Under the pieces are notes generated by a model. It was not told the origin of the DNA and did no database searches. It saw only the letters and a program-made list of their open reading frames with translations. A stretch of 64,000 bases of DNA from an uncultured Arenicella sp. (GTDB lineage Bacteria; Pseudomonadota; Gammaproteobacteria; Arenicellales; Arenicellaceae). Shown one piece after another: positions 1-64,000 of the stretch. Numbering within the stretch: position 1 is the stretch's first letter; each line of letters starts with the position of its first letter. Location of the stretch: positions 1 through 64,000 of the forward strand of contig CALJWL010000015.1 in NCBI GenBank assembly GCA_937974565.1, written 5' to 3'. The position numbers were made by a program, and so were the translations under genes.

Positions 1-158
1 ATTTTAGAATTTGAGAGAAGACAGTGTTATGATGGGCCATGGCTTAAATCCTCTTGCTGTTACAACGTTTGTCTGCACTCACATTGTACAACGAAGTTGG
101 GTTTAAGCCTTTTTATTGAACGATAAGTGGGACAGCAATGGACTTAGCCCGAATCTGC

Positions 159-1115
159 TTAGTTGATCTTTGGCTTGGTGCCGACTTGTTCGATTTTATC
201 CGTCCATAAGATGCCGTGAAAATCTTCAGCTAATTCAGCGACGCGTTTCGGGTTGTCAATACCATCAAGGTGTCCCTCAGTTTGACCCATCAAAATAACG
301 TCGGTACCTGCCTTTTGCATACGCGAGGTGAACAGCCTTGGCCAGCCCCAAAGGTAAGATGCAAATCGCTCAGGAATTCCAAGAATGGTATCGTGACAAG
401 CTTCTGGTATGTAGCCCGTCCAGCTAATAAGCGCATAGTAGATGGCGCACTTTTTAACAGATGACTTGGTGAATCCTTTGATTTCAGGTTCTAACTGCAA
501 TAGCCGTGATGTTGGCTTATAACCGCCATAGAACCATAGCCTTGATAAGTCTTCGCCAGGCCGGTTATCCAAAAAATGCATTATTAAGTCAGCTTCAGAG
601 GCGCTGTTACTTTTAATGTTAATCAAAAATTTTTGCGTAGGGAATTGATCAAGAACCTCAGTTAGACTTGGTAACTTGCCCACCCCCTTACCTCTGAATG
701 GGTAAGTTTTACCGCCATCAGGTGTATACCCATAGCCAATGTCTAGACTCTGCAAATAAGCCAATGAATGGTTTCGAGTCTTGCCTTTGCCATTGGTTCT
801 GCAATCGACTTTCCAGTCATGAAACACAGCGAATTTTTCATCAGAAGTAGGGTGAATATCTATCTCTACGATTTTAGCACCATAAGCATAAGCCTCTTGA
901 ATCGAAGCGATGGTATTTTCTAAGAATAAGTGTTGTGGCGGATTGATGCGATCGGCGGTGCAGCCTTCATGACGATCTAAATTTTTCTTAGAGTACGTTT
1001 GATGAACACCTCTGTGGGCCAAGAGACTCAATTCACCATCTGGCTTGCTTCTCAACCAAGAAGCGTTGTAAAGATAGATCATTGGCAAGACCGCAATTAC
1101 AATTGTCCACTTCAT
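159..1115 (-). CDS. Glycerophosphodiester phosphodiesterase family protein
   Basis: A GDPD-fold metal-dependent phosphodiesterase, a family that hydrolyses glycerophosphodiesters or related phosphodiesters. Family motifs are in order: H34-R35-G36, E66-N67, E84-x-D86 and H99-D100, which together form the metal and acid/base site. Residues 3-17 are hydrophobic with no clear cleavage site, so the protein is probably membrane-anchored and faces the periplasm. An insertion (about residues 41-62, with Cys52) separates the HRG and ENT motifs. Two GTG codons lie upstream in frame (1121, 1118), but GAGG sits five bases before the ATG at 1115, so I use that ATG. It stands alone. The exact substrate cannot be read from the sequence. 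Confidence 0.85.
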   Translation of the reverse strand: MKWTIVIAVLPMIYLYNASWLRSKPDGELSLLAHRGVHQTYSKKNLDRHEGCTADRINPPQHLFLENTIASIQEAYAYGAKIVEIDIHPTSDEKFAVFHDWKVDCRTNGKGKTRNHSLAYLQSLDIGYGYTPDGGKTYPFRGKGVGKLPSLTEVLDQFPTQKFLINIKSNSASEADLIMHFLDNRPGEDLSRLWFYGGYKPTSRLLQLEPEIKGFTKSSVKKCAIYYALISWTGYIPEACHDTILGIPERFASYLWGWPRLFTSRMQKAGTDVILMGQTEGHLDGIDNPKRVAELAEDFHGILWTDKIEQVGTKPKIN

Positions 1116-1258
1116 CACCACCTCGAATGCGTTGCTGTTTATTTATCAATAATATAGCCGCAAGTTGTAAGATACCCGCGAACCTGACAGTGTTTTAAGG
1201 TATAGCATCAAAACCTAATTAAAATTAGACCACTGTTAATAAGATAAGCAACTCCGTT

Positions 1259-1603
1259 CTAAAAATTCGAAGACACCAAACTTTTCATTTTCTTTTTTGT
1301 ATTACTCAATTTATCTCTACCGGCTATCTTATTATTTTGATATATAGTGCCGATATCCTTTTCAGGGTCTTTAATCAGTACTAGGAAATTCCAGTTCATT
1401 GCTAAACAGGCTTTCTCCCAGATATGCCAAAGGTTGGCTCTGTCTTTTTCGGTAATATCAAGGTAGCCCTTTTTCAACGCACGTTGATAACTCTCCCTTT
1501 CATGCGACCTTAAATAATGACCGACTGATCTTGAGCCAATGTTGATACCCGAACGTTTTCCGTGGCTGAGTCGTTCTACATGATCGAGTTTTATTCGTTT
1601 CAT
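1259..1603 (-). CDS. Conserved-looking hypothetical protein, 114 aa
   Basis: I do not recognise a named family. The first 75 residues look like a folded domain (a basic start, a GSRSVGHYL stretch, then two probable helices with several Trp and a hydrophobic strand). The last 30 residues are Lys/Asn/Ser-rich and look disordered. There is no signal peptide or membrane segment, so it is probably cytoplasmic. No good Shine-Dalgarno precedes the ATG. It lies between the GDPD gene and the divergent photolyase cluster and may be unrelated to both. The reading frame is unlikely to be chance given its length and composition. Confidence 0.55.
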   Translation of the reverse strand: MKRIKLDHVERLSHGKRSGINIGSRSVGHYLRSHERESYQRALKKGYLDITEKDRANLWHIWEKACLAMNWNFLVLIKDPEKDIGTIYQNNKIAGRDKLSNTKKKMKSLVSSNF

Positions 1604-1747
1604 TTTAGTTCATTAATTTAAATTTAATGGCCCCGACAATACGCTACGGCATCAAAATTTAAGTGATTTTAAAAGTATGCTTAACAACAGGCATGCTGTT
1701 GACTCGCGCTACGCTATTATAAACAGTCAAATATAAATTGGCTTATC

Positions 1748-3061
1748 ATGACAACTCTCAAAACAGGCATCTTTTGGTTTACCAATGATCTTCGTTTGCA
1801 TGACAACCCGGCGCTCATGCGAGCGAATTCGTTGGTTGATCGTTTGCTCTGTATTTACGTGATCGATTTTGGCTGGCGAGCGTCGAGCCAATACGCTTAT
1901 GCCAATGAGGCTAAAAACCCAGCGCTTTTTTTGCGCCAATCGCTGAATGACTTAAGTCAAAGCCTTGAAGGCCTGGGTCAACGTTTAATCGTTTTTGACG
2001 GGCAAACGCTAGCCACTTTGAATGAATTAATTAGGGAGTTTGATGTCACCGATGTTTTTCGAAGTGACAATGCCGGTTGGTATGAGAATCGAACTTGGGC
2101 CGTACTAAAAAATTCCAATGCAGGGATTCACTTTCATTCAGTCGATTCGCATACGCTTTTTGATCTAGAATCACTGCCGTTCAGCGTGGATGCTCTGCCT
2201 AGTAGCTTCACTAAGTTCAAGAATGCGATTGGCGATCTTAAACCGTTAAAACCGATTGAAGTACTACATTATCTGCCTGAGCCTCCGTTGAATAATTACT
2301 CAGAATTAGAGAGGGTTGATCATAAAAATTTGAATCTCTTGTTCAAAGGTGGCGAGACTTATGGGTTAGCGCAACTAGGTGATTACTTTTCGACTGAAAA
2401 GCCGATGTCTTATAAACGGGTTCGCAATTCTATCGATGGCTGGGATAACTCATGCAAACTGTCGCCATGGTTGGCAAATGGATGTCTATCAGTTAGAGAA
2501 GTGATCTCAACTTTGTATGATTATGAAAAAAACATCAGTGCCAACGAATCAACCTATTGGATTTATTTTGAACTGTTATGGAGAGAATATTTTCAGTGGT
2601 ACGCACATAAGAACGGCGCTAGATTATTCTCACTAAGCGGAATAAAGCAGTTAAACTCGCTCGGCAGTTACTACCCAGAGCGCTTTCAAAAATGGCTTAA
2701 CGGTTCGACACCATACCCGCTGGTTAACGCCTGTATGATTGAGCTTAAAGAGACTGGTTATTTATCGAACCGTGGTCGTCAAATTGTTGCCAGTTGTTTT
2801 GTTAATGAGTTGGCTATGGATTGGCGTTATGGCGCGGCTTATTTTGAACAAGCCCTTATCGATTATGACGTTGCTTCTAACTGGGGAAATTGGCAATACT
2901 TAGCCGGTGTAGGCGCTGATACGCGTGATAAACGACGCTTTAATCTCGAAAAGCAAAGACAACAATTTGATCCTGACGGCCGATATATACGTTTGTGGAG
3001 CGCTGATGATGAGTTGCGGCCACTTGATTCAGTTGACGCAGCCGACTGGCCGATTAGTTAG
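1748..3061 (+). CDS. DASH-type cryptochrome/photolyase
   Basis: A flavoprotein of the cryptochrome-DASH subfamily, whose members repair cyclobutane dimers mainly in single-stranded DNA and may also sense blue light. The N-terminal Rossmann-like antenna domain (about 1-130, opening with FWFTNDLRLHDN) is followed by the helical FAD domain (about 200-437). DASH hallmarks are visible: the WREYFQW stretch, the GRQIVAS segment, a WRYGAAYFE motif, and SNWGNWQYLAGVGADTR, where the Asn near flavin N5 and the Trp residues are kept. At 437 aa it has the usual DASH length. It is first in a cluster with two further paralogues and ends 11 bp before the next gene, so co-transcription is likely. Confidence 0.9.
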   Translation: MTTLKTGIFWFTNDLRLHDNPALMRANSLVDRLLCIYVIDFGWRASSQYAYANEAKNPALFLRQSLNDLSQSLEGLGQRLIVFDGQTLATLNELIREFDVTDVFRSDNAGWYENRTWAVLKNSNAGIHFHSVDSHTLFDLESLPFSVDALPSSFTKFKNAIGDLKPLKPIEVLHYLPEPPLNNYSELERVDHKNLNLLFKGGETYGLAQLGDYFSTEKPMSYKRVRNSIDGWDNSCKLSPWLANGCLSVREVISTLYDYEKNISANESTYWIYFELLWREYFQWYAHKNGARLFSLSGIKQLNSLGSYYPERFQKWLNGSTPYPLVNACMIELKETGYLSNRGRQIVASCFVNELAMDWRYGAAYFEQALIDYDVASNWGNWQYLAGVGADTRDKRRFNLEKQRQQFDPDGRYIRLWSADDELRPLDSVDAADWPIS

Positions 3062-3072
3062 TTGTTTAACAC

Positions 3073-4527
3073 GTGTTTCAGAATAAAGAAAAAATCAATG
3101 TTGTCTGGCTTAAGAGAGATCTAAGGCTGACTGACCACCGGCCGCTCAAACTCGCGGAAGCGTCTGATTTGCCGACCTTGCTGTTATATGTATTTGAACC
3201 AATACTGCTCGAAGACCCTCACTATTCAGAGCGGCATTGGCGTTTTGTTACTGAGTCGTTAACAGATATGAACCGTCATCTAGCTCGCAAAATTTCGGTT
3301 GCCCATGATGACGTAGTTACAGCGTTAAATCAGATTCAAAGTAACTACCAAGTAGCGTCGATTTTTTCTCATGAAGAGGTAGGCTTGGCAGCAACGTATA
3401 CTCGAGATAAAGCAGTTTTGACTTGGGCTAATGAACACTCAGTAAATTGGGTAGAGACCGCTTCCGGCGCTGTGATTCGACCTTGTGCAAATCGTGATTC
3501 TTGGGACAAAAACTGGCAAAAGGTGATGCGTGCGGACTTGGTTGATAATCACGTTGATCTGATCAAGATTGTGTCATTCAAATTTAATACCAGTAAATTG
3601 CCAGCGACCTGGAAGCGAGCTAATCCTGCAATGCAAGCCGGCGGTTCCAGTCAAGCACGGAAGGTACTCAATGATTTTTTTGATTCTCGCGGCGTGGATT
3701 ACCATCGTCTAATTTCAAAACCAAGACAGAGCCAACTAAGTTGTTCGCGTATGTCGCCGTATTTAGCGTGGGGTAATATTAGTCTCCGTGAAATGTACCA
3801 ACATTTATTGAGACATTGGAATCGCACAGGCTGGCGCAGGCCTTTGATAGCATTGTCTTCGCGTTTGCATTGGCATTGCCATTTTATTCAAAAATTTGAA
3901 AGCGAATGCAATATGCAGTTTGAGCCAATAAATGTCGGTTATCGCAATATGCCTTATCGTCACGATGCGCAATCTGATCAAGACTTAGTGGCTTGGCAAA
4001 CTGGTAATACTGGCTACCCATTGGTTGATGCTTGCATGCGTTGTTTGAACAAAACTGGCTATATCAATTTTCGAATGCGGGCCATGTTGGTCAGCTTTCT
4101 ATGCCATCACCTACAAATCGATTGGCGGCGTGGCGTATCGCATCTGGCGAGCGTGTTTTTAGATTTTGAACCTGGCATTCACTATGCCCAATTTCAAATG
4201 CAGGCCGGTGTAACGGGCATTAATACCATCCGAATCTATAACCCCACTAAGCAAGCTCAAGAGCATGACCCAGACGGACTGTTTATTTTGCAATGGTGTT
4301 CTGAGCTTAGTTCATTACCGAAAGCCGTTTTATTCGAACCGTGGACGTTAACAGCCATGGAAGAGATCATGTATGGCTTTGCTATTGGCCAAGACTACCC
4401 CGCACCGATTGTTGATACCCAAAAAACTTATCGACAAGCCAGTGAACGATTGTGGTCTTGGCGTAAACGCATCGATGTCAAAACCGACGCCAAGCGTATT
4501 CTGAGGCGACACGTGAGGAGTAATTGA
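3073..4527 (+). CDS. Atypical deoxyribodipyrimidine photolyase/cryptochrome family protein
   Basis: A second photolyase-superfamily protein (484 aa), different from the DASH protein before it and the FeS protein after it. The antenna domain opens with [16 protein letters not shown], as in class I enzymes. The FAD domain follows ([37 protein letters not shown]). The loop that in class I photolyases reads N-N-G-x-W-Q-W reads here [11 protein letters not shown], so the Asn beside flavin N5 and one Trp appear replaced. This suggests altered photochemistry, by my hand alignment only. The GTG start at 3073 follows the DASH stop by 11 bp, and the stop codon shares one base with the DUF2256 start. 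It could be a CPD photolyase or a photoreceptor. Confidence 0.85.
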
Positions 4528-4685
4528 TGGCTCACCATAAAGAAAAATTACCGAGTAAAATTTGCATGGTTTGCAATAAACCATTTACTTGGCGTAAGAA
4601 GTGGCAACAAAATTGGCGTGACGTTAAATATTGCTCTAAACGTTGTCAACGTAATCGATCCTCTGTCGCACACAGTCAAAGCTAG
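4527..4685 (+). CDS. DUF2256 small zinc-ribbon protein
   Basis: A 52-residue basic protein with the DUF2256 signature: C13-x2-C16, then KPFTWRKKW, then [12 protein letters not shown] with C36-x3-C40. The four Cys should form one zinc site, but the function of the family is unknown. AGGAG at 4516-4520 lies six bases before the ATG, and that ATG overlaps the stop of the upstream photolyase gene by one base, so translation is probably coupled. The stop is five bases before the FeS-photolyase ATG. DUF2256 genes often neighbour photolyase genes in marine bacteria (from memory), so a role with these flavoproteins is plausible but inferred. Confidence 0.88.
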
Positions 4686-4689
4686 GTTT

Positions 4690-6249
4690 ATGAACAAACA
4701 CTATACAACCTTGCGCCTGGTTATGGGTGATCAATTAAACGCATCACACTCGTGGTATCAACACAAAGAAGACACCGTTTTATATGTACTCGCCGAACTT
4801 CACCAAGAAGTGAATTATGTAAAACATCATGTACAAAAAATAGCAGCATTTTTCTTGAGCATGCAAGCCTTCGCCAAGGCCTTACAATTGGCTGGCCATC
4901 ATGTGCTTCATCTTAGGCTCGAAGACACAGCACTTTATGCCGACTTACCAGATTTGTTGATGCAGCTCTGTGACCGCTTTAATATTGAGCGTTTTGAGCA
5001 TCAGCGCCCCGATGAGTATCGTTTACTAACGCAGTTGCAAGGCATCAATTTTCAATCGCAAAGTATTGACTACGTTTGTGTTGATACTGAACACTTTATT
5101 GTGCCATTTGACGACATGAATACATACTTCAAGCAAGGTAAGGCTACTCGGCTTGAAGGCTTTTATCGAAAGATACGCCAAAAACATAACATCATGATAC
5201 AAGGTAGTGAGCCACTTGGCGGTCAATGGAATTTTGACGCGGACAACCGTAATAAACTCAAAAAAAGCGATTTAGCCTGCATACCTGAACCGCTTATTTT
5301 TGATAACGAGATATCTGATCTACTGCTGCGATTAAAGAATCATAAAATCGAGCATTTTGGCGAAATGGGCAGTACGTTAATATGGCCAGTAACGCGCAAG
5401 CAAGCATTGGCATTATTAGATTATTTTTGTGAAAACGGTTTGCCGCTGTTTGGAAAATTTCAAGATGCCATGACCGGTAACAGTGATTACGCTTGGAGCC
5501 TTTATCATTCGCGATTGTCTTTTGCCATTAACGCCAAAATAATCAGCCCTATGCAAGTGGTTAATCGGGCGATTTCTGAGTTTGAATCACGCCCCAATGA
5601 AATCAGTCTGGCTCAAATTGAAGGTTTTGTTCGGCAAATAATCGGTTGGCGAGAATTCGTACGTGGCATGTACTGGGCGAATATGCCGGGCTACGCTGAG
5701 CTTAATTCTTTAGATGCCAAACGCAATTTGCCTAGCTATTTCTGGTCAGGCGAGACCAAAATGAATTGCATGCAAAAGGCACTTAGCCAATCGCTTAAAT
5801 ATGCCTATGCTCATCATATTCAACGGTTGATGGTAATTGGCAATTTTTGCTTGCTTACTGGCATTGATCCCGACCAGGTGGATCAATGGTATCTTGGTGT
5901 TTACATTGATGCCATTGAGTGGGTAGAAATGCCGAATACTCGAGGCATGAGTCAATTCGCCGACGGAGGCTTGATTGCAAGTAAGCCCTATACTGCAAGC
6001 GGCGCTTACATAAATAGAATGAGCGACTATTGCTCTGACTGTCATTACTCAGTTAAAGAAAAAGTAGGCGAATCTGCTTGCCCATTTAACAGCCTTTATT
6101 GGCATTTTATGGATCGACATAAAGAACGGCTTTCTAAAAACCCTCGCATCGGAATGGTTTATCGGAACCTCAACAAAATGGAAAAGCAATTACGAGTTGA
6201 CACCATTGAGCGAGGCCAGTGGATTCTTGAGAATTTGCATAGTCTTTAG
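4690..6249 (+). CDS. FeS-containing bacterial cryptochrome/(6-4) photolyase (FeS-BCP, PhrB/CryB class)
   Basis: A member of the iron-sulfur bacterial cryptochrome/photolyase class, which repairs (6-4) photoproducts and carries FAD plus a [4Fe-4S] cluster. The antenna domain opens RLVMGDQLN, as in that class. Four candidate cluster Cys are C360, C448, C451 and C464; their spacing (88, 3, 13) equals that of the Agrobacterium PhrB cluster Cys as I remember them. The segments WREFVRGMYW and MSQFADGG are also typical. An in-frame ATG-like start 24 codons upstream would lie inside the DUF2256 gene; I prefer the ATG at 4690, giving 519 aa, close to the class length. It is the last photolyase of the cluster. 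Confidence 0.9.
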   Translation: MNKHYTTLRLVMGDQLNASHSWYQHKEDTVLYVLAELHQEVNYVKHHVQKIAAFFLSMQAFAKALQLAGHHVLHLRLEDTALYADLPDLLMQLCDRFNIERFEHQRPDEYRLLTQLQGINFQSQSIDYVCVDTEHFIVPFDDMNTYFKQGKATRLEGFYRKIRQKHNIMIQGSEPLGGQWNFDADNRNKLKKSDLACIPEPLIFDNEISDLLLRLKNHKIEHFGEMGSTLIWPVTRKQALALLDYFCENGLPLFGKFQDAMTGNSDYAWSLYHSRLSFAINAKIISPMQVVNRAISEFESRPNEISLAQIEGFVRQIIGWREFVRGMYWANMPGYAELNSLDAKRNLPSYFWSGETKMNCMQKALSQSLKYAYAHHIQRLMVIGNFCLLTGIDPDQVDQWYLGVYIDAIEWVEMPNTRGMSQFADGGLIASKPYTASGAYINRMSDYCSDCHYSVKEKVGESACPFNSLYWHFMDRHKERLSKNPRIGMVYRNLNKMEKQLRVDTIERGQWILENLHSL

Positions 6250-6336
6250 CCATCAATGAAGGTTATTGTACAGACATCACAGTAGGCCTAAGATTAGACT
6301 TCTTTGAGGGAAATTTGAAAATCAAATCATTGGGCG

Positions 6337-6364
6337 GCACCAGGTAAGAATATTGTGCTGGTGC
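6337..6364. repeat. Inverted repeat in the gap before the SDR gene
   Basis: GCACCAG (6337-6343) and CTGGTGC (6358-6364) form a perfect 7-bp stem with a 14-base loop. No T-run follows, so it is not a classical terminator. It lies between the photolyase cluster and the dehydrogenase gene and may be a protein-binding site or a leader hairpin. Confidence 0.35.
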
Positions 6365-6481
6365 AAATATGGGTTGTGATGTGCGCTTATTTAAAATTGC
6401 GTACTCAGTGATTATCTCAACTTACGCAATCAAATATTGGTACTGATCAATCAACACAAAGCATGATTTAGGAATTCAAAC

Positions 6482-7285
6482 ATGAAAAGAACGATTTTAA
6501 TTACTGGCTCCACAGATGGTATTGGTAAAGCAACGGCAGAGGCGTTGGTAGATCAGGGTCATACGGTTCTGATACATGGACGCAATCAAAGCAAGCTCGA
6601 CACAGCCAAAGCTGAACTTAGTAAGCGCAACGCATCAGCAGGCATTCAGGCCTATGCGGCTGACTTGTCTGATTTCGCTCAGGTTGAACAGTTTGCGTCG
6701 ACTGTATTAAACAAGCATCGAAGTATTGATGTATTAATTAACAATGCAGGTGTTTTTAAAGTGCCGAATAAAACGGCCGATAACGGCATTGACATTCGCT
6801 TTGTGGTCAACACCCTTGCTCCTTACCTGATCACACAAAGGTTGCTCGAATGCTTAGGCGCTTCTGGACGCGTAATTAATCTCTCGTCAGCGGCGCAAGC
6901 GCCGGTGGACATTGCAGCCTTAGGTGAGGCGAACCGTTTGAGTGATGACCAAGCCTATGCGCAGAGTAAATTAGCGCTCACCATGTGGTCACGTCAGCTT
7001 GCCGATATATTAGGGGAGCAAGGGCCCGCAATTATTGCCGTAAACCCGGCGTCTTTTTTGGGTAGCAATATGGTTAAAGAAGCCTATGGAACACAAGGCA
7101 AAGATCTGCAAATAGGCGTTGATATTTTAGTTAAAGCATCTCTGTCAGATGACTTTTCCTCAGCAAACGGCTTGTATTTCGATAACGACAAAGGTGCATT
7201 TAGCAACCCTCATCCAGATGCTCTAAACGCGACTAAGAATAAGGCGGTTCTTGAACGAGTCGAAGAAATTCTTGCTCGATACTAA
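6482..7285 (+). CDS. Short-chain dehydrogenase/reductase (SDR)
   Basis: A classical NAD(P)-dependent SDR of 267 aa. The cofactor motif TGSTDGIG is at 8-15, NNAG near 87, the catalytic Ser is in the INLSSAA stretch, and Y159-x3-K163 completes the active site. The Arg in HGRN after the second strand suggests NADP preference. The substrate is unknown. It is 232 bp downstream of the photolyase cluster on the same strand. SDR genes are common near photolyase genes in marine gammaproteobacteria (from memory), but whether they act together is not shown here. Confidence 0.85.
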   Translation: MKRTILITGSTDGIGKATAEALVDQGHTVLIHGRNQSKLDTAKAELSKRNASAGIQAYAADLSDFAQVEQFASTVLNKHRSIDVLINNAGVFKVPNKTADNGIDIRFVVNTLAPYLITQRLLECLGASGRVINLSSAAQAPVDIAALGEANRLSDDQAYAQSKLALTMWSRQLADILGEQGPAIIAVNPASFLGSNMVKEAYGTQGKDLQIGVDILVKASLSDDFSSANGLYFDNDKGAFSNPHPDALNATKNKAVLERVEEILARY

Positions 7286-7468
7286 ACGTAGCTTAGAAAC
7301 ATTTGACTCGATAAATTTTTAGAGAGACTCTGCAACAAAGCATGAGTATGCAATTGATGATGGGTCACCGCTTGCTGTGTGCGGTCTTATGCGTTGTAAC
7401 AGCGTATAAAAAGAACGTTATTAAGCAATAATGAGTTTGGGTTTTGGCTTTACGTTAAGCATTACTGC

Positions 7469-7918
7469 CTAATTCAAGTGAATGCCCAGCGCAGCCTTAT
7501 AAGACTTCCAGCTGATTGGAATGGCGTAAATTCGGCTGTGATCCGCTCGGGTTGGAGTATCGCAAGGCCGTCCTTTAGATATTGTCGGCGTTGAGATATT
7601 GAAGCCCTTACCAAGTTTCTGTCTCGCATTACCGGATAGAGTATTAGCCACTTCGCCTACGGTATCTGAAATCATTGATTCGGATGTGTCCGTTTCTCCA
7701 AATGAAAGAATGAGGTGGCGCACCAGCGCCGATGGGGCCGTGAAGTGACATGCGCCTTCATATGAGCCAGAAATGGCGATGCTGCCAGTGTAGTCACTGC
7801 TTATTTCATCAAGATCATTGATTAAATAAGGGCTGCCAACGAATACTGACGAGTCGTTGGTGTGGTGAAAATAATTGACGATGCCATCAATAAAAATTTT
7901 AAGTTGGTTTTCCATCAT
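7469..7918 (-). CDS. CheX-family chemotaxis phosphatase-like protein
   Basis: A 149-residue protein with the CheX/CheC-type fold. The segment around residues 80-100 (ESMISDTVGEVANTLSGN) matches the family's E-x2-N catalytic helix, which dephosphorylates CheY-like receivers. Two adjacent ATG codons form the start, with GAGG and AGAGAG just upstream. It is the last gene of a three-gene minus-strand unit with a CheY (55 bp upstream) and a sensor kinase. The likely job is to remove phosphate from that CheY. There is no signal peptide, so it is cytoplasmic. Confidence 0.8.
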   Translation of the reverse strand: MMENQLKIFIDGIVNYFHHTNDSSVFVGSPYLINDLDEISSDYTGSIAISGSYEGACHFTAPSALVRHLILSFGETDTSESMISDTVGEVANTLSGNARQKLGKGFNISTPTISKGRPCDTPTRADHSRIYAIPISWKSYKAALGIHLN

Positions 7919-7972
7919 ACTCTCTGCCTCGTGTTGCTTTGCATCATGCTTGTTAGGTTAATAACTTCGTTC

Positions 7973-8338
7973 TTAGTCTTCGATTACCATATCCATCAGC
8001 GCGATTCTCAAATCGTTTTCGTTGAATGGTTTGGTAATAAAACCCATCGCTCCTTCTTCCAACGCTTCCATGCCTGTGGCTTTATCATTTAAGGCCGAAA
8101 TAACCAAAATTTTTACAGTATCGTCTATTTCAACCAATTGTTTTATGCACTCAATGCCGTCCAGCATTGGCATGGTCAAGTCCATGGTTACAACGTCAGG
8201 GTTAAACTGCTTGAGCATGTCAACCGCTTCTTCGCCATTGGCCGCACTGCACACCACATCAAACAATTTTTGATCGCTCTGTCGCGCAATTTTATGCCTA
8301 ATAAGCTTGGAGTCATCCACAATCATTAGTCTATGCAC
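7973..8338 (-). CDS. CheY-like single-domain response regulator
   Basis: A stand-alone receiver domain of 121 aa. The acidic pair D8/D9, phospho-acceptor D53 (TMDLTMP), S81 and K103 (ITKPF) are all present, so it should be phosphorylated normally. There is no output domain, so it probably acts by protein contact. The frame is open back to a TTG at 8365, but AGGAG lies seven bases before the GTG at 8338, which decides the start. It sits between the kinase gene (46 bp upstream) and the CheX gene. The kinase is the likely phosphodonor and CheX the phosphatase. Confidence 0.85.
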   Translation of the reverse strand: MHRLMIVDDSKLIRHKIARQSDQKLFDVVCSAANGEEAVDMLKQFNPDVVTMDLTMPMLDGIECIKQLVEIDDTVKILVISALNDKATGMEALEEGAMGFITKPFNENDLRIALMDMVIED

Positions 8339-8384
8339 ATTTGCTCTCCTGTTGGTCATTGTCAATTGTTGTATTAATTAAGCT

Positions 8385-10454
8385 TCAAAAACGGACCGTG
8401 AAACGCGACCCCTCTTGCGATTTGGTTTGTAACGCTAACTTACCACCTAAGTCTTTTGTCAGATCGTTAATGACTTTCAAGCCCATGCCACGTCCGGCAT
8501 CTTGATCGGCAGAGGGTTTGCTCGACAGGCTGTTGTTGATTGTGAGGCTAAGAAGTTCGTTAGGCTTAAGCTGTGTGCGGTCTTTTTCTGAAACTAAGCC
8601 ATTAGCAAACGCTTTTTTGCGTAGAGTGTCAAAATCAAAGCCATTGCCATCGTCTTCGCAGACTAATTTATAGTCATGGTTGTTCTCTTCAAATAAAGCC
8701 AGCGTAATTTTGCCTTCTTCATTTTTACCGCGCATAACTCGTGTCGCTGGCTTTTCTATGCCGTGTGATAATGCATTGCGCAGCAACTGGCTGGCCATTG
8801 ATATAACATTCAGTCGTGTTGAGGAAGGCAGGTTGAGATTTTCCAAGCCAGCTAAACTTAGATAAACTTTCTTACCTTGCCTGGCCGCGATGGATTGCGC
8901 GAGTTCGGTGAGTGATGAATGTGTATCACTTGACTCGCTGTTGGGCGTAGCTTTGTCTATGGTCGGGGTATTGAGCGCATTGAATAACGAATCAATCTGC
9001 TCGTTCGTTGACATTAAACGCTCTAACATCACAGTAAGGCTAATAAAGTCGTCGCCAGATACTGAGGGTTTGTTTTGAAGGTGTTCAATTTCGTCTTCAA
9101 ATTCATGACAAAGGCTGCTGATGAAATTGAGCCCCATTGCGGCACTCTCCCCTTTTGTCTTATGAACCAACGCTAAGATCGATACGGCCTTCTTTTTGAA
9201 TGCAAGACTGGTGCGCGCTGGGTCTTTCAGAATGTTGTTGATTTTTTCATAGGTATGGCTGCTGCTCTTTAGAAAGTCGGGCAACAGTTCCCCGTCTGCG
9301 CTCAGTAATACTTTTATCATTTCAAACTGTTGTTCATTTCTGACCGTCTCGGCGGCTAGCTCTCGTTCCAGTTTGACTTCATTAGTGATGTCGGCCACCG
9401 AGGTTAAGATGCCAATAATTTTCCCATCTCGAGACACACGATTAAATGTGAAATTCAAGTACTTATTTTTAATCAGGCCACGCTCTTCAATTTGGATAGG
9501 CAATTTATTGAGAGGGTTAAGATCAACGAGGAGCCGCTGTTTTTTATGAGGGTCAAATAGTAGTTTCAAATATCGCTCTACCTTGGTCAAATCATCAACC
9601 GATAAAAGTGGAGCAATAAAATTTTTAAAATTACGCCCCGCATCAAGCTTGACGCCGAAAATAGACTCTAATGCTTTGGATTGTTGACGACCCATAGCGC
9701 CTTCTCGATCAATCAAAAACAACCCCTGACTCACCGTCTCGAAGATTTGATCAGTTTCTTGGCGCGCGCGCTGTCTGGCCAAGTCGGCTACTCGTAATTG
9801 GCCTAAAATCAAATACATAATAACCGTAAAGCAGATCAGGCTGGCAAGAATCCCAACGGTTTGAATCAAGCGAGATCGATCCGCCGCATCGTTTGCAATG
9901 CTCTCTGAATGATTGGTAAGGTCATTCATTAGACCGAGTAATGCGTTAATGTTTTGGTCGGCATAAGCGTGGGCCGTCGATAACAGTTGGCTATTTAACT
10001 CGTCGTTTTGCGCAGTGTTGGTTTCCTGTAACGATAATGATATCTCGCCAATGCTAGCGTTTAATGGTTGCCAGAGAACGAGGGCGTCTTCAATAGCCGC
10101 GATACCCGCTGACTCGGATACGGGCGGTAATCGAGTTAAGCCTGATTTGGTGCTTTGCGTTACACCTCCGTTTTTAAAAGCCAGCAGTGTGGTATTAAAA
10201 AGGTGAGCGGCATTTTCCAACTCCGTTAATTGTTGGGTGTATTTCCTTGAGTTTTGATAGCGCGAGTTTACATTGCTCAACGACTTTGCAATCCGTTGAG
10301 ACAACATGCGTTGCCGGCCAGCAATGTTAACAACCTCTGCATTCGCTTCAGTTTGAAACGACAGATAAAAATTTGTACCCAATACACCAATTACCAGTGC
10401 CAAAAAAATAATGGTGGTAATAATGATTGACGTATATCTACCCAAAAAGTTCAT
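8385..10454 (-). CDS. Membrane sensor kinase: PilJ-type sensor, PAS, HPt and CheA-like ATPase domain
   Basis: A 689-residue signalling protein. Helix 1 (about 7-29) and helix 2 (about 203-222) flank a periplasmic PilJ/NarX-type helical domain with the signature NIAGRQRMLSQRIAKSL (about 43-59). A PAS-like domain follows (about 235-370), then a helical region with LVHKTKGESAAMG that looks like an HPt phospho-acceptor, then an HATPase_c domain (about 535-689) with N-box LLRNALSHG, G1 DDGNGFD and G2 GRGMGLKVI. There is no HisKA helix pair and no CheW-like domain. The catalytic order recalls CheA, but the sensor is built in. GGGAGAAG precedes the ATG. It heads the cheY-cheX unit. The ligand is unknown. 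Confidence 0.82.
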   Translation of the reverse strand: MNFLGRYTSIIITTIIFLALVIGVLGTNFYLSFQTEANAEVVNIAGRQRMLSQRIAKSLSNVNSRYQNSRKYTQQLTELENAAHLFNTTLLAFKNGGVTQSTKSGLTRLPPVSESAGIAAIEDALVLWQPLNASIGEISLSLQETNTAQNDELNSQLLSTAHAYADQNINALLGLMNDLTNHSESIANDAADRSRLIQTVGILASLICFTVIMYLILGQLRVADLARQRARQETDQIFETVSQGLFLIDREGAMGRQQSKALESIFGVKLDAGRNFKNFIAPLLSVDDLTKVERYLKLLFDPHKKQRLLVDLNPLNKLPIQIEERGLIKNKYLNFTFNRVSRDGKIIGILTSVADITNEVKLERELAAETVRNEQQFEMIKVLLSADGELLPDFLKSSSHTYEKINNILKDPARTSLAFKKKAVSILALVHKTKGESAAMGLNFISSLCHEFEDEIEHLQNKPSVSGDDFISLTVMLERLMSTNEQIDSLFNALNTPTIDKATPNSESSDTHSSLTELAQSIAARQGKKVYLSLAGLENLNLPSSTRLNVISMASQLLRNALSHGIEKPATRVMRGKNEEGKITLALFEENNHDYKLVCEDDGNGFDFDTLRKKAFANGLVSEKDRTQLKPNELLSLTINNSLSSKPSADQDAGRGMGLKVINDLTKDLGGKLALQTKSQEGSRFTVRF

Positions 10455-10876
10455 AATTTACTTCTCCCGATAAGTGTGCCAACCCAGGCTGTGTGACTCA
10501 AACTAATTCTTTGGTCTATTTGCACGAAATTTGTGCGGCCCGGCACTGTAAAAGAGCGAATTTGCCCTGCGTTTGTCGGACATATAAATAATTTGGTTGA
10601 GTCACTGATCATTAAGCAGCTTTCGTGCCAACATGCGAAGCGACAACGTAGCCCTTGATGGGCTGGTGCCCGTTAGGCATTAGGGCATGAGAGTGTTTTG
10701 TCGTGTTTTGGCGGCGCAATGCCTAATATTCGAGCGCAATGAATAGGGACGTTTGGTTTATTTCTTAATCAAATTGGGTTTTTTAGAACCCAAATTACCG
10801 CTAGAATACGCGCCCGCTTGTAGTGAGCCCCTGATTTAACAACAGTAACGACCACTAGCTAAATAGCACTATTATT
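10455..10876. other. 422-bp divergent intergenic region with a cluster of inverted repeats
   Basis: This lies between the divergently read sensor-kinase unit and miaB. No protein frame is evident. It holds several stems: AGCCC/GGGCT (10650-10654 and 10660-10664), TGCCC/GGGCA (10667-10671 and 10683-10687) and TTAGGCATT/AATGCCTAA (10673-10681 and 10718-10726). Nearer miaB is TTGGGTT/AACCCAA (10774-10780 and 10787-10793). A TAGAAT hexamer at 10802-10807 could be the miaB -10 element. The stem cluster could be a small RNA or a regulatory leader. Confidence 0.35.
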
Positions 10877-12319
10877 ATGACCGACCAAATTACTATTCAG
10901 CCCGCAAATATAGGCAAGGCTGCTGATCTGAAAAAGGCGCTGGAAAACGAGACGGCTAACTTAGACATTGCAAAGGCCAGCGCCACCCCTGATGGCACTC
11001 AAAAAAAAGTGTTCATTAAGACCTTTGGTTGCCAAATGAATGAGTACGATTCGAATCGCATGTTGGACTCACTGAGTGAATCTCACAACGCCATAAAAAC
11101 CGATAACGAGGCTGATGCGGATATTATTTTGCTGAACACCTGTTCGGTGCGTGAAAAGGCGCAAGAGAAAGTGTTTTCACAACTGGGGCGCTGGAAGAAT
11201 TTGAAAGATCAAAACCCTGATCTGGTGATTGGTGTGGGTGGGTGTGTGGCCTCGCAAGAGGGCGATAATATAATGAAACGCGCACCGTATGTGGATATGG
11301 TGTTTGGTCCACAGACATTACACCGCTTGCCAGGCATGATCGAGGAGGCCATTGGCTCTAAGGAATCACAGGTGGACATCACCTTTCCTGAGATTGAAAA
11401 GTTCGACAAACTGCCGGCACCGAAAGTTGAAGGCGTAACGGCTTTTGTTTCGATTATGGAGGGTTGCAGCAAGTATTGTTCATTCTGCGTGGTGCCTTAT
11501 ACGCGAGGTGAAGAGTTCTCCAGACCGTTTGATGATGTGTTAGCCGAAGTGTATGGCTTGGCGCAACAAGGCATTCGCGAAGTCACGCTATTAGGGCAAA
11601 ATGTCAATGCGTATTGGGGGCCGATGCACGATGGCTCCATGGCTGATTTTGCCTTGCTTATTCGTTATGTGGCGGAGATCGAAGGCATTGAACGCATTCG
11701 TTATACCACGTCTCACCCGCTGGAATTTACCGACAGCCTGATTAATGTCTACGCTGACGTGCCTAAACTGGTGGACCATTTGCACTTGCCTGTACAGTCG
11801 GGCTCAGATCGCATTTTGGCGGCGATGAAACGGCGCTATAAGGCCGAAGATTACGTAAAGATTATTGAGAAAATTCGTAAGGTTCGCCCGAATATCAGTA
11901 TGTCATCAGACTTTATCATTGGTTTTCCTGGCGAGACTGAGCAAGATTTCGAAGACACGATGAATTTAATCGAAACCATTGGTTACGATTTGTCCTTTAG
12001 CTTTATCTACAGTACGCGCCCTGGAACGCCAGCGTCTGATTTGGAAGACGATGTGCCGATGGATGTTAAAAAAGCGCGCTTGGCACGCTTACAAAAGCGC
12101 ATTACTGAAATGGCGGCGGACATTAGCCGCAACATGGTCGGCACGGTGCAAACCGTATTGGTGGATCGCCCTGCTCGAAAAGACGCGTCACAAATATCCG
12201 GGCGTACTGAAAATAATCGAGTTGTTAATTTCGATGGTGATCACTCGTTGATCGGGCAATTTGTGGACGTGAAAATCACAGAGGCGTTGCCAAACTCATT
12301 GCGAGGTTGCATGATTTAG
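10877..12319 (+). CDS. miaB: tRNA-2-methylthio-N6-dimethylallyladenosine synthase MiaB
   Basis: A radical-SAM methylthiotransferase that adds a methylthio group to i6A37 of tRNAs reading UNN codons. The UPF0004 domain (from about residue 46) carries cluster Cys, including C52 in [11 protein letters not shown] and one in NTCSVREKA. The radical-SAM motif is C197-x3-C201-x2-C204. A C-terminal TRAM-like domain ends the protein. A non-conserved extension of about 45 residues precedes the UPF0004 domain; the ATG at 10877 lacks a strong ribosome site, but no better start is visible before the conserved part. At 480 aa it is slightly long for the family. In many gammaproteobacteria miaB is followed by phoH-ybeY-ybeX, as here. 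Confidence 0.96.
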
Positions 12320-12348
12320 GCCGTTCTTTGCGTGTATAAAACCGGTCG

Positions 12349-12625
12349 TCATCGAATCTTCAAAAAAATGCACTTGTTTTCTGTGCGGTGGTGTTCTATA
12401 AAAGTTACATGGAACACCGTTTTATTTTCGAGACACCACACATTGTATAGATCGAGATATAGGCCGCGTTTTTTACTTTGGCCAATTAGCTCTGCTATTT
12501 GTCTCGTTCGCACATCATCAAGGTTGATATGCGTGCCCAAAGAAACACCCGCGATACTGAACTTTCTTGCAAGCGTGCTTAACAGATCAGATGTTAAATC
12601 ATTAAAAGCGCTCGTTAGCAGTCAA
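12349..12625 (-). pseudogene. Candidate small gene between miaB and phoH, frameshifted near its start
   Basis: On the minus strand an open frame of about 90 codons (12349 to about 12618) reads like a protein: LARKFSIAGVSLGTHINLDD, then RTRQIAELIGQSKKRGLYLD, ending in FLKIR. No ATG opens it. AAGGTGG (12630-12636) lies four bases before a TTG at 12623-12625 whose frame reads M-T-A-N-E-R-F and then stops. Removing one T from the TTTT run at about 12604-12607 joins the two frames into a 91-residue protein. It could be a recent pseudogene, a +1 frameshift gene or a sequence error. I do not recognise a family. The overlapping plus-strand frame is Arg/Ser/Leu-rich and looks like its shadow. Confidence 0.35.
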
Positions 12626-12687
12626 TCGCCCACCTTGCACCCAAACTTACACTTCTCAAATCTTTTTAAAAATTAGGGAACCCACAT

Positions 12688-13659
12688 TTGAATCAAGCAT
12701 TGCCAGCTAAAACTCTTTCACTCGATTCACCTGAGGCGCCGGTTGACAACGCCCGCCTTTCCGTCTTGTGCGGTGAGAGACACTCAAACATAAAAATTAT
12801 TGAACAGGAACTAACCGTTAAATGTTATCAGCAAGGCGGTGATTTTGTTATTGAAGGCCACTCTGACAATGTGCGTGTGGCGTATCGTGTGCTGGAAAAA
12901 CTCTATAAACTCACAGACAAAGGTAACAGTTTGGAAGAATCTAAAGTCTATCAAGTCATCAATAACATGTCAGAGCCAGACGAGCAAGATCAAGAATTCG
13001 AACGCGTGCGTGCGCCACTAAAACAAGTGGTTGCAAAGTCTAAAACGCAGAGCGAGTATATGAAAGCCATTGATAAACACGATGTTGTGTTTGGCGTTGG
13101 CCCTGCGGGAACGGGTAAAACTTACATCGCTGTGGCCAAAGCGGTTGATGCCTTAGTCAGTGATGAGGTCAAGCGTATTATTTTGATTCGCCCTGTGGTT
13201 GAGGCGGGTGAACATCTTGGTTTTTTGCCGGGTGATATTGGGCAAAAAATCGACCCCTATTTACGCCCGCTTTATGATGCGCTATATGAGTTACTTGGCC
13301 CAGAAAAAGTGCAAGGCCTAATCGAGCGTAAAATCATTGAGCTGGCGCCGTTGGCGTATATGCGTGGACGCACCTTATCCGATGCCTTTGTCATCATGGA
13401 CGAAGCGCAAAATACCACCGTGGCACAGATGAAGATGTTATTAACGCGAACCGGCTTTGGTTCAAAAGTTGTGTTAACCGGTGATTTATCACAGTTAGAT
13501 TTGCCCAAAGGCACTTATTCTGGGTTGAAACACGCACTAACGATATTAAAAGGCGTGCGTGGCATCAGTGTTACTAAATTCACCGGCAAAGATATTGTGC
13601 GTCACCCTTTAGTGCAACGTATCGTTGAGGCGTACGAAAAACACGACCGTAATGACTGA
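12688..13659 (+). CDS. phoH: PhoH-like ATPase
   Basis: A PhoH/YbeZ-family P-loop ATPase, linked in other bacteria to YbeY and RNA metabolism. An N-terminal KH-like or accessory region (about 1-115) precedes the ATPase core with Walker A GPAGTGKT (about 138-145), the RPVVEAGE segment, and Walker B FVIMDEAQN. AGGGAA at 12675-12680 is seven bases before the TTG at 12688, which I take as the start. Its last eight bases overlap ybeY, so the two are probably translationally coupled. It is soluble and cytoplasmic. Confidence 0.93.
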   Translation: MNQALPAKTLSLDSPEAPVDNARLSVLCGERHSNIKIIEQELTVKCYQQGGDFVIEGHSDNVRVAYRVLEKLYKLTDKGNSLEESKVYQVINNMSEPDEQDQEFERVRAPLKQVVAKSKTQSEYMKAIDKHDVVFGVGPAGTGKTYIAVAKAVDALVSDEVKRIILIRPVVEAGEHLGFLPGDIGQKIDPYLRPLYDALYELLGPEKVQGLIERKIIELAPLAYMRGRTLSDAFVIMDEAQNTTVAQMKMLLTRTGFGSKVVLTGDLSQLDLPKGTYSGLKHALTILKGVRGISVTKFTGKDIVRHPLVQRIVEAYEKHDRND

Positions 13660-14182
13660 TCACGTTGTTTGTTTTGCCGTGAACACATTAAACAGCGACT
13701 CTAATTTGTGTGTTGACGTGCAGAATGCACTCGAATTCACAAATGAGGCCGGCTTGCCAACCGAAAAGCAGCTTCGTCAATGGGCGTCAATTGCTTATCA
13801 ATCCGTTTATCAACTGAGCGATGATTTTCCCGCTGAAAATGAAGTCAGTATTCGTTTAGTTGAGGTCGATGAAATAGTGGCGTTAAATAACGATTACCGT
13901 GGTAAAAGCAAGCCAACGAATGTGCTTTCGTTTCCATTTGATGTATCAGAGGAAATCGATATTGCGCTATTGGGCGATGTGGTTATTTGTCATGATGTGG
14001 TGGCCGAAGAAGCATTGGCTGCGAATAAAACCATTGAGCAACATTATGCACATATGGTCACTCACGGTATTTTGCATCTGTGTGGTTACGATCATCAGTG
14101 TGATCAAACGGCAAATGAAATGGAATCATTAGAGATTCAAATTTTGGCCAAATCTGGTTTGCCCAACCCATACGTAGAGTGA
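13652..14182 (+). CDS. ybeY: Endoribonuclease YbeY (rRNA maturation factor)
   Basis: A single-strand metallo-endoribonuclease involved in 16S rRNA 3' maturation and ribosome quality control. The zinc motif HGILHLCGYDH (H-x3-H-x5-H) is intact, and the upstream KPTNVLSFP stretch is typical. The frame is open nine codons further upstream, but the ATG at 13652 fits the family better and overlaps phoH by eight bases. At 176 aa it is slightly longer than the E. coli protein because of an N-terminal extension before the conserved core. The phoH-ybeY-ybeX order is the standard one. Confidence 0.93.
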   Translation: MTDHVVCFAVNTLNSDSNLCVDVQNALEFTNEAGLPTEKQLRQWASIAYQSVYQLSDDFPAENEVSIRLVEVDEIVALNNDYRGKSKPTNVLSFPFDVSEEIDIALLGDVVICHDVVAEEALAANKTIEQHYAHMVTHGILHLCGYDHQCDQTANEMESLEIQILAKSGLPNPYVE

Positions 14183-14203
14183 TCTGCAACTTAAATAAAC
14201 TGA

Positions 14204-15055
14204 ATGAATAATAACGAAAAACCTCCATCGATCATGCAGCGCTTGGGCGCTGCATTACTGAATTTAGTACCCGCCAGACGGGCCGCATCGCGCAAGGACG
14301 TACTCGAGAGTTTACAACAAGCTGAAGAAGACGGCATTGTTGAACGTGATTCTTACGACATGATTCAACGCATACTCTATGTCTCAGATATGCGCGTACG
14401 AGACGTCATGCTTCCTCGTACTTCAATGGTGATTATTGAGCGCGAAGCCAGTTTGGATGATTGTTTGGATGTGATGGTTGAGAGCGGGCACTCGCGCTTT
14501 CCTGTGTTGGATAACGAGAAAGACCAATTTATAGGTATTTTATTAGCCAAAGATTTGTTGCGTTTTTTTGATGAAGATAACAAACAACGCTTTAATCTAC
14601 GCGACCTAACCCGACCGGCGGTTTTCGTGCCAGAGAGCAAGCGCTTAAATGTGTTGCTCAGCGAATTCAGAACGTACCGCAATCACATGGCGTTGGTTGC
14701 CGATGAGTTTGGTGCCGTGGCCGGTGTGGTTACCATTGAAGATGTGCTTGAGCAAATCGTGGGTGACATTGAAGACGAACACGATGTTGATGAAGAAGAA
14801 GGTTTTATTCGCATGATGAGTAATGGCGAAACTATGGTTAAAGCCTTGTTGCCGATTGATGAATTTAATGAGCATTTTAAGACTTATTTCAGCGAGACTG
14901 GCAGTGACACTATTGGTGGTTTAATTTCACAAACGCTGGGGCACATACCACAGCCAGGTGAGTCGGTGGATATCGATCACGTGAATTTTGAGATCATTCA
15001 CGCTGACGCCAGACGCATCCACTTGGTTCGTGTTATTAAAAAGGCTCCGAATTAG
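14204..15055 (+). CDS. ybeX: CorC/YbeX-family CBS-domain protein
   Basis: A 283-residue CorC/HlyC-family protein without membrane helices. A short N-terminal helical region is followed by paired CBS domains (about 65-190; MRVRDVMLPRTSM opens the first and FGAVAGVVTIEDVLEQIVGD closes the second) and a C-terminal CorC_HlyC domain (about 205-280). CBS pairs in this family bind adenine nucleotides. The E. coli homologue has been linked to magnesium/cobalt efflux and, more recently, to ribosome function. It starts 21 bp after ybeY. The gene that often follows, lnt, is absent here and an exonuclease gene takes its place. Confidence 0.9.
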   Translation: MNNNEKPPSIMQRLGAALLNLVPARRAASRKDVLESLQQAEEDGIVERDSYDMIQRILYVSDMRVRDVMLPRTSMVIIEREASLDDCLDVMVESGHSRFPVLDNEKDQFIGILLAKDLLRFFDEDNKQRFNLRDLTRPAVFVPESKRLNVLLSEFRTYRNHMALVADEFGAVAGVVTIEDVLEQIVGDIEDEHDVDEEEGFIRMMSNGETMVKALLPIDEFNEHFKTYFSETGSDTIGGLISQTLGHIPQPGESVDIDHVNFEIIHADARRIHLVRVIKKAPN

Positions 15056-15085
15056 TCAAAACCTTCCTAAGCAGAATCAGACAGA

Positions 15086-16012
15086 ATGAGCAATTATCCT
15101 GAACGGGGTGCGCCCACCGTATACCTAATCGACGCCAGTATCTATATTTTTAGGGCTTGGTTTTCAGTGCCTGACTCCATGCGTGGCGAGGACGGTTCGC
15201 CAGTCAACGCGGCATACGGTTTTTGTCGCTTTTTAACTGAATTTGTTGAACGCAGTCAAGCGCATTATGTGGCCGTTGCGTTTGATGAAAGCTTGACGCA
15301 GTCATTTCGCAATGATTTGTACCCGCAGTACAAAATGAACCGAGAGTTGCCGCCTAAAGAGTTGTCTGAACAATTTAAACTTTGTCGTCGTATTGCCGAA
15401 GCGGCAGGTTTGCATTGTCTGGCTCATAATCGTTATGAGGCGGATGATTTGATTGCCACAGCGGCTAAAAGCATGCGTAATGACGGTTACCGAGTCGGCA
15501 TTGTGAGCGGCGATAAAGATTTGGCTCAAGTATTGCGTGGGCATGATTTTTGGTGGGACTTTGCTCGTGATCGTCAACTCGGTGCAGTTCAGGTGGTTGA
15601 AAAGTTTGGCGTGCCGCCAGAAACAATACAAGATTACTTAGGCCTTTGTGGCGATGCAGTGGATAATATCCCTGGGGTTCCAGGTGTTGGACCTAAAACA
15701 GCCACGGCGTTGTTGCAAGAATTCGGTGATGTTGAAACCCTTTATGAACGATTGAGTGATGTGCAGCACCTTAAAGTTAGAGGGGCCAAAAGCTTGGCGC
15801 CAAAGCTGCGTGAACACAAGGATCAGGCTTTTCTATCCAAAGAGTTAGCAACGGTTGCTTATGATGCCCCGATAGAGATATCGCCCCAAGCCCTTCGTCG
15901 GAGTGCGGCTGAGGTGCAATTGCTGCGTCAGTTAGGTCACATCATGGGTGGCCGTGGCGATGGTTTATTTGAACGTTTGATTAACTCTGCCCGCCGCTCC
16001 CTTGCGCAATAA
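15086..16012 (+). CDS. Stand-alone 5'-3' exonuclease (Pol I N-terminal-like)
   Basis: A PIN-fold flap/5'-3' exonuclease resembling the N-terminal domain of DNA polymerase I, here as a 308-residue separate protein. Metal-binding acidic residues are visible in YLIDASIYIFRAW, AFDES, YEADDLIAT and SGDKDLAQ. The H3TH DNA-binding region follows (GDAVDNIPGVPGVGPKTA, about residues 190-207). Similar stand-alone proteins include ExoIX/Xni and bacterial single-domain flap nucleases. It is 30 bp after ybeX on the same strand and may be co-transcribed. It probably helps process DNA flaps or RNA primers. It is soluble. Confidence 0.88.
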   Translation: MSNYPERGAPTVYLIDASIYIFRAWFSVPDSMRGEDGSPVNAAYGFCRFLTEFVERSQAHYVAVAFDESLTQSFRNDLYPQYKMNRELPPKELSEQFKLCRRIAEAAGLHCLAHNRYEADDLIATAAKSMRNDGYRVGIVSGDKDLAQVLRGHDFWWDFARDRQLGAVQVVEKFGVPPETIQDYLGLCGDAVDNIPGVPGVGPKTATALLQEFGDVETLYERLSDVQHLKVRGAKSLAPKLREHKDQAFLSKELATVAYDAPIEISPQALRRSAAEVQLLRQLGHIMGGRGDGLFERLINSARRSLAQ

Positions 16013-16100
16013 TCCGTCATCTGCAATGATTCTGCGCTAATCACACAGCGCAGTCTGTGTTTTATAATAGGGAGACTCCCTTGGATTTGAATCGCATCTT

Positions 16101-18047
16101 ATGTATCTAAATTACTTTGGTCTGACAGAACGCCCGTTCTCCATCGCCCCAGACCCACAATACTTGTACATGAGTCAGCGCCATCGAGAAGCCATGGCGC
16201 ACCTGAGTTACGGCCTGTCGCAAGGCGGTTGTTTTATTGTGCTTACGGGTGAAGTGGGTACCGGAAAGACCACCCTATGCCGTAACTTATTAGCAGATTT
16301 GCCCAGCAACGTGGATGTGGCGTTGATTCTCAATCCCAACATTAATCGTCGCGAACTTTTAGAAACGGTTTGTGATGAGTTGAAAATTGCGTATTCGGAT
16401 AACCAGTCAAACAAACCCATTGTGGATTTGATTAACGAGCATTTACTCAAAACTTACGCAGATAATCGCCACACGGTTTTGATTATCGACGAAGCTCAAT
16501 TATTGAGCCGAGATGTGCTTGAGCAAGTGAGGTTGCTGACTAATTTAGAAACCACCAAAGCTAAGTTACTGCAAATTATTTTGATTGGGCAACCTGAGCT
16601 AAACGACGTGCTGACCCGTGAAGATTTGCGTCAGTTAGCCCAGCGTGTTACGGCCCGTTATCACTTGCCTGCCATTGGTCGAGATGAAATACAAGATTAC
16701 GTTAATTTTCGCTTAAGCGTTGCGGGTTGTAAAAAGCCTTTGTTTAGTGCGCAGGCGCTGAAGCAGTTGCACAAACTCACAGGTGGAATACCTCGAAAGA
16801 TAAACGTGTTGGCTGACCACGCATTGTTAGGAACGTATTCAAAGTCTCAAGTTTTAGTGGATTCAAAAACGCTCAAACAATCAGCGCAAGATGTGTTTCT
16901 CTCGCCCAATTCAAAAGTGCCAACGAACATCAAACCGATTTGGTTGGGTGGCTTAGTTGTGGCCGTACTGCTTGCGACTAACATCGGTGTTTGGTGGTGG
17001 CTTTCGGCTGCTCAAGCGCCGCAGATAAGTAAAAATACGACCACTGAACCGGCGCCGCAAGCCTCTAACGCTGTAAATGCCGTGCGAGAAGTTGGGCTTG
17101 ATAATGAGGCGACAAACGGCGGTGTCGATGCCGTGAACACGGTTAACGTCGCGGGGAAAAATACGGCCGAAAGGCTAGCTAATAATGGCTCTGCCGGACT
17201 TCGTAGTGACGCTTTAATTGATCTGAGTGATTTGTCGGCCTCCACACCAACCGCAAATCGTGCATTAACGCCCGCCAATGCGGTGCCTGGCTCGGTGGTT
17301 ATTTCTGAAGAATATTTAGACGACAGTCTTGCTTTGCTGGAATCGGGTGAGCCTCAAGGCGTCACAACTTTATTATCAGAACCGGTGGCGTCACCGCCCG
17401 CTTATTTAGATTCCACGACCTTTGGCCGCGTGCTTGAAGTGTCACCGGACAGAACTGGGCGAGTGGCCACGTTCAAAAATCTAGCGTCTGCGTGGGATGT
17501 TGAATTACCTGACCAGCTGTTGGCCCCTCTTTGTGACGAACTGGCGGCAAATAAGGTGCGCTGTTTATCCGTCTCAAGTTGGGTAGGAGTACGCCGCTAC
17601 AACAGGCCAACGATTATGGTGCTTCGACATAAAGGTGCGGATCATCGAGTGATTTTTTATAAGTTGGAGGGCGCTGTTGCGAGTGTGTTGGTGGGCGAGC
17701 AGAGTTACGACTTGCCAGTGTCCGAGCTGCGAGACCGCTGGTCAAACGATGGCATTGTGTTTTGGCGGCCCAGCGACCTTGGCGATGAGTTTATGAAAGC
17801 AGGCAATCAAAATAAGAACTTGCCTAAGGTACGAAAAGCGTTGAACCGATTGTTTGAAGAACTTGATATGCCCTTGTTATCCAATGTTGATTCGTCATTG
17901 TTCGACGATGAACTGGCGGCTAAAACCAGACAATTACAGCTGCGTTTTGATATTGTGGCGGATGGCAAAATAGGGCGCGAGACCTATTTGCTGATCAACG
18001 AGTTGCTTAATAGTGACGGTGTACCAACGTTAACCGTTCGTAGATAA
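16101..18047 (+). CDS. gspA: GspA/ExeA-like AAA ATPase with peptidoglycan-binding C-terminus
   Basis: An inner-membrane ATPase of the ExeA/GspA family, which with GspB helps insert the type II secretin through the peptidoglycan. The opening MYLNYFGLTERPFSIAPDP is the family signature. An AAA domain (Walker A GEVGTGKTT near 50, Walker B LIIDEAQ near 128) fills about 1-265, one transmembrane helix lies at about 278-300, a variable linker follows, and a PG_binding_1-like repeat closes the protein (about 600-640; FDIVADGKIGRETY). gspB follows 81 bp later. No gsp C-N genes lie in the window, so the secretion machine must be elsewhere. Confidence 0.9.
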   Translation: MYLNYFGLTERPFSIAPDPQYLYMSQRHREAMAHLSYGLSQGGCFIVLTGEVGTGKTTLCRNLLADLPSNVDVALILNPNINRRELLETVCDELKIAYSDNQSNKPIVDLINEHLLKTYADNRHTVLIIDEAQLLSRDVLEQVRLLTNLETTKAKLLQIILIGQPELNDVLTREDLRQLAQRVTARYHLPAIGRDEIQDYVNFRLSVAGCKKPLFSAQALKQLHKLTGGIPRKINVLADHALLGTYSKSQVLVDSKTLKQSAQDVFLSPNSKVPTNIKPIWLGGLVVAVLLATNIGVWWWLSAAQAPQISKNTTTEPAPQASNAVNAVREVGLDNEATNGGVDAVNTVNVAGKNTAERLANNGSAGLRSDALIDLSDLSASTPTANRALTPANAVPGSVVISEEYLDDSLALLESGEPQGVTTLLSEPVASPPAYLDSTTFGRVLEVSPDRTGRVATFKNLASAWDVELPDQLLAPLCDELAANKVRCLSVSSWVGVRRYNRPTIMVLRHKGADHRVIFYKLEGAVASVLVGEQSYDLPVSELRDRWSNDGIVFWRPSDLGDEFMKAGNQNKNLPKVRKALNRLFEELDMPLLSNVDSSLFDDELAAKTRQLQLRFDIVADGKIGRETYLLINELLNSDGVPTLTVRR

Positions 18048-18128
18048 AGAAACCATATTTATAAGAAACTATAATTATAAAGCGTGCTTTAAAAACAGTT
18101 AAGGCACAGGCGAAATTAAAAAATAGCT

Positions 18129-18608
18129 ATGTCGACCATACTTGATGCACTGAGAAAGTCTGAGCAAGAGCGTAAGCGTACAGATGTGCCAACGTTATCA
18201 GACATGCCGACCCCGCAAGAGTCGGCACGTTGGCCGTTGTACGCAATCGCCATTTTGAGTTTGGTGTTGGCTCTTGTTTTAGGTGTGCTGTTAAGTCAGT
18301 GGTTGTCTGCCCCCAGATCCAAAGAGCCGAGTTCTAGTGGCGTTCTGTCTGCACAAGAACGACCTTTGCCTGATTCGGGGCAACCCACTAATCAAAGCCT
18401 CGACACAACCAGTAACGTAAGCGCAGCGGATGACTTGGTTGTTAATGTGGTGTCTTATTCGGACTCTCCTGAGCAACGTTTTGTTGTGCTTAATGGCAAG
18501 ATGCACAGGGAAAATGACTTTGTGCAAGCGGGTATGAAAGTTCATGAGATTAAACCCAGCGCCGTGGTACTTAACATTCGAGGCGAATTGGTGACTCGTA
18601 CGCCGTAG
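18129..18608 (+). CDS. gspB: GspB/ExeB-like protein
   Basis: A 159-residue bitopic inner-membrane protein. The family start MSTILDALRKSEQERK precedes a helix at about 36-58, a Pro/Ser-rich periplasmic linker, and a C-terminal GspB domain (about 98-157; RFVVLNGKMHRENDFV, then VHEIKPSAVVLNIRGE). It works with GspA to place the type II secretin in the outer membrane; in Aeromonas the ExeA-ExeB pair does this. Its gene follows gspA directly. No strong ribosome site precedes the ATG. Confidence 0.88.
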   Translation: MSTILDALRKSEQERKRTDVPTLSDMPTPQESARWPLYAIAILSLVLALVLGVLLSQWLSAPRSKEPSSSGVLSAQERPLPDSGQPTNQSLDTTSNVSAADDLVVNVVSYSDSPEQRFVVLNGKMHRENDFVQAGMKVHEIKPSAVVLNIRGELVTRTP

Positions 18609-18706
18609 CTTTCTCGAAAACCAATTTCATTTAGGTGGTGAATAATGTTGGCACCGCTAAAGAACTCACAATTTAATATTTCGTGCCAAAAGCGAACTTT
18701 AATCCG

Positions 18707-18734
18707 TTAACTTAGTCATGGCTTTCGTTATAAT
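18707..18734 (+). promoter_or_regulatory. Probable sigma-70 promoter for prfC
   Basis: TTAACT (18707-18712) and a perfect TATAAT (18729-18734) are separated by 16 bp and lie about 33 bp before the prfC start. This is by eye; no start site is known. Confidence 0.45.
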
Positions 18735-18767
18735 TCGCCGTTTGTAAGCCTAAGAGATTTCACCGCC

Positions 18768-20348
18768 ATGACCCAATTACCTCCTGAGGTGGCCAATCGC
18801 CGCACCTTTGCGATTATCTCACACCCGGATGCGGGTAAAACCACCTTAACTGAGCGTTTGCTGTTATCAGGCGGCGCCATTCAAATGGCGGGCAACGTCA
18901 AGGCACGTAAAACGGGTCGTCACGCCACATCGGATTGGATGGAGTTGGAAAAGCAGCGCGGCATCTCAGTGACCTCATCGGTTATGCAGTTTGAGTATGG
19001 CGACAAAATGATCAATCTGCTTGATACACCTGGTCATGCCGACTTTTCAGAGGACACCTACCGCACGCTGACGGCTGTGGATTCAGCCTTGATGGTGATC
19101 GATATTGCCAAAGGTGTGGAAGAGCGAACCATTAAATTGATGGATGTATGTCGATTGCGCACGACTCCTATCATGACCTTTGTTAATAAGATGGATCGAG
19201 AAGGCCGTGATCCAATCGAGGTGATGGACGAGGTTGAATCGGTACTCAACATCCTGTGCGCTCCGATGACTTGGCCGATAGGCATGGGCAAACAGTTTCG
19301 TGGTGTGTACCGAATTTACGATGATGTGCTGCATTTATTTGCAGGGCGGCCTGGGAATGACCCCGAAGAGGATCAATTTATTCAAGGGCTTGAGAATGTA
19401 GAAGTGGACGAATTGTTGGGTGCAATGGCGGCAGACTTGCGTGATGAACTGGAACTGGTAAAAGGCGCGAGTAACGAGTTTGATTTAGATTTGTATCTTA
19501 GTGGTGATTTAACGCCTGTGTTTTTTGGTTCGGCGATTGCGACTTTGGGCATTGATGAATTGATGGAGAATTTTGCGAAGTACGCTCCAGCGCCGCAAGG
19601 GCGCGCGGCAGAAACACGGGAAGTAAGCTCTGACGAAAAAAAATTCACTGGCTTTGTGTTCAAAATTCAAGCCAATATGGACCCAGCTCATCATGACCGC
19701 ATTGCGTTTATGCGGATTACCTCAGGTAAGTTCACTAAAGGGAAAAAGCTTCGTCATGTCAGGCTTAAGCGTGATATGGCGATTAACAATGCGAGTTCAT
19801 TTATGGCGTCCAAACGCGATGCCACAGACGAGGCTTGGGCTGGCGATATTCTGGGGGTACATAATCATGGCACCATTCAGATTGGCGACACTTTCACCGA
19901 GGGTGAAGATTTAAAGTTCACTGGCATTCCCAATTTTGCGCCAGAGTTGTTTCGTCGTGTGAGGCTGAGAGACCCTTTGCGAGCTAAAGCATTGCAAAAA
20001 GGCTTAATCCAGTTAAGTGAAGAGGGCGCAACGCAAGTGTTTCGACCCCTGCAAAATAACGACATGATTCTCGGTGCTGTCGGCGTGTTGCAGTTCGATG
20101 TTGTTGCGCATCGTTTGAAAGCCGAATACAACGTAGAGTGCAGTTTCGAGGCGGTGCAGGTCGCAACAGCAAGATGGTTAAAGTTTCCTGATGCGAAGAT
20201 GGAAGAAGAATTTCGTCGTAAAAACGAACAAAATTTGGCAGTGGACGGCGCCGATGAGTTAACTTACGTGGCGCCGAATATGGTGAACCTGCAGCTCACG
20301 ATGGAGCGTTGGCCAGATCTGGAATTCCGCACCACACGTGAAATATAG
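18768..20348 (+). CDS. prfC: Peptide chain release factor 3
   Basis: RF3 is the translational GTPase that removes RF1 and RF2 from the ribosome after peptide release. GTPase motifs: G1 [10 protein letters not shown] near residue 18, DTPGHADF (G3) and NKMDREGRD (G4); the [20 protein letters not shown] segment after G1 distinguishes RF3 from EF-G. Length (526 aa) and the C-terminal domains are as in E. coli. It follows gspB after a gap with its own promoter. It is convergent with the LytTR regulator gene, with only 38 bp and no clear terminator between. Confidence 0.97.
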
Positions 20349-20386
20349 CGGCAAAGCCAAAGCTAAGTCATCAGCGAACGGGCGCC

Positions 20387-21100
20387 TTAAAAGCTTAATA
20401 TGCGTCGAAGGTCAGTGCCATTGCGGCGGCTAGTTTCGATGCGCTGGCCATCACTCATTGTTAGGTCGTAACCATCAGTGATGCTTTCGCTGATAGATTT
20501 GATGTGGTTTAGGTTCACGATGAATTGCCGATTAGCGCGAAAAAAATGGCTGGTGGGTAATTTTTCTTCCACATTGCTTAAGGCTTTTTTAATAAACGCC
20601 TTGTTGGAACCGAAAAAGGCGCGGACGTGGTTTTTGCAGCTTTCAAAGTAAAGCACTTCTCGCAAGGCCACTAAATGGCAGTCGTCGCCATCTTTGATGA
20701 AAATTTTGCTGTCGATTTCAAAGCGCTCAGTTTCGCTGCTGGCCGAATCCGATGGCTCGGCGCCCAGCTTATCAATGGCTTGCCCCAATCGTTCAGTGCT
20801 GATGGGTTTGAGTAAATAATCAACTGGGTTGTAGTCAAATGAGCGGCATGCGTATTCAGAATGCGCGGTGGTGAAAATTACCTTAGGGATATAATCAAGT
20901 TTGTCGAGTAAATCAAAACCACTTTCTCCTGGCATGTGGATATCCAAAAACAGCGCTTCCGGCCGCAATTCTTTGATCAGTTTGAGTGCGGTTTCAGGGT
21001 GATTTGCATCGCCGATAATCGTGATTTCATCGAATGTGTTGAGCATGCGTATTAAACCCTCACGTGCCAACCTTGAATCTTCTACAACAATCGCTCTCAT
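20387..21100 (-). CDS. LytTR-family response regulator
   Basis: A two-domain regulator of 237 aa. The receiver (about 1-118) has E7/D8, phospho-acceptor D53 (FLDIHMPGESG), a T in FTTAHS and the conserved Lys in YLLKPIS. The LytTR DNA-binding domain (about 135-237; FRANRQFIVNLNHIKSI) follows. The ATG is four bases after the stop of the LytS-like kinase gene, so the two form one unit and are very likely cognate partners. Targets are unknown; LytTR sites are not obvious nearby. Confidence 0.9.
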   Translation of the reverse strand: MRAIVVEDSRLAREGLIRMLNTFDEITIIGDANHPETALKLIKELRPEALFLDIHMPGESGFDLLDKLDYIPKVIFTTAHSEYACRSFDYNPVDYLLKPISTERLGQAIDKLGAEPSDSASSETERFEIDSKIFIKDGDDCHLVALREVLYFESCKNHVRAFFGSNKAFIKKALSNVEEKLPTSHFFRANRQFIVNLNHIKSISESITDGYDLTMSDGQRIETSRRNGTDLRRILSF

Positions 21101-21103
21101 TGA

Positions 21104-22393
21104 TTATTTCTCTTTAAGTGGGTTTTCGTTTGTTTTTTGAGTGCCCTGGGGTGGTTCTCTATCATCGTCTAACGGTTGTTGAGGTATGTTGAGTATCGCG
21201 CAATGGCGCCCGTTCAAGGTGTTTGTTTCAAGGCTCGCCAGGTTTCCATAAAGCAAGTCAAGCCGCTGTTCTATGTTAAGCAAGCCTATGCCAGATTCAC
21301 TGTTTTTGTGCTGATGGTTTGCTGATAAGTCATTGCAAACGGTAAGTGAGAGTACGTTGTTTTTAAATTTGGCTGATACCGAAATTTCACCGCCTTCTGC
21401 AATGTTTTCGATGCCGTGCTTTACGGCATTTTCCAGTAACATTTGCAATGCCATGGGTGGCACAGTGCATTGCATAAATTCGGTTGGCACATCCATAGAA
21501 AACGTCAGGCGTTCTTCAAATTGTATCTGTACCAAGTCGATGTATTTTTGACTGATTTCAACTTCTCGTTCAAAGGTCACCTTGCTTTGCTTTGAACTGT
21601 CTAACGAGTATCGTAATACATGGGATAATGACATCAGCATGACTTCGGCATTGTTTGCGTCCTCCTGAATCATAAAACGAATGTTGTTAAGGGCATTAAA
21701 CAAGAAATGCGGATTTAATTGATTAGACAAACTGCTTAACTCAGCTTCGCGTAGGCTGTTTTGCAGTCGCAGATTGGCGATCTCTATTTCTTTGGTTTGT
21801 CGGCGACTGGTCACACTCATGTAAAGAGTCATCCAGCACAGTAAGTGAAAGCTTGTGATAAATAGGTTTCTAACGCTAAATTCAATCAGCACTTCAAAGC
21901 CAGATGCACTGGGGTTATGAAGTTGAAAAAAACGTTGTACATCATCTAAAAAGATAATGTTGATTGTGACCAAAAGTAGCGTAATAGGCACAGAAAAAAA
22001 GACGGCGCAGCCCACGCATTTGATTAGAACGGGTACTTGCGGTTGGGTATCCCAGTGCGCTCTTTTGTAATGGCTTCTGAAGATCAATGTCGCCAAGGAA
22101 AAGCCACTAACCCACACCGCTAATGAAAAAAATTGATAGTCCCAAATGAAGCTTGGCCGCAACAAAAGACTGAGAATCATGTCCATGGCCACCAGTGCTG
22201 AGAGGCCGCCTAGGTGATAAGCCCAAAAGTCTGAGCTGGCTTCAAATAAATCTCTGTTGACGTTGTTTTTAATGCTGCTTAAGAACTCAGAGAAATCGCG
22301 GCGAGCCCGTTGCACTACAACGTGGTTTTTGATTTGTTCGAACATAGTGGAAGCGAGCCTCTTGTACGTGTTTTGGTGAAACTCATCGCGCAT
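21104..22393 (-). CDS. LytS/YehU-type membrane histidine kinase
   Basis: A 429-residue sensor kinase. Four predicted membrane helices lie at about 60-190. The His_kinase domain follows (NQLNPHFLFNALNNIRF, phospho-acceptor His near 238), then an HATPase domain with LLENAVKHGIE and GIGLLNIEQRL. The first ATG at 22393 overlaps the upstream small gene by 11 bp; a second in-frame ATG 16 codons later has a weak AGAGG, so the exact start is uncertain. It pairs with the LytTR regulator four bases downstream. The membrane region gives no clue to the signal. Confidence 0.87.
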   Translation of the reverse strand: MRDEFHQNTYKRLASTMFEQIKNHVVVQRARRDFSEFLSSIKNNVNRDLFEASSDFWAYHLGGLSALVAMDMILSLLLRPSFIWDYQFFSLAVWVSGFSLATLIFRSHYKRAHWDTQPQVPVLIKCVGCAVFFSVPITLLLVTINIIFLDDVQRFFQLHNPSASGFEVLIEFSVRNLFITSFHLLCWMTLYMSVTSRRQTKEIEIANLRLQNSLREAELSSLSNQLNPHFLFNALNNIRFMIQEDANNAEVMLMSLSHVLRYSLDSSKQSKVTFEREVEISQKYIDLVQIQFEERLTFSMDVPTEFMQCTVPPMALQMLLENAVKHGIENIAEGGEISVSAKFKNNVLSLTVCNDLSANHQHKNSESGIGLLNIEQRLDLLYGNLASLETNTLNGRHCAILNIPQQPLDDDREPPQGTQKTNENPLKEK

Positions 22394-22670
22394 TTGAGAT
22401 AAGAGTCAATGCGTCAACACCTGCGGCTGTTAGCTCAAATACAACTTTCTCGACTTTAAAGATAAGGTTTCGTGTTGCGCAGTCTGAATCTTGCGATGAT
22501 AAGCGTTGTATCGCAAGGTTTGCCGGGCGGTTGACATTGATAGGGTCGCTGAACATTGAGAATAGTGGCGTTCGGCTGTGTTCTCCTTCTTTAATGCGGT
22601 TTATTTGCCATACTGAAGTTATCAGCCCAGCAATAATGATAGTGGTACATACCCACTCTTGCGTCTTCAT
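22383..22670 (-). CDS. Small membrane-anchored hypothetical protein
   Basis: A 95-residue protein with one N-terminal hydrophobic segment (about 7-22) and a soluble remainder with two Cys (in DSDCATRN and near the start). AGGTGGAG lies six bases before the ATG, a strong ribosome site. It overlaps the LytS-like kinase gene by 11 bp, so the two are translationally coupled. I do not recognise a family. The position suggests an accessory or signal-input protein for the kinase, but this is only inference. Confidence 0.65.
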   Translation of the reverse strand: MKTQEWVCTTIIIAGLITSVWQINRIKEGEHSRTPLFSMFSDPINVNRPANLAIQRLSSQDSDCATRNLIFKVEKVVFELTAAGVDALTLISNAR

Positions 22671-22848
22671 TTTTCACTCCACCTAAGATAAAAAACAGTG
22701 TCCTAGAAACCGGTTGTTGAGGGCTTCTGGTAATAACGTGGAGGCAGTGTCCCACTTTTTAATTGTGGATGAGGAAAAAGGTGCCGAACGGCGACATGAT
22801 TGGATGAATGGTAAAGAGTGGCTAAGCGTAAGTAGGTCGGCGACCTGA

Positions 22849-23694
22849 TCAACGAATTGATTCTGCGATGGCCCCTTTGCCAATGCCTTCGAAAGCGTGT
22901 ACTTTGAAATGCGCATCTGATTCGGCTTCCAGCAGTTCTAATACATGCTCGGCAATGCACTCGACAGTGGAGTCGCAGCGCATCATGTGCACGCGTTCTT
23001 CGTTGATATTGAGCTTGAAAGCGCCTTGTTCACTCATGTAGGAGAATTCCATGCGCCCGCGTTTTAGCAGGGTGACGTCTTCGTCCGTTCCTAAGTAAAT
23101 GTCGCGCCACAATCGCGCCATCTTCTTCTCTAAATATCGATTACGACGTTTGTTTTTCCATATTTTGATGGTTGAACGATGGCCGTGAGCGATGCGCTGG
23201 CAGTTACCATCGTGTTTTTTAAGCCCATGACTGTAAGTGTAAAATGCACCCAAGCCCGATTCCTTTCTTAGGTTTATGGTTAGATCAGTTACGTTTTTTG
23301 GCAGAGCCGCCAGTAGTTTCGCTTTTAAAAAAGCGGCAACGTGTTTTTTTGAAACCCTTTTTTTCTCAATCAAGCAGAGGGCCGATTGCGGTGAGATGTG
23401 TCGTACCCAGTCACTGTCTTTTAATGTGAATTTAAGCTCGGTCGCCCCTGTTTTTAGGTGGTTGAGCGACAAGCCGTTGTAATTCTTGGGTATCAGCAGT
23501 TTATGGTCAACCTCATTATCGATTACTTGTTTGATGGTTTTTTTAACCTTAGAGAAATCGAATATCATGCTTTGGTGATCCAGTTCACCAACCAGCTCTA
23601 TATCAACCGACCAGCTTGCTCCTATTAGGCCACGTTTTGGATCCAAAACAGAGCAGTCTATTGCGGTGAGATTATTGACAAAAAGGCGAGGCAT
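22849..23694 (-). CDS. Two-domain 6-pyruvoyl-tetrahydropterin synthase/QueD-like protein
   Basis: A 281-residue protein of the T-fold QueD/6-PTPS family, twice the usual single-domain length. The first half has the family's later motifs (MIFDF at 43-47, VDHKLLIP at 62-69 with D63-H64) but lacks the zinc His. The second half has the early motifs (YSHGL with H156, then C165 and HGH with H170 and H172) and a late Glu in AFEGIG (E269). The zinc site and Cys nucleophile are therefore in one half and the catalytic Asp-His in the other. Normal family products are 6-carboxy- or 6-pyruvoyl-tetrahydropterin. Genes for queuosine steps are not adjacent. Confidence 0.75.
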
Positions 23695-23978
23695 TGACGG
23701 TTCCTGAATAGTTCCTAACTGTTTCTCACAAATTTTAGTAGGTTATTGACTTTAAAGATGTCAGTATTGCTTTAATTACCACTGAAAATACCTTAGATAC
23801 CTTTATTTCACCTTGGAAAGAGAGCTAATAACAACGCCGCAGGTGTTTGCCTCTTATAGGTATTTCTCGTTTCAATTAAGAATATTGTAGTCTACGTTTC
23901 TTTCGCTCAGCAGATAAGCTGAGGTTTTGTTGAAATTATACTACAATCCGCAGCGTACAATTTTCTTGTTTTTGTTTT

Positions 23979-25385
23979 ATGACCGTTACTCGATTTCCCC
24001 CTAGCCCGACCGGCTATCTTCATATTGGTGGTGCCCGCACCGCGCTTTATTCTTGGTTGCACGCTCGCCAAACTGGTGGCAAGTTCGTACTTCGTATTGA
24101 AGACACGGATTTAGAGCGTTCAACTCAGGAGTCCGTACAAGCCATTTTAGATGGCATGCAGTGGTTAGGGCTTGACTATGATGAAGGCCCGTATTATCAA
24201 ACGCAACGCTTTGATCGCTATAAAGAGGTGATTGATCAATTGTTGGTTGATGGTCACGCTTATCATTGTGAGTGCAGTAAAGATCGCCTCGACCAAATGC
24301 GCGAAGAACAAAAAGCCGCTGGCGTGAAACCCAAATACGATGGACGATGCAGGTCTTTAGGTTTAACTAATGCGGATAACACGGTTGTTCGATTCAAAAA
24401 CCCTTTGGGTGGGGATGTTATTGTTCGAGATTTGGTTAAAGGAAATATCGTCATTTCAAATCAGGAGTTAGATGACTTGGTTATCGCGCGGCCTGACGGT
24501 GTGCCGACGTACAATTTAACTGTGGTGGTCGATGATATGGATATGGGGATCACGCATGTGATACGTGGAGACGACCATATTAATAACACGCCACGCCAGA
24601 TAAACATTCTTGAAGCTTTGGGTGTTCAATTGCCTTTGTATGCCCATGTGCCGATGATTTTGGGTGAAGATGGTGCGCGTATGTCTAAACGTCATGGCGC
24701 CGTTGGGGTAATGCAATATCGCGACGATGGGTTTTTGCCCGATGCGTTGTTAAATTATTTGGTGCGTTTAGGTTGGTCACACGGTGATCAGGAATTATTC
24801 AGTCGCGCTGATTTACTTGAGTTATTCAGAGTAGAAGACGTCAGTCGTGCGTCATCTACCTTTAATCCTGAAAAATTATTATGGGTAAACCAAGAAAAAA
24901 TAAAAGCCCTGAGTCCTAAAGAGTTGCTGGCCGCCAGTCAATGGCATTTTAAGCAGGCCGGTTTAAACATTGAAGCGAATGATTATGCTCATGACGTTAT
25001 TGCCTTAATTCAAGAGCGCTGCAAAACATTGTTGGACGTGGTTGATCAGTCGCGTTGGTTTTTTTCAGCGGTAAGCGAATACGATGCAAAAGCCGTTAAG
25101 AAATGGATCAAAGTGGGGTCTGATTCGTTGCTGGCGTCATTGATTGCTAAATTGGAGAGTTTGGATGAATGGAAAGCCGAAGTGATTCAAGCTGTCGTGC
25201 AGGCGGTTGTGGATGAAAATGATGTTGGTTTTGCAAAAGTGGCTCAACCCGTGCGCATCGCGGTTACCGGTGGAACAATGTCACCCTCAATAGATCAAAC
25301 TTTGGCGCAACTTGGGCGTAAAGAATCCTTGTTGCGATTAAAGGCTGGGCACGCTGAATTTTCAGGCCTTATTGTACGACGATAG
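23979..25385 (+). CDS. gltX: Glutamyl-tRNA synthetase
   Basis: A class I aminoacyl-tRNA synthetase that charges tRNA(Glu). The HIGH-type motif FPPSPTGYLHIGGARTALYS is at the N-terminus and the KMSKS-type motif (RMSKRHG) near residue 234. A Cys-rich insertion (YHCECSKDRL, then YDGRCR) matches the zinc region. The C-terminal anticodon-binding domain is complete. At 468 aa it is the standard length. It is single, read divergently from the QueD-like gene. The preceding 284 bp include a CTCAGC/GCTGAG hairpin (about 23909-23926) and a TATACT-like -10 just upstream. Confidence 0.97.
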   Translation: MTVTRFPPSPTGYLHIGGARTALYSWLHARQTGGKFVLRIEDTDLERSTQESVQAILDGMQWLGLDYDEGPYYQTQRFDRYKEVIDQLLVDGHAYHCECSKDRLDQMREEQKAAGVKPKYDGRCRSLGLTNADNTVVRFKNPLGGDVIVRDLVKGNIVISNQELDDLVIARPDGVPTYNLTVVVDDMDMGITHVIRGDDHINNTPRQINILEALGVQLPLYAHVPMILGEDGARMSKRHGAVGVMQYRDDGFLPDALLNYLVRLGWSHGDQELFSRADLLELFRVEDVSRASSTFNPEKLLWVNQEKIKALSPKELLAASQWHFKQAGLNIEANDYAHDVIALIQERCKTLLDVVDQSRWFFSAVSEYDAKAVKKWIKVGSDSLLASLIAKLESLDEWKAEVIQAVVQAVVDENDVGFAKVAQPVRIAVTGGTMSPSIDQTLAQLGRKESLLRLKAGHAEFSGLIVRR

Positions 25386-26419
25386 TGCGCCACCCTTGCT
25401 GATTTATTTTAACGCCTTCATTTCAATGAATAAAATGTAAATGGGGGTGACCCTGGCGGCTCAGGCTGCTAGAATTTGTTACCTTGGTTTAGCCTGCAAT
25501 TTAATTGACACAATTAAATGTGTCGCCGATAGCAGGCGCTAATTAACTCTGCGTAAGACGGAGTGTTGTTATAAAAAATAAAATAATAGAAACGATTTAG
25601 TCTAGGCCGTGGTTTGCTGGCACGATAACTGTGTTAGGTAAACCTCGGATGGCTGCCTTAGGAGAAAAAGTGTGCAATGTGGCACATGGGCTCTTTTTAG
25701 AGCTTTGATCTGGTCCGTTGATTTAGGTGTTATGCCTTTGCAATGCGCATCACAACGAAAAATTTACCGTAAACCCATTTTATTTTTTTAGGATGAGGTT
25801 GATTGTGCAATTTATGCACTGCAAAGAGTGATTTTTTGTTGTGTGGGTGTGATTGGTTGGATTTCAGTAAAATTTCCTCTCCATGTCTCTTTTTTCATAC
25901 ATAGTGTCTCGAAAAACAGTAAGGCAACGCAACATAGTTGGTGTTTGGTTAATAGCCAGTTACTCTCCTTGTCGTGTTCAGCGGTCTAGTCAATGAAAAT
26001 CTATTGTTATTGCTGGTTGTGAATTGCAGCTTAGTAGTGTTTACTACGGGGCTGGCATCATTAATTAAAAAGATAGTTGGTTGAGGCAATGAGGTCGCAA
26101 CCGCGCTATTAAAAATAAAAGTGCCACCTCAGCAAGCATTAGTGATCAGTGAGTGAGCTGATTTGTTAATCGAACCCAAACTGTTTTATTGTAATAGTGG
26201 CATTAGGGTTTGAGTCTTGCGAAGAATAAGTTTTAATTTGTAGTTGAGTCTGTTGTTTGAGTTTTTGTCTGGTTGTTGTCGATGTGATCGCAATGTACGG
26301 GCGCCAAGGATGCCAACAAGTCAGCTGTGAGTTTTAAATCAATCAGTCTCTGCTGGTGCAGGGGGTGGTTACCATTGAATCTAGCTAAGTAGATTTCATT
26401 ACAAGAGGTTAAGTCTAAA
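25386..26419. other. 1-kb region without genes before the TonB operon
   Basis: I find no convincing protein frame, tRNA or known RNA here. It holds several small inverted repeats: the nested set at 25491-25537 (listed separately), TGTGC/GCACA near 25671-25687, GCTC/GAGC at about 25688-25702 and GTGCA/TGCAC at 25805-25819. The part nearest the DUF3450 gene must hold the promoter of the TonB operon. I could not see a clear Fur box. The length and AT-rich, hairpin-rich content suggest a long regulatory leader or an unannotated RNA. Confidence 0.4.
25491..25537. repeat. Nested and mutually exclusive inverted repeats
   Basis: ATTTAATTG (25499-25507) and CAATTAAAT (25511-25519) form a perfect 9-bp stem with a 3-base loop. 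GACACA (25507-25512) and TGTGTC (25519-25524) form an alternative 6-bp stem that uses the same bases. Both sit inside a GCCTGC/GCAGGC stem (25492-25497 and 25532-25537). Only one inner hairpin can form at a time. Confidence 0.5.
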
Positions 26420-27109
26420 ATGAGAAAATCTGTGTTGAATTGGATTGGTCGAGTCGTAGCGGTAGGCGCTATTGCTGCGACCGCTGCTACCACCGGGTGG
26501 GCGCAATCATCAGGCGGTCGGTCGGTTGATAGCGAGTTTGCGCGCGAATTGAAGCTGGTAGAAGCTTTAAAAGTGTATAACGCTCAACTGCAAGACCAGT
26601 TGACAGCGCAAGCAAAAGCCAACTCTGAAATTCAAGCGTCCATCGAGTCAGCTAAAGCTCTAGAGCCACAAGTTGCCCCGTTGTTGGAGAAAATGTTGAC
26701 GGCATTGGACAAATTTGTACAAGCAGATTTGCCGTTCAAGCTTGAAGAGCGTCAAGAGAGTATTGGTCGTCTGAAAGCCCTAATGTTAGACACCACCGCC
26801 ACCACATCGATCCGCTATCGCAGCATCATGGATATCTATGCTGCTGAAATGGAATATGGCACAACGTACGAAGCGTATGATTCGGTGATCAATGAGACGC
26901 CAGTCGATATGTTACGTGTGGGCCGAATTGGTTTGTTTTATCAAACTAAAGATCAGCAAACGTCCGCTATGTACGACAATGTCAATAAGTCGTGGAAAAT
27001 TTTGCCAGAAAGCACTAATCGCAATGTTCGTAAAGCCATTAAGGTGGCTGCGAAAACGGTAGCACCAGAACTGTTGAGCTTGATGACTAATGCTCCGGAG
27101 GGCTCGTAA
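26420..27109 (+). CDS. DUF3450 family protein, first copy
   Basis: A 229-residue exported protein: signal peptide (about 1-28, cleavage after GWA), then a long coiled coil (about 38-100) with the family's EKMLTALDKFVQADLPFKLE segment, then a small C-terminal domain (VGRIGLFYQTKD). DUF3450 genes regularly precede TtpC-type MotA/TolQ/ExbB genes in marine gammaproteobacteria. The family function is unknown; a periplasmic scaffold or partner of TtpC is likely. The TtpC start is two bases after this stop. It heads the operon after a 1-kb gap. Confidence 0.85.
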   Translation: MRKSVLNWIGRVVAVGAIAATAATTGWAQSSGGRSVDSEFARELKLVEALKVYNAQLQDQLTAQAKANSEIQASIESAKALEPQVAPLLEKMLTALDKFVQADLPFKLEERQESIGRLKALMLDTTATTSIRYRSIMDIYAAEMEYGTTYEAYDSVINETPVDMLRVGRIGLFYQTKDQQTSAMYDNVNKSWKILPESTNRNVRKAIKVAAKTVAPELLSLMTNAPEGS

Positions 27110-27110
27110 T

Positions 27111-28448
27111 ATGAAACGCTTACTATCCACTGTTGCGCTGGCCGCAGCATTCATTGTCGCTCCGGCGCACTCTCAATCAGTTGATCAATTGTTGAACCAA
27201 ATTAAAGACGGTTCATTTGCAAAGAGCGCTGAAGCAACCGCTTTGGAATCGCGTTTTGCCGGTGCTGGCGCAGGGAAAGTTAATTTGCTTCAGCAATTGC
27301 GCACACAGCGCGCGGCTTTAGAGGCAACCAGTAATGCACTGGAACAGCAATACGAAGCAAATGATCAGGCCCTAAATCAAGTTCGTACTGAACGCGCCAA
27401 CTCACTAGGCGATTTAAAAGACTTGTTTGGTGCTATCCAGCAAGTGGTTGGTGAAGCCCAAGCGACGTTTGACGGTTCTATTATCTCCGCACAATTCCCT
27501 GATCGCACTGACAGCTTTGATGAAATTTCAAAGAAAGTATCAAATCAATCAAACCAGTTAGTGACCGCAGGTGAGATAGAGTCACTATGGAAAGCGCTGT
27601 TCAACGAAATGGTTCAACAGGGTAAAGTGGCTAAGTTCAGCGCGTCTGTGGCAACAGCCGCGGGCGATCGCGAAGAGCAGCAAGTGGTTCGCGTTGGTAC
27701 TTTTAACCTAATTGGTGACGGCAAGTTCTTAACTTACGGTGCTGGTGGTGTTGCAGATTTGCCCAAACAGCCCGACGGTCGTTTCTTAAATCAAGCGTCG
27801 TCTCTGTTTAATGCAACTGGCCCAGTTGAGTTTGCAGTAGACCCAACATTGGGTACGTTGCTTGAAGCAGCCGTTGAAAGCCCAGGTTTACGTGATCGTG
27901 TGGCCCAAGGCGGTCTTGTTGGTTACATCATTCTAAGTGTGGGTGCTTTCGCTGCAATCATTGCAATCATTAAAATTATCATTCTGTTTGGTGTTTCAGC
28001 TGCGGTTAAAAAACAAGCGGCAAACCCAGGTTCGCCAAGTGATAAGAACCCGTTAGGTCGTGTGTTGAAAGCGGCAGCGGACACCAAAGGTAATGACAGC
28101 GAGGCTGTGGAATTGAGACTGTCTGAGGCGATCATGAAAGAAACGCCTAAGTTGACGTCTTGGTTGATGTTTTTGAAAATCGTATCGGTAGTCGCGCCAC
28201 TTGGCGGCCTATTAGGTACTGTGCTGGGTATGATTACCACGTTCCAATCGATCACGCTGTTCGGCGCTGGCGACCCAAGGCTAATGGCTGGTGGTATTTC
28301 AGAAGCGCTGGTAACAACGGTGTGTGGTTTGGTTGTCGCGATTCCAATCGTATTGCTTCACACGGCAGCGGCTTCTAAAGCCAAGCGCGTAGAAGAAATA
28401 CTGGAAGAGCAGTCAGCCGGTATGGTGGCACGTAAGATCGAGGGCTAA
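27111..28448 (+). CDS. TtpC-like MotA/TolQ/ExbB proton-channel protein, first copy
   Basis: A 445-residue inner-membrane protein of the TtpC type. A signal peptide (about 1-22) is followed by a periplasmic coiled coil, a helix near 270-295 (GYIILSVGAFAAIIAIIKII), and a MotA/TolQ/ExbB domain (about 340-435) with LLGTVLGMITTFQSITLFGAG. In Vibrio, TtpC is needed for the TonB2 system to energise siderophore receptors. The frame opens seven codons earlier, but GGAGGG is eight bases before the ATG at 27111. It is followed by a separate ExbB, the standard TonB2-cluster order. Confidence 0.87.
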   Translation: MKRLLSTVALAAAFIVAPAHSQSVDQLLNQIKDGSFAKSAEATALESRFAGAGAGKVNLLQQLRTQRAALEATSNALEQQYEANDQALNQVRTERANSLGDLKDLFGAIQQVVGEAQATFDGSIISAQFPDRTDSFDEISKKVSNQSNQLVTAGEIESLWKALFNEMVQQGKVAKFSASVATAAGDREEQQVVRVGTFNLIGDGKFLTYGAGGVADLPKQPDGRFLNQASSLFNATGPVEFAVDPTLGTLLEAAVESPGLRDRVAQGGLVGYIILSVGAFAAIIAIIKIIILFGVSAAVKKQAANPGSPSDKNPLGRVLKAAADTKGNDSEAVELRLSEAIMKETPKLTSWLMFLKIVSVVAPLGGLLGTVLGMITTFQSITLFGAGDPRLMAGGISEALVTTVCGLVVAIPIVLLHTAAASKAKRVEEILEEQSAGMVARKIEG

Positions 28449-28539
28449 ACGCTCTCGGTCTCTAAGTTCAGCTGAGGCGGGTCAATATTTAGACCTGGCC
28501 CGTCCTGGCTAATAACACGAGAGACAGAGGTTCAATAAG

Positions 28540-29064
28540 ATGGATATTAAAGCTATCTTCGAGTACATCCGCGATTTTATGGAGCTCGGTGGCCCGGTAC
28601 TCTATTTGATTGCCGCTTTGCTTATTATCATGTGGTACATGATTTTAGAGCGCATCATGTACATCAACGGCCCTCATAAAAAAGCAGTTAAAACTGCTTT
28701 GGATGAATGGGAATCGCGAAGCGAGCGTAGCTCATGGGCAGCGCATCAGGTTCGCGAGCAGTTGGTATCTAGGGTGAGTTCCAAGTTGCGTGAAAACCTA
28801 TCGATGATTCAAGCGTGTGTTGCCCTGGCGCCATTGTTTGGCTTACTAGGCACGGTGACCGGCATGATTGAGGTTTTCCAAGTTATGGCGGTGACTGGCA
28901 CCAGCAATGCTCGCGCGATGGCGGGTGGTGTGTCGCGTGCAACCGTTCCAACAATGGCCGGCATGGTCGCAGCATTATCGGGCTTGTTTTTGAGCTTTTG
29001 GCTGCAACGCAAAACTGAGCAGGAAAGGGAGCTAATCAACGAGCGCCTGACCTTAGATCACTAA
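28540..29064 (+). CDS. exbB: ExbB proton-channel subunit
   Basis: A 174-residue ExbB2-like protein with three membrane helices (about 16-36, 90-112, 130-155) and the family segments LAPLFGLLGTVTGMIEVF and TVPTMAGMVAALSGLF. With ExbD it forms the proton channel that drives TonB. The 91-bp gap after TtpC holds possible stems (CTCTCG/CGAGAG at 28452-28457 and 28518-28523, with GGTC/GACC inside), which may separate expression of the two genes. It is the only small ExbB in the window. Confidence 0.92.
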   Translation: MDIKAIFEYIRDFMELGGPVLYLIAALLIIMWYMILERIMYINGPHKKAVKTALDEWESRSERSSWAAHQVREQLVSRVSSKLRENLSMIQACVALAPLFGLLGTVTGMIEVFQVMAVTGTSNARAMAGGVSRATVPTMAGMVAALSGLFLSFWLQRKTEQERELINERLTLDH

Positions 29065-29181
29065 CGGGTCATTGATTGACGCTGAATCATTAACGAGATT
29101 TAAGTGTAATCAACGAGCATCCTTATTATTTTGGGTGTGAAGCATTAAATCGTGTTTCATGCCCAATTTAGGAGAAACTAA

Positions 29182-29586
29182 ATGAGACGAGCATCTAGAA
29201 GAAGACAAGAAGAAGACGCTAAGATCGATATTACGCCGATGTTGGACGTGGTCTTTATCATGCTTATATTCTTTATCGTCACCGCAAGCTTTATTAAAGA
29301 GAGTGGCGCTAAAGTTATTAAACCAGAAGCGGTCAATGCTGAACAACGACCTAAGGCGAGTATTTTGTTGGCAATCGACGAAAACAATGATATCTGGTTG
29401 GATCGCCAGCAAATTGACCCGCGCGCTATTAAGGCTAATTTGGGTCGCTTGCGGGCTGAAAACCCAGAAGGCGAGATAATGATACAGGCCGATATTAATT
29501 CCGAAGCCGAAGTGTTATTAGAAGTGGTTGACAAACTGCGTGACGCTGGCATTGAAGTGAGTCGCGTTTCCACCTTATCGGAGTAA
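29182..29586 (+). CDS. exbD: ExbD subunit, first copy
   Basis: A 134-residue ExbD: a short basic cytoplasmic tail, one membrane helix (about 21-42) with the essential Asp in ITPMLDVVFIMLIFF, and a periplasmic domain. AGGAG lies seven bases before the ATG. Its stop region provides the GGAG for tonB, which starts three bases after it. It pairs with ExbB to use the proton gradient. Confidence 0.93.
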   Translation: MRRASRRRQEEDAKIDITPMLDVVFIMLIFFIVTASFIKESGAKVIKPEAVNAEQRPKASILLAIDENNDIWLDRQQIDPRAIKANLGRLRAENPEGEIMIQADINSEAEVLLEVVDKLRDAGIEVSRVSTLSE

Positions 29587-29589
29587 ATT

Positions 29590-30192
29590 ATGGTTAGATT
29601 ATTTTCATCATTCATTGTCGCCATCTTCATTACGTTAGGTTTGATTGTTGCGATGTACGCACTTATCAAGATGGATGAACCAGAACTGGGTGAGGCGGAA
29701 GCCTTTAAGGTGCCCGAGTTCTCATTCATTCCCAAGAACGAAGACGTCGAAACTATTACCGCCAAACCTGATCGCCCAGATGAGGTTCAAGAAGCTCCTG
29801 ATATTCCAGAGAGTGACATTATTCCCGATGAAGTGGATATTGATACCAACTTATCTTTAGGTGCGGTAAAAATTGGCATTAATACCAGCACTAAAGGCTT
29901 CAATTCTAACGATGGCGAGTATCTGCCTATCTTCCGTGCCCCACCAATTTATCCACGACGTGCGCAAGAGCGTGGTCTGTGTGGTTGGGTTGAATTGTTG
30001 TATACCGTAACGGCGTCTGGCGGCACCAAAGACGCAGTTGTTACTTCTAGCTCGTCGCGAATTTTTGAGCGTGCGGCTGTAAAGGCGGCTGAAAAATACA
30101 AATATAAGCCACGCCAAGTGGGTGGTAAGCCCGTAGACGTACCTAATGTGCCAATCCGTATCAAATTTGAGATGGAAGGTGGCAAATGCTAG
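29590..30192 (+). CDS. tonB: TonB energy-transducing protein
   Basis: A 200-residue TonB of the short TonB2 type. A membrane helix (about 7-27) is followed by an acidic, Pro-rich spacer without long Pro-Lys repeats, and a C-terminal TonB domain (about 112-196; YPRRAQERGLCGWVELLYTV, YKYKPRQVGGKPV). It links the ExbB-ExbD channel to outer-membrane TonB-dependent receptors, such as the one at the end of the window. GGAG six bases before the ATG overlaps the exbD stop. Confidence 0.93.
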   Translation: MVRLFSSFIVAIFITLGLIVAMYALIKMDEPELGEAEAFKVPEFSFIPKNEDVETITAKPDRPDEVQEAPDIPESDIIPDEVDIDTNLSLGAVKIGINTSTKGFNSNDGEYLPIFRAPPIYPRRAQERGLCGWVELLYTVTASGGTKDAVVTSSSSRIFERAAVKAAEKYKYKPRQVGGKPVDVPNVPIRIKFEMEGGKC

Positions 30193-30210
30193 AGCTTTGT
30201 CGTGCAAGGT

Positions 30211-30234
30211 GCTTGTCTTTCTAAGACAAGCTTT
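30211..30234 (+). other. Strong hairpin between tonB and the TPR gene
   Basis: GCTTGTCTT (30211-30219) and AAGACAAGC (30223-30231) form a perfect 9-bp stem with a 3-base loop, followed by TTTAAG. The T-run is too short for a sure terminator, so it may be an attenuator or an mRNA-stabilising end that lowers expression of the TPR gene relative to tonB. Confidence 0.5.
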
Positions 30235-30300
30235 AAGCGCATCCAAGCAAAGGCTCATGCTATTAGGTTGAAATAATTAAGCTGAACATAGGTGAACAAT

Positions 30301-31671
30301 ATGACTGGTATTAATACAGTAAGTATCACGCAAGCAATCAGAACTGCTATCAAACCGCTGCTTATTACAGCGTTGGTGTTGCCATTCTCGGCAGGCTTAG
30401 AAGTGACGGTGTTTGAATCGCAAGTTGCTCAAGCACAGAGTGACGCGCCCAAGAAAAAAACGCGTCGTGTGGAATCGATTCGCGCGAAACACGTTAAAAC
30501 GTTTGAAAAGGTCAGCGAACTCTTTGATCAAGAAGACGTCGCTGGTGCTAAAGCCCAATTGGATAAGTTGGCCAGAGAAACCGACTTAAATAATATTGAA
30601 AGTGCTTATCTTTGGAACTTTCGAGGAAGTATCTGTTTGAATGAAGACAACCTCAATTGCGCTTTGCGTGAGTTCAAAAAGGTAGCCAACATTCAAGAGG
30701 GTATCTCAGAAGGTTTTCAAAACCAGATATTATACCAAGTTGCGCAGGTGCTTTTCTTACAAGAAAAATATCGTGAAGCTTTGCAGTACGCCCAACGTTG
30801 GTTTAAAACGCAAGAAGACCCGTCGGCGGATGCCTATATGTTGATTGGCCAAGCACACTATCAGCTTAAAGAGTTTGACAAGGCACTGCCTAATGTTCAA
30901 AAAGGCATTCAAAAGTACGAAGAACTCGGCAGTACGCCTAAAGAAGGTTGGCTTAATTTGTTAAGCAATATCTACCGCGAAAAAGGCCAATATAGAAACA
31001 TGTTGCCGGTGGTGAAGCAGTTGGTTAAGTTCTACCCTAAGAAAAATTACTTATTATCTTTGGGTTATATCTTTAATGAGTTAGAGGATCTTGACAGCAT
31101 GTCGGCTCTTTACCTTGGGATGTATGATCAAGGTTTATTAAAAAGCGAATCTGAGCTGAACACGGTTGCCTCATTGATGATGAATTTGGATAACCCATAT
31201 AAGGCCTCCAGGGTGATGGAAAAAGGTTTTAATGATGGGGTCTTCAAAAAGACATTAAAGAACTATCGCTCATATTCACAGGCGCTTTACGCTGCACGTG
31301 AATACGAGAAAGCGTTAGAGCCATTGTCTCAAGCTGCAAAGTTGTCTAAAGACGGTAAACTTGATGATCAACTTGGTCAGGCTTACATTAATTTGAATCA
31401 GTGGCGGAATGCTGAAACAGCACTGCAACGTGCTCTTAATAAAGGCAAGTTGCGTGATACAGGTCAAACTACCATTAGCCTTGGTTTGGTGCAGTTTGAG
31501 TTGAATCGCCCTGATGCTGCGTTGAAGACATTCAATAGAGCCTTGCGTTATGAAAAGGTTGCCCAAGCAGCCGATAATTGGATCAAATACGTCAAAGCTG
31601 AAGTGCAGCGTGAAGCTGAACTTAAAAAAGAAATTGTTATTAACACTGATGTCGAGCCTTTAGACGCATAG
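30301..31671 (+). CDS. Exported tetratricopeptide-repeat protein of the TonB cluster
   Basis: A 456-residue protein with a long signal peptide (cleavage after VAQA, about residue 45) and TPR-like helical repeats over about 60-440 (for example LIGQAHYQLKEFDKALP, YSQALYAAREYEKALEPLSQ, SLGLVQFELNRPDAALKTFN). TPR proteins are regular last members of the DUF3450-TtpC-ExbBD-TonB cluster (TtpB-like in Vibrio, from memory) and act in the periplasm, probably as assembly partners. A GTG at 30292 is in frame, but AGGTG six bases before the ATG at 30301 decides for the latter. Confidence 0.82.
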   Translation: MTGINTVSITQAIRTAIKPLLITALVLPFSAGLEVTVFESQVAQAQSDAPKKKTRRVESIRAKHVKTFEKVSELFDQEDVAGAKAQLDKLARETDLNNIESAYLWNFRGSICLNEDNLNCALREFKKVANIQEGISEGFQNQILYQVAQVLFLQEKYREALQYAQRWFKTQEDPSADAYMLIGQAHYQLKEFDKALPNVQKGIQKYEELGSTPKEGWLNLLSNIYREKGQYRNMLPVVKQLVKFYPKKNYLLSLGYIFNELEDLDSMSALYLGMYDQGLLKSESELNTVASLMMNLDNPYKASRVMEKGFNDGVFKKTLKNYRSYSQALYAAREYEKALEPLSQAAKLSKDGKLDDQLGQAYINLNQWRNAETALQRALNKGKLRDTGQTTISLGLVQFELNRPDAALKTFNRALRYEKVAQAADNWIKYVKAEVQREAELKKEIVINTDVEPLDA

Positions 31672-31756
31672 TTTAAAGTCTGGATTCAGCATCAAGTTAA
31701 CAGTAAATAGGCTTATTAAGCTGCGGCTTAGAGCATAATAGAATAAGAGGTTAAGT

Positions 31757-32551
31757 ATGAGTACATCAGTACTTAAGGCTAAATTAAGGGCTAGCGTGGT
31801 AGGTGCTGCGTTGGTTTCCTTAGTGCCATTAAGCGTGCCATTAAGCGCTTCGGCTGACCAGGTAGACGATATCGTTAAATCCGGTATTTCACGAGCAAAG
31901 TCTGCAGCGGCTTCACAAAAGCGCATCGATAAAATCTCAGAAGACACTGAAAAAGTGATCTCTAAGTATCATCAGCAACGCAAGAGTGTTGAAGTCCTTA
32001 AAAAGTTTAATGATAGGTTGCGCCGCACGCTACAAGCGCAAGAAGTGGCAATGACCTCATTAGAGCGATCAATTGAAGATGCGTCTTTGATTGAGCGTCA
32101 GATTGTTCCGCTAATGCTAAGAATGATCAGTGGTTTAGATCAGTTTATTGCGGCAGACATACCATTTAAGCTAGAAGAGCGTAAAGCTCGAGTCGATCGC
32201 ATTAAAGGGTATTTAACTAACGCAAATATTGCGGCAGCCGAACGCTTCAGGCAAGTTCTTGATGCCTATTCGATCGAAAGTAATTATGGAAAGACGATAG
32301 ACGTTTATTCCGAAGAATTAGACCTTGGTGGTAAAAAGCGAACCGTGAATGTGTTGCAGGTGGGTCGCGCTGGTTTGTATTATCAAACGATAGATGGCGC
32401 AGAGTCGGGTTATTGGGACAAGGGCGACAAACAATGGAAACAGCTTGATTCGTCTCATAACGAGGGAATCACTAAAGCCATTAAAATAAGCCAAGGTAAA
32501 GCATCCAAAGACCTTATGACCTTGCCAATTATCGCGCCGGAGAAAATTTAA
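31757..32551 (+). CDS. DUF3450 family protein, second copy
   Basis: A 264-residue paralogue of the DUF3450 protein at 26.4 kb. It has a signal peptide (about 1-34, cleavage after ASA), a coiled coil (about 50-115) and the same core: FIAADIPFKLEERKARVDRI here against FVQADLPFKLEERQESIGRL there, and VGRAGLYYQT against VGRIGLFYQT. The copies have diverged well beyond a recent duplication. AGAGG precedes the ATG by seven bases. The next gene starts two bases after the stop, as in copy one. The 85 bp before it could hold its own promoter. Confidence 0.83.
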   Translation: MSTSVLKAKLRASVVGAALVSLVPLSVPLSASADQVDDIVKSGISRAKSAAASQKRIDKISEDTEKVISKYHQQRKSVEVLKKFNDRLRRTLQAQEVAMTSLERSIEDASLIERQIVPLMLRMISGLDQFIAADIPFKLEERKARVDRIKGYLTNANIAAAERFRQVLDAYSIESNYGKTIDVYSEELDLGGKKRTVNVLQVGRAGLYYQTIDGAESGYWDKGDKQWKQLDSSHNEGITKAIKISQGKASKDLMTLPIIAPEKI

Positions 32552-32552
32552 T

Positions 32553-34004
32553 ATGAAACATCTATTAAAAATCGCCGCCGTTACGGGTGCATTGATGATT
32601 ACATCGTTGACCGTAACCACAAGCGTGACAGCTCAAACGTTGGATATTGATCAAGTTTTGAGTGCGGCCAGATCCGGTGCAACCAAAGACCGTAATGCCG
32701 AGCGTGCCCGTGAAAATAAATTTAGAGCCGAGCTTGGAAAAGAGCAAGGTCGCTTAAAGTCAATGACTAACGAGCGAGTTAGGCAAGAGCGCATTTCACG
32801 AGAACTGGAAGCTAAGTTTGATCAAAATGACGTTGAAATTGCTCAACTGCAAGAAGAGCTGCAAAAAGAACTGGGTGACCTGAAACAATTGTTTGGCGTG
32901 ATTCAGCTTTCTGCTTCAGAAGCACAAGAAGACTATAAAACGTCGATTATCAGTGCCCAGTACCCTGAACGCGCTGAAAATCTTCGCCAAATGGTCGAAA
33001 AAATGGCCAGTTTGACTGAGCTTGTGTCCATTGATGAAATTGAGGACTTGTGGCTTCAGTTGCAGAATGAAATGACAGAGCAAGGCAAAGTTGTTACCTA
33101 CAATACGAACGTTAATTACATTGTTGATTATGAACCACTGCTAGACGGAAACGGTAACCCGGTTACTGATGACAAAGGAAAGCCAACGGGAGAAACAAAA
33201 CCCGTGTATGAAGTGCGTGAGAAACCCGTCACTCGAGTTGGTGTGTTTAACGCCGTGACGGGCAACGATATCTTGACGTATTCAGACAATAAAGGTTTTG
33301 TGGCATTAGAACGACAAATGGGGTCAGATTTCACTCAAGCATCGCAAAGCCTGCAAAACTCAACGTCTGGCACTACGTCGTTTCAGCTTGACCCTGCTCG
33401 CGGTGGCTTATTGCAAGCATTGGTGTTAAAACCATCGCTTGATGAAAAAGCCGAAGAAGGTGGGATAGTTGGTTATGTGATTATGGTATTGGGTGCCATC
33501 GCCTTGTTGATTGCTGTGCTGCGCTTCTTGATTTTAATGGGCGTAGAGTCTTCTGTTAAAAAGCAAGCCCGTGATATGAAGCGCCCGTCGCTCAAGAACC
33601 CGCTAGGCCGTGTGCTGAAGGTTTATCAAGACAACCCTAAATCTGATCCAGAATCTCTTGAACTTAAGTTAGGGGAAGCCATGCTGAAAGAATCGCCTAA
33701 AATCAACAGTTGGGTGATGTTCATTAAGATTATTGCTGTTGTTGCCCCGTTACTTGGTTTATTAGGTACGGTAACCGGAATGATTCAAACCTTTCAGGCC
33801 ATCACCCTGTTTGGTGCCGGCGACCCACAAACGATGGCCGGCGGTATATCGCAAGCTTTGGTTACCACTGTGCTTGGTTTGGTTGTGGCAATTCCAACTG
33901 TGTTTGCTCACTGGTTGGTGTCTAACAAAGCCAAAAACATTGAAGGCATTTTGGAAGAGCAAGCGGCTGGCTTGATCGCTCAAAAGTACGAGGGCCAAGC
34001 GTAA
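32553..34004 (+). CDS. TtpC-like MotA/TolQ/ExbB protein, second copy
   Basis: A 483-residue paralogue of the TtpC at 27.1 kb. A signal peptide (about 1-27) is followed by a coiled coil, a periplasmic insert not seen in the first copy (about 190-220; DGNGNPVTDDKGKPTGETKP), a helix near 305-328 and the MotA/TolQ/ExbB domain (LLGTVTGMIQTFQAITLFGAG). The C-termini of the two copies match closely. It is followed not by ExbB but directly by ExbD, so this protein may itself be the channel partner of that ExbD. Confidence 0.85.
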   Translation: MKHLLKIAAVTGALMITSLTVTTSVTAQTLDIDQVLSAARSGATKDRNAERARENKFRAELGKEQGRLKSMTNERVRQERISRELEAKFDQNDVEIAQLQEELQKELGDLKQLFGVIQLSASEAQEDYKTSIISAQYPERAENLRQMVEKMASLTELVSIDEIEDLWLQLQNEMTEQGKVVTYNTNVNYIVDYEPLLDGNGNPVTDDKGKPTGETKPVYEVREKPVTRVGVFNAVTGNDILTYSDNKGFVALERQMGSDFTQASQSLQNSTSGTTSFQLDPARGGLLQALVLKPSLDEKAEEGGIVGYVIMVLGAIALLIAVLRFLILMGVESSVKKQARDMKRPSLKNPLGRVLKVYQDNPKSDPESLELKLGEAMLKESPKINSWVMFIKIIAVVAPLLGLLGTVTGMIQTFQAITLFGAGDPQTMAGGISQALVTTVLGLVVAIPTVFAHWLVSNKAKNIEGILEEQAAGLIAQKYEGQA

Positions 34005-34032
34005 GCTTGGTTCCCGAGATAGAGGATAAATA

Positions 34033-34443
34033 ATGAAAAGATTAGGCAAACAACATAACGAAGAAGAAGCCGATATTGACATCACCCCAATGCTGGATGT
34101 GGTGTTTATTATGTTGATTTTCTTCATTGTGACTGCAAGTTTTGTTAAAGAATCTGGCTTAGATTTGAATAAGCCACCAGTCACGGACACACCGCCTGAT
34201 GCAGACGCAGCAAGGCCGATCATTGTTGAAATTAACAATCTGAGTGAAATACGCATTGATAACCGTTTGTTAGATCAACGCGCTATTAAGTCTACTGTAA
34301 CGCGTTTGACGGCTGAAAGGCCTGACGCTGCGGTTATTATCAAAGCTGAGAAGAAAGCTAAAACGAAAGCAATCATTGCTGCAGTTGATGGCATTAAAGC
34401 GGCGGGTGTTAATTCGCCAACAATATCGCTGGCAAAAAACTAG
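34033..34443 (+). CDS. exbD: ExbD subunit, second copy
   Basis: A 136-residue ExbD paralogue. The cytoplasmic tail and helix are almost the same as in the first copy (DITPMLDVVFIMLIFFIVTASF, with the essential Asp), while the periplasmic part (KPPVTDTPPDADAARPIIVE) differs strongly. That divergence suggests another periplasmic partner. AGAGGAT lies shortly before the ATG. It ends the module: a terminator follows, and no ExbB or TonB gene accompanies it. Confidence 0.92.
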   Translation: MKRLGKQHNEEEADIDITPMLDVVFIMLIFFIVTASFVKESGLDLNKPPVTDTPPDADAARPIIVEINNLSEIRIDNRLLDQRAIKSTVTRLTAERPDAAVIIKAEKKAKTKAIIAAVDGIKAAGVNSPTISLAKN

Positions 34444-34475
34444 CGCTTATTGAAATTAATTTGATCAGCCTTTAC

Positions 34476-34504
34476 AAAAAAGCACGCTTAGGCGTGCTTT
34501 TTTT
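34476..34504 (+). terminator. Rho-independent terminator of the TonB cluster
   Basis: GCACGC (34482-34487), loop TTAG, GCGTGC (34492-34497), followed by seven T and preceded by six A, so it can work on both strands. It lies 33 bp after the second exbD. Confidence 0.92.
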
Positions 34505-34672
34505 ATGATTTTCATTACGGCTGACACGAAACCAGTAAGTACCGAAAGAAATACGTAATGATGGTTACAGTCTGTCATCACAGCGAGCATCTATTTATAC
34601 TTTCCAAATGAGAATGTCTTTGGCGTTGTGCATTGGATACTAACTTGAAAGCATACAATTGCGGGATTCAAT

Positions 34673-35668
34673 ATGTTGAAAATAGCGATTAATGGGTTTG
34701 GCCGAATTGGTCGAAATGTATTACGGGCAATATATGAAAATGGTTATCGAGAACAGGTAGAGGTTGTTGCTATAAATGATTTGGCACCAACCGAATCAAA
34801 CTTGCACTTACTGGCTTTTGATACGACCCACGGACGTTTTAACGCCGACTTGAATTACACGGAAGACACCATAACCGTTAATAAAGACACCATCCCTGTG
34901 TACATGCAGCGAGACCCAAGTCATTTGCCTTGGGCTGACTTGGGCGTTGATATTGTATTTGAGTGTACTGGGTTCTTCCGCAGCCGAGAAAAGGCGGATC
35001 TTCATCGCCAAGCGGGTGCTAAGAAAGTACTGGTATCTGCGCCAGGGAAGCAATTGGACAAAACCGTTGTGTTCGGCGTGAACGATGGGGTGTTAATGCC
35101 CGAAGACGTATTGGTTTCTAATGCGTCATGCACTACTAACTGTTTGGCCCACGTAGCCAAAGCGATGAATGACAGCGTTGGTGTAGAGTCCGGCTTAGCT
35201 AACACGGTTCATGCGTACACCAATACTCAAAACCTGTTGGATTCGTATCACAAAGATAAGCGTCGCGGCCGTGCAGCGGCGTACTCCATGATCCCAACGT
35301 CAACGGGCTCGGCCAAGGCCATCGGTGCGGTCATTCCAGAGTTGGAAGGGAAACTGGACGCTGTGGCAATACGAGTGCCAACATTGAATGTGTCGTTGTT
35401 GGATTTTACGTTTACTCCCAGTAATGCTGTTTCTCTTGACGAAATAGAGGCGGTATTTGCCAACTACCAAGAAGGCCGAAAAAATGTGTTTGAAGTTAGT
35501 CGGGACCCGTTAGTGAGCATTGATTTTAATCACAACCCGGCGTCTTGCGTTGTTGATATCCAGCAAACTCGCATAGCTGGCGGTTTGGTTAAAATTCAGG
35601 CTTGGTACGATAATGAATGGGGCTTTTCCAATCGAATGTTAGATACAGCGTTATCAATGGGAGCGTGA
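34673..35668 (+). CDS. gap: Type I glyceraldehyde-3-phosphate dehydrogenase
   Basis: A 331-residue NAD(P)-dependent glycolytic dehydrogenase. The nucleotide motif INGFGRIGRN is at 5-14, and the D in AINDLAP suggests NAD use. The catalytic C153 is in SNASCTTN with the paired His in TVHAYT. The end (DFNHNPASCVVD, WYDNEWGFSNRM) is complete. Parts resemble erythrose-4-phosphate dehydrogenase (Epd), so that activity is an alternative, but STGSAKAIG and the overall pattern favour GAPDH. It is followed by pgi, so two central carbon genes sit together. Confidence 0.88.
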   Translation: MLKIAINGFGRIGRNVLRAIYENGYREQVEVVAINDLAPTESNLHLLAFDTTHGRFNADLNYTEDTITVNKDTIPVYMQRDPSHLPWADLGVDIVFECTGFFRSREKADLHRQAGAKKVLVSAPGKQLDKTVVFGVNDGVLMPEDVLVSNASCTTNCLAHVAKAMNDSVGVESGLANTVHAYTNTQNLLDSYHKDKRRGRAAAYSMIPTSTGSAKAIGAVIPELEGKLDAVAIRVPTLNVSLLDFTFTPSNAVSLDEIEAVFANYQEGRKNVFEVSRDPLVSIDFNHNPASCVVDIQQTRIAGGLVKIQAWYDNEWGFSNRMLDTALSMGA

Positions 35669-35810
35669 CCGAGAGTCACCTTTAGACTAAATCCGAACCG
35701 CAGACAGAAAGATGAAACACGCTGCCCAGATCAAAGAAAAATCATCAGATTGGCTTCTATAATAGGCGCTGATGCGTTATTTTTTTCGAAATCTTTGTAA
35801 TAAATTCAAC

Positions 35811-37439
35811 ATGCCGACGAATACGATGAAATCTTCCGTGCCCGAACATCTAAAAGACAGCCTTACAGCCTTAGCCCAGACCGACCTTACTGCAGGGATA
35901 CAACGTAAATTTGATAATGATAATGCCAGGGTCGAAAAGCACAGTTTTCAGTTTAGAGAGCTGTATTTTGATTTGAGTAAAACTCATATTTCGGACCCGT
36001 TGGTTGAACGGTATTTGGAGATTGCTGAAAGTCAAAAAATAGAACAAGCGCGTGAAGATTTTCTTTCCGGTGATCTAATCAATAACACCGAGCAACGCTC
36101 TGTTTTACACACATTGTTGCGTGATACTGAAAATCAAGGAATCACCATGCAACAGCCGGTTGTACTTGATCAAGCCCAAGATGCAAGAGCGCAATTTACC
36201 GAGCAATATAAAGAAATAGAGCAATCATTAGCGCGTCGAGAGACCCCGATTAAAGACATTATTCACGTGGGTATTGGTGGTTCTTCATTAGGCACTCAGT
36301 TACTCTATGAAGCCTTACAAGTGATCGGTGAGCGGCGTAGAATTCATTTTATTGGAAACATTGATGCGCACCAGTTAGTGTCTGTTCTTGATCAGTGCGA
36401 TGTTTCCAGTACGTTGGTAATCGGTGTTTCGAAAACCTTCACGACAGCCGAAACACTGCAAAACTTAGATTCAATTGCCAATTGGTTTAAAAGCAATGGC
36501 GTTGATAAGCCGTTGGATAATTTTTACGGTGTGACAGCGAACCCTACTCAGGCAAACCAATACGGTCTAGCGTCATCGAATGTCGTGTCTTTTCCGGTGT
36601 GGGTAGGCGGTCGCTATTCAGTTTGGTCTTCAGTCTCGCTTTCCGCTGTGCTTCTTTTAGGCAAAGAGAAATTTGATGAGTTTCTCGAAGGTGCGGCCGA
36701 AATGGATCGGCATTTTTACACAGCACCTTTAGCGAAAAATGTGTGTTTTAAGGCCGCGATGCTTGATCATTACTACGCAAATCATATGGGCGTTGGTGCG
36801 AAAGCAATTTTTGCGTATGATTATCGTTTTCGCTCCTTGGTTGATTACTTGCAGCAATTAGAAACGGAAAGTAATGGTAAGGATAAACAGCGTGATGGCC
36901 ACCCGGTTGACCAAAAAACATCAATGGTGGTGTGGGGTGGCGTTGGCACAGACGTGCAACATTCGGTATTCCAAATGCTGCACCAAGGCACTTCTATCAT
37001 TCCTGCTGAGTTTATTCTGGTTAAGAAACCCGATCATGGCTTGCAAGAACATCATAATGAATTATTAGCAAATGGCATTGCGCAAACGGCCGCACTGTTG
37101 TCTGGGCAGACGTTAGAGACGGTTAAAGAATTGCACGGAGATGAAGGCTTGTCGGACGAAGCTATGAAAGCCAAAGTGTTTTCAGGTGATCGGCCTTCCA
37201 TGACCATTATGCTCGATAAGCTCAGCCCCAGTGCGTTGGGTGGTTTGCTGGCTTTCTATGAGCATAGGGTGTTCTTTGGTGGGGTGTTGACGAACATTAA
37301 CTCCTTTGATCAAATGGGAGTAGAGTTGGGTAAGCGTCTTGCAAAGAAAGTTCGGCCACTCATTGATAGAGGTGAAGCAAACGATACGGGTTTTGATGCT
37401 TCAACCGAAGGGTTGCTTAAAAAATTAACGGAAAAGTAG
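35811..37439 (+). CDS. pgi: Glucose-6-phosphate isomerase
   Basis: Converts glucose 6-phosphate and fructose 6-phosphate. Family signatures are present: HVGIGGSSLGTQLLYEAL, GGRYSVWSSVSLSAV and the later EFILVKKPDHGLQEHHNELLANG. The frame is open from an ATG at 35772, but TATAAT at 35758-35763 would place the transcript start almost on that codon, so I prefer the ATG at 35811 (542 aa, near the usual 549). Neither has a good ribosome site. A bidirectional terminator follows. Confidence 0.93.
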   Translation: MPTNTMKSSVPEHLKDSLTALAQTDLTAGIQRKFDNDNARVEKHSFQFRELYFDLSKTHISDPLVERYLEIAESQKIEQAREDFLSGDLINNTEQRSVLHTLLRDTENQGITMQQPVVLDQAQDARAQFTEQYKEIEQSLARRETPIKDIIHVGIGGSSLGTQLLYEALQVIGERRRIHFIGNIDAHQLVSVLDQCDVSSTLVIGVSKTFTTAETLQNLDSIANWFKSNGVDKPLDNFYGVTANPTQANQYGLASSNVVSFPVWVGGRYSVWSSVSLSAVLLLGKEKFDEFLEGAAEMDRHFYTAPLAKNVCFKAAMLDHYYANHMGVGAKAIFAYDYRFRSLVDYLQQLETESNGKDKQRDGHPVDQKTSMVVWGGVGTDVQHSVFQMLHQGTSIIPAEFILVKKPDHGLQEHHNELLANGIAQTAALLSGQTLETVKELHGDEGLSDEAMKAKVFSGDRPSMTIMLDKLSPSALGGLLAFYEHRVFFGGVLTNINSFDQMGVELGKRLAKKVRPLIDRGEANDTGFDASTEGLLKKLTEK

Positions 37440-37564
37440 CCAATAATTTTGACACGCTTGTTGCAAAGTATCGATATTTCTTTGCTTCGCCGTGATTGTA
37501 ATATTGTTTGGTTGCTGAAAAAGGTTGGGAATATTTAGGAATTAATACCGCTGTTCTATGCAAT

Positions 37565-37601
37565 AAAAAGCCCGACAGGCAGTATGCTGTCGGGCTTTTT
37601 T
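37565..37601 (+). terminator. Bidirectional terminator between pgi and the receiver-TonB gene
   Basis: AGCCCGACAG (37569-37578) and CTGTCGGGCT (37587-37596) form a 10-bp stem with an 8-base loop, flanked by A-run and T-run, so it serves both convergent genes. Confidence 0.93.
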
Positions 37602-37630
37602 ATGATGCGCCTCAGTGGTCGTAAAGGCAG

Positions 37631-39376
37631 TTAATTCAGGCGAAATTGCACCTTAGTTGAAATGTTCTGGCTTTCAACTGGCAAGCCTGTGCGTTGGTTT
37701 CTTGCTGGTGAGAAACGCCATTTCTTCACAGATTTAATCGCGGCATCGTTAAACGTATCACCAGGTTCTGAATCCAACACTTCGATATCAAATGGAATTC
37801 CTTCTTTGTTGATTGAGAACCTCACCTGCACCCAACCTTCGGTGCTATTTTTTAAGGCACGGCTTGGGTAACGTGGTGAGGCACGAGAAATGATTTTAGC
37901 CGGAATGATTTTGGGTGGTTCAGGCTTGCTAGTTTCAACTTTGGCCACTTCCTCAAGGGGAGCTGGTTTTGACTCTTCCTCTTTTTCCTTAGATGCTTCG
38001 GCAATCGCGGCACGTTTGCTCTGAATGCCTTTGTTTAATTTATCTAGAGCGTCGTTGCCATCTGTAAGATTAATACGTTTAACCAGCGCCGAAAGTTTAA
38101 CCGCTTCTTCAAGGTTGTCGTCATTCAGATTGGTGTTAGCCAAAGCCAAGAGCTTATTACTTAATAGTTTAACTCGAGGGTCCGAGTTTGCGCGACTGAT
38201 TTTATTACCTTTAAGAGCCGATGATACTAATTGGTAAGCGTTGCCTTTCTTTGGTGGCGTTAAATTACCAGCGGCAATAGCGCTGTCGATACTATCCAGC
38301 AACGCCTTTTCGGCTTGCAATGCTTTGCTTGCGCTGTTGTCGCCACCCAGATCGCCTAGCCGCTCTAATACAGTCGATGTCGCGGCGATCTCTTCTTGCG
38401 TTCCTGTTTCACGTACTTTTTTAACGTGACTGTCCACGGCTTTGGCTAACTCCTGACTTAATTGGTCATTTTCAAGATTCAGCGGTTCAATTTGACGTAA
38501 TGCGTCTATTGCGTTCAACGCTTGATCGAACTTGGCTTCTGACACCAGTGTCCTATAATTGCTGCGAATAGCCGCGGCTACGGTCTTTTTACCTTCATAA
38601 GCCACAGAGTCGTAAGGGTCGATCTGTAATGATTGGTTGTAATACTCCAGTGCATTGTCCCCTTTAGGCTGAATGTAACGTCCATCTAGAATCGCGTTTG
38701 AGGCTAGTTGGTTAAGCTCGTTGGTTCGACTTACCGCTTCGTTAATTTCTTGCGTGACTTCTTGCTCAATATTCAGAGAGTTGTCTACCACGACCTGTTG
38801 TTTGGGAGCCTCATCGCCACCTAAAAACAAGAAGGCGATTAAACCTAATACTACAACAGCTAAGCCGGCGTATATCGCGGGGTTGGTTTTACGTTGCGCG
38901 GCCAGTTGTTCCAAATTGGCTCGGTTTTCTGCTGGGCCAACGATCATGATGTCTTCGCCAGCTTTTTGCTTGCCTACCAATTCTTCATGCAAAGATAAGG
39001 CTGATTTGAATGCCAAAAATACTTGATTGCCGCCAACGGGTTTATTAAATGCTCGATAGACAATAGGCTGAATGTTTGATTTCAGAATTTCAGAAAGCGG
39101 GTCCTTTTCGCCTACCAGCATCAAAACTTGGGTAGGGTCCGTTTTTTTTAAACTGATTGCCTGGTCAATGGCCTTTTCTACGTCATTGCCATTGGTATCG
39201 CAATCTAAGATAACAATGGCGTTGTCATCAAGTAAGTCCGGTTGCTTGAGAACTTCGTCAACCGTTTCGCGGGCGTTTATTTTTAGGTCCGTTGAGTTGC
39301 CATTAATAATAGCTTCAACAACATTTGAATCATCTGAAATAAGTAATACAGATGGGGCGGGAGCCTGTTCCGACAT
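37631..39376 (-). CDS. Receiver domain-TonB fusion protein
   Basis: A 581-residue protein with an unusual order. Residues 1-135 form a response-regulator receiver with D15/D16, phospho-acceptor D58 (VILDCDTNG) and K112 (FNKPV); the usual Thr/Ser is replaced near V88-G89. One membrane helix lies at about 167-187, followed by a helical, tetratricopeptide-like region (about 205-470) with an Ala/Lys/Glu-rich stretch and a KPEPPKIIPAK Pro segment, and a TonB C-terminal domain (about 500-581; SPRYPSRALKNSTEGWVQV, KKWRFSPARNQRTGLPV). The receiver would be cytoplasmic and the TonB domain periplasmic, giving a protein that could couple phosphorylation to TonB action. GGAGG precedes the ATG. It stands alone between terminators and terC. 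Confidence 0.85.
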   Translation of the reverse strand: MSEQAPAPSVLLISDDSNVVEAIINGNSTDLKINARETVDEVLKQPDLLDDNAIVILDCDTNGNDVEKAIDQAISLKKTDPTQVLMLVGEKDPLSEILKSNIQPIVYRAFNKPVGGNQVFLAFKSALSLHEELVGKQKAGEDIMIVGPAENRANLEQLAAQRKTNPAIYAGLAVVVLGLIAFLFLGGDEAPKQQVVVDNSLNIEQEVTQEINEAVSRTNELNQLASNAILDGRYIQPKGDNALEYYNQSLQIDPYDSVAYEGKKTVAAAIRSNYRTLVSEAKFDQALNAIDALRQIEPLNLENDQLSQELAKAVDSHVKKVRETGTQEEIAATSTVLERLGDLGGDNSASKALQAEKALLDSIDSAIAAGNLTPPKKGNAYQLVSSALKGNKISRANSDPRVKLLSNKLLALANTNLNDDNLEEAVKLSALVKRINLTDGNDALDKLNKGIQSKRAAIAEASKEKEEESKPAPLEEVAKVETSKPEPPKIIPAKIISRASPRYPSRALKNSTEGWVQVRFSINKEGIPFDIEVLDSEPGDTFNDAAIKSVKKWRFSPARNQRTGLPVESQNISTKVQFRLN

Positions 39377-39499
39377 ATTGCCTCCGGTTTGTCATATTAA
39401 ATATAGTTGTCCAATAATAGCACTCGTCAAACAGCTAGGCATGTTTAGAAGGGCGTTTATCAGGAATTTTGGGTTATCAGCTTACTTTTGGGTCCGCAA

Positions 39500-40288
39500 C
39501 TAGTGCTTCTTAAGGTTAGCTTGCTTCATTTGGTTCAGTTTTTTCTGGTATCGGCTTTGCACAATATCACTCACGATAAGTACGGCTAACACGAAGTAGA
39601 ATGTGGTTTTAGACATTTGCACCACTTCATTGCCAAACAGCGTCATATGAGAAAGGTGTCCGCCCTCGGAAACCAGCATGACTCCTACTAGGAATAATAT
39701 GAATAAGCCCATCACTTCGTACATGCGGTTTTTCTGAAGAAATTCAGAAACTGTGTCAGCCAACACAACCATGAGAACACCGCCAATGATGATGGCCGTG
39801 GCCATTGTATAAAAGACTTTGGTTACGGCCATGGCGCTAAGAATAGAATCAAACGAAAACACAACGTTCATTGCCACAATCCAGAAAATAATACGGCCTA
39901 TTGGCTTAGCATCGCGCTGCTGTGCGTGCGACTCTTCTAATGTCATCATGTGCAAAATTTCTTTCATTGCGGTATAGAGTATAAAGGCCCCACCGAACAG
40001 CACAATAATGGCGTGCAGATTAAAGGTGGCATGAATCACACCTTCCCAGTGAATCGCAAACAATTGCTCTTGAAAGGCCTCTATCATTTTGAGCAATAAA
40101 AACAACAACACAATGCGGAAGACCACCGCTAATACAATGCCCCAAAAACGGACTTGTTTTTGTTTGCTCTCAGGAGCGCGTTGACTCTCTAGGGAGATGT
40201 ATAATAAGTTATCGAAGCCAAGTACCGCTTGCAAAGCGATCAGCAACGTTAAATCAATAAGATTCGCGATAGTGAAAAATTCAGCCAT
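39500..40288 (-). CDS. TerC-family integral membrane protein
   Basis: A 262-residue TerC/YkoY-type membrane protein with about seven helices. The two family acidic motifs are visible: GFDN near 24-27 and SFDSI near 148. TerC proteins are linked to tellurite resistance and, in recent work, to manganese or calcium export associated with exoenzyme metalation. This is a single copy without other ter genes, so a metal-ion role is more likely than tellurite resistance. It is followed by the receiver-TonB gene's upstream region, with no operon partner. Confidence 0.87.
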   Translation of the reverse strand: MAEFFTIANLIDLTLLIALQAVLGFDNLLYISLESQRAPESKQKQVRFWGIVLAVVFRIVLLFLLLKMIEAFQEQLFAIHWEGVIHATFNLHAIIVLFGGAFILYTAMKEILHMMTLEESHAQQRDAKPIGRIIFWIVAMNVVFSFDSILSAMAVTKVFYTMATAIIIGGVLMVVLADTVSEFLQKNRMYEVMGLFILFLVGVMLVSEGGHLSHMTLFGNEVVQMSKTTFYFVLAVLIVSDIVQSRYQKKLNQMKQANLKKH

Positions 40289-40373
40289 TAAAGTCCCCAG
40301 TTATCAGCTTATGATGGGTTTAAAAAGGCTTCGGGTTATTCAAAGACCGAGTTAATTAACAGTTTAAGGCTAA

Positions 40374-40477
40374 CGTTGAGTTGAGTGTTTAGCTCAACGG
40401 CTTAGTCGATGCCGAGGCCAGTTTCTTGTTCTATGAATGTTGTAACATACTTAAGCTAATAAACAAACAAGCTTAAG
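40374..40477. repeat. Inverted repeats between pyrC and terC
   Basis: CGTTGAG/CTCAACG (40374-40380 and 40393-40399) and CTTAAGCT/AGCTTAAG (40450-40457 and 40470-40477) are perfect stems. No T-run is attached. They lie after the pyrC stop and before the terC start on the minus strand and may be a weak terminator or a leader. Confidence 0.35.
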
Positions 40478-40497
40478 CTATTGGTTTTACTTGTTGG

Positions 40498-41547
40498 TTA
40501 TGAAACTAACTTCCAGTCTAAGGTTTGACCAGCAAAAAATGGGACAATGTCATCGCCGTTCGCTAGTGTGATTTGTTCGGGTACTTTCCATGCTTCTTTT
40601 GCAAGCGTGATGGTGTCGGTATTTCGAGCCAGGCCGTAAAAATCGGGCCCGTAATGACTGGCAAACCCTTCCAATTTCTCCAGCACTCCTAAGTTCTCAA
40701 ATACTTTTGCATAAAGCTCAATGGCACTCCAAGCTGAATAACAGCCGGCACACCCACAGCAATTTTCTTTAGCGTGCTTTGTGTGTGGTGCTGAATCCGT
40801 TCCTAAGAAAAAGCACGAAGCGCCGGAAGCAACCACTTCTTGTAGTCGGCGTTGGTGCGTATTGCGCTTTAACACGGGTAAACAATAATTGTGAGGCCTG
40901 ATGCCACCCACCAATAAATCGTTGCGATTTAACAATAAATGTTGAGGGGTGATGGTGGCAGCCAGGCTGTCGCCGCCTTGTAATACATAGTCCGCCGCAT
41001 CGGCCGTGGTTATGTGTTCGAACACCACTTTCAGGTCGGGAAAGCGCCGCCTAATCGGGTCTAAGTGCTGGTCAATAAATTGTTTTTCACGGTCGAAAAT
41101 GTCCACATCTGTTTCGGTTACTTCGCCGTGAATTAATAACAGCATGCCCACGTCACTCATGCTTTCAAACACGGGATACAGCGCCTCAATGCCACTGACG
41201 GCCGCGTCTGAATTGGTCGTGGCTCCTGCCGGGTAAAGTTTTGCCGCCGGAATCTCAGCACTTATCGCCTCACGAATGGTGGCGGGCGTTGTATCGTTAG
41301 TCAGATACAATGTCATTAGCGGCGTGAAGCTGGCTGCATTTGTATGGCTGTATTTATGTGCGGCAGCCAGTATTCGTGATCGATAGTCCAGGGCTTGAGC
41401 TTTCGTTGTCACGGGTGGCACTAAGTTCGGCATAACAATGGCCCTCTCGAAACACCGTGCGGTGGCCGGCACGGTTTCGTCTAGAAGGTGCCCATCGCGA
41501 AAATGTAAGTGCCAGTCGTCGGGTTTGGTGATTGTCAGTTGGGTCAT
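40498..41547 (-). CDS. pyrC: Dihydroorotase, PyrC class
   Basis: Cyclises carbamoyl-aspartate to dihydroorotate in pyrimidine synthesis. Metal motif HLHFRDG is at about 13-19, the carboxylated Lys is in AKLYPAGAT, further His are in LIHGEVT and FEHITT, and the catalytic Asp is in GTDSAPH. The frame is open 85 codons further upstream, but that part is not protein-like and would run into thrS. The ATG at 41547 gives 349 aa, the usual PyrC length. It is divergent from thrS by 213 bp. Confidence 0.95.
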   Translation of the reverse strand: MTQLTITKPDDWHLHFRDGHLLDETVPATARCFERAIVMPNLVPPVTTKAQALDYRSRILAAAHKYSHTNAASFTPLMTLYLTNDTTPATIREAISAEIPAAKLYPAGATTNSDAAVSGIEALYPVFESMSDVGMLLLIHGEVTETDVDIFDREKQFIDQHLDPIRRRFPDLKVVFEHITTADAADYVLQGGDSLAATITPQHLLLNRNDLLVGGIRPHNYCLPVLKRNTHQRRLQEVVASGASCFFLGTDSAPHTKHAKENCCGCAGCYSAWSAIELYAKVFENLGVLEKLEGFASHYGPDFYGLARNTDTITLAKEAWKVPEQITLANGDDIVPFFAGQTLDWKLVS

Positions 41548-41760
41548 AATAATGCGTTGCGTGCAGAGCGGTTGAACGGGCAGACTCAATTTGGCAAATT
41601 CAATAAGATAAAAGAGTCTTTCAAGGTTTTGTTTTGCGCCGGTTAGGCTACAATAGCCTGCTTGGCGATGATTGGCCCCAACGCAATGAAAAAGGCGTTC
41701 AATAAACGGGCTTAAACATGAGCTACCAAGTTTAACAAAAAACACACAGTGAATTCTAAA

Positions 41761-43698
41761 ATGTCGATAAGTATTACCTTTCCAGATGGCGCAGTTAAGC
41801 AACTTGAAGCGCCAGTCACTGGGGTTGAAATTGCCGATGGAATCAGTAGCGGTTTACGCCGCAATGCGGTGGCCATCGTTGTAAACGGTGAGTCGTGGGA
41901 TTTAACACGCGAAATTACCTCTGACGCCAATATTGACATTATCACACGCGACACCGACGCTGGCTTGGATGTGTTGCGACACGATGCGGCGCACGTTATG
42001 GCTGAGGCCGTAAAAGAATTGTACCCTGAAACTCAGGTAACTATTGGTCCGTCTATTGAAAACGGCTTTTACTACGATTTTGCACGTGAAGAAGCGTTTA
42101 CCCCAGAGGATTTAGGCAAAATAGAAACGCGTATGAAGGAGATCGTTAAGCGTAACGAAACCATAGAGCGAGAAGTATGGGATCGTAATGAAGCGATTGA
42201 GTACTTCAAAGGTATCGGCGAGTTGTATAAAGCCGAGATCATTTCAGATCTGCCAGAAAACGAAACCATAACCGTTTATCGACAAGGTGAATTCTTAGAC
42301 CTTTGTCGTGGACCGCATTTGCCCAGTACCGGTGTGTTACGAGATGGTTTTAAGCTCACTAAGTTGGCGGGTGCTTATTGGCGTGGTGATTCAAATAATG
42401 CGCAGTTACAACGTATTTACGGCACAGCATGGTCCGATAAAAAACAACTGAAAGCGTATTTAAAGCGCATGGAGGAAGCAGAGAAACGCGACCACCGTAA
42501 ACTGGGTAAGGCTCTGGATTTATTTCACATTCAAGATGAGGCTCCGGGCAGTGTGTTTTGGCATCCCAAGGGGTGGGCGATTTACCAAACCGTTCAACAA
42601 TACATGGGCGCTAAGCAATACGAGCGAGGTTATCAAGAGATTAAAACGCCACAGGTAGTGGACATTTCCCTTTGGGAGAAATCGGGGCATGCTTCTAAAT
42701 TTGGCGATGACATGTTCACGCTTTCCGCGGATGACAGAAATTACGCGATCAAGCCAATGAACTGCCCTTGCCACGTTCAAGTCTTCAATCAAGGTTTGAA
42801 AAGCTATCGTGATCTACCGCTAAGACTGGCTGAGTTTGGTTCTTGTCACCGCAATGAAATGTCTGGCGCATTGCACGGTATTATGCGAGTCCGTAGTTTT
42901 GTGCAAGACGATGCGCATATCTTTTGCACTGAAGAACAGATTCAAGAAGAAGTAAAAGAATTTATTGATTTTTTGCATGAAGTTTATACTGACTTTGGTT
43001 TTGATCAGGTAGTTTATAAACTCTCAACTCGCCCAGAACAACGGGTTGGCAGTGATGCGGATTGGGACCGTGCGGAGCAGGCTTTAGAGCAAGCGTTAAA
43101 TGAAAACAATTTGGAATGGGAGTTGCAACCGGGCGAGGGTGCGTTCTACGGGCCTAAAATCGAGTTTTCTTTAAAAGATTGCATTGGTCGTCTATGGCAA
43201 TGTGGCACCGTTCAAGTCGACTTTTCTATGCCTGGCCGTCTTGGCGCTGAATACATCGCCGAAGACGGTTCTAAGCAAGTGCCAGTGATGTTGCATCGCG
43301 CTATCCTTGGCTCATTGGAGCGTTTCTTGGGGATATTGATCGAGCAACATGCTGGGGCGTTACCCGCGTGGCTAGCTCCACAACAAGTGATGGTGGCAAC
43401 CATTGTCACTGATGCCAATGATTACGCCCAAGAGGTTGCCAATGCTCTGCGAAATGCCGGTATGCGTGCAGACGTAGACCTTCGAAACGAAAAAATCGGT
43501 TACAAAGTTCGTGAACACAGCTTGCAAAAGATCCCTGCAATACTATGTATCGGTAAACGAGAGGCAGAAGAAGGCGCGGTGGCTGTGCGTCGATTTGGCA
43601 GCAAACAACAAACAGTGATGAAATTAGAGGACTTTATTGAGCAATTTCATGTTGAAATTAGCGAAAAACAAGTGACTTTGAATAACATCGAGTCCTAG
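41761..43698 (+). CDS. thrS: Threonyl-tRNA synthetase
   Basis: A class II synthetase for tRNA(Thr). The TGS domain (about 1-62), editing domain with [11 protein letters not shown] and the zinc-site catalytic core (Cys in MNCPCHVQ, His in DDAHIF and MLHRAILGS) are complete, followed by the anticodon-binding domain. I take the ATG at 41761 ([10 protein letters not shown]) rather than a GTG 12 bases earlier, since it matches the family start; no ribosome site is clear for either. At 645 aa it is the normal length. infC-rpmI-rplT, which usually follow in gammaproteobacteria, are absent. Confidence 0.97.
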
Positions 43699-43910
43699 TG
43701 GTTTCACCAGTAATGAAATCAGGTTACAAAAACGCGAGAATGGCGGTCTTATTTTACTGTGGCGAGTATTGTACGCCCACACGACTGGCATTAAGCTCAT
43801 CGTGTAACTGAAAAAGCAAAGATAAAAGGTTTAGGCCGCTACTGGCGAGACGACTGGTATTGGTAAATGCCTAGGCCCTTGAACCCAAAACACCAATTAT
43901 GGAGAAAATA

Positions 43911-44690
43911 ATGAACTTTCAAAAGAAAATGGCCGTTGTTGGCGGTATGGTCGCCTTAGTAGGTACGGCTTACGTTGGCCTCGGTTCCCTTGCTGTCGAG
44001 ACAGCTCACGCTGAAGATAAATTACTAAAATCTGGCGGTGACGGCCCCGATATGACCACTGATGCTGCGCGTTTAGGTTATACCTTTGGCGTGCAAATTG
44101 CACAAGATATGAAACGTTCTGATTTGCAAGATTCGATTGACGTCAGTGCTATCGATGCGGCATTTCGCGATGTGTTTAGTGGCGCTGAGTTGCGCATGAC
44201 CGAAGCCGATATGCAGGCTGCGCAAAGCAAGTACCAAGAAAAAGTTCAGCAAGAGTATTTCGCAAAATTGAAAGAGAATGCGGATAAAAGCGCGGCATTT
44301 ATTGCGGCCAACGGTAAGAAAAAAGGCGTGGTTACCACCGACAGTGGTTTGCAACACAAAGTCGAGCGTGCTGGTAAAGGCAAGCAACCGACGGCCAATG
44401 ACACCGTTAAAGTACACTATGAAGGCAAGTTGATGGATGGCACTAAGTTCGACAGTTCTTATGACCGTGGCGCGCCCGCTGATTTTCCTGTGAGCGGGGT
44501 AATTCCTGGTTTCAGTGAAGGCTTGATGTTAATGAAGGAAGGCGGTAAGCGCACTCTGTATATTCCCGCAGGCTTGGCTTATGGAGAAAACGGTCCGCCA
44601 TCCATTGGCCCCAATCAAGCATTAGTTTTCGATGTTGAGTTGATTGAAGTGGTAAGTCAATCGGAAGCGACTACTAAGAAGGCTCCTTAA
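43911..44690 (+). CDS. FKBP-type peptidyl-prolyl isomerase, exported
   Basis: A 259-residue FkpA/Mip-type isomerase that assists folding of periplasmic or outer-membrane proteins. A signal peptide (about 1-34, ending ETAHA), a helical dimerisation domain (about 45-140; YTFGVQIAQDMKRSD) and an FKBP domain (about 155-252; VKVHYEGKLMDGTKFDSS, GLAYGENGPPSIGPNQ) are seen. The ATG at 43899 is in frame, but GGAG seven bases before the ATG at 43911 decides the start. It is free-standing. Confidence 0.92.
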   Translation: MNFQKKMAVVGGMVALVGTAYVGLGSLAVETAHAEDKLLKSGGDGPDMTTDAARLGYTFGVQIAQDMKRSDLQDSIDVSAIDAAFRDVFSGAELRMTEADMQAAQSKYQEKVQQEYFAKLKENADKSAAFIAANGKKKGVVTTDSGLQHKVERAGKGKQPTANDTVKVHYEGKLMDGTKFDSSYDRGAPADFPVSGVIPGFSEGLMLMKEGGKRTLYIPAGLAYGENGPPSIGPNQALVFDVELIEVVSQSEATTKKAP

Positions 44691-44875
44691 CAAGAAGCCT
44701 ATGGTAAAAAAGCGTCGTAGCGCGCTTATTTTATGTATGGAACAACTTGCTTGTTGCCAAGTACTATATGAGTGCAACGCAAGTGCTGCAGCAGCAAGCT
44801 GTTCTAAATAATTAAATTCACCCTTGCCTTCCATGCTTTCAGTTATGGCGCAAGGTAGTTCACTGACTGATTTAA

Positions 44876-45118
44876 ATGACCAAACAATACGCCCTGTACT
44901 ACAGCCGATACTGTTATTTTTGCCAAAAGGTGCTGATGAATTTGCGTAATCGTGATGACTTGAACGTTGAGTTACGCAGCACTTCAGACCGCCAACACTC
45001 GGCTGATTTGGTGAAAGGTGGCGGCAAGTCTCAAGTGCCTTGCTTACGAATTGATGACGGCAGTGGCAATGTGCAATGGATGTATGAGTCTGACGATATC
45101 ATTCGGTATTTTTCCTGA
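44876..45118 (+). CDS. Glutaredoxin-like/GST N-terminal domain protein
   Basis: An 80-residue thioredoxin-fold protein with the redox motif C13-Y-F-C16 and a cis-Pro (QVPCLRI), ending in a segment typical of GST N-terminal domains (ESDDIIRYF). It probably reduces disulfides or glutathionylated proteins. The length is that of a single domain. A bidirectional terminator follows and separates it from adk, which reads the other way. Confidence 0.82.
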   Translation: MTKQYALYYSRYCYFCQKVLMNLRNRDDLNVELRSTSDRQHSADLVKGGGKSQVPCLRIDDGSGNVQWMYESDDIIRYFS

Positions 45119-45157
45119 CGCTTGCTCTTACCTTATTAAATTACCCGCACTTAATAA

Positions 45158-45195
45158 AAAGGCCTCAGACGCGCGCGCATCTGAGGCCTTTCTTT
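45158..45195. terminator. Bidirectional terminator between the glutaredoxin-like gene and adk
   Basis: AAAGGCCTCAGA (45158-45169) and TCTGAGGCCTTT (45180-45191) form a perfect 12-bp stem with a 10-base GC-rich loop, with A-rich and T-rich flanks. It serves both convergent genes. Confidence 0.93.
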
Positions 45196-45209
45196 GCTGT
45201 CTGGCGGTG

Positions 45210-46421
<1,212 letters not shown>

Positions 46422-48287
46422 GTGCACACTGATTCAAAAAATAAAATTGCGAGTAATTACGCACAGGATGCCCTACTTAATACCCCCAACGTAGACATGA
46501 TTAACAGCCAAGATGTTCGCACCTTGGATGAGATGTTTCGTGAGCGCGTTAGGCGCAGCAGTGATCATGTGGCTTATACGCAATTTGATAAGGCGCAGAA
46601 GCAGTGGCACAGCGTGACATGGGCTGAGTTGGCGCTTCAAGTAGAACGTTGGCAAGTTGCATTCAAAAGTTCAGGCCTTAAAAAAGGAGACCGTGTCGCG
46701 ATCTCGTACCAAAACAGCATCGAGTGGGTGATTTTTGATCAAGCTGCTTTACGTCTTGGTTTGGTGGTTGTGCCTCTTTATACCGCCGACCGTGTGGACA
46801 ATGTGGGGTACGTCATTGGTGACTCTGGGGCTAAGTTGGCTTTGTTTGCTAACTCGACCATGTGGGAAAAAATTGACCAAAGTGAAGAGCGCACTCATTG
46901 CATTGAGACCGTGATTGTCATGCAAGGAGAGAGTCAAGGCATGATTAAAAACATCAACGACTGGTTGCCTGAGCAAGGCGCGCATTTAGAACGCGGGATG
47001 GCGCAGCCTGATGATTTGGCATCCATTGTCTATACATCAGGTACCACTGGGCGACCCAAAGGCGTTATGTTGTCACACAACAATATGTTGTCTAACGCTT
47101 ACTGCGGCATGCGTAGCGTGGCGCTGACGCCCGAAGATCGATTACTCAGCTTCTTGCCATTATCTCACACCTTTGAGCGTACAGTAGGTTACTACGCCGC
47201 TATGATGGCGGGTTCTCACGTGAGTTTTAATCGCTCAATTCCAGAGATGGCGAATGACCTTAAAATCATTAAGCCTACGGTGATGATTTCGGTGCCGCGC
47301 ATTTTCGAGCGAGTTCATAATAAGATTCATAACGGCCTTAAAAAGGGCAAGCCAATCAAACAAAAGCTCTTTAAATTAGCCGTGCAGGTGGGTTGGGCCA
47401 AATTTGAATATCAGCAAGGCATTCGTGGTTGGCAACCTTTGTTGTTACTGGCGGGTGTGTTAGACAAATTGGTTGGCGCGACGGTTCGTGAACGATTGGG
47501 CGGTGAAATGAAGTACGTGGTCATTGGTGGCGCACCATTATCATTGGATGTGGCAAAAACCTTTATCTCACTGGGCGTGCCATTGTTGCAAGGCTTTGGT
47601 TTAACCGAATCCAGCCCAGTGGTTAGCGTTAATACCCTTGAAGCGTGTCGGCCCGATTCGATTGGCCTGCCATTGCGCGGTGTGAATGTGAAACTTGAGG
47701 AAAATGACGAACTTTGGATTCAAGGTGACAACGTGATGATGGGGTATTGGAATAACCCAGAGGCAACGGCGAATGTGGTCGTTGACGCTGAGGATGGTCG
47801 ATGGTTGCGTAGCGGTGACCGCGCCTCAATTGATGATGAGGGTTTTATCCGGATTATTGGTCGCATTAAAGATATTTTGGTGTTGGCAAACGGTGAAAAA
47901 GTGCCGCCAACGGACGTCGAATCCGCGATTATGCAAAATCCACTATTCGAACAAGTGATGGTTTTAGGTGAAGCTAAGTCGTTTTTATCGGCCTTAGTGG
48001 TGTTGGATAAGGAGTTGTTCAACGAATTATGTCAAGAACGTGGCTGGGATGAGGCAGACCGATCTTCTGCCAAATTAAACGCCGAGTTGGTAAAACAAAT
48101 AACCGCACAAATGGATAAGTTCCCAGGTTACGCCAGAATACGCAAGGTGCATGTTTGCCCAACGGAGTGGACAGTTGAGTCTGGCTTAATCACGCCCACG
48201 TTGAAAATAAAGCGCGCAGAGTTATTAGCGTACTTTGCTGATGAAGTTGATAGGCTTTATTCAGGCCATGGCGTTGCTAAGTCCTAA
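46422..48287 (+). CDS. Long-chain acyl-CoA synthetase (AMP-binding)
   Basis: A 621-residue AMP-forming fatty-acid:CoA ligase. The ATP/AMP motif YTSGTTGRPKGVMLSH is near residue 204, followed by FLPLSHTFER, the GFGLTESSPV segment, GDRASIDDEGFIRIIGRIKDI and the late catalytic Lys in LKIKRAELL. No membrane helix is evident. It resembles the eukaryote-like FadD15/ACSL branch more than classical FadD. The start is a GTG with no clear ribosome site; a later start is possible. The stop overlaps the next gene by one base. Confidence 0.88.
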   Translation: MHTDSKNKIASNYAQDALLNTPNVDMINSQDVRTLDEMFRERVRRSSDHVAYTQFDKAQKQWHSVTWAELALQVERWQVAFKSSGLKKGDRVAISYQNSIEWVIFDQAALRLGLVVVPLYTADRVDNVGYVIGDSGAKLALFANSTMWEKIDQSEERTHCIETVIVMQGESQGMIKNINDWLPEQGAHLERGMAQPDDLASIVYTSGTTGRPKGVMLSHNNMLSNAYCGMRSVALTPEDRLLSFLPLSHTFERTVGYYAAMMAGSHVSFNRSIPEMANDLKIIKPTVMISVPRIFERVHNKIHNGLKKGKPIKQKLFKLAVQVGWAKFEYQQGIRGWQPLLLLAGVLDKLVGATVRERLGGEMKYVVIGGAPLSLDVAKTFISLGVPLLQGFGLTESSPVVSVNTLEACRPDSIGLPLRGVNVKLEENDELWIQGDNVMMGYWNNPEATANVVVDAEDGRWLRSGDRASIDDEGFIRIIGRIKDILVLANGEKVPPTDVESAIMQNPLFEQVMVLGEAKSFLSALVVLDKELFNELCQERGWDEADRSSAKLNAELVKQITAQMDKFPGYARIRKVHVCPTEWTVESGLITPTLKIKRAELLAYFADEVDRLYSGHGVAKS

Positions 48288-49072
48288 TGGCTTTAACGCA
48301 ATACAAAAGCGACGGTTTATCAATTTCATCAATCACCTTGTTGGCATTCATGGCGTGTTTATTAACGGCCTGCAACCAGCCAGACACGACTAAACCAGAA
48401 GCCTCGGCTGAGCGTCAAAATAGAACCACAAGTGAACAGCACCAAGCCTTGTTAGGCCGCCAGTCATCGTTAGTCGACTATGAGACGGCCAGACGATTGT
48501 TCTGGAGCAAGCTGTACAACGGTCAAGTGACCTCTCTTTATTGTGGTGATGAATTTAGCAGCCGAAGTCGTCGCGGCTATAATGTGGAGCATGTGTTTCC
48601 AATGTCGTGGGCTACCAATGGCCTGAATTGCGGAAAACGAAAACAATGCCGTCAGCGCTCTAAGGACTTCAATCAAATCGAAGGCGATTTGCATAACCTC
48701 TTTCCAGCACGAGTTAACGTTAATAAAGAGCGATCCAGTTACCGTTTTGGTATTGTCAGTGGTGAAAAGCGAGAATTTGGGCGTTGTGATTTTGAAGTAG
48801 ACTATCGGGCTCGCGCCGTTGAACCCTCTGAAGCCGTGCGAGGCGATGTTGCCAGAGCCATGTTTTATATGGCCCATCAATATAAGAACAAAGGACTTAA
48901 GTTATTTAATAAACAAGCCGCATTATTACTGACGTGGCACAAACTTGATGCGCCGAGTGCCGAAGAGCGCCGTAGAAATGATGTCATTGAAACGCTTCAA
49001 GGTAACCGTAATCCGTTCATTGATGAACCGAAGTTGCTGAACTCCTTATATCATGACGGCGCTTTTAGGTGA
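48287..49072 (+). CDS. Endonuclease I family lipoprotein
   Basis: A 261-residue nuclease of the EndA/Endonuclease_1 family. A lipobox (LLTAC, C29) suggests membrane attachment as a lipoprotein. The nuclease domain carries NVEHVFPMSW with the catalytic His and GDLHNLFPA. E. coli EndA is soluble and periplasmic, so lipid attachment is a variation. It begins within the stop of the acyl-CoA synthetase gene, so it may be co-translated, although no shared function is obvious. It may degrade extracellular or incoming DNA for nutrients. Confidence 0.87.
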   Translation: MALTQYKSDGLSISSITLLAFMACLLTACNQPDTTKPEASAERQNRTTSEQHQALLGRQSSLVDYETARRLFWSKLYNGQVTSLYCGDEFSSRSRRGYNVEHVFPMSWATNGLNCGKRKQCRQRSKDFNQIEGDLHNLFPARVNVNKERSSYRFGIVSGEKREFGRCDFEVDYRARAVEPSEAVRGDVARAMFYMAHQYKNKGLKLFNKQAALLLTWHKLDAPSAEERRRNDVIETLQGNRNPFIDEPKLLNSLYHDGAFR

Positions 49073-49187
49073 CGCCGTTAAGAATCAAGCGTGGCTAGCC
49101 TAAACCCTAAAAATTCGTCATTTCTACGGAATAAGTCTGCCAAAATGTTAGAGTCTGTTGTGAATAACTTAATCGTTTGGGGAATCA

Positions 49188-49997
49188 ATGAAATCTCTAT
49201 TTAAATTTCCATTAGCCATCGCCATGCTGCTCCTTATTTCCGCTTGCAGTAATGATGGTGTTTCCGTTACAGCCAAATTTGAGAACACGCAAGATATTGG
49301 CGAAGGCACCTCGGTCTATTTAGGGCATAAACCCATTGGCTCGGTTACTGATATTTCCAAAACCGAATACGGTTCAGTGGTGCAAATGTCATTAGATTCT
49401 GAGCTGGCGATGAAAGTTGACAGTAAAGCCGCGGTTGTGGTGAATCGTTTACGAGAAGGCGCGCCATTGGAGTTTCATAACCCGCCTGGTGCTATTAACA
49501 AAGCATTAGAACACGGTCAAACGGTTGAGGGCTTGGATTCCATGTTGCAGCTGATTGGTTGGGGCGTTGGTAGCTCTGTCGAAGTCGGCAGAGAAAACAT
49601 CAGTGCTTTTAAAGACTATCTGGGCAGTGATGAATTTCAGCGTGATAAAGCTGAAGCTGGCGTTGCTCTTGATAAAGGCATGAAAGCCGCCAAGGACAGT
49701 TTAGAAGAAACCAGCAAAGCGCTGGTGAGAACCATTGATGACATTGACTTTTCTGAGGAAGAATTGGCAGCCATGATTGAAGAGTTGGGTGGTGAGTTTG
49801 CGCCGATGGTCGAAGACCTTGCGCAAAGCGGCACTGAGTTGATGTTACAATTGGAGCGGTTCTCGCAGAACTTAGAACAATCCAATTCCCAAGAAAAGCA
49901 ATCAGGCGAGCAATTTTTAAACAGCTTAACCGAAGCTTTGGAGGTGTTGAATCAGAGTTTTGATGAGGGTGTGGAAAAAGGCTTAAAAGAGCAATAA
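49188..49997 (+). CDS. MCE/MlaD-domain lipoprotein
   Basis: A 269-residue lipoprotein (lipobox LLLISAC, C20) with an MCE-like beta domain (about 26-110; VSVTAKFENTQDIGEGTSVY, YLGHKPIGSVTDI) and a helical, coiled C-terminal part. MCE proteins carry lipids between membranes (MlaD, PqiB, LetB) and are usually anchored by a transmembrane helix, so a lipid-anchored, stand-alone form is like PqiC-type accessory or single-MCE lipoproteins. No Mla or Pqi partner genes lie in the window. Confidence 0.75.
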   Translation: MKSLFKFPLAIAMLLLISACSNDGVSVTAKFENTQDIGEGTSVYLGHKPIGSVTDISKTEYGSVVQMSLDSELAMKVDSKAAVVVNRLREGAPLEFHNPPGAINKALEHGQTVEGLDSMLQLIGWGVGSSVEVGRENISAFKDYLGSDEFQRDKAEAGVALDKGMKAAKDSLEETSKALVRTIDDIDFSEEELAAMIEELGGEFAPMVEDLAQSGTELMLQLERFSQNLEQSNSQEKQSGEQFLNSLTEALEVLNQSFDEGVEKGLKEQ

Positions 49998-50129
49998 TTG
50001 GCTATGCCAGCGGCGGTGATAACTTTATAAAGTGGTTTGCGCTGAGTAGAGAAAGCCGTTCTTTTGCATGTTTAAGAGCGTTAGAATTTAATTTCATTGA
50101 ATTTCAGATGGCGCACAAAACGTAATAAA

Positions 50130-50834
50130 TTACTGATCGTCAAGACAGATAATATGAACGTGTCTAGGACCATGAGCGCCTTGAACCAACTCGCCTTCAA
50201 TGTCCGTAGTGCCGCTGGCTCCAGTGATGAGCGTGGTATTTCGGGGGGATTTATTTGGCCCAAACAGCCTTAGCGCTATTTCCGAGTAGTCTTCTAAGTG
50301 ACGCAGAACAGTCGATTTACGAACCGTAATGATTTGATAGGTTGATAGAAAATTCATCAGCACGGGCATTGTTTCGCTGGAGTGAATGATTACCGATCCA
50401 GTTTCGGCAATGCCCAGATCGGCCATGCAAACCGACACGGAGTTTTCTTGATCAAGGTTAGCCAACAAACCCATGTCACCCCAGCTTAGCCGAGTTAAAG
50501 GCGCACTCGGTTGCAGTAATATGCTGTTGGGCAAGTCGTGCTTGTCCAAAAAAATCTCAACGGCTTTGGGTAATAAGCTCGTACAGTCAAGTCGCTCTAT
50601 TGTGGTGCCAATGACAACGCCTGATGTAATGCGCCTTACTAATTCATCGGCCGGTTCGTTTGAAAGTGCAAAGGGTCGATCCTGAACGTAATTGTCCAAT
50701 AGTGCTTGGGCTTCACGCTCAATTTGTTCAGGTTTGATCGCTTCGTTTGAGGCCGGCTTCCCCTTTTTTATGTCTGCAAAAATGTCCTTTCGGTGTTGAT
50801 CGCTACGCGATAACTCATCACTTTTATGCTTCAT
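50130..50834 (-). CDS. lutC: Lactate utilisation protein LutC (LUD domain)
   Basis: A 234-residue LUD-domain protein, the third subunit of the LutABC L-lactate oxidation complex. The core has GDMGLLANLDQENSVSV, then SSETMPVLMNFL and GASGTTDIEGELVQGAHGP. The frame opens far upstream inside lutB, but the ATG at 50834 overlaps lutB by only 11 bp and begins just before the conserved part. It is the last gene of the rhaB-rhaM-lutA-lutB-lutC unit. It probably acts in the cytoplasm with LutA and LutB. Confidence 0.9.
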   Translation of the reverse strand: MKHKSDELSRSDQHRKDIFADIKKGKPASNEAIKPEQIEREAQALLDNYVQDRPFALSNEPADELVRRITSGVVIGTTIERLDCTSLLPKAVEIFLDKHDLPNSILLQPSAPLTRLSWGDMGLLANLDQENSVSVCMADLGIAETGSVIIHSSETMPVLMNFLSTYQIITVRKSTVLRHLEDYSEIALRLFGPNKSPRNTTLITGASGTTDIEGELVQGAHGPRHVHIICLDDQ

Positions 50835-52233
50835 GACGTTCTCTGTTTTTCTGATATTGCTGAATGAAGCTTTGGCCTTGCGGGGCCAGAAGGTCTCGAT
50901 TCGTCGTCCAGCTTCCGGCAAACGGCATCCAACGAATCCAGCCACGTCGAGAAAATGGTTTCATCATCAATATGGCCATGTTAGTAGTAAATTGAAATAG
51001 CCTTGGCCGCTGTGCTAACTGCGAAAAGCACGCCACTAAAAAGCGGTTACGAATCGTATCAACCTTTTTTTCCCATGCTTTTTTTCTCCAAGCCCTAATC
51101 AGGGTCGGCAACGGTATGTTCACTGGGCAGACTTCTTGGCATTTTCCATTTAAAGTGCATGCACTGACGGGTTCAAATGCGTTGTTCAGGCCGTCAATGT
51201 TTGGTGTGATCACAGCGCCCATGGGGCCAGGGTAAACACTGCCGTAAGCATGCCCGCCTATGTGCTTATAGACAACACAATGGTTCATGCAAGCGCCACA
51301 ACGTATGCAACGAAGCATTTCTTTCATATCGTCTTTCAGCATGTTGGTGCGACCGTTATCCACCAAAACGATATGGCAATGCTCTGGGCCGTCGAGGTCT
51401 GTACCTCGTTTTGGACCATTGTGGAACGTGGTGTATTGCGTTATGTCTGCGCCCGTTGCCGAACGCACTAAGAGCCGCAACAACGGCATAGCATGAGCGA
51501 TGCTTGGAACCAGTTTTTCAATGCCTGCTGTGACAATGTGTACCTTGGGTGGCGTGGTTGTAAGTTCTGCGTTACCCTCATTTGTCACCGTGCAAACTTG
51601 CCCTGTATCGGCGACTAAAAAGTTAGCCCCGGTAATGCCCACGTCGGCCGATAAAAAATGGTGACGGAGTTCCCTCCTGGCACTTGATACTAAATCGACA
51701 ACCTGAGTTGATTCGATTGGGTTTTGATGATTTTCTCTAAAGAGGTCAACAACATCTTCACGAGTAAGGTGCAGTGCTGGCCAAACAATGTGTGATGGTG
51801 GGTCACCGGCAAGTTGGATAATGTGTTCGGCTAAATCCGTTTCGACACGTTCAAAGTCTTCTCGGTCAAGAGCGGCCGGCAAACCAATTTCTTCACCTAA
51901 CATGGATTTGCTTCGGGTGATTTTTTTGGCGCCTTGTTCGTGACAAATATCAACAACTATTTGAGACGCGTGCTCGGCGTTTTTTGCCCAGTGAACAATC
52001 GATCCGTTGGCGATTGCATTTCGCTCGAACTCGGCAAGATAATAATCGAGGTACTCGATCACGTGATCTTTAATTTTTTGGCCTTGCTCACGTGTTCGAT
52101 CAAAGCCTGGAAAATTTTTAACCGCCGTTGCCCGCTTCGCATCAGCTCGATCGGTCGTTCGACGAATGGCAACTTTCAATTTCGGATTATTCAATGCGTC
52201 CGAAACATTGCGTTTAAACTTATTCTGTTTCAT
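50824..52233 (-). CDS. lutB: Lactate utilisation iron-sulfur protein LutB
   Basis: A 469-residue iron-sulfur subunit of the LutABC complex. An LUD-like domain (about 60-300) precedes ferredoxin-type Cys groups (CIRCGACMNHCVVY, then CTLNGKCQEVCP) that should bind two [4Fe-4S] clusters. It accepts electrons from L-lactate oxidation with LutA and LutC. It starts 41 bp after lutA and overlaps lutC. In this locus its substrate is likely L-lactate made by RhaEW. Confidence 0.93.
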   Translation of the reverse strand: MKQNKFKRNVSDALNNPKLKVAIRRTTDRADAKRATAVKNFPGFDRTREQGQKIKDHVIEYLDYYLAEFERNAIANGSIVHWAKNAEHASQIVVDICHEQGAKKITRSKSMLGEEIGLPAALDREDFERVETDLAEHIIQLAGDPPSHIVWPALHLTREDVVDLFRENHQNPIESTQVVDLVSSARRELRHHFLSADVGITGANFLVADTGQVCTVTNEGNAELTTTPPKVHIVTAGIEKLVPSIAHAMPLLRLLVRSATGADITQYTTFHNGPKRGTDLDGPEHCHIVLVDNGRTNMLKDDMKEMLRCIRCGACMNHCVVYKHIGGHAYGSVYPGPMGAVITPNIDGLNNAFEPVSACTLNGKCQEVCPVNIPLPTLIRAWRKKAWEKKVDTIRNRFLVACFSQLAQRPRLFQFTTNMAILMMKPFSRRGWIRWMPFAGSWTTNRDLLAPQGQSFIQQYQKNRERHEA

Positions 52234-52274
52234 GGCTGTTGTTTCTCAGCGTCTCTTTTTACGAGTCATTGCTG

Positions 52275-53033
52275 TTATGAATCATTGCTGGGCAACAGGT
52301 CAGCCAGTAACTCGGCCGTGTGCATGACCGAGGTGGGTTTCTCGCGAGCCTCTTTATCCGTTACGCGGTTCATTTTACCTTCAATGTTCATCAAGCACCC
52401 CAAGTCACCGCCAAGTAAAATGTCGGCATTTGCGGCAAGTATGTTATCCACTTTTTCACTTACAACTTCATTTGAAATGTCGGAATACTTCACGCAAAAA
52501 GTGCCTCCAAATCCGCAGCATTCGGTGCTGCCCTTTAAGGGCTTAGCTTGCAATCCCTTGATGTCTTTAAGCAGTTTCATCGGTTGTTGATGAACATTGA
52601 GTTCGCGCAGCCCTGAACAACTGTGATGGTATGAGTAGGTTGCATCGAGTGTCGAATCCACTACAGTGTAGTCACAAATGTCAACTAAAAACGAAAGAAG
52701 TTCAAAGGTTTTTCCTGCCAGCGACTTAGCTCGTTCAGCAAAAGGGTCGTCGTTCTCAAATAACTCATCAAATTTTCGAATCATAGCCGCACACGATCCT
52801 GATGGCGCAACAACATAATCGAAACCTTCAAAGCGCTCAATCAACTTGCGAGCAATTGCTTTAGTGCCTTCATCGTCGCCACTGTTAAACGCGGGCTGAC
52901 CGCAACAACTTTGGGCGGAAGGCACACTTACATTGCAATCAGCGTCTTCTAATAATTGAATCGCGGCAAAGCCGACCGATGGGCGTAAGGTATTAACCAG
53001 GCAGGTAACAAATAGCCCGACGTTCGCTTTCAT
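52275..53033 (-). CDS. lutA: Lactate utilisation protein LutA (CCG domains)
   Basis: A 252-residue protein with two cysteine-rich CCG domains (around SCCGQPAFNSGD and STECCGFGGTFC), as in LutA and GlpC/heterodisulfide reductase subunits. With LutB and LutC it oxidises L-lactate to pyruvate. GAGG lies six bases before the ATG. It starts 30 bp after rhaM, so the lactate genes are in the same transcript as the rhamnose genes. Confidence 0.93.
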   Translation of the reverse strand: MKANVGLFVTCLVNTLRPSVGFAAIQLLEDADCNVSVPSAQSCCGQPAFNSGDDEGTKAIARKLIERFEGFDYVVAPSGSCAAMIRKFDELFENDDPFAERAKSLAGKTFELLSFLVDICDYTVVDSTLDATYSYHHSCSGLRELNVHQQPMKLLKDIKGLQAKPLKGSTECCGFGGTFCVKYSDISNEVVSEKVDNILAANADILLGGDLGCLMNIEGKMNRVTDKEAREKPTSVMHTAELLADLLPSNDS

Positions 53034-53063
53034 TGTATGCCTCGTTGAGATTTTTTCATGACG

Positions 53064-53378
53064 TTAACCGAGATAGAATAACGAAGGGAGTTCGGTTGTA
53101 ATAGGGCTGTTATCATCATTTGTCTCCATAATGTCTTTCATGTAGTTCCACCATTTTTGGCACACCTGAGACTCGGCGATGTCCAACCACATTGATTCGC
53201 TAACCAGTTCAACATAAGCAAATAGTTGTAAACTGTCTTCGTGCAAAAATATTGAATAGTTGCTAACCCCTTGACGTTTGAGCAGCGCAACTAAGTCGGG
53301 CCATATGGCATCATGCCTATCTTTATAGACTTCTTGTTGCCCTTGTTTGAGTTGCATTAAAAATGCTTTGCGAATCAT
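53064..53378 (-). CDS. rhaM: L-rhamnose mutarotase
   Basis: A 104-residue RhaM that interconverts the alpha and beta anomers of L-rhamnose. Family residues: the His in KDRHDAIWPDL and the paired Trp near CQKWWNYM. Length is that of the family. The ATG overlaps the rhaB stop (ATGA), so the two are coupled. It feeds the isomerase at 60 kb. Confidence 0.93.
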   Translation of the reverse strand: MIRKAFLMQLKQGQQEVYKDRHDAIWPDLVALLKRQGVSNYSIFLHEDSLQLFAYVELVSESMWLDIAESQVCQKWWNYMKDIMETNDDNSPITTELPSLFYLG

Positions 53379-54793
53379 GACTGATGTGCCTCACGCTCAT
53401 TTAATGTGTCGGTATTGGGCGTTGTTGCGAGTTTGAGCCATGTTTCTTGATACGTGGTTAAACCGCTCAGTTGGCTTGCTTGGCCGTTGTCTAAACTAAC
53501 GTTAGGTTCACTCGGCCAGTTGGCTAACAGTGCCGCGCCGCGAACGGTGCCACCGGTATCCCTTGCCAGCTTTAAGGGTTGGCCGGCGCGAAGCTGAGCA
53601 AAAACTTCGCATAGAATGGGGTTTTGAATAAAACTGCCGGTGATGACGATCTCATTATTTGCGTTAAGAAGGTCAGCGCAATAATTCATCATTAATGCAC
53701 AGTAGAGGCTTGCCAGTGCCGGTCCGTCTGAACAATGGCCGATTACCTCAGGTTGTTTTTTGCCAAATGGCCCACTGCCATTACTGAAATTGGGCACAGC
53801 AAAAATATCATTATCGATGAGGTGTTGAACTCTCGCTTGGCTTAGTGGTTTATCATTGGGGTTGCCAACAAAATCACAAATTTCTGAATATTCTCGACCG
53901 CCCATAAAACGGATGCAACGAACTAATTCGCCTTCCACGTCGACATTGGCGAGCATGTCTTTGTCTTGATGGAGCGTTAAGGGGTCACCGCCTTTCGACA
54001 TCCCGATCACCCATGTTCCTGTTGACATAACGCAAAAGTCACGGTTCTTGTAATGTGGAATAAATCTCAAAAAACTGGCACTGCTATCGTGTACTCCGCC
54101 ATGCACTTTGCACTCTTTTGGTAAGCCCGTCAGATCAACAACGTCGGCTGATACCTGTGAAACCACTTCCCAGGCGTCCACCCGTGGTGGAAACAGCGCA
54201 TCCCAACCTCGTGCCTTAGCAAAAGCGGTAAACCGGTTTTTTGTGGGTGACCATAAGTCGGTGTGACAACCTAAAGACGTACATTCTGAAGTCAATTGCC
54301 CAGTCAGGCGCCAAACCCAATACTGCGGATACAGTAAAATTGACTTAACATTTTCGAACTGGCGAGCGAATTTCTTTTCAAGCCAGAAAAGCTGGCGACC
54401 AATATTAAGGCCGCCAGGCAGGCTTGGTGAAAAGCTTTCGTAAAATTCGGGTCTGATGACGTTGTATTCATGATCAAATTCTTCAACACCTTGAAACTCA
54501 TAATCTAAAACCGGCAACGCTAATCCATTTGGTTGTTCAGGATCAAAAAGAACGGCCGTTGCACCATGTGTGCTTACCACGATGGAGTCTATGCAGTAGA
54601 CACGTGTTATAGAGTTCAATACCTCGATTACCCATTGCCAAATATCATCAATATTGACGTGAGGGTACGGGCCCGAATTAATCACTGAGTTTTTTTTTGT
54701 ATAAACCTTCTTTGAGTGTTGATCACTGTCGAGAACGTGTATCTTTATATTGGTTTTGCCGATGTCCAGCACTAAAAAATATTTCTCTCGCAT
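53375..54793 (-). CDS. rhaB: L-rhamnulose kinase (FGGY family)
   Basis: A 472-residue FGGY carbohydrate kinase. The N-terminal ATP motif LDIGKTNIKIHVLD and the later STGTWVIGMS and GTVRGAALL segments are present, with the catalytic Asp in HGGVHDSSA. The gene context (rhaM, rhaI, rhaEW) makes L-rhamnulose the likely substrate; FGGY sequence alone would also allow fuculose or xylulose. The frame opens at a TTG nine codons upstream; I choose the ATG at 54793. It is first in the rhaB-rhaM-lutABC unit, read away from deoR. Confidence 0.88.
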   Translation of the reverse strand: MREKYFLVLDIGKTNIKIHVLDSDQHSKKVYTKKNSVINSGPYPHVNIDDIWQWVIEVLNSITRVYCIDSIVVSTHGATAVLFDPEQPNGLALPVLDYEFQGVEEFDHEYNVIRPEFYESFSPSLPGGLNIGRQLFWLEKKFARQFENVKSILLYPQYWVWRLTGQLTSECTSLGCHTDLWSPTKNRFTAFAKARGWDALFPPRVDAWEVVSQVSADVVDLTGLPKECKVHGGVHDSSASFLRFIPHYKNRDFCVMSTGTWVIGMSKGGDPLTLHQDKDMLANVDVEGELVRCIRFMGGREYSEICDFVGNPNDKPLSQARVQHLIDNDIFAVPNFSNGSGPFGKKQPEVIGHCSDGPALASLYCALMMNYCADLLNANNEIVITGSFIQNPILCEVFAQLRAGQPLKLARDTGGTVRGAALLANWPSEPNVSLDNGQASQLSGLTTYQETWLKLATTPNTDTLNEREAHQS

Positions 54794-54851
54794 ACGCCCA
54801 AAGCTGCACTTGAATTTCAATCAATAGGCTCATTATACTAACATAGTTTCC

Positions 54852-54945
54852 AGTCAAATAAAGTCATGTCCGGTCATTTTTAGTCATGATTGTGTTTTTT
54901 GGAAATAATTTAGCCAATATACTTTCATAGTGACCGAAAATGACT
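54852..54945. promoter_or_regulatory. Predicted DeoR operator with 10-bp-spaced direct repeats, rhaB/deoR
   Basis: On the minus strand, facing rhaB, ATGACT (54887-54882), ATGACC (54877-54872), ATGACT (54867-54862) and TTGACT (54857-54852) recur exactly every 10 bp. On the plus strand, facing deoR, GTGACC (54930-54935) and ATGACT (54940-54945) follow the same spacing. Because one array covers the upstream GTG of the deoR frame, the later deoR start is more likely. Confidence 0.65.
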
Positions 54946-55025
54946 TAGGTTTAGCTGCGCCTTATGCGGAAGTCATTCTTAAATTAACGCACACCATTAA
55001 CACCCATATTGCGGAACCAAGCCTG

Positions 55026-55805
55026 ATGTTAGAAAAACAACGCCATAAACTATTACTCGATATTCTAAGAGAGCAACACTTCGTCAGTGCCCGCTCACTT
55101 GCTGAACAATTGAACGCATCGGAAGCCACGATACGTCGAGATATCACTAAGCTTGCCAAGGAAAATCAACTTAATAAAATTAGAGGGGGAGCCGAAGCGA
55201 TCAATAAAACGGAGTTTAAGTTTCAACAAATCCCGGTTGCGGGCTCGGTTTTCTTGGCGGATAAAGAGCGCCATACGCAAGATAAAAGGGCCATTGCAAA
55301 AAAAGCCGTTGAGCTGTGTGATGAATCAGATTTGATCACCATCAACGCAGGCAGTTCCACCTATATGATGGGCGAATTTTTGCGTGATACCCAGATGTCA
55401 ATTTTAACGAATTCGTTTTCGTTGGCGCACGACTTAATTGAAAACACAAATAATCAAATTACGATCCCCGGAGGGGAAATTTACCGTAAACAAAATATCA
55501 TTCTGAGCGCATTCGAGGACGACATGATTCAACATTACAGAGTGTCGAAAATGTTCATTGGGTCACCCGGTGTGAGTCATTACGGCGTAATGGAATCGGA
55601 CCCTTTGCTGATAAGGGCTGAGCAGAAGCTAATGAAGCAAGCGGACAAAGTCGTTGTTTTGGCCGACAGCTCGAAACTCGGGCAACGAAGTAACTTTATT
55701 CTGTGTCCACTCGAGCAGGTCGATATATTAATTACCGACAATAAGGTCAGCCAGGAACACAAAGACTTGCTCGAAGAACATGGGATTGAGGTGGTTATTG
55801 CGTAG
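55026..55805 (+). CDS. DeoR/GlpR-family transcriptional repressor of the rhamnose locus
   Basis: A DeoR-type regulator: HTH domain (about 1-57; LLLDILREQHFVSARSLAEQ, then SEATIRRDITKL) and a DeoRC sugar-phosphate-sensing domain (about 75-235; INAGSSTYMMGEFL). The inducer is probably a phosphorylated intermediate such as rhamnulose 1-phosphate. The frame opens at GTG 54930, 32 codons earlier, but that falls inside the predicted operator, and DeoR proteins usually begin with MLEKQRHKLLLDIL-like sequence, so I use the ATG at 55026 (259 aa). It is divergent from rhaB and convergent with the permease gene. Confidence 0.87.
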   Translation: MLEKQRHKLLLDILREQHFVSARSLAEQLNASEATIRRDITKLAKENQLNKIRGGAEAINKTEFKFQQIPVAGSVFLADKERHTQDKRAIAKKAVELCDESDLITINAGSSTYMMGEFLRDTQMSILTNSFSLAHDLIENTNNQITIPGGEIYRKQNIILSAFEDDMIQHYRVSKMFIGSPGVSHYGVMESDPLLIRAEQKLMKQADKVVVLADSSKLGQRSNFILCPLEQVDILITDNKVSQEHKDLLEEHGIEVVIA

Positions 55806-55908
55806 CAACGTTGTATCGTCAGCCTGCGCCGTTGATTCGAGCGGACGCGAAAATAGAAAAAGCCTCTATTGTTTGTAAGACAGAGTCGATTTTATAACTT
55901 GCTTTTCA

Positions 55909-56104
55909 ATCACGCACGAGATGGCTCATCATTTTCTTGTTGCTGGGCTCACTTGTATCATAAATTTTTCGTGCGTGTGCCCAGCACTCAAGTTGAGCTG
56001 GTCTGTTCTTAGAGAACAGTTTAATACGTCTTCGTAGACATCGACCAAACTCAGTGCATTTAAACGGTTCTATTGCGACCGCCACCCAAGCGTTGCGTTT
56101 TACC
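55909..56104 (-). pseudogene. Possible transposase-like fragment after the permease gene
   Basis: In a frame different from the permease, the minus strand between the permease stop and 55906 reads about 60 codons ending in LFSKNRPAQLECWAHARKIY and a short tail. CWAHAR is reminiscent of the IS66 transposase motif, but the match is short and no start or terminal repeats are seen. It may be chance. A 7-bp stem (CTGTTCT/AGAACAG, 56003-56009 and 56013-56019) lies within it. Confidence 0.2.
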
Positions 56105-57743
56105 CACCTTTTCGGACTGCGGTTGTTGCGAACACAAAATACGCCAGAGTGGGCAGAATTAACCATGACTTGAACCACTCAAATTCGCCGGACCCCGATA
56201 CTAAAAGATAAACGGCCATCAGCGCGCATATCAGCAGCATCAACCATGACAAGATGCGATTTGTGGTCCACGCTTTCGATGATTCTTGGTGGTTTCGATT
56301 TTCGGCTAAGTAACGTTTTTCAGACTCTATTCGTTCAGCCAGTTCTTGTTCATGCGGCTGCGCTTGAGGGTAGTGTGCTTTTGCGCCGAATCGGCCCGCT
56401 AATAACGTATATATCACGGTGGTCAGAATCCACGTTGGTATCAATAAGAAAAACAGGTGTAGGCCGAGTTGGCTCTCGAAATACCAGCCAGCCAGTAGTG
56501 ACACGCCCCACGTAATGATGGCGGGAAAGTTCATTTTTCTCCCAGAGTAGGTTGTCCAATAGCGAGTGAATCCTATTCTAGGGAAAATCCAGTGTTCCGT
56601 TACTATTATTGCACCCACCGGCGTTAATATTAGCCCCATAATCCCAACAAATGACAGCAGCTTAGTAAAGACAAACGGGAAGCATGCGATGATCGTGGTT
56701 GCCACGCCAACAACGGCGGTGACTTTGGTTAGACTCCACTTTTTATTTAATGATTGAAATGCCAGCCCCGCCCGATAAATTGTCGGGTTTGATGTTGTCC
56801 AACCCGCAATGATCACGGCGAGAATTCCAGCCGATCCAAGTGCTTGAAAAGCAACCTCGCCCGCATCCAATGAGGTGATGCTCGACGATAAAATGACCGC
56901 GGCCCCAGCTCCCATTATGCCGGCGCAGATCCAAGCTACGTAGTGGCCAATGAACATGCCCAGAGCCGAATAGTAACCATAGCTGGATTTTCGAGCGTAT
57001 CGCAATAGGCTCATATCCGATAGGCTTCCGTGCATGGCCAGATTGCAGATCCAAGCAAAGGCCGCGACATGCCAAATACCAATATCAGCCCCGTCGTTTT
57101 TCCAAATGTGGGTGTCTGCAATTTTAAAAAAGCGGTCAATGCTGTTAAGAGAGCTGAGACCTTGAGTGTTATCCGCGAGTATGGGGAAGGTGGCCAGTGC
57201 CCCAGCAATAAACATAAGAATCATCCAAGGCGCACAAACTTGAGCAAACTGAGCGACACCTTTAAAACCGCGCATTGCGATGACAACGACAACCGCGCCA
57301 ACAGCAAGTGCTACTGCTATAAAGCCCAGGCTACTGGGGTACCAATTGACTTGTGGTTCTATGCCAAAAAGTATGCGCACGGCGGACGCGGAGACGGTTA
57401 TCATTGCGCCGGCTAAGACGCAAAACAACACACCGTTAACCACGCTGTAGATTTTAACTAAGTTAGGCCCGCCTATTTTCTCCAGATAGGCGTAAAGCGT
57501 TAGCCTTGTTTGGGTGGCAATCGGCGCACAAATAAGAGCCCACGTTAGAACGGCTAAGAAGTTGCCCAGTAGTAAACCGAGAAGGATGTCGCTGGTTGAA
57601 ACGCCCCAACTCACAAAAAGCGCACCAATCACAAACTCTGTGCCAGCAACGTGTTCTCCAGCGTAGCTCGCCGCAAAATATCGACCCGGTTGGAGTTGTT
57701 GAGGGGTAACCGCTTGAACTTCGAACTCGTTGCTGTTCGACAT
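56100..57743 (-). CDS. NCS1-family permease, candidate rhamnose transporter
   Basis: A 547-residue membrane protein with about twelve helices of the NCS1 (cytosine/purine/allantoin) family; the start (LQPGRYFAASYAGEHVAGTEF) and the WTTSNPTIYRAGLAF segment are characteristic. Known NCS1 carriers move nucleobases, hydantoins and vitamins with Na+ or H+. The gene sits inside a complete rhamnose set with no other inner-membrane transporter, so rhamnose is the likely substrate, by context only. An acidic linker precedes the last two helices. AGGAG is seven bases before the ATG. It is divergent from rhaEW. Confidence 0.85.
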   Translation of the reverse strand: MSNSNEFEVQAVTPQQLQPGRYFAASYAGEHVAGTEFVIGALFVSWGVSTSDILLGLLLGNFLAVLTWALICAPIATQTRLTLYAYLEKIGGPNLVKIYSVVNGVLFCVLAGAMITVSASAVRILFGIEPQVNWYPSSLGFIAVALAVGAVVVVIAMRGFKGVAQFAQVCAPWMILMFIAGALATFPILADNTQGLSSLNSIDRFFKIADTHIWKNDGADIGIWHVAAFAWICNLAMHGSLSDMSLLRYARKSSYGYYSALGMFIGHYVAWICAGIMGAGAAVILSSSITSLDAGEVAFQALGSAGILAVIIAGWTTSNPTIYRAGLAFQSLNKKWSLTKVTAVVGVATTIIACFPFVFTKLLSFVGIMGLILTPVGAIIVTEHWIFPRIGFTRYWTTYSGRKMNFPAIITWGVSLLAGWYFESQLGLHLFFLLIPTWILTTVIYTLLAGRFGAKAHYPQAQPHEQELAERIESEKRYLAENRNHQESSKAWTTNRILSWLMLLICALMAVYLLVSGSGEFEWFKSWLILPTLAYFVFATTAVRKGG

Positions 57744-57919
57744 GATGATTCTCCTAGGTGTGGCCCGAGTTGAGAGGACCTTCTATTAATTAATTATTAG
57801 TATGTTTTTTGGTTTCAACAAAAAGTCAGCGATTTTTCATCGTAAATAACCCAATGCGTATTCGCCGCGCTGAAATCAAGAGGCAAATATTAGCTGCAAA
57901 AGATCAATTAAGCAATATA

Positions 57920-57967
57920 TTGATTGAATATGATTGGTTATGATTTTATAATATTCACTAACAATCA
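57920..57967. promoter_or_regulatory. Predicted DeoR operator with 10-bp-spaced direct repeats, permease/rhaEW
   Basis: Facing rhaEW on the plus strand: TTGATT (57920-57925), ATGATT (57930-57935) and ATGATT (57940-57945), exactly 10 bp apart. Facing the permease on the minus strand: TGATTG (57967-57962) and TGAATA (57957-57952), also 10 bp apart. They share the WTGAYY core of the rhaB/deoR array. Confidence 0.6.
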
Positions 57968-57988
57968 CCAATTACTGGATATACGCAA

Positions 57989-60181
57989 ATGAAATTCTTA
58001 GATGGAGACTATAAGCACGTCAACTACATGTGGAAGGATGCAGTGGCTGATGGCTTAAGCCCAATCGATAATTTGGTCTATCGTTCAAATTTGCTCGGAG
58101 CTGATGGCCGAATCACGAACACTGGTGGCGGAAACACGTCAGCCAAATTAATGGAAATAGACCCGTTGACGGGTGAGTCTGTTGAAATTTTGTGGGTTAA
58201 AGGGTCTGGTGGGGATCTGCGTACTGCGGAGAAAGCAAACTTTGCATCTTTGTATGAAGGAAAGTTGCAAGCGCTAGACCAGATCTATCAAGCGAAGCCC
58301 AATAAAGGCTATAAGTCAGACGCTGAGGACTCAATGGTTCCGTTGTTTGGTCATTGTAACTTTTGTTCGAACTCCAGAGCCTCATCCATTGATACGCCAC
58401 TGCACTCAATGATTGATGAGAAACATATTGATCATTTGCACCCTAATTCTGTGATTTCAGTGGCGTCTTGTAAAGATCAAGAAAAATTGACGGAGGAAAT
58501 CTGGGGTGGAGCCTTAGCTTACGTGCCATGGATGAGGCCAGGTTGGGAGGCCGCAAAAGTCTGTGAGAAGGCCTATGAAGATAACCCAGGTATTGTGGGC
58601 ATTCTATTAGGGCAGCACGGACACACAAACTGGGCATCGGAAAGTAAGAGTTGTTATGAAACCTCTCTCTGGGTGATTGAGCGTGCCGCCCGCTTCATTG
58701 AGGAGTCAGATCGAGGCGAAATGACATTTGGTGGAGCTAAATTCAAATCGTATTCTGATGATGCAAAATCTAGCTTACTTGCTCAATTCCTGCCAGTAGC
58801 AAGAGGCATGGTGTCTGCGAAGGCAAAGTTGATTGCTACCATTCAAACCGATGAGCAAATCATGCGATTTGTTAACAGTGTGGATGCGCCACGTTTGGCT
58901 GACCTAGGCACTTCATGTCCAGACCACTTTTTAAGAACCAAGATCAAGCCACTTTACGTTGATTGGAATCCTGACAGTGGAGATATAAACCTATTAATTG
59001 AAGCTTTCGAATCTGGGCTGGTGGAATACCGAGCGGCTTACACTCAATATTACAATGAGTGCAGGCATCCAGACTCTCCGCCGATGCGAGATGCCAACCC
59101 GACGGTGGTTTTGATTCCAGGGCTCGGCATGATCGCGTGGGGCAAGAACAAGAGCGAATCGAGGGTCACGGCTGAATTCTATAACTGTGCCGTAGAAGTG
59201 ATGCGCGGAGCAGAGGCGATTAGCGAATATACGGCGTTGCCAACTCAAGAGGCCTTTGATATTGAATATTGGTCGCTTGAGGAAGCTAAGTTGCAGCGTA
59301 TGCCTAAAGAGAAACCACTTGCTAGGAGCGTTGTTGTGGTGGTGGGCGCCGGTGACGGTATTGGTAAAGCGACAGCGCATCGTGTTGCGAAAGAGGGCGC
59401 GCATGTCGTGTGTGCGGACCTTCGGCTTGAAGCCGCCGAGGCAACGGCGAGTGAATTGACGGAGATTTACGGTCCAGGTATTGGCGTTGCTGGCTCGGGA
59501 ATTTCCGACTGCGGATCGTCAATTCCCATGCAAGTTGATATAACCGATCGTCCCAGCGTACAACGAATGTTTGAGTGCGTGACATTGGCCTACGGGGGAG
59601 TCGATTCAGTGATTGTTACAGCGGGCATATTTTTGGCGCCGGGAGAAGATCAGAAAAAAAATGACGACATGTTTACCAAGAGTTTCGACGTTAACGTTAA
59701 AGGAGCTTATATTGTGGCTAGCGAAGCGCAAAAAATTTGGGAGAAACAGACGCTGGATGGCTCTTTAGTACTAACCACAAGCGTGAATGCCGCCGTCGCA
59801 AAACGTGGCTCGTTGGCGTATGACACGAGTAAGGCCGCTGCAAACCATTTGGTGCGTGAGCTTGCGATGGAACTGGCGCCAACGATTCGAGTGAACGGTT
59901 TAGCGCCTGCCACCGTAATACAAGGAAGCACGATGTTCCCGCGCTGGCGCGTCATATCTTCACTGGAAAAATATCAAATTCAGTACGCCGAAAATGAAAG
60001 TGAAGAGTCATTAAGAAATAAATTAGCCGATTTTTACGCTCAACGTACATTAACAAAAAAAGCCATTACCGCCGAAGATCAGGCCGAAGCGGCCTACTTA
60101 CTAATCTCGGAGCAATTGAGTAAGACCACAGGTCAAATAATCAGTGTTGACGGTGGCTTGCATGAAGCATTCCTACGCTAG
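57989..60181 (+). CDS. rhaEW: Bifunctional L-rhamnulose-1-phosphate aldolase/L-lactaldehyde dehydrogenase
   Basis: A 730-residue fusion. The N-terminal class II aldolase half (about 1-420; TGGGNTSAKLME, HLHPNSVISVA with zinc His) splits rhamnulose 1-phosphate to dihydroxyacetone phosphate and L-lactaldehyde. The C-terminal SDR half (about 440-730; VVGAGDGIGKATA, Y611-x3-K615) oxidises the lactaldehyde to L-lactate. This fusion is known from alphaproteobacteria and others (RhaE-RhaW). It is followed 35 bp later by rhaI. The product L-lactate feeds LutABC in the neighbouring operon. No clear ribosome site precedes the ATG. Confidence 0.93.
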   Translation: MKFLDGDYKHVNYMWKDAVADGLSPIDNLVYRSNLLGADGRITNTGGGNTSAKLMEIDPLTGESVEILWVKGSGGDLRTAEKANFASLYEGKLQALDQIYQAKPNKGYKSDAEDSMVPLFGHCNFCSNSRASSIDTPLHSMIDEKHIDHLHPNSVISVASCKDQEKLTEEIWGGALAYVPWMRPGWEAAKVCEKAYEDNPGIVGILLGQHGHTNWASESKSCYETSLWVIERAARFIEESDRGEMTFGGAKFKSYSDDAKSSLLAQFLPVARGMVSAKAKLIATIQTDEQIMRFVNSVDAPRLADLGTSCPDHFLRTKIKPLYVDWNPDSGDINLLIEAFESGLVEYRAAYTQYYNECRHPDSPPMRDANPTVVLIPGLGMIAWGKNKSESRVTAEFYNCAVEVMRGAEAISEYTALPTQEAFDIEYWSLEEAKLQRMPKEKPLARSVVVVVGAGDGIGKATAHRVAKEGAHVVCADLRLEAAEATASELTEIYGPGIGVAGSGISDCGSSIPMQVDITDRPSVQRMFECVTLAYGGVDSVIVTAGIFLAPGEDQKKNDDMFTKSFDVNVKGAYIVASEAQKIWEKQTLDGSLVLTTSVNAAVAKRGSLAYDTSKAAANHLVRELAMELAPTIRVNGLAPATVIQGSTMFPRWRVISSLEKYQIQYAENESEESLRNKLADFYAQRTLTKKAITAEDQAEAAYLLISEQLSKTTGQIISVDGGLHEAFLR

Positions 60182-60216
60182 GCCTACATGTTAGATAAAC
60201 AATATAAGGAAAAATC

Positions 60217-61506
60217 ATGAATATTTTTAATCAAAATTTTATTGCCGAAAGCAATAAAACCGCTCTGGAAGCGGTGAATCGAGATTATGACGCCTTAGGG
60301 GCTCATTTGGAAAGACGAAATATTGACATCGAAGAAATTGTTGCGAAAGCGCAAGGTTTTTCAATTGCACTGCCGAGTTGGGGGGTGGGCACAGGCGGGA
60401 CACGTTTTGCGCGTTTTCCCGGTCTAGCTGAGCCGCGCAATGTGTTTGAGAAAGTGGAAGACTGCGCGGTGATAAACCAACTGGTTCAATGCACGCCCGC
60501 GGTATCGCCTCATTTTCCTTGGGATAAAGTGGATGACTTCTCAGAACTTCGAGAGTTTACTGGCAGCAAGGGTCTTTATTTTGATGCGGTTAATTCCAAT
60601 ACGTTTCAAGATCAAGTTGGGGCCTACGCCAGTTACAAATTTGGCAGTCTTTCAAATACCAGTCAAGAATCCAGAGAACTCGCAATAGAGCACAATCTTA
60701 AATGCATTGAATGGGGCGAATTGATCGGCAGCAAAAGTCTAACTGTCTGGGTTGGTGATGGAAGCAATCATCCTGGCGCGGCGCATTTCACAAGACAGCT
60801 TGAACGTTACCTGGAGAGCATGAAACAGATTTATGCGGCGCTGCCTGATGATTGGCGCATGTCTATTGAACACAAAATGTTCGAGCCTGGGTTTTACTCA
60901 ACGGTGATTCAAGATTGGGGCACGAATATTCTTTGCGCATTAGAGCTGGGGGATAAGTGTATGTCGTTGGTTGACCTTGGTCATCATGCTCCAAATACAA
61001 ATATTGAAATGATTGTGGCCAGACTGATTCAATTCAAAAAGTTAGCTGGCTTTCATTTCAATGACAGTAAGTACGGTGATGATGATCTCGATAGTGGGTC
61101 AATAAACCCTTATCAGCAATTCTTGATTTTCAATGAACTGGTCGACGCTGAATATCGAAAAGCCGACTCGTTTTCACCGATGTATATGCTCGATCAATCG
61201 CATAACGTCACTGACCCCATCGAGAGTTTAATGGTCTCAGCGGCTGAAGTGCAGAGGTCTTATATCCTGGCGTTGCTGGTGGATCGTGAAGCGCTGAGTG
61301 GGTATCAAGAAAGCAATGATGCGCTAATGGCATCAAATACTCTCAAGTTAGCTTACAACACCGATGTCTCATCGATATTGTCAATGGCAAGGATTCGGTC
61401 TGGGGGAGCAGTCGACCCTATTTCGACATATCGCAGTGCCAATTATAAGAAGCAAATTGCCACAAAGCGACCGTCATTAGGTGGGCAAAGCTCTGGAATA
61501 GTTTGA
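60217..61506 (+). CDS. rhaI: L-rhamnose isomerase
   Basis: A 429-residue xylose-isomerase-fold TIM barrel that converts L-rhamnose to L-rhamnulose. It is of the RhaI type found with RhaEW, not the E. coli RhaA type. Metal-site segments include IEHKMFEPGF, SLVDLGHHAPNTN and FHFNDSKYGDDDLDSGSINP. AAGGA lies about seven bases before the ATG. It is 35 bp after rhaEW and clearly co-transcribed. Confidence 0.92.
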   Translation: MNIFNQNFIAESNKTALEAVNRDYDALGAHLERRNIDIEEIVAKAQGFSIALPSWGVGTGGTRFARFPGLAEPRNVFEKVEDCAVINQLVQCTPAVSPHFPWDKVDDFSELREFTGSKGLYFDAVNSNTFQDQVGAYASYKFGSLSNTSQESRELAIEHNLKCIEWGELIGSKSLTVWVGDGSNHPGAAHFTRQLERYLESMKQIYAALPDDWRMSIEHKMFEPGFYSTVIQDWGTNILCALELGDKCMSLVDLGHHAPNTNIEMIVARLIQFKKLAGFHFNDSKYGDDDLDSGSINPYQQFLIFNELVDAEYRKADSFSPMYMLDQSHNVTDPIESLMVSAAEVQRSYILALLVDREALSGYQESNDALMASNTLKLAYNTDVSSILSMARIRSGGAVDPISTYRSANYKKQIATKRPSLGGQSSGIV

Positions 61507-61584
61507 TTGAATATTTAAATTAAGTTAGTCATATGTAATAAAAAAGCATGTCAATGTTGATTAATGCACGTAAAAAGATTTTAT

Positions 61585-61610
61585 ATGATTGATATTGATT
61601 CAATATGCTT
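61585..61610 (+). promoter_or_regulatory. Predicted DeoR operator with 10-bp-spaced direct repeats, receptor gene
   Basis: ATGATT (61585-61590), TTGATT (61595-61600) and ATGCTT (61605-61610) repeat every 10 bp, oriented toward the receptor gene, 140 bp before its ATG. Same WTGAYY core as the other two operators. Confidence 0.6.
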
Positions 61611-61749
61611 GACATAGACCGATAATGGTAGAAAAATAGTGACTGCATTTAGGAGTGGAAGTCTGTGCCTAGTTTAGGGTGGCGGGCTTCCTAATAAAAA
61701 AATATCGGATGCAGCATTAAAATAAAATAAACGCCGAAGGAGGCAGAAT

Positions 61750-64000
61750 ATGAAGAGTTGTAATTATGGGGTGTTAAAAATTCCATTGATAACTGGGTTG
61801 ACGGTTATTGCAACATCAGTAAGTGGTCATGCTTTTGGACAGGAGAACTCAGAGGCAACCGAGCTAGAGGAAGTGATTGTTACCGGTGTGTTTAAAGCAT
61901 CGGGAAGGCAGGGGGCAACCGTAGCGGTTACGGGAATAAGTGAAGAGGAATTAGAGGAAAAGGTGGCATTCAGCGCGGCTGATATTTTAAAAGATGTTCC
62001 TGGCGTATTCGTCAATCCGGCCTTGGGAGAAATTCGTAACATTGTTTACACGCGCGGGATTTCAGCAAACTCACTGGATGGAAATAACGGCTATTTTTAC
62101 GTTTCACTGCAAGAAGATGGGTTGCCAGTTCAGAATGCAATTCTGACAAACTTTGGCCCTGATTACTTCTCTCGCCCAGATTTAATGACTCGACGAGTGG
62201 AAGCTTTACGAGGCGGATCTGCTGCGATTACAGGGCCGAATGCACCAGGCGGAACATTCAACTACCTAAGTAAAACTGGCCTGTCTAACCCTGGTACTGA
62301 GGTCAGTGTTCGTGTTGGCTCTGAAGGTGGCGAATTTGGCAACCCCTATTATCGGGCGGATTTTTTCCATGGCGGTTCTTTTAATGATAATTTACATTAC
62401 GGAATTGGTGGCTTTTATCGTGACGGAACCGGTTCTAGAGACCCTGGCTACTCAACAAACCGGGGCGGGCAACTTCGTGCTAACCTCATATTTGAATATG
62501 AGGCCGGTAGTGTTCAAGCTAATGTAAAGCTGTTGAATGATCACAATATCTGGGATGAGTTCACGCCGGTATCGGGTTTTAGTGATGCGCGCCCAATAGG
62601 CGCATTTGATTTTGATAGCTCTGTCAATCCACCTAGAGTGCCACATTGTTTTCCGTCGATTGCCGGAGGTGGCTCAGGCGGTTATCAACAAGGGCGCTTA
62701 ACGGATGAAGATTGCTGGGACCCTGCCGATGGCGTTCATAGCACATCCGAAGTATTGAGCCTCACCTGGGATCATGAATTTGCTGACGGGTGGTCCATCA
62801 ATAATAAGTTTAAATACTCTCAAAATGAGGCGGATTGGAATTCCGGAGCCGCCATTTTTTCTATGTCACTGGATGTGCCAGGCATTTATGGCCCAGCCCC
62901 GTTTGGTAATGGTATTTTGGCCGTTGGTGTAACCGACCCAAGTCAGCCGTTTGGCTTTGACCCATTTGAAGGGGTGATTTCATTTAGAGACAGCGAAACA
63001 GGCAGCCTTCTTGCTCAAGTGAATTCGGACGGCAATGGCGGTTACAGTGTGCTTAATTCAAGCTTGCCTGACGCTCCAGAGTTAGAGAACGCCGTTTTGA
63101 TTCAAACCGCGTTTGCACCAGAAACGGGTTCAGATGAAATCATTAACCAGTTCACGGTCAGTAAAGAACTCGACAATATGACGTTTAACCTGGGTGCCTT
63201 TTACTCTACTTCTGAACTTTTTTGGCGCAGTGGTGAAGGTGGTACAGGCTTAAGCCAATTTACACCAAATCGAGAAATATTAGATATTTCTATCGAGCGT
63301 GCGGACGGCAGAATTCAACAAGTAACAAGCCCGGATGGTTTTGCCGGAGCTGGGCGTGTGGGCGCATTTCAAAACTTTGCCAGCTACGCAGAACAAGATC
63401 AGTTTTCAGTGTTTTTTGGCCACGATTGGCAGATCAATGACAGGCTGAGTCTTGATTGGGGAGCCCGGTATGAAAAAATAGAAGTGGAGGGGTTAAATCA
63501 AGTTGCGAGCCAATTCACCGATACATCAGGTGGGCTTGATGGTAATCCAGACACGTTATTTGATAATACTATCCAAGAGCTGGGTGCGCCTGTTCGATAC
63601 AGCAGAGATTTTGATTATACGGCATTTTCGGCGGCGCTTGGCTATGAATGGAATGATCGTCATACGACGTATATTCGCATCGCGAATGGTGAGAAAGCGC
63701 CTAGTGTTGCAGCGTTTGTAGATCCTGGTGCTGGCGTTAACGACGGCCAATACATCCCTCAGACTGTTCGACAATTTGAAATTGGTCATACAATTTCAGG
63801 TCAATTCTACGATATAACAATAACGCCGTTTCTGAGTGAGCTGGAGAATATTGGTGGCTTTGGGTCACCCGTGCAGTTTACTGATATTGATGGAACGACC
63901 TATGTGCGAGAATCGTTGTTGTCTTCACAAGAAACGTTTGGTGTAGAATTGGAAGCAAGTATCGATGTATCAGATCGCTTCAATGTTCGATTTTCTGGCA
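61750..64000 (+). CDS. TonB-dependent outer-membrane receptor (3' end outside the window)
   Basis: At least 750 codons without a stop up to the window edge. A signal peptide (about 1-30), TonB box EEVIVTG (40-46), plug domain (about 50-165; SAADILKDVPGVFVNP, then RVEALRGGSAAITGPNAPGG) and the start of the beta-barrel are present. Its place after rhaI and its operator copy suggest uptake of rhamnose-containing oligosaccharides across the outer membrane, energised by a TonB such as the one at 29.6 kb. AAGGAGG six bases before the ATG is a very strong ribosome site. Confidence 0.92.
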   Translation, partial: MKSCNYGVLKIPLITGLTVIATSVSGHAFGQENSEATELEEVIVTGVFKASGRQGATVAVTGISEEELEEKVAFSAADILKDVPGVFVNPALGEIRNIVYTRGISANSLDGNNGYFYVSLQEDGLPVQNAILTNFGPDYFSRPDLMTRRVEALRGGSAAITGPNAPGGTFNYLSKTGLSNPGTEVSVRVGSEGGEFGNPYYRADFFHGGSFNDNLHYGIGGFYRDGTGSRDPGYSTNRGGQLRANLIFEYEAGSVQANVKLLNDHNIWDEFTPVSGFSDARPIGAFDFDSSVNPPRVPHCFPSIAGGGSGGYQQGRLTDEDCWDPADGVHSTSEVLSLTWDHEFADGWSINNKFKYSQNEADWNSGAAIFSMSLDVPGIYGPAPFGNGILAVGVTDPSQPFGFDPFEGVISFRDSETGSLLAQVNSDGNGGYSVLNSSLPDAPELENAVLIQTAFAPETGSDEIINQFTVSKELDNMTFNLGAFYSTSELFWRSGEGGTGLSQFTPNREILDISIERADGRIQQVTSPDGFAGAGRVGAFQNFASYAEQDQFSVFFGHDWQINDRLSLDWGARYEKIEVEGLNQVASQFTDTSGGLDGNPDTLFDNTIQELGAPVRYSRDFDYTAFSAALGYEWNDRHTTYIRIANGEKAPSVAAFVDPGAGVNDGQYIPQTVRQFEIGHTISGQFYDITITPFLSELENIGGFGSPVQFTDIDGTTYVRESLLSSQETFGVELEASIDVSDRFNVRFSG

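Follow-up and report, generated by a model that had tools for sequence, protein, structure and literature searches.

Within the window, by which we mean the whole 64,000-nucleotide stretch of DNA analysed here, a gene on the minus strand encodes a protein in which a receiver-like domain, a membrane helix, a tetratricopeptide-like (TPR-like) region and a TonB C-terminal domain (TonB_C) follow one another. The gene, the parts of its product and the neighbouring genes considered below are located as follows:

37631-39376, minus strand: fusion gene (product P0001, 581 aa), encoding pseudo-receiver, transmembrane helix (TM), TPR-like region and TonB_C
38987-39376, minus strand: receiver-like domain, residues 1-130 (D15, D16, D58, V88, K112)
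38819-38881, minus strand: single transmembrane helix, residues 166-186, predicted N-in from hydropathy and charge (helix of the structural model, 166-184)
38021-38794, minus strand: predicted periplasmic helical TPR-like region, residues 195-452 (weak TPR matches and predicted helices)
37901-38020, minus strand: Glu/Lys/Pro-rich linker, residues 453-492
37637-37879, minus strand: TonB C-terminal domain, residues 500-580 (Pfam and fold matches)
39500-40288, minus strand: TerC-family membrane protein gene, just upstream, a conserved neighbour in the genus
26420-34443, plus strand: two gene sets, candidate energisers (DUF3450, TtpC-like ExbB, ExbB, ExbD, TonB, TPR; then DUF3450, ExbB-like, ExbD)
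7469-10454, minus strand: kinase (PilJ_N-Hpt-HATPase, 8385-10454), CheY (7973-8365) and CheX (7469-7918), homologous to a module found in family f29

A sequence-only reading had placed a 581-residue open reading frame at 37631-39376; the frame is intact over 581 codons and lies on the minus strand, an orientation left unstated there, and the four residues that had been singled out (D15, D16, D58 and K112) occur at the positions given. The claim of a C-terminal TonB domain is borne out unambiguously by Pfam TonB_C, which matches residues 500-580 above its cut-off (E 3e-15), and the membrane helix coincides with the one hydrophobic segment found by hydropathy, at about residues 166-186. Basic residues are richer before this segment and acidic residues richer after it, and the predicted topology is that of a single helix with a cytoplasmic N-terminus. 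The proposed periplasmic TPR-like region stands in part: real TPR matches and predicted helices fall within it, although the matches are weak (E about 0.02).

The N-terminal domain had been described as a receiver, and this is upheld at the level of fold by the predicted order of elements, by Foldseek and by a profile match, but is qualified by the lack of any match between the window protein and Pfam Response_reg (PF00072) at the gathering score and by valine (V88) at the conserved Thr/Ser position. PF00072 was matched weakly by two of 19 relatives (E 0.017), and a family profile built from 17 relatives found the solved receiver 3kcn (E 6e-7). The full-length AlphaFold model, made from three sequences, has a mean pLDDT of 54 and a pTM of 0.27, and a receiver-only model was poorer; because of this low confidence the model was used only for the order of elements and for domain folds. 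It predicts a (beta-alpha)5 order in which strand 1 ends at D15/D16, strand 3 at D58 and strand 5 at K112. Foldseek searches with it retrieved the receiver 2qsj (TM-score 0.68 by target) and, for the other end of the protein, the TonB C-terminal domain 2grx (TM-score 0.73), with 1u07 and 7zc8 also matching. Response_reg and TonB_C both exceed their Pfam cut-offs within one chain in two proteins of family f172. Tandem-receiver proteins of about 320 aa are widespread, and their second, degenerate receiver is close to the fused one, for which it is a possible origin; examples are L157:1497-2498, L123:1204-2142 and L119:1118-2209.

The order of receiver, TM, TPR-like region and TonB_C is confirmed as real in the window protein. 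The window comes from a marine bacterium of a gammaproteobacterial genus, one MAG of which bears the name Arenicella. Orthologs at 43-73% identity occur in 16 of the 17 other genomes of the genus, the search having found none in the remaining one, a fragmented assembly; this conservation, together with recurrence in other families, rules out chance or artefact as the source of the fusion. Two of the orthologs are incomplete: that of G005 is split by a contig end, and that of G003 is apparently interrupted, with receiver, TM and TPR in one frame and TonB_C in another (L035:9511-10833 and G003:C15:139295-139555), which may be either real or an assembly error. Within the order, the fusion is confined to the window's genus and one sister genus; within the class, it recurs in at least three other gammaproteobacterial families (f29, f172 and f143), as shown by profile searches across genomes. 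Family-wide searches thus ruled out an oddity restricted to Arenicella. Strong profile matches were obtained in 50 of 80 f29 genomes and in 56 of 81 f172 genomes, many of the latter covering the C-terminal part only, and 60 loci drawn from these two families yielded 54 proteins with both receiver and TonB_C. The f172 versions (850-1130 aa; L238-L257) carry two receivers in tandem.

A working receiver is defined by five residues (DD, D, T/S and K), and a homologue that lacks at least one of them is termed a pseudo-receiver (Bourret et al. 2025, PMC12632262); the same review points out that phosphorylation can survive substitutions at DD, T or K. With D15, D16, D58 and K112 present and V88 replacing T/S, the window domain has an incomplete quintet, and most orthologs lack the first acid as well; on residue content it is therefore a pseudo-receiver by the published definition, one that keeps the phosphorylatable Asp. 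Among the 16 orthologs D16 and D58 are invariant and K112 is lost once, in the interrupted G003 copy, whereas nine have Ala or Ser for the first acid (the D15 position) and 14 have Val for the Thr. Across 79 fusion receivers D58 is kept in 78, D16 in 75 and K112 in 64, but the first acid in only 13 and Ser/Thr in nine, and D58 ranks highest in conservation among 112 columns. The D58 pocket most likely matters in the fusion protein.

Two accounts of that pocket are addressed directly by these residues. In one, a histidine or Hpt kinase would phosphorylate D58 and so directly switch ExbB/ExbD-powered TonB transport on or off. The presence of D16, D58 and K112 in every full-length ortholog is in its favour; against it, the quintet is complete in only three of the 79 receivers, and through most of f172 the first acid is replaced by a basic residue, mostly Lys or Arg, which argues against ordinary Mg2+ binding and whose side chain may, judging from the residues, take the place of the metal and pair with D58. 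We regard such a switch as improbable. In the other, the domain would be a phosphorylation-independent docking or localisation platform, with the TonB domain constitutive or structural. Precedents exist in the receiver of FrzS, which lacks the Asp and localises its protein to the pole (PMC1974792), and in pseudo-receivers that work through protein-protein contacts (PMC12632262). Most members have lost the Thr and the first acid, which fits such a platform, as does the G303 member, which has lost both D58 and K112 and retains the same architecture; near-invariance of D58 and D16, and a linkage to the CheX phosphatase in relatives, would be unexpected for a pure scaffold. We consider this account doubtful, if one to be reckoned with.

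That linkage is found in family f29, where at seven loci (L125, L198, L199, L203, L209, L213 and L220) a kinase (Hpt-HATPase) gene, cheY, cheX and the fusion gene follow one another in that order and in the same orientation, with about 0-77 bp separating cheX from the fusion gene except in G333, where the two overlap slightly. The module lies on the other side of the fusion gene at four more loci (L201, L210, L211 and L219), and at L229 a truncated kinase is nearby; in all, about 12 f29 loci show the adjacency, approximately one third of those examined. In each of the 11 f29 genomes concerned the CheX gene is single-copy and sits at the fusion locus, a count that shows specificity and not frequency because the genomes were chosen for adjacency. 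S-D/D/T/K occurs at the active site of fusions next to these modules, a combination that favours the account in which D58 is phosphorylated.

At six f29 loci a Ser/Thr kinase gene lies just downstream of the fusion gene, mostly with a 4-base overlap. This arrangement would suit a flow of information in the opposite direction, from a periplasmic TPR/TonB arm that monitors the outer membrane or the occupancy of receptors, through the receiver-like domain, to a cytoplasmic kinase or CheY network. The membrane helix and TPR stretch also resemble those of Ser/Thr-kinase-TM-TPR proteins (family profile E about 1e-17), in which the periplasmic part is presumably the input. TPR similarity is, however, easily shared, and the direction of flow is conjectural; we think sensing from outside to inside very unlikely.

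Family f172 presents another context: across 21 loci, the fusion gene is directly behind thrS in nearly all, and no signalling gene recurs beside it. The window gene too has thrS within 3 kb, perhaps reflecting ancestral synteny. In the genus genomes inspected the order is constant, with the TtpC/ExbB/ExbD/TonB cluster, gap, gpi and the fusion gene followed by terC, pyrC and thrS. The second exb set (31757-34443), which has neither its own TonB nor a second ExbB, adjoins the complete TonB2 cluster. Linkage to the exb/TonB cluster was set aside as functional evidence, being weak: gapA and gpi always intervene, and the sister genus (G019) does not show this linkage.

No kinase or receptor gene is adjacent to the fusion gene in the window. 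The kinase-CheY-CheX module at 7469-10454 is related to that of f29 (kinase 27-34%, CheY 52% and CheX 38-40% identity) and lies 27 kb from the fusion gene. This proximity is weak evidence, to be taken as a lead, because the genome has three paralogous modules (the others at L259:7200-9981 and L260:3973-7107) and because the linkage is not kept in G004, where fusion gene and module are on different contigs; a partnership between the window module and the fusion protein is conjectural.

A second clade of fusions within the window's genus provides a further signalling context. It was recognised in a tree of fusion proteins which, having long branches, was used only to define this paralogue clade. 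In G004 and G012 its genes lie beside an ETR1_N-PAS-HisKA-HATPase kinase and a FixJ-like regulator. The G004 cluster (L146:7410-15303, G004:C2) comprises the ETR1-like kinase, the FixJ-like regulator, a stand-alone receiver-like protein, the fusion and a TonB-dependent receptor whose gene is 45 bp downstream of the fusion gene (G004_B); the paralogue of G012 (G012_B) has the full quintet, and its gene is divergent from that of the sensor kinase. Both arrangements lend support to a phosphorylation switch acting on transport. The ETR1_N kinase occurs in exactly three genomes of the genus, those with a full-length paralogue. The paralogue of the window's own genome (L117:3545-4537, G000:C18) belongs to the same clade; it comprises a receiver, a membrane helix and a TPR region and lacks the TonB domain.

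On the TonB side, a histidine in an SHLS motif of the membrane helix is described for TonB and TolA (PMC12204202), and the D-box, or motor box, of TonB binds ExbD (PMC10907165). SHLS is absent from the helix of the window protein, the histidine is lacking in 75 of 79 members, and there is no evident ExbD-binding D-box, all of which would count against switching of an ExbB/ExbD-powered transporter. The SHLS comparison is nevertheless undiscriminating, because the two TonB proteins inspected in this genome lack the histidine too; arguments against TonB function drawn from SHLS and from the Pro-rich linker were accordingly dropped. By eye, the window protein and its close relatives, unlike distant ones, have a Val-rich segment (QVVVDN) after the helix. 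TonB domains normally grip nutrient transporters. Seven TonB_C loci and 22 TonB-dependent receptors were counted in the genome; a TonB-dependent receptor gene begins near the end of the window and runs off it (62692-64000).

The earlier proposal that phosphorylation could control TonB-driven transport directly is thereby divided. Its link to signalling is supported by the operons of relatives, the conservation of D58 and the paralogue context, whereas the degenerate site and the want of an adjoining kinase weaken the case for a classical phospho-switch. As the best explanation of the whole we tentatively favour, at somewhat less than an even chance, a signal-linked TonB-family trans-envelope protein acting through the D58 pocket. 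In the topology, partner, target and direction of signalling that we infer, the protein would be anchored by one inner-membrane helix, and its cytoplasmic receiver-derived domain would tie it to a signalling pathway, the source being a chemosensory-type kinase system (Hpt kinase, CheY and CheX) or a sensor kinase. The D58 pocket would take up the signal through partner binding or slow, non-classical phosphorylation; this may reposition the periplasmic TPR arm or modify its activity, and the TonB domain borne by the arm would contact outer-membrane proteins, most likely TonB-dependent receptors. Conservation and recurrence of the architecture, near-invariance of D58, the f29 operons, the paralogue context in the genus, the 22 receptors and the fold matches support this explanation; it is weakened by the absence of a kinase or receptor gene beside the window gene, by the degenerate site, by the thrS context in f172 and by G303.

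Gene expression and receptor signalling are the main known controls of TonB-dependent uptake. A receiver within a TonB protein would, if true, let cytoplasmic signals reach the outer membrane directly, by a post-translational route, and nutrient uptake or an envelope function may be under direct signalling control. The broader proposition, that these proteins form a new class of response regulator with a TonB-type arm as output, through which chemosensory or two-component phosphorelays govern TonB-dependent transport or the mechanics of the outer membrane by direct protein-level control that bypasses transcription, seems to us unlikely. The family could also show what an Asp-retaining pseudo-receiver does, a question called a "mystery" in a recent review, since a CheX phosphatase and an Hpt kinase are encoded next to some members.

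Several known systems offer points of comparison. Like TonB and TonB2, the fusion protein has a single inner-membrane helix, a periplasmic spacer and a C-terminal TonB domain with the conserved YP, EG and WRF.P features; unlike them, it adds a cytoplasmic receiver-like domain, replaces the Pro-rich spacer by a helical, TPR-like one of 260 residues, lacks the SHLS histidine and is encoded outside any exbBD operon. It departs from atypical response regulators such as FrzS by almost always keeping D58 and by its kind of output: where those use DNA binding, an enzyme or a cytoplasmic coil, the fusion protein has a TonB domain that is tethered to the membrane and lies in the periplasm. Chemosensory CheA-CheY-CheX modules with non-chemotaxis outputs are approached by the modules that adjoin f29 fusion genes; here the kinases have PilJ-like or unassigned N-termini and only Hpt and HATPase domains, the suggested output is of TonB type, and the window fusion gene is not adjacent to its module. 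Ser/Thr-kinase-TM-TPR proteins share the membrane helix and periplasmic TPR segment, but their cytoplasmic part is a kinase and the TonB domain is absent. No described receiver-TonB fusion was found in the open-access papers searched. The protein is a new variant that unites a TonB protein with a pseudo-receiver, each of a kind already known.
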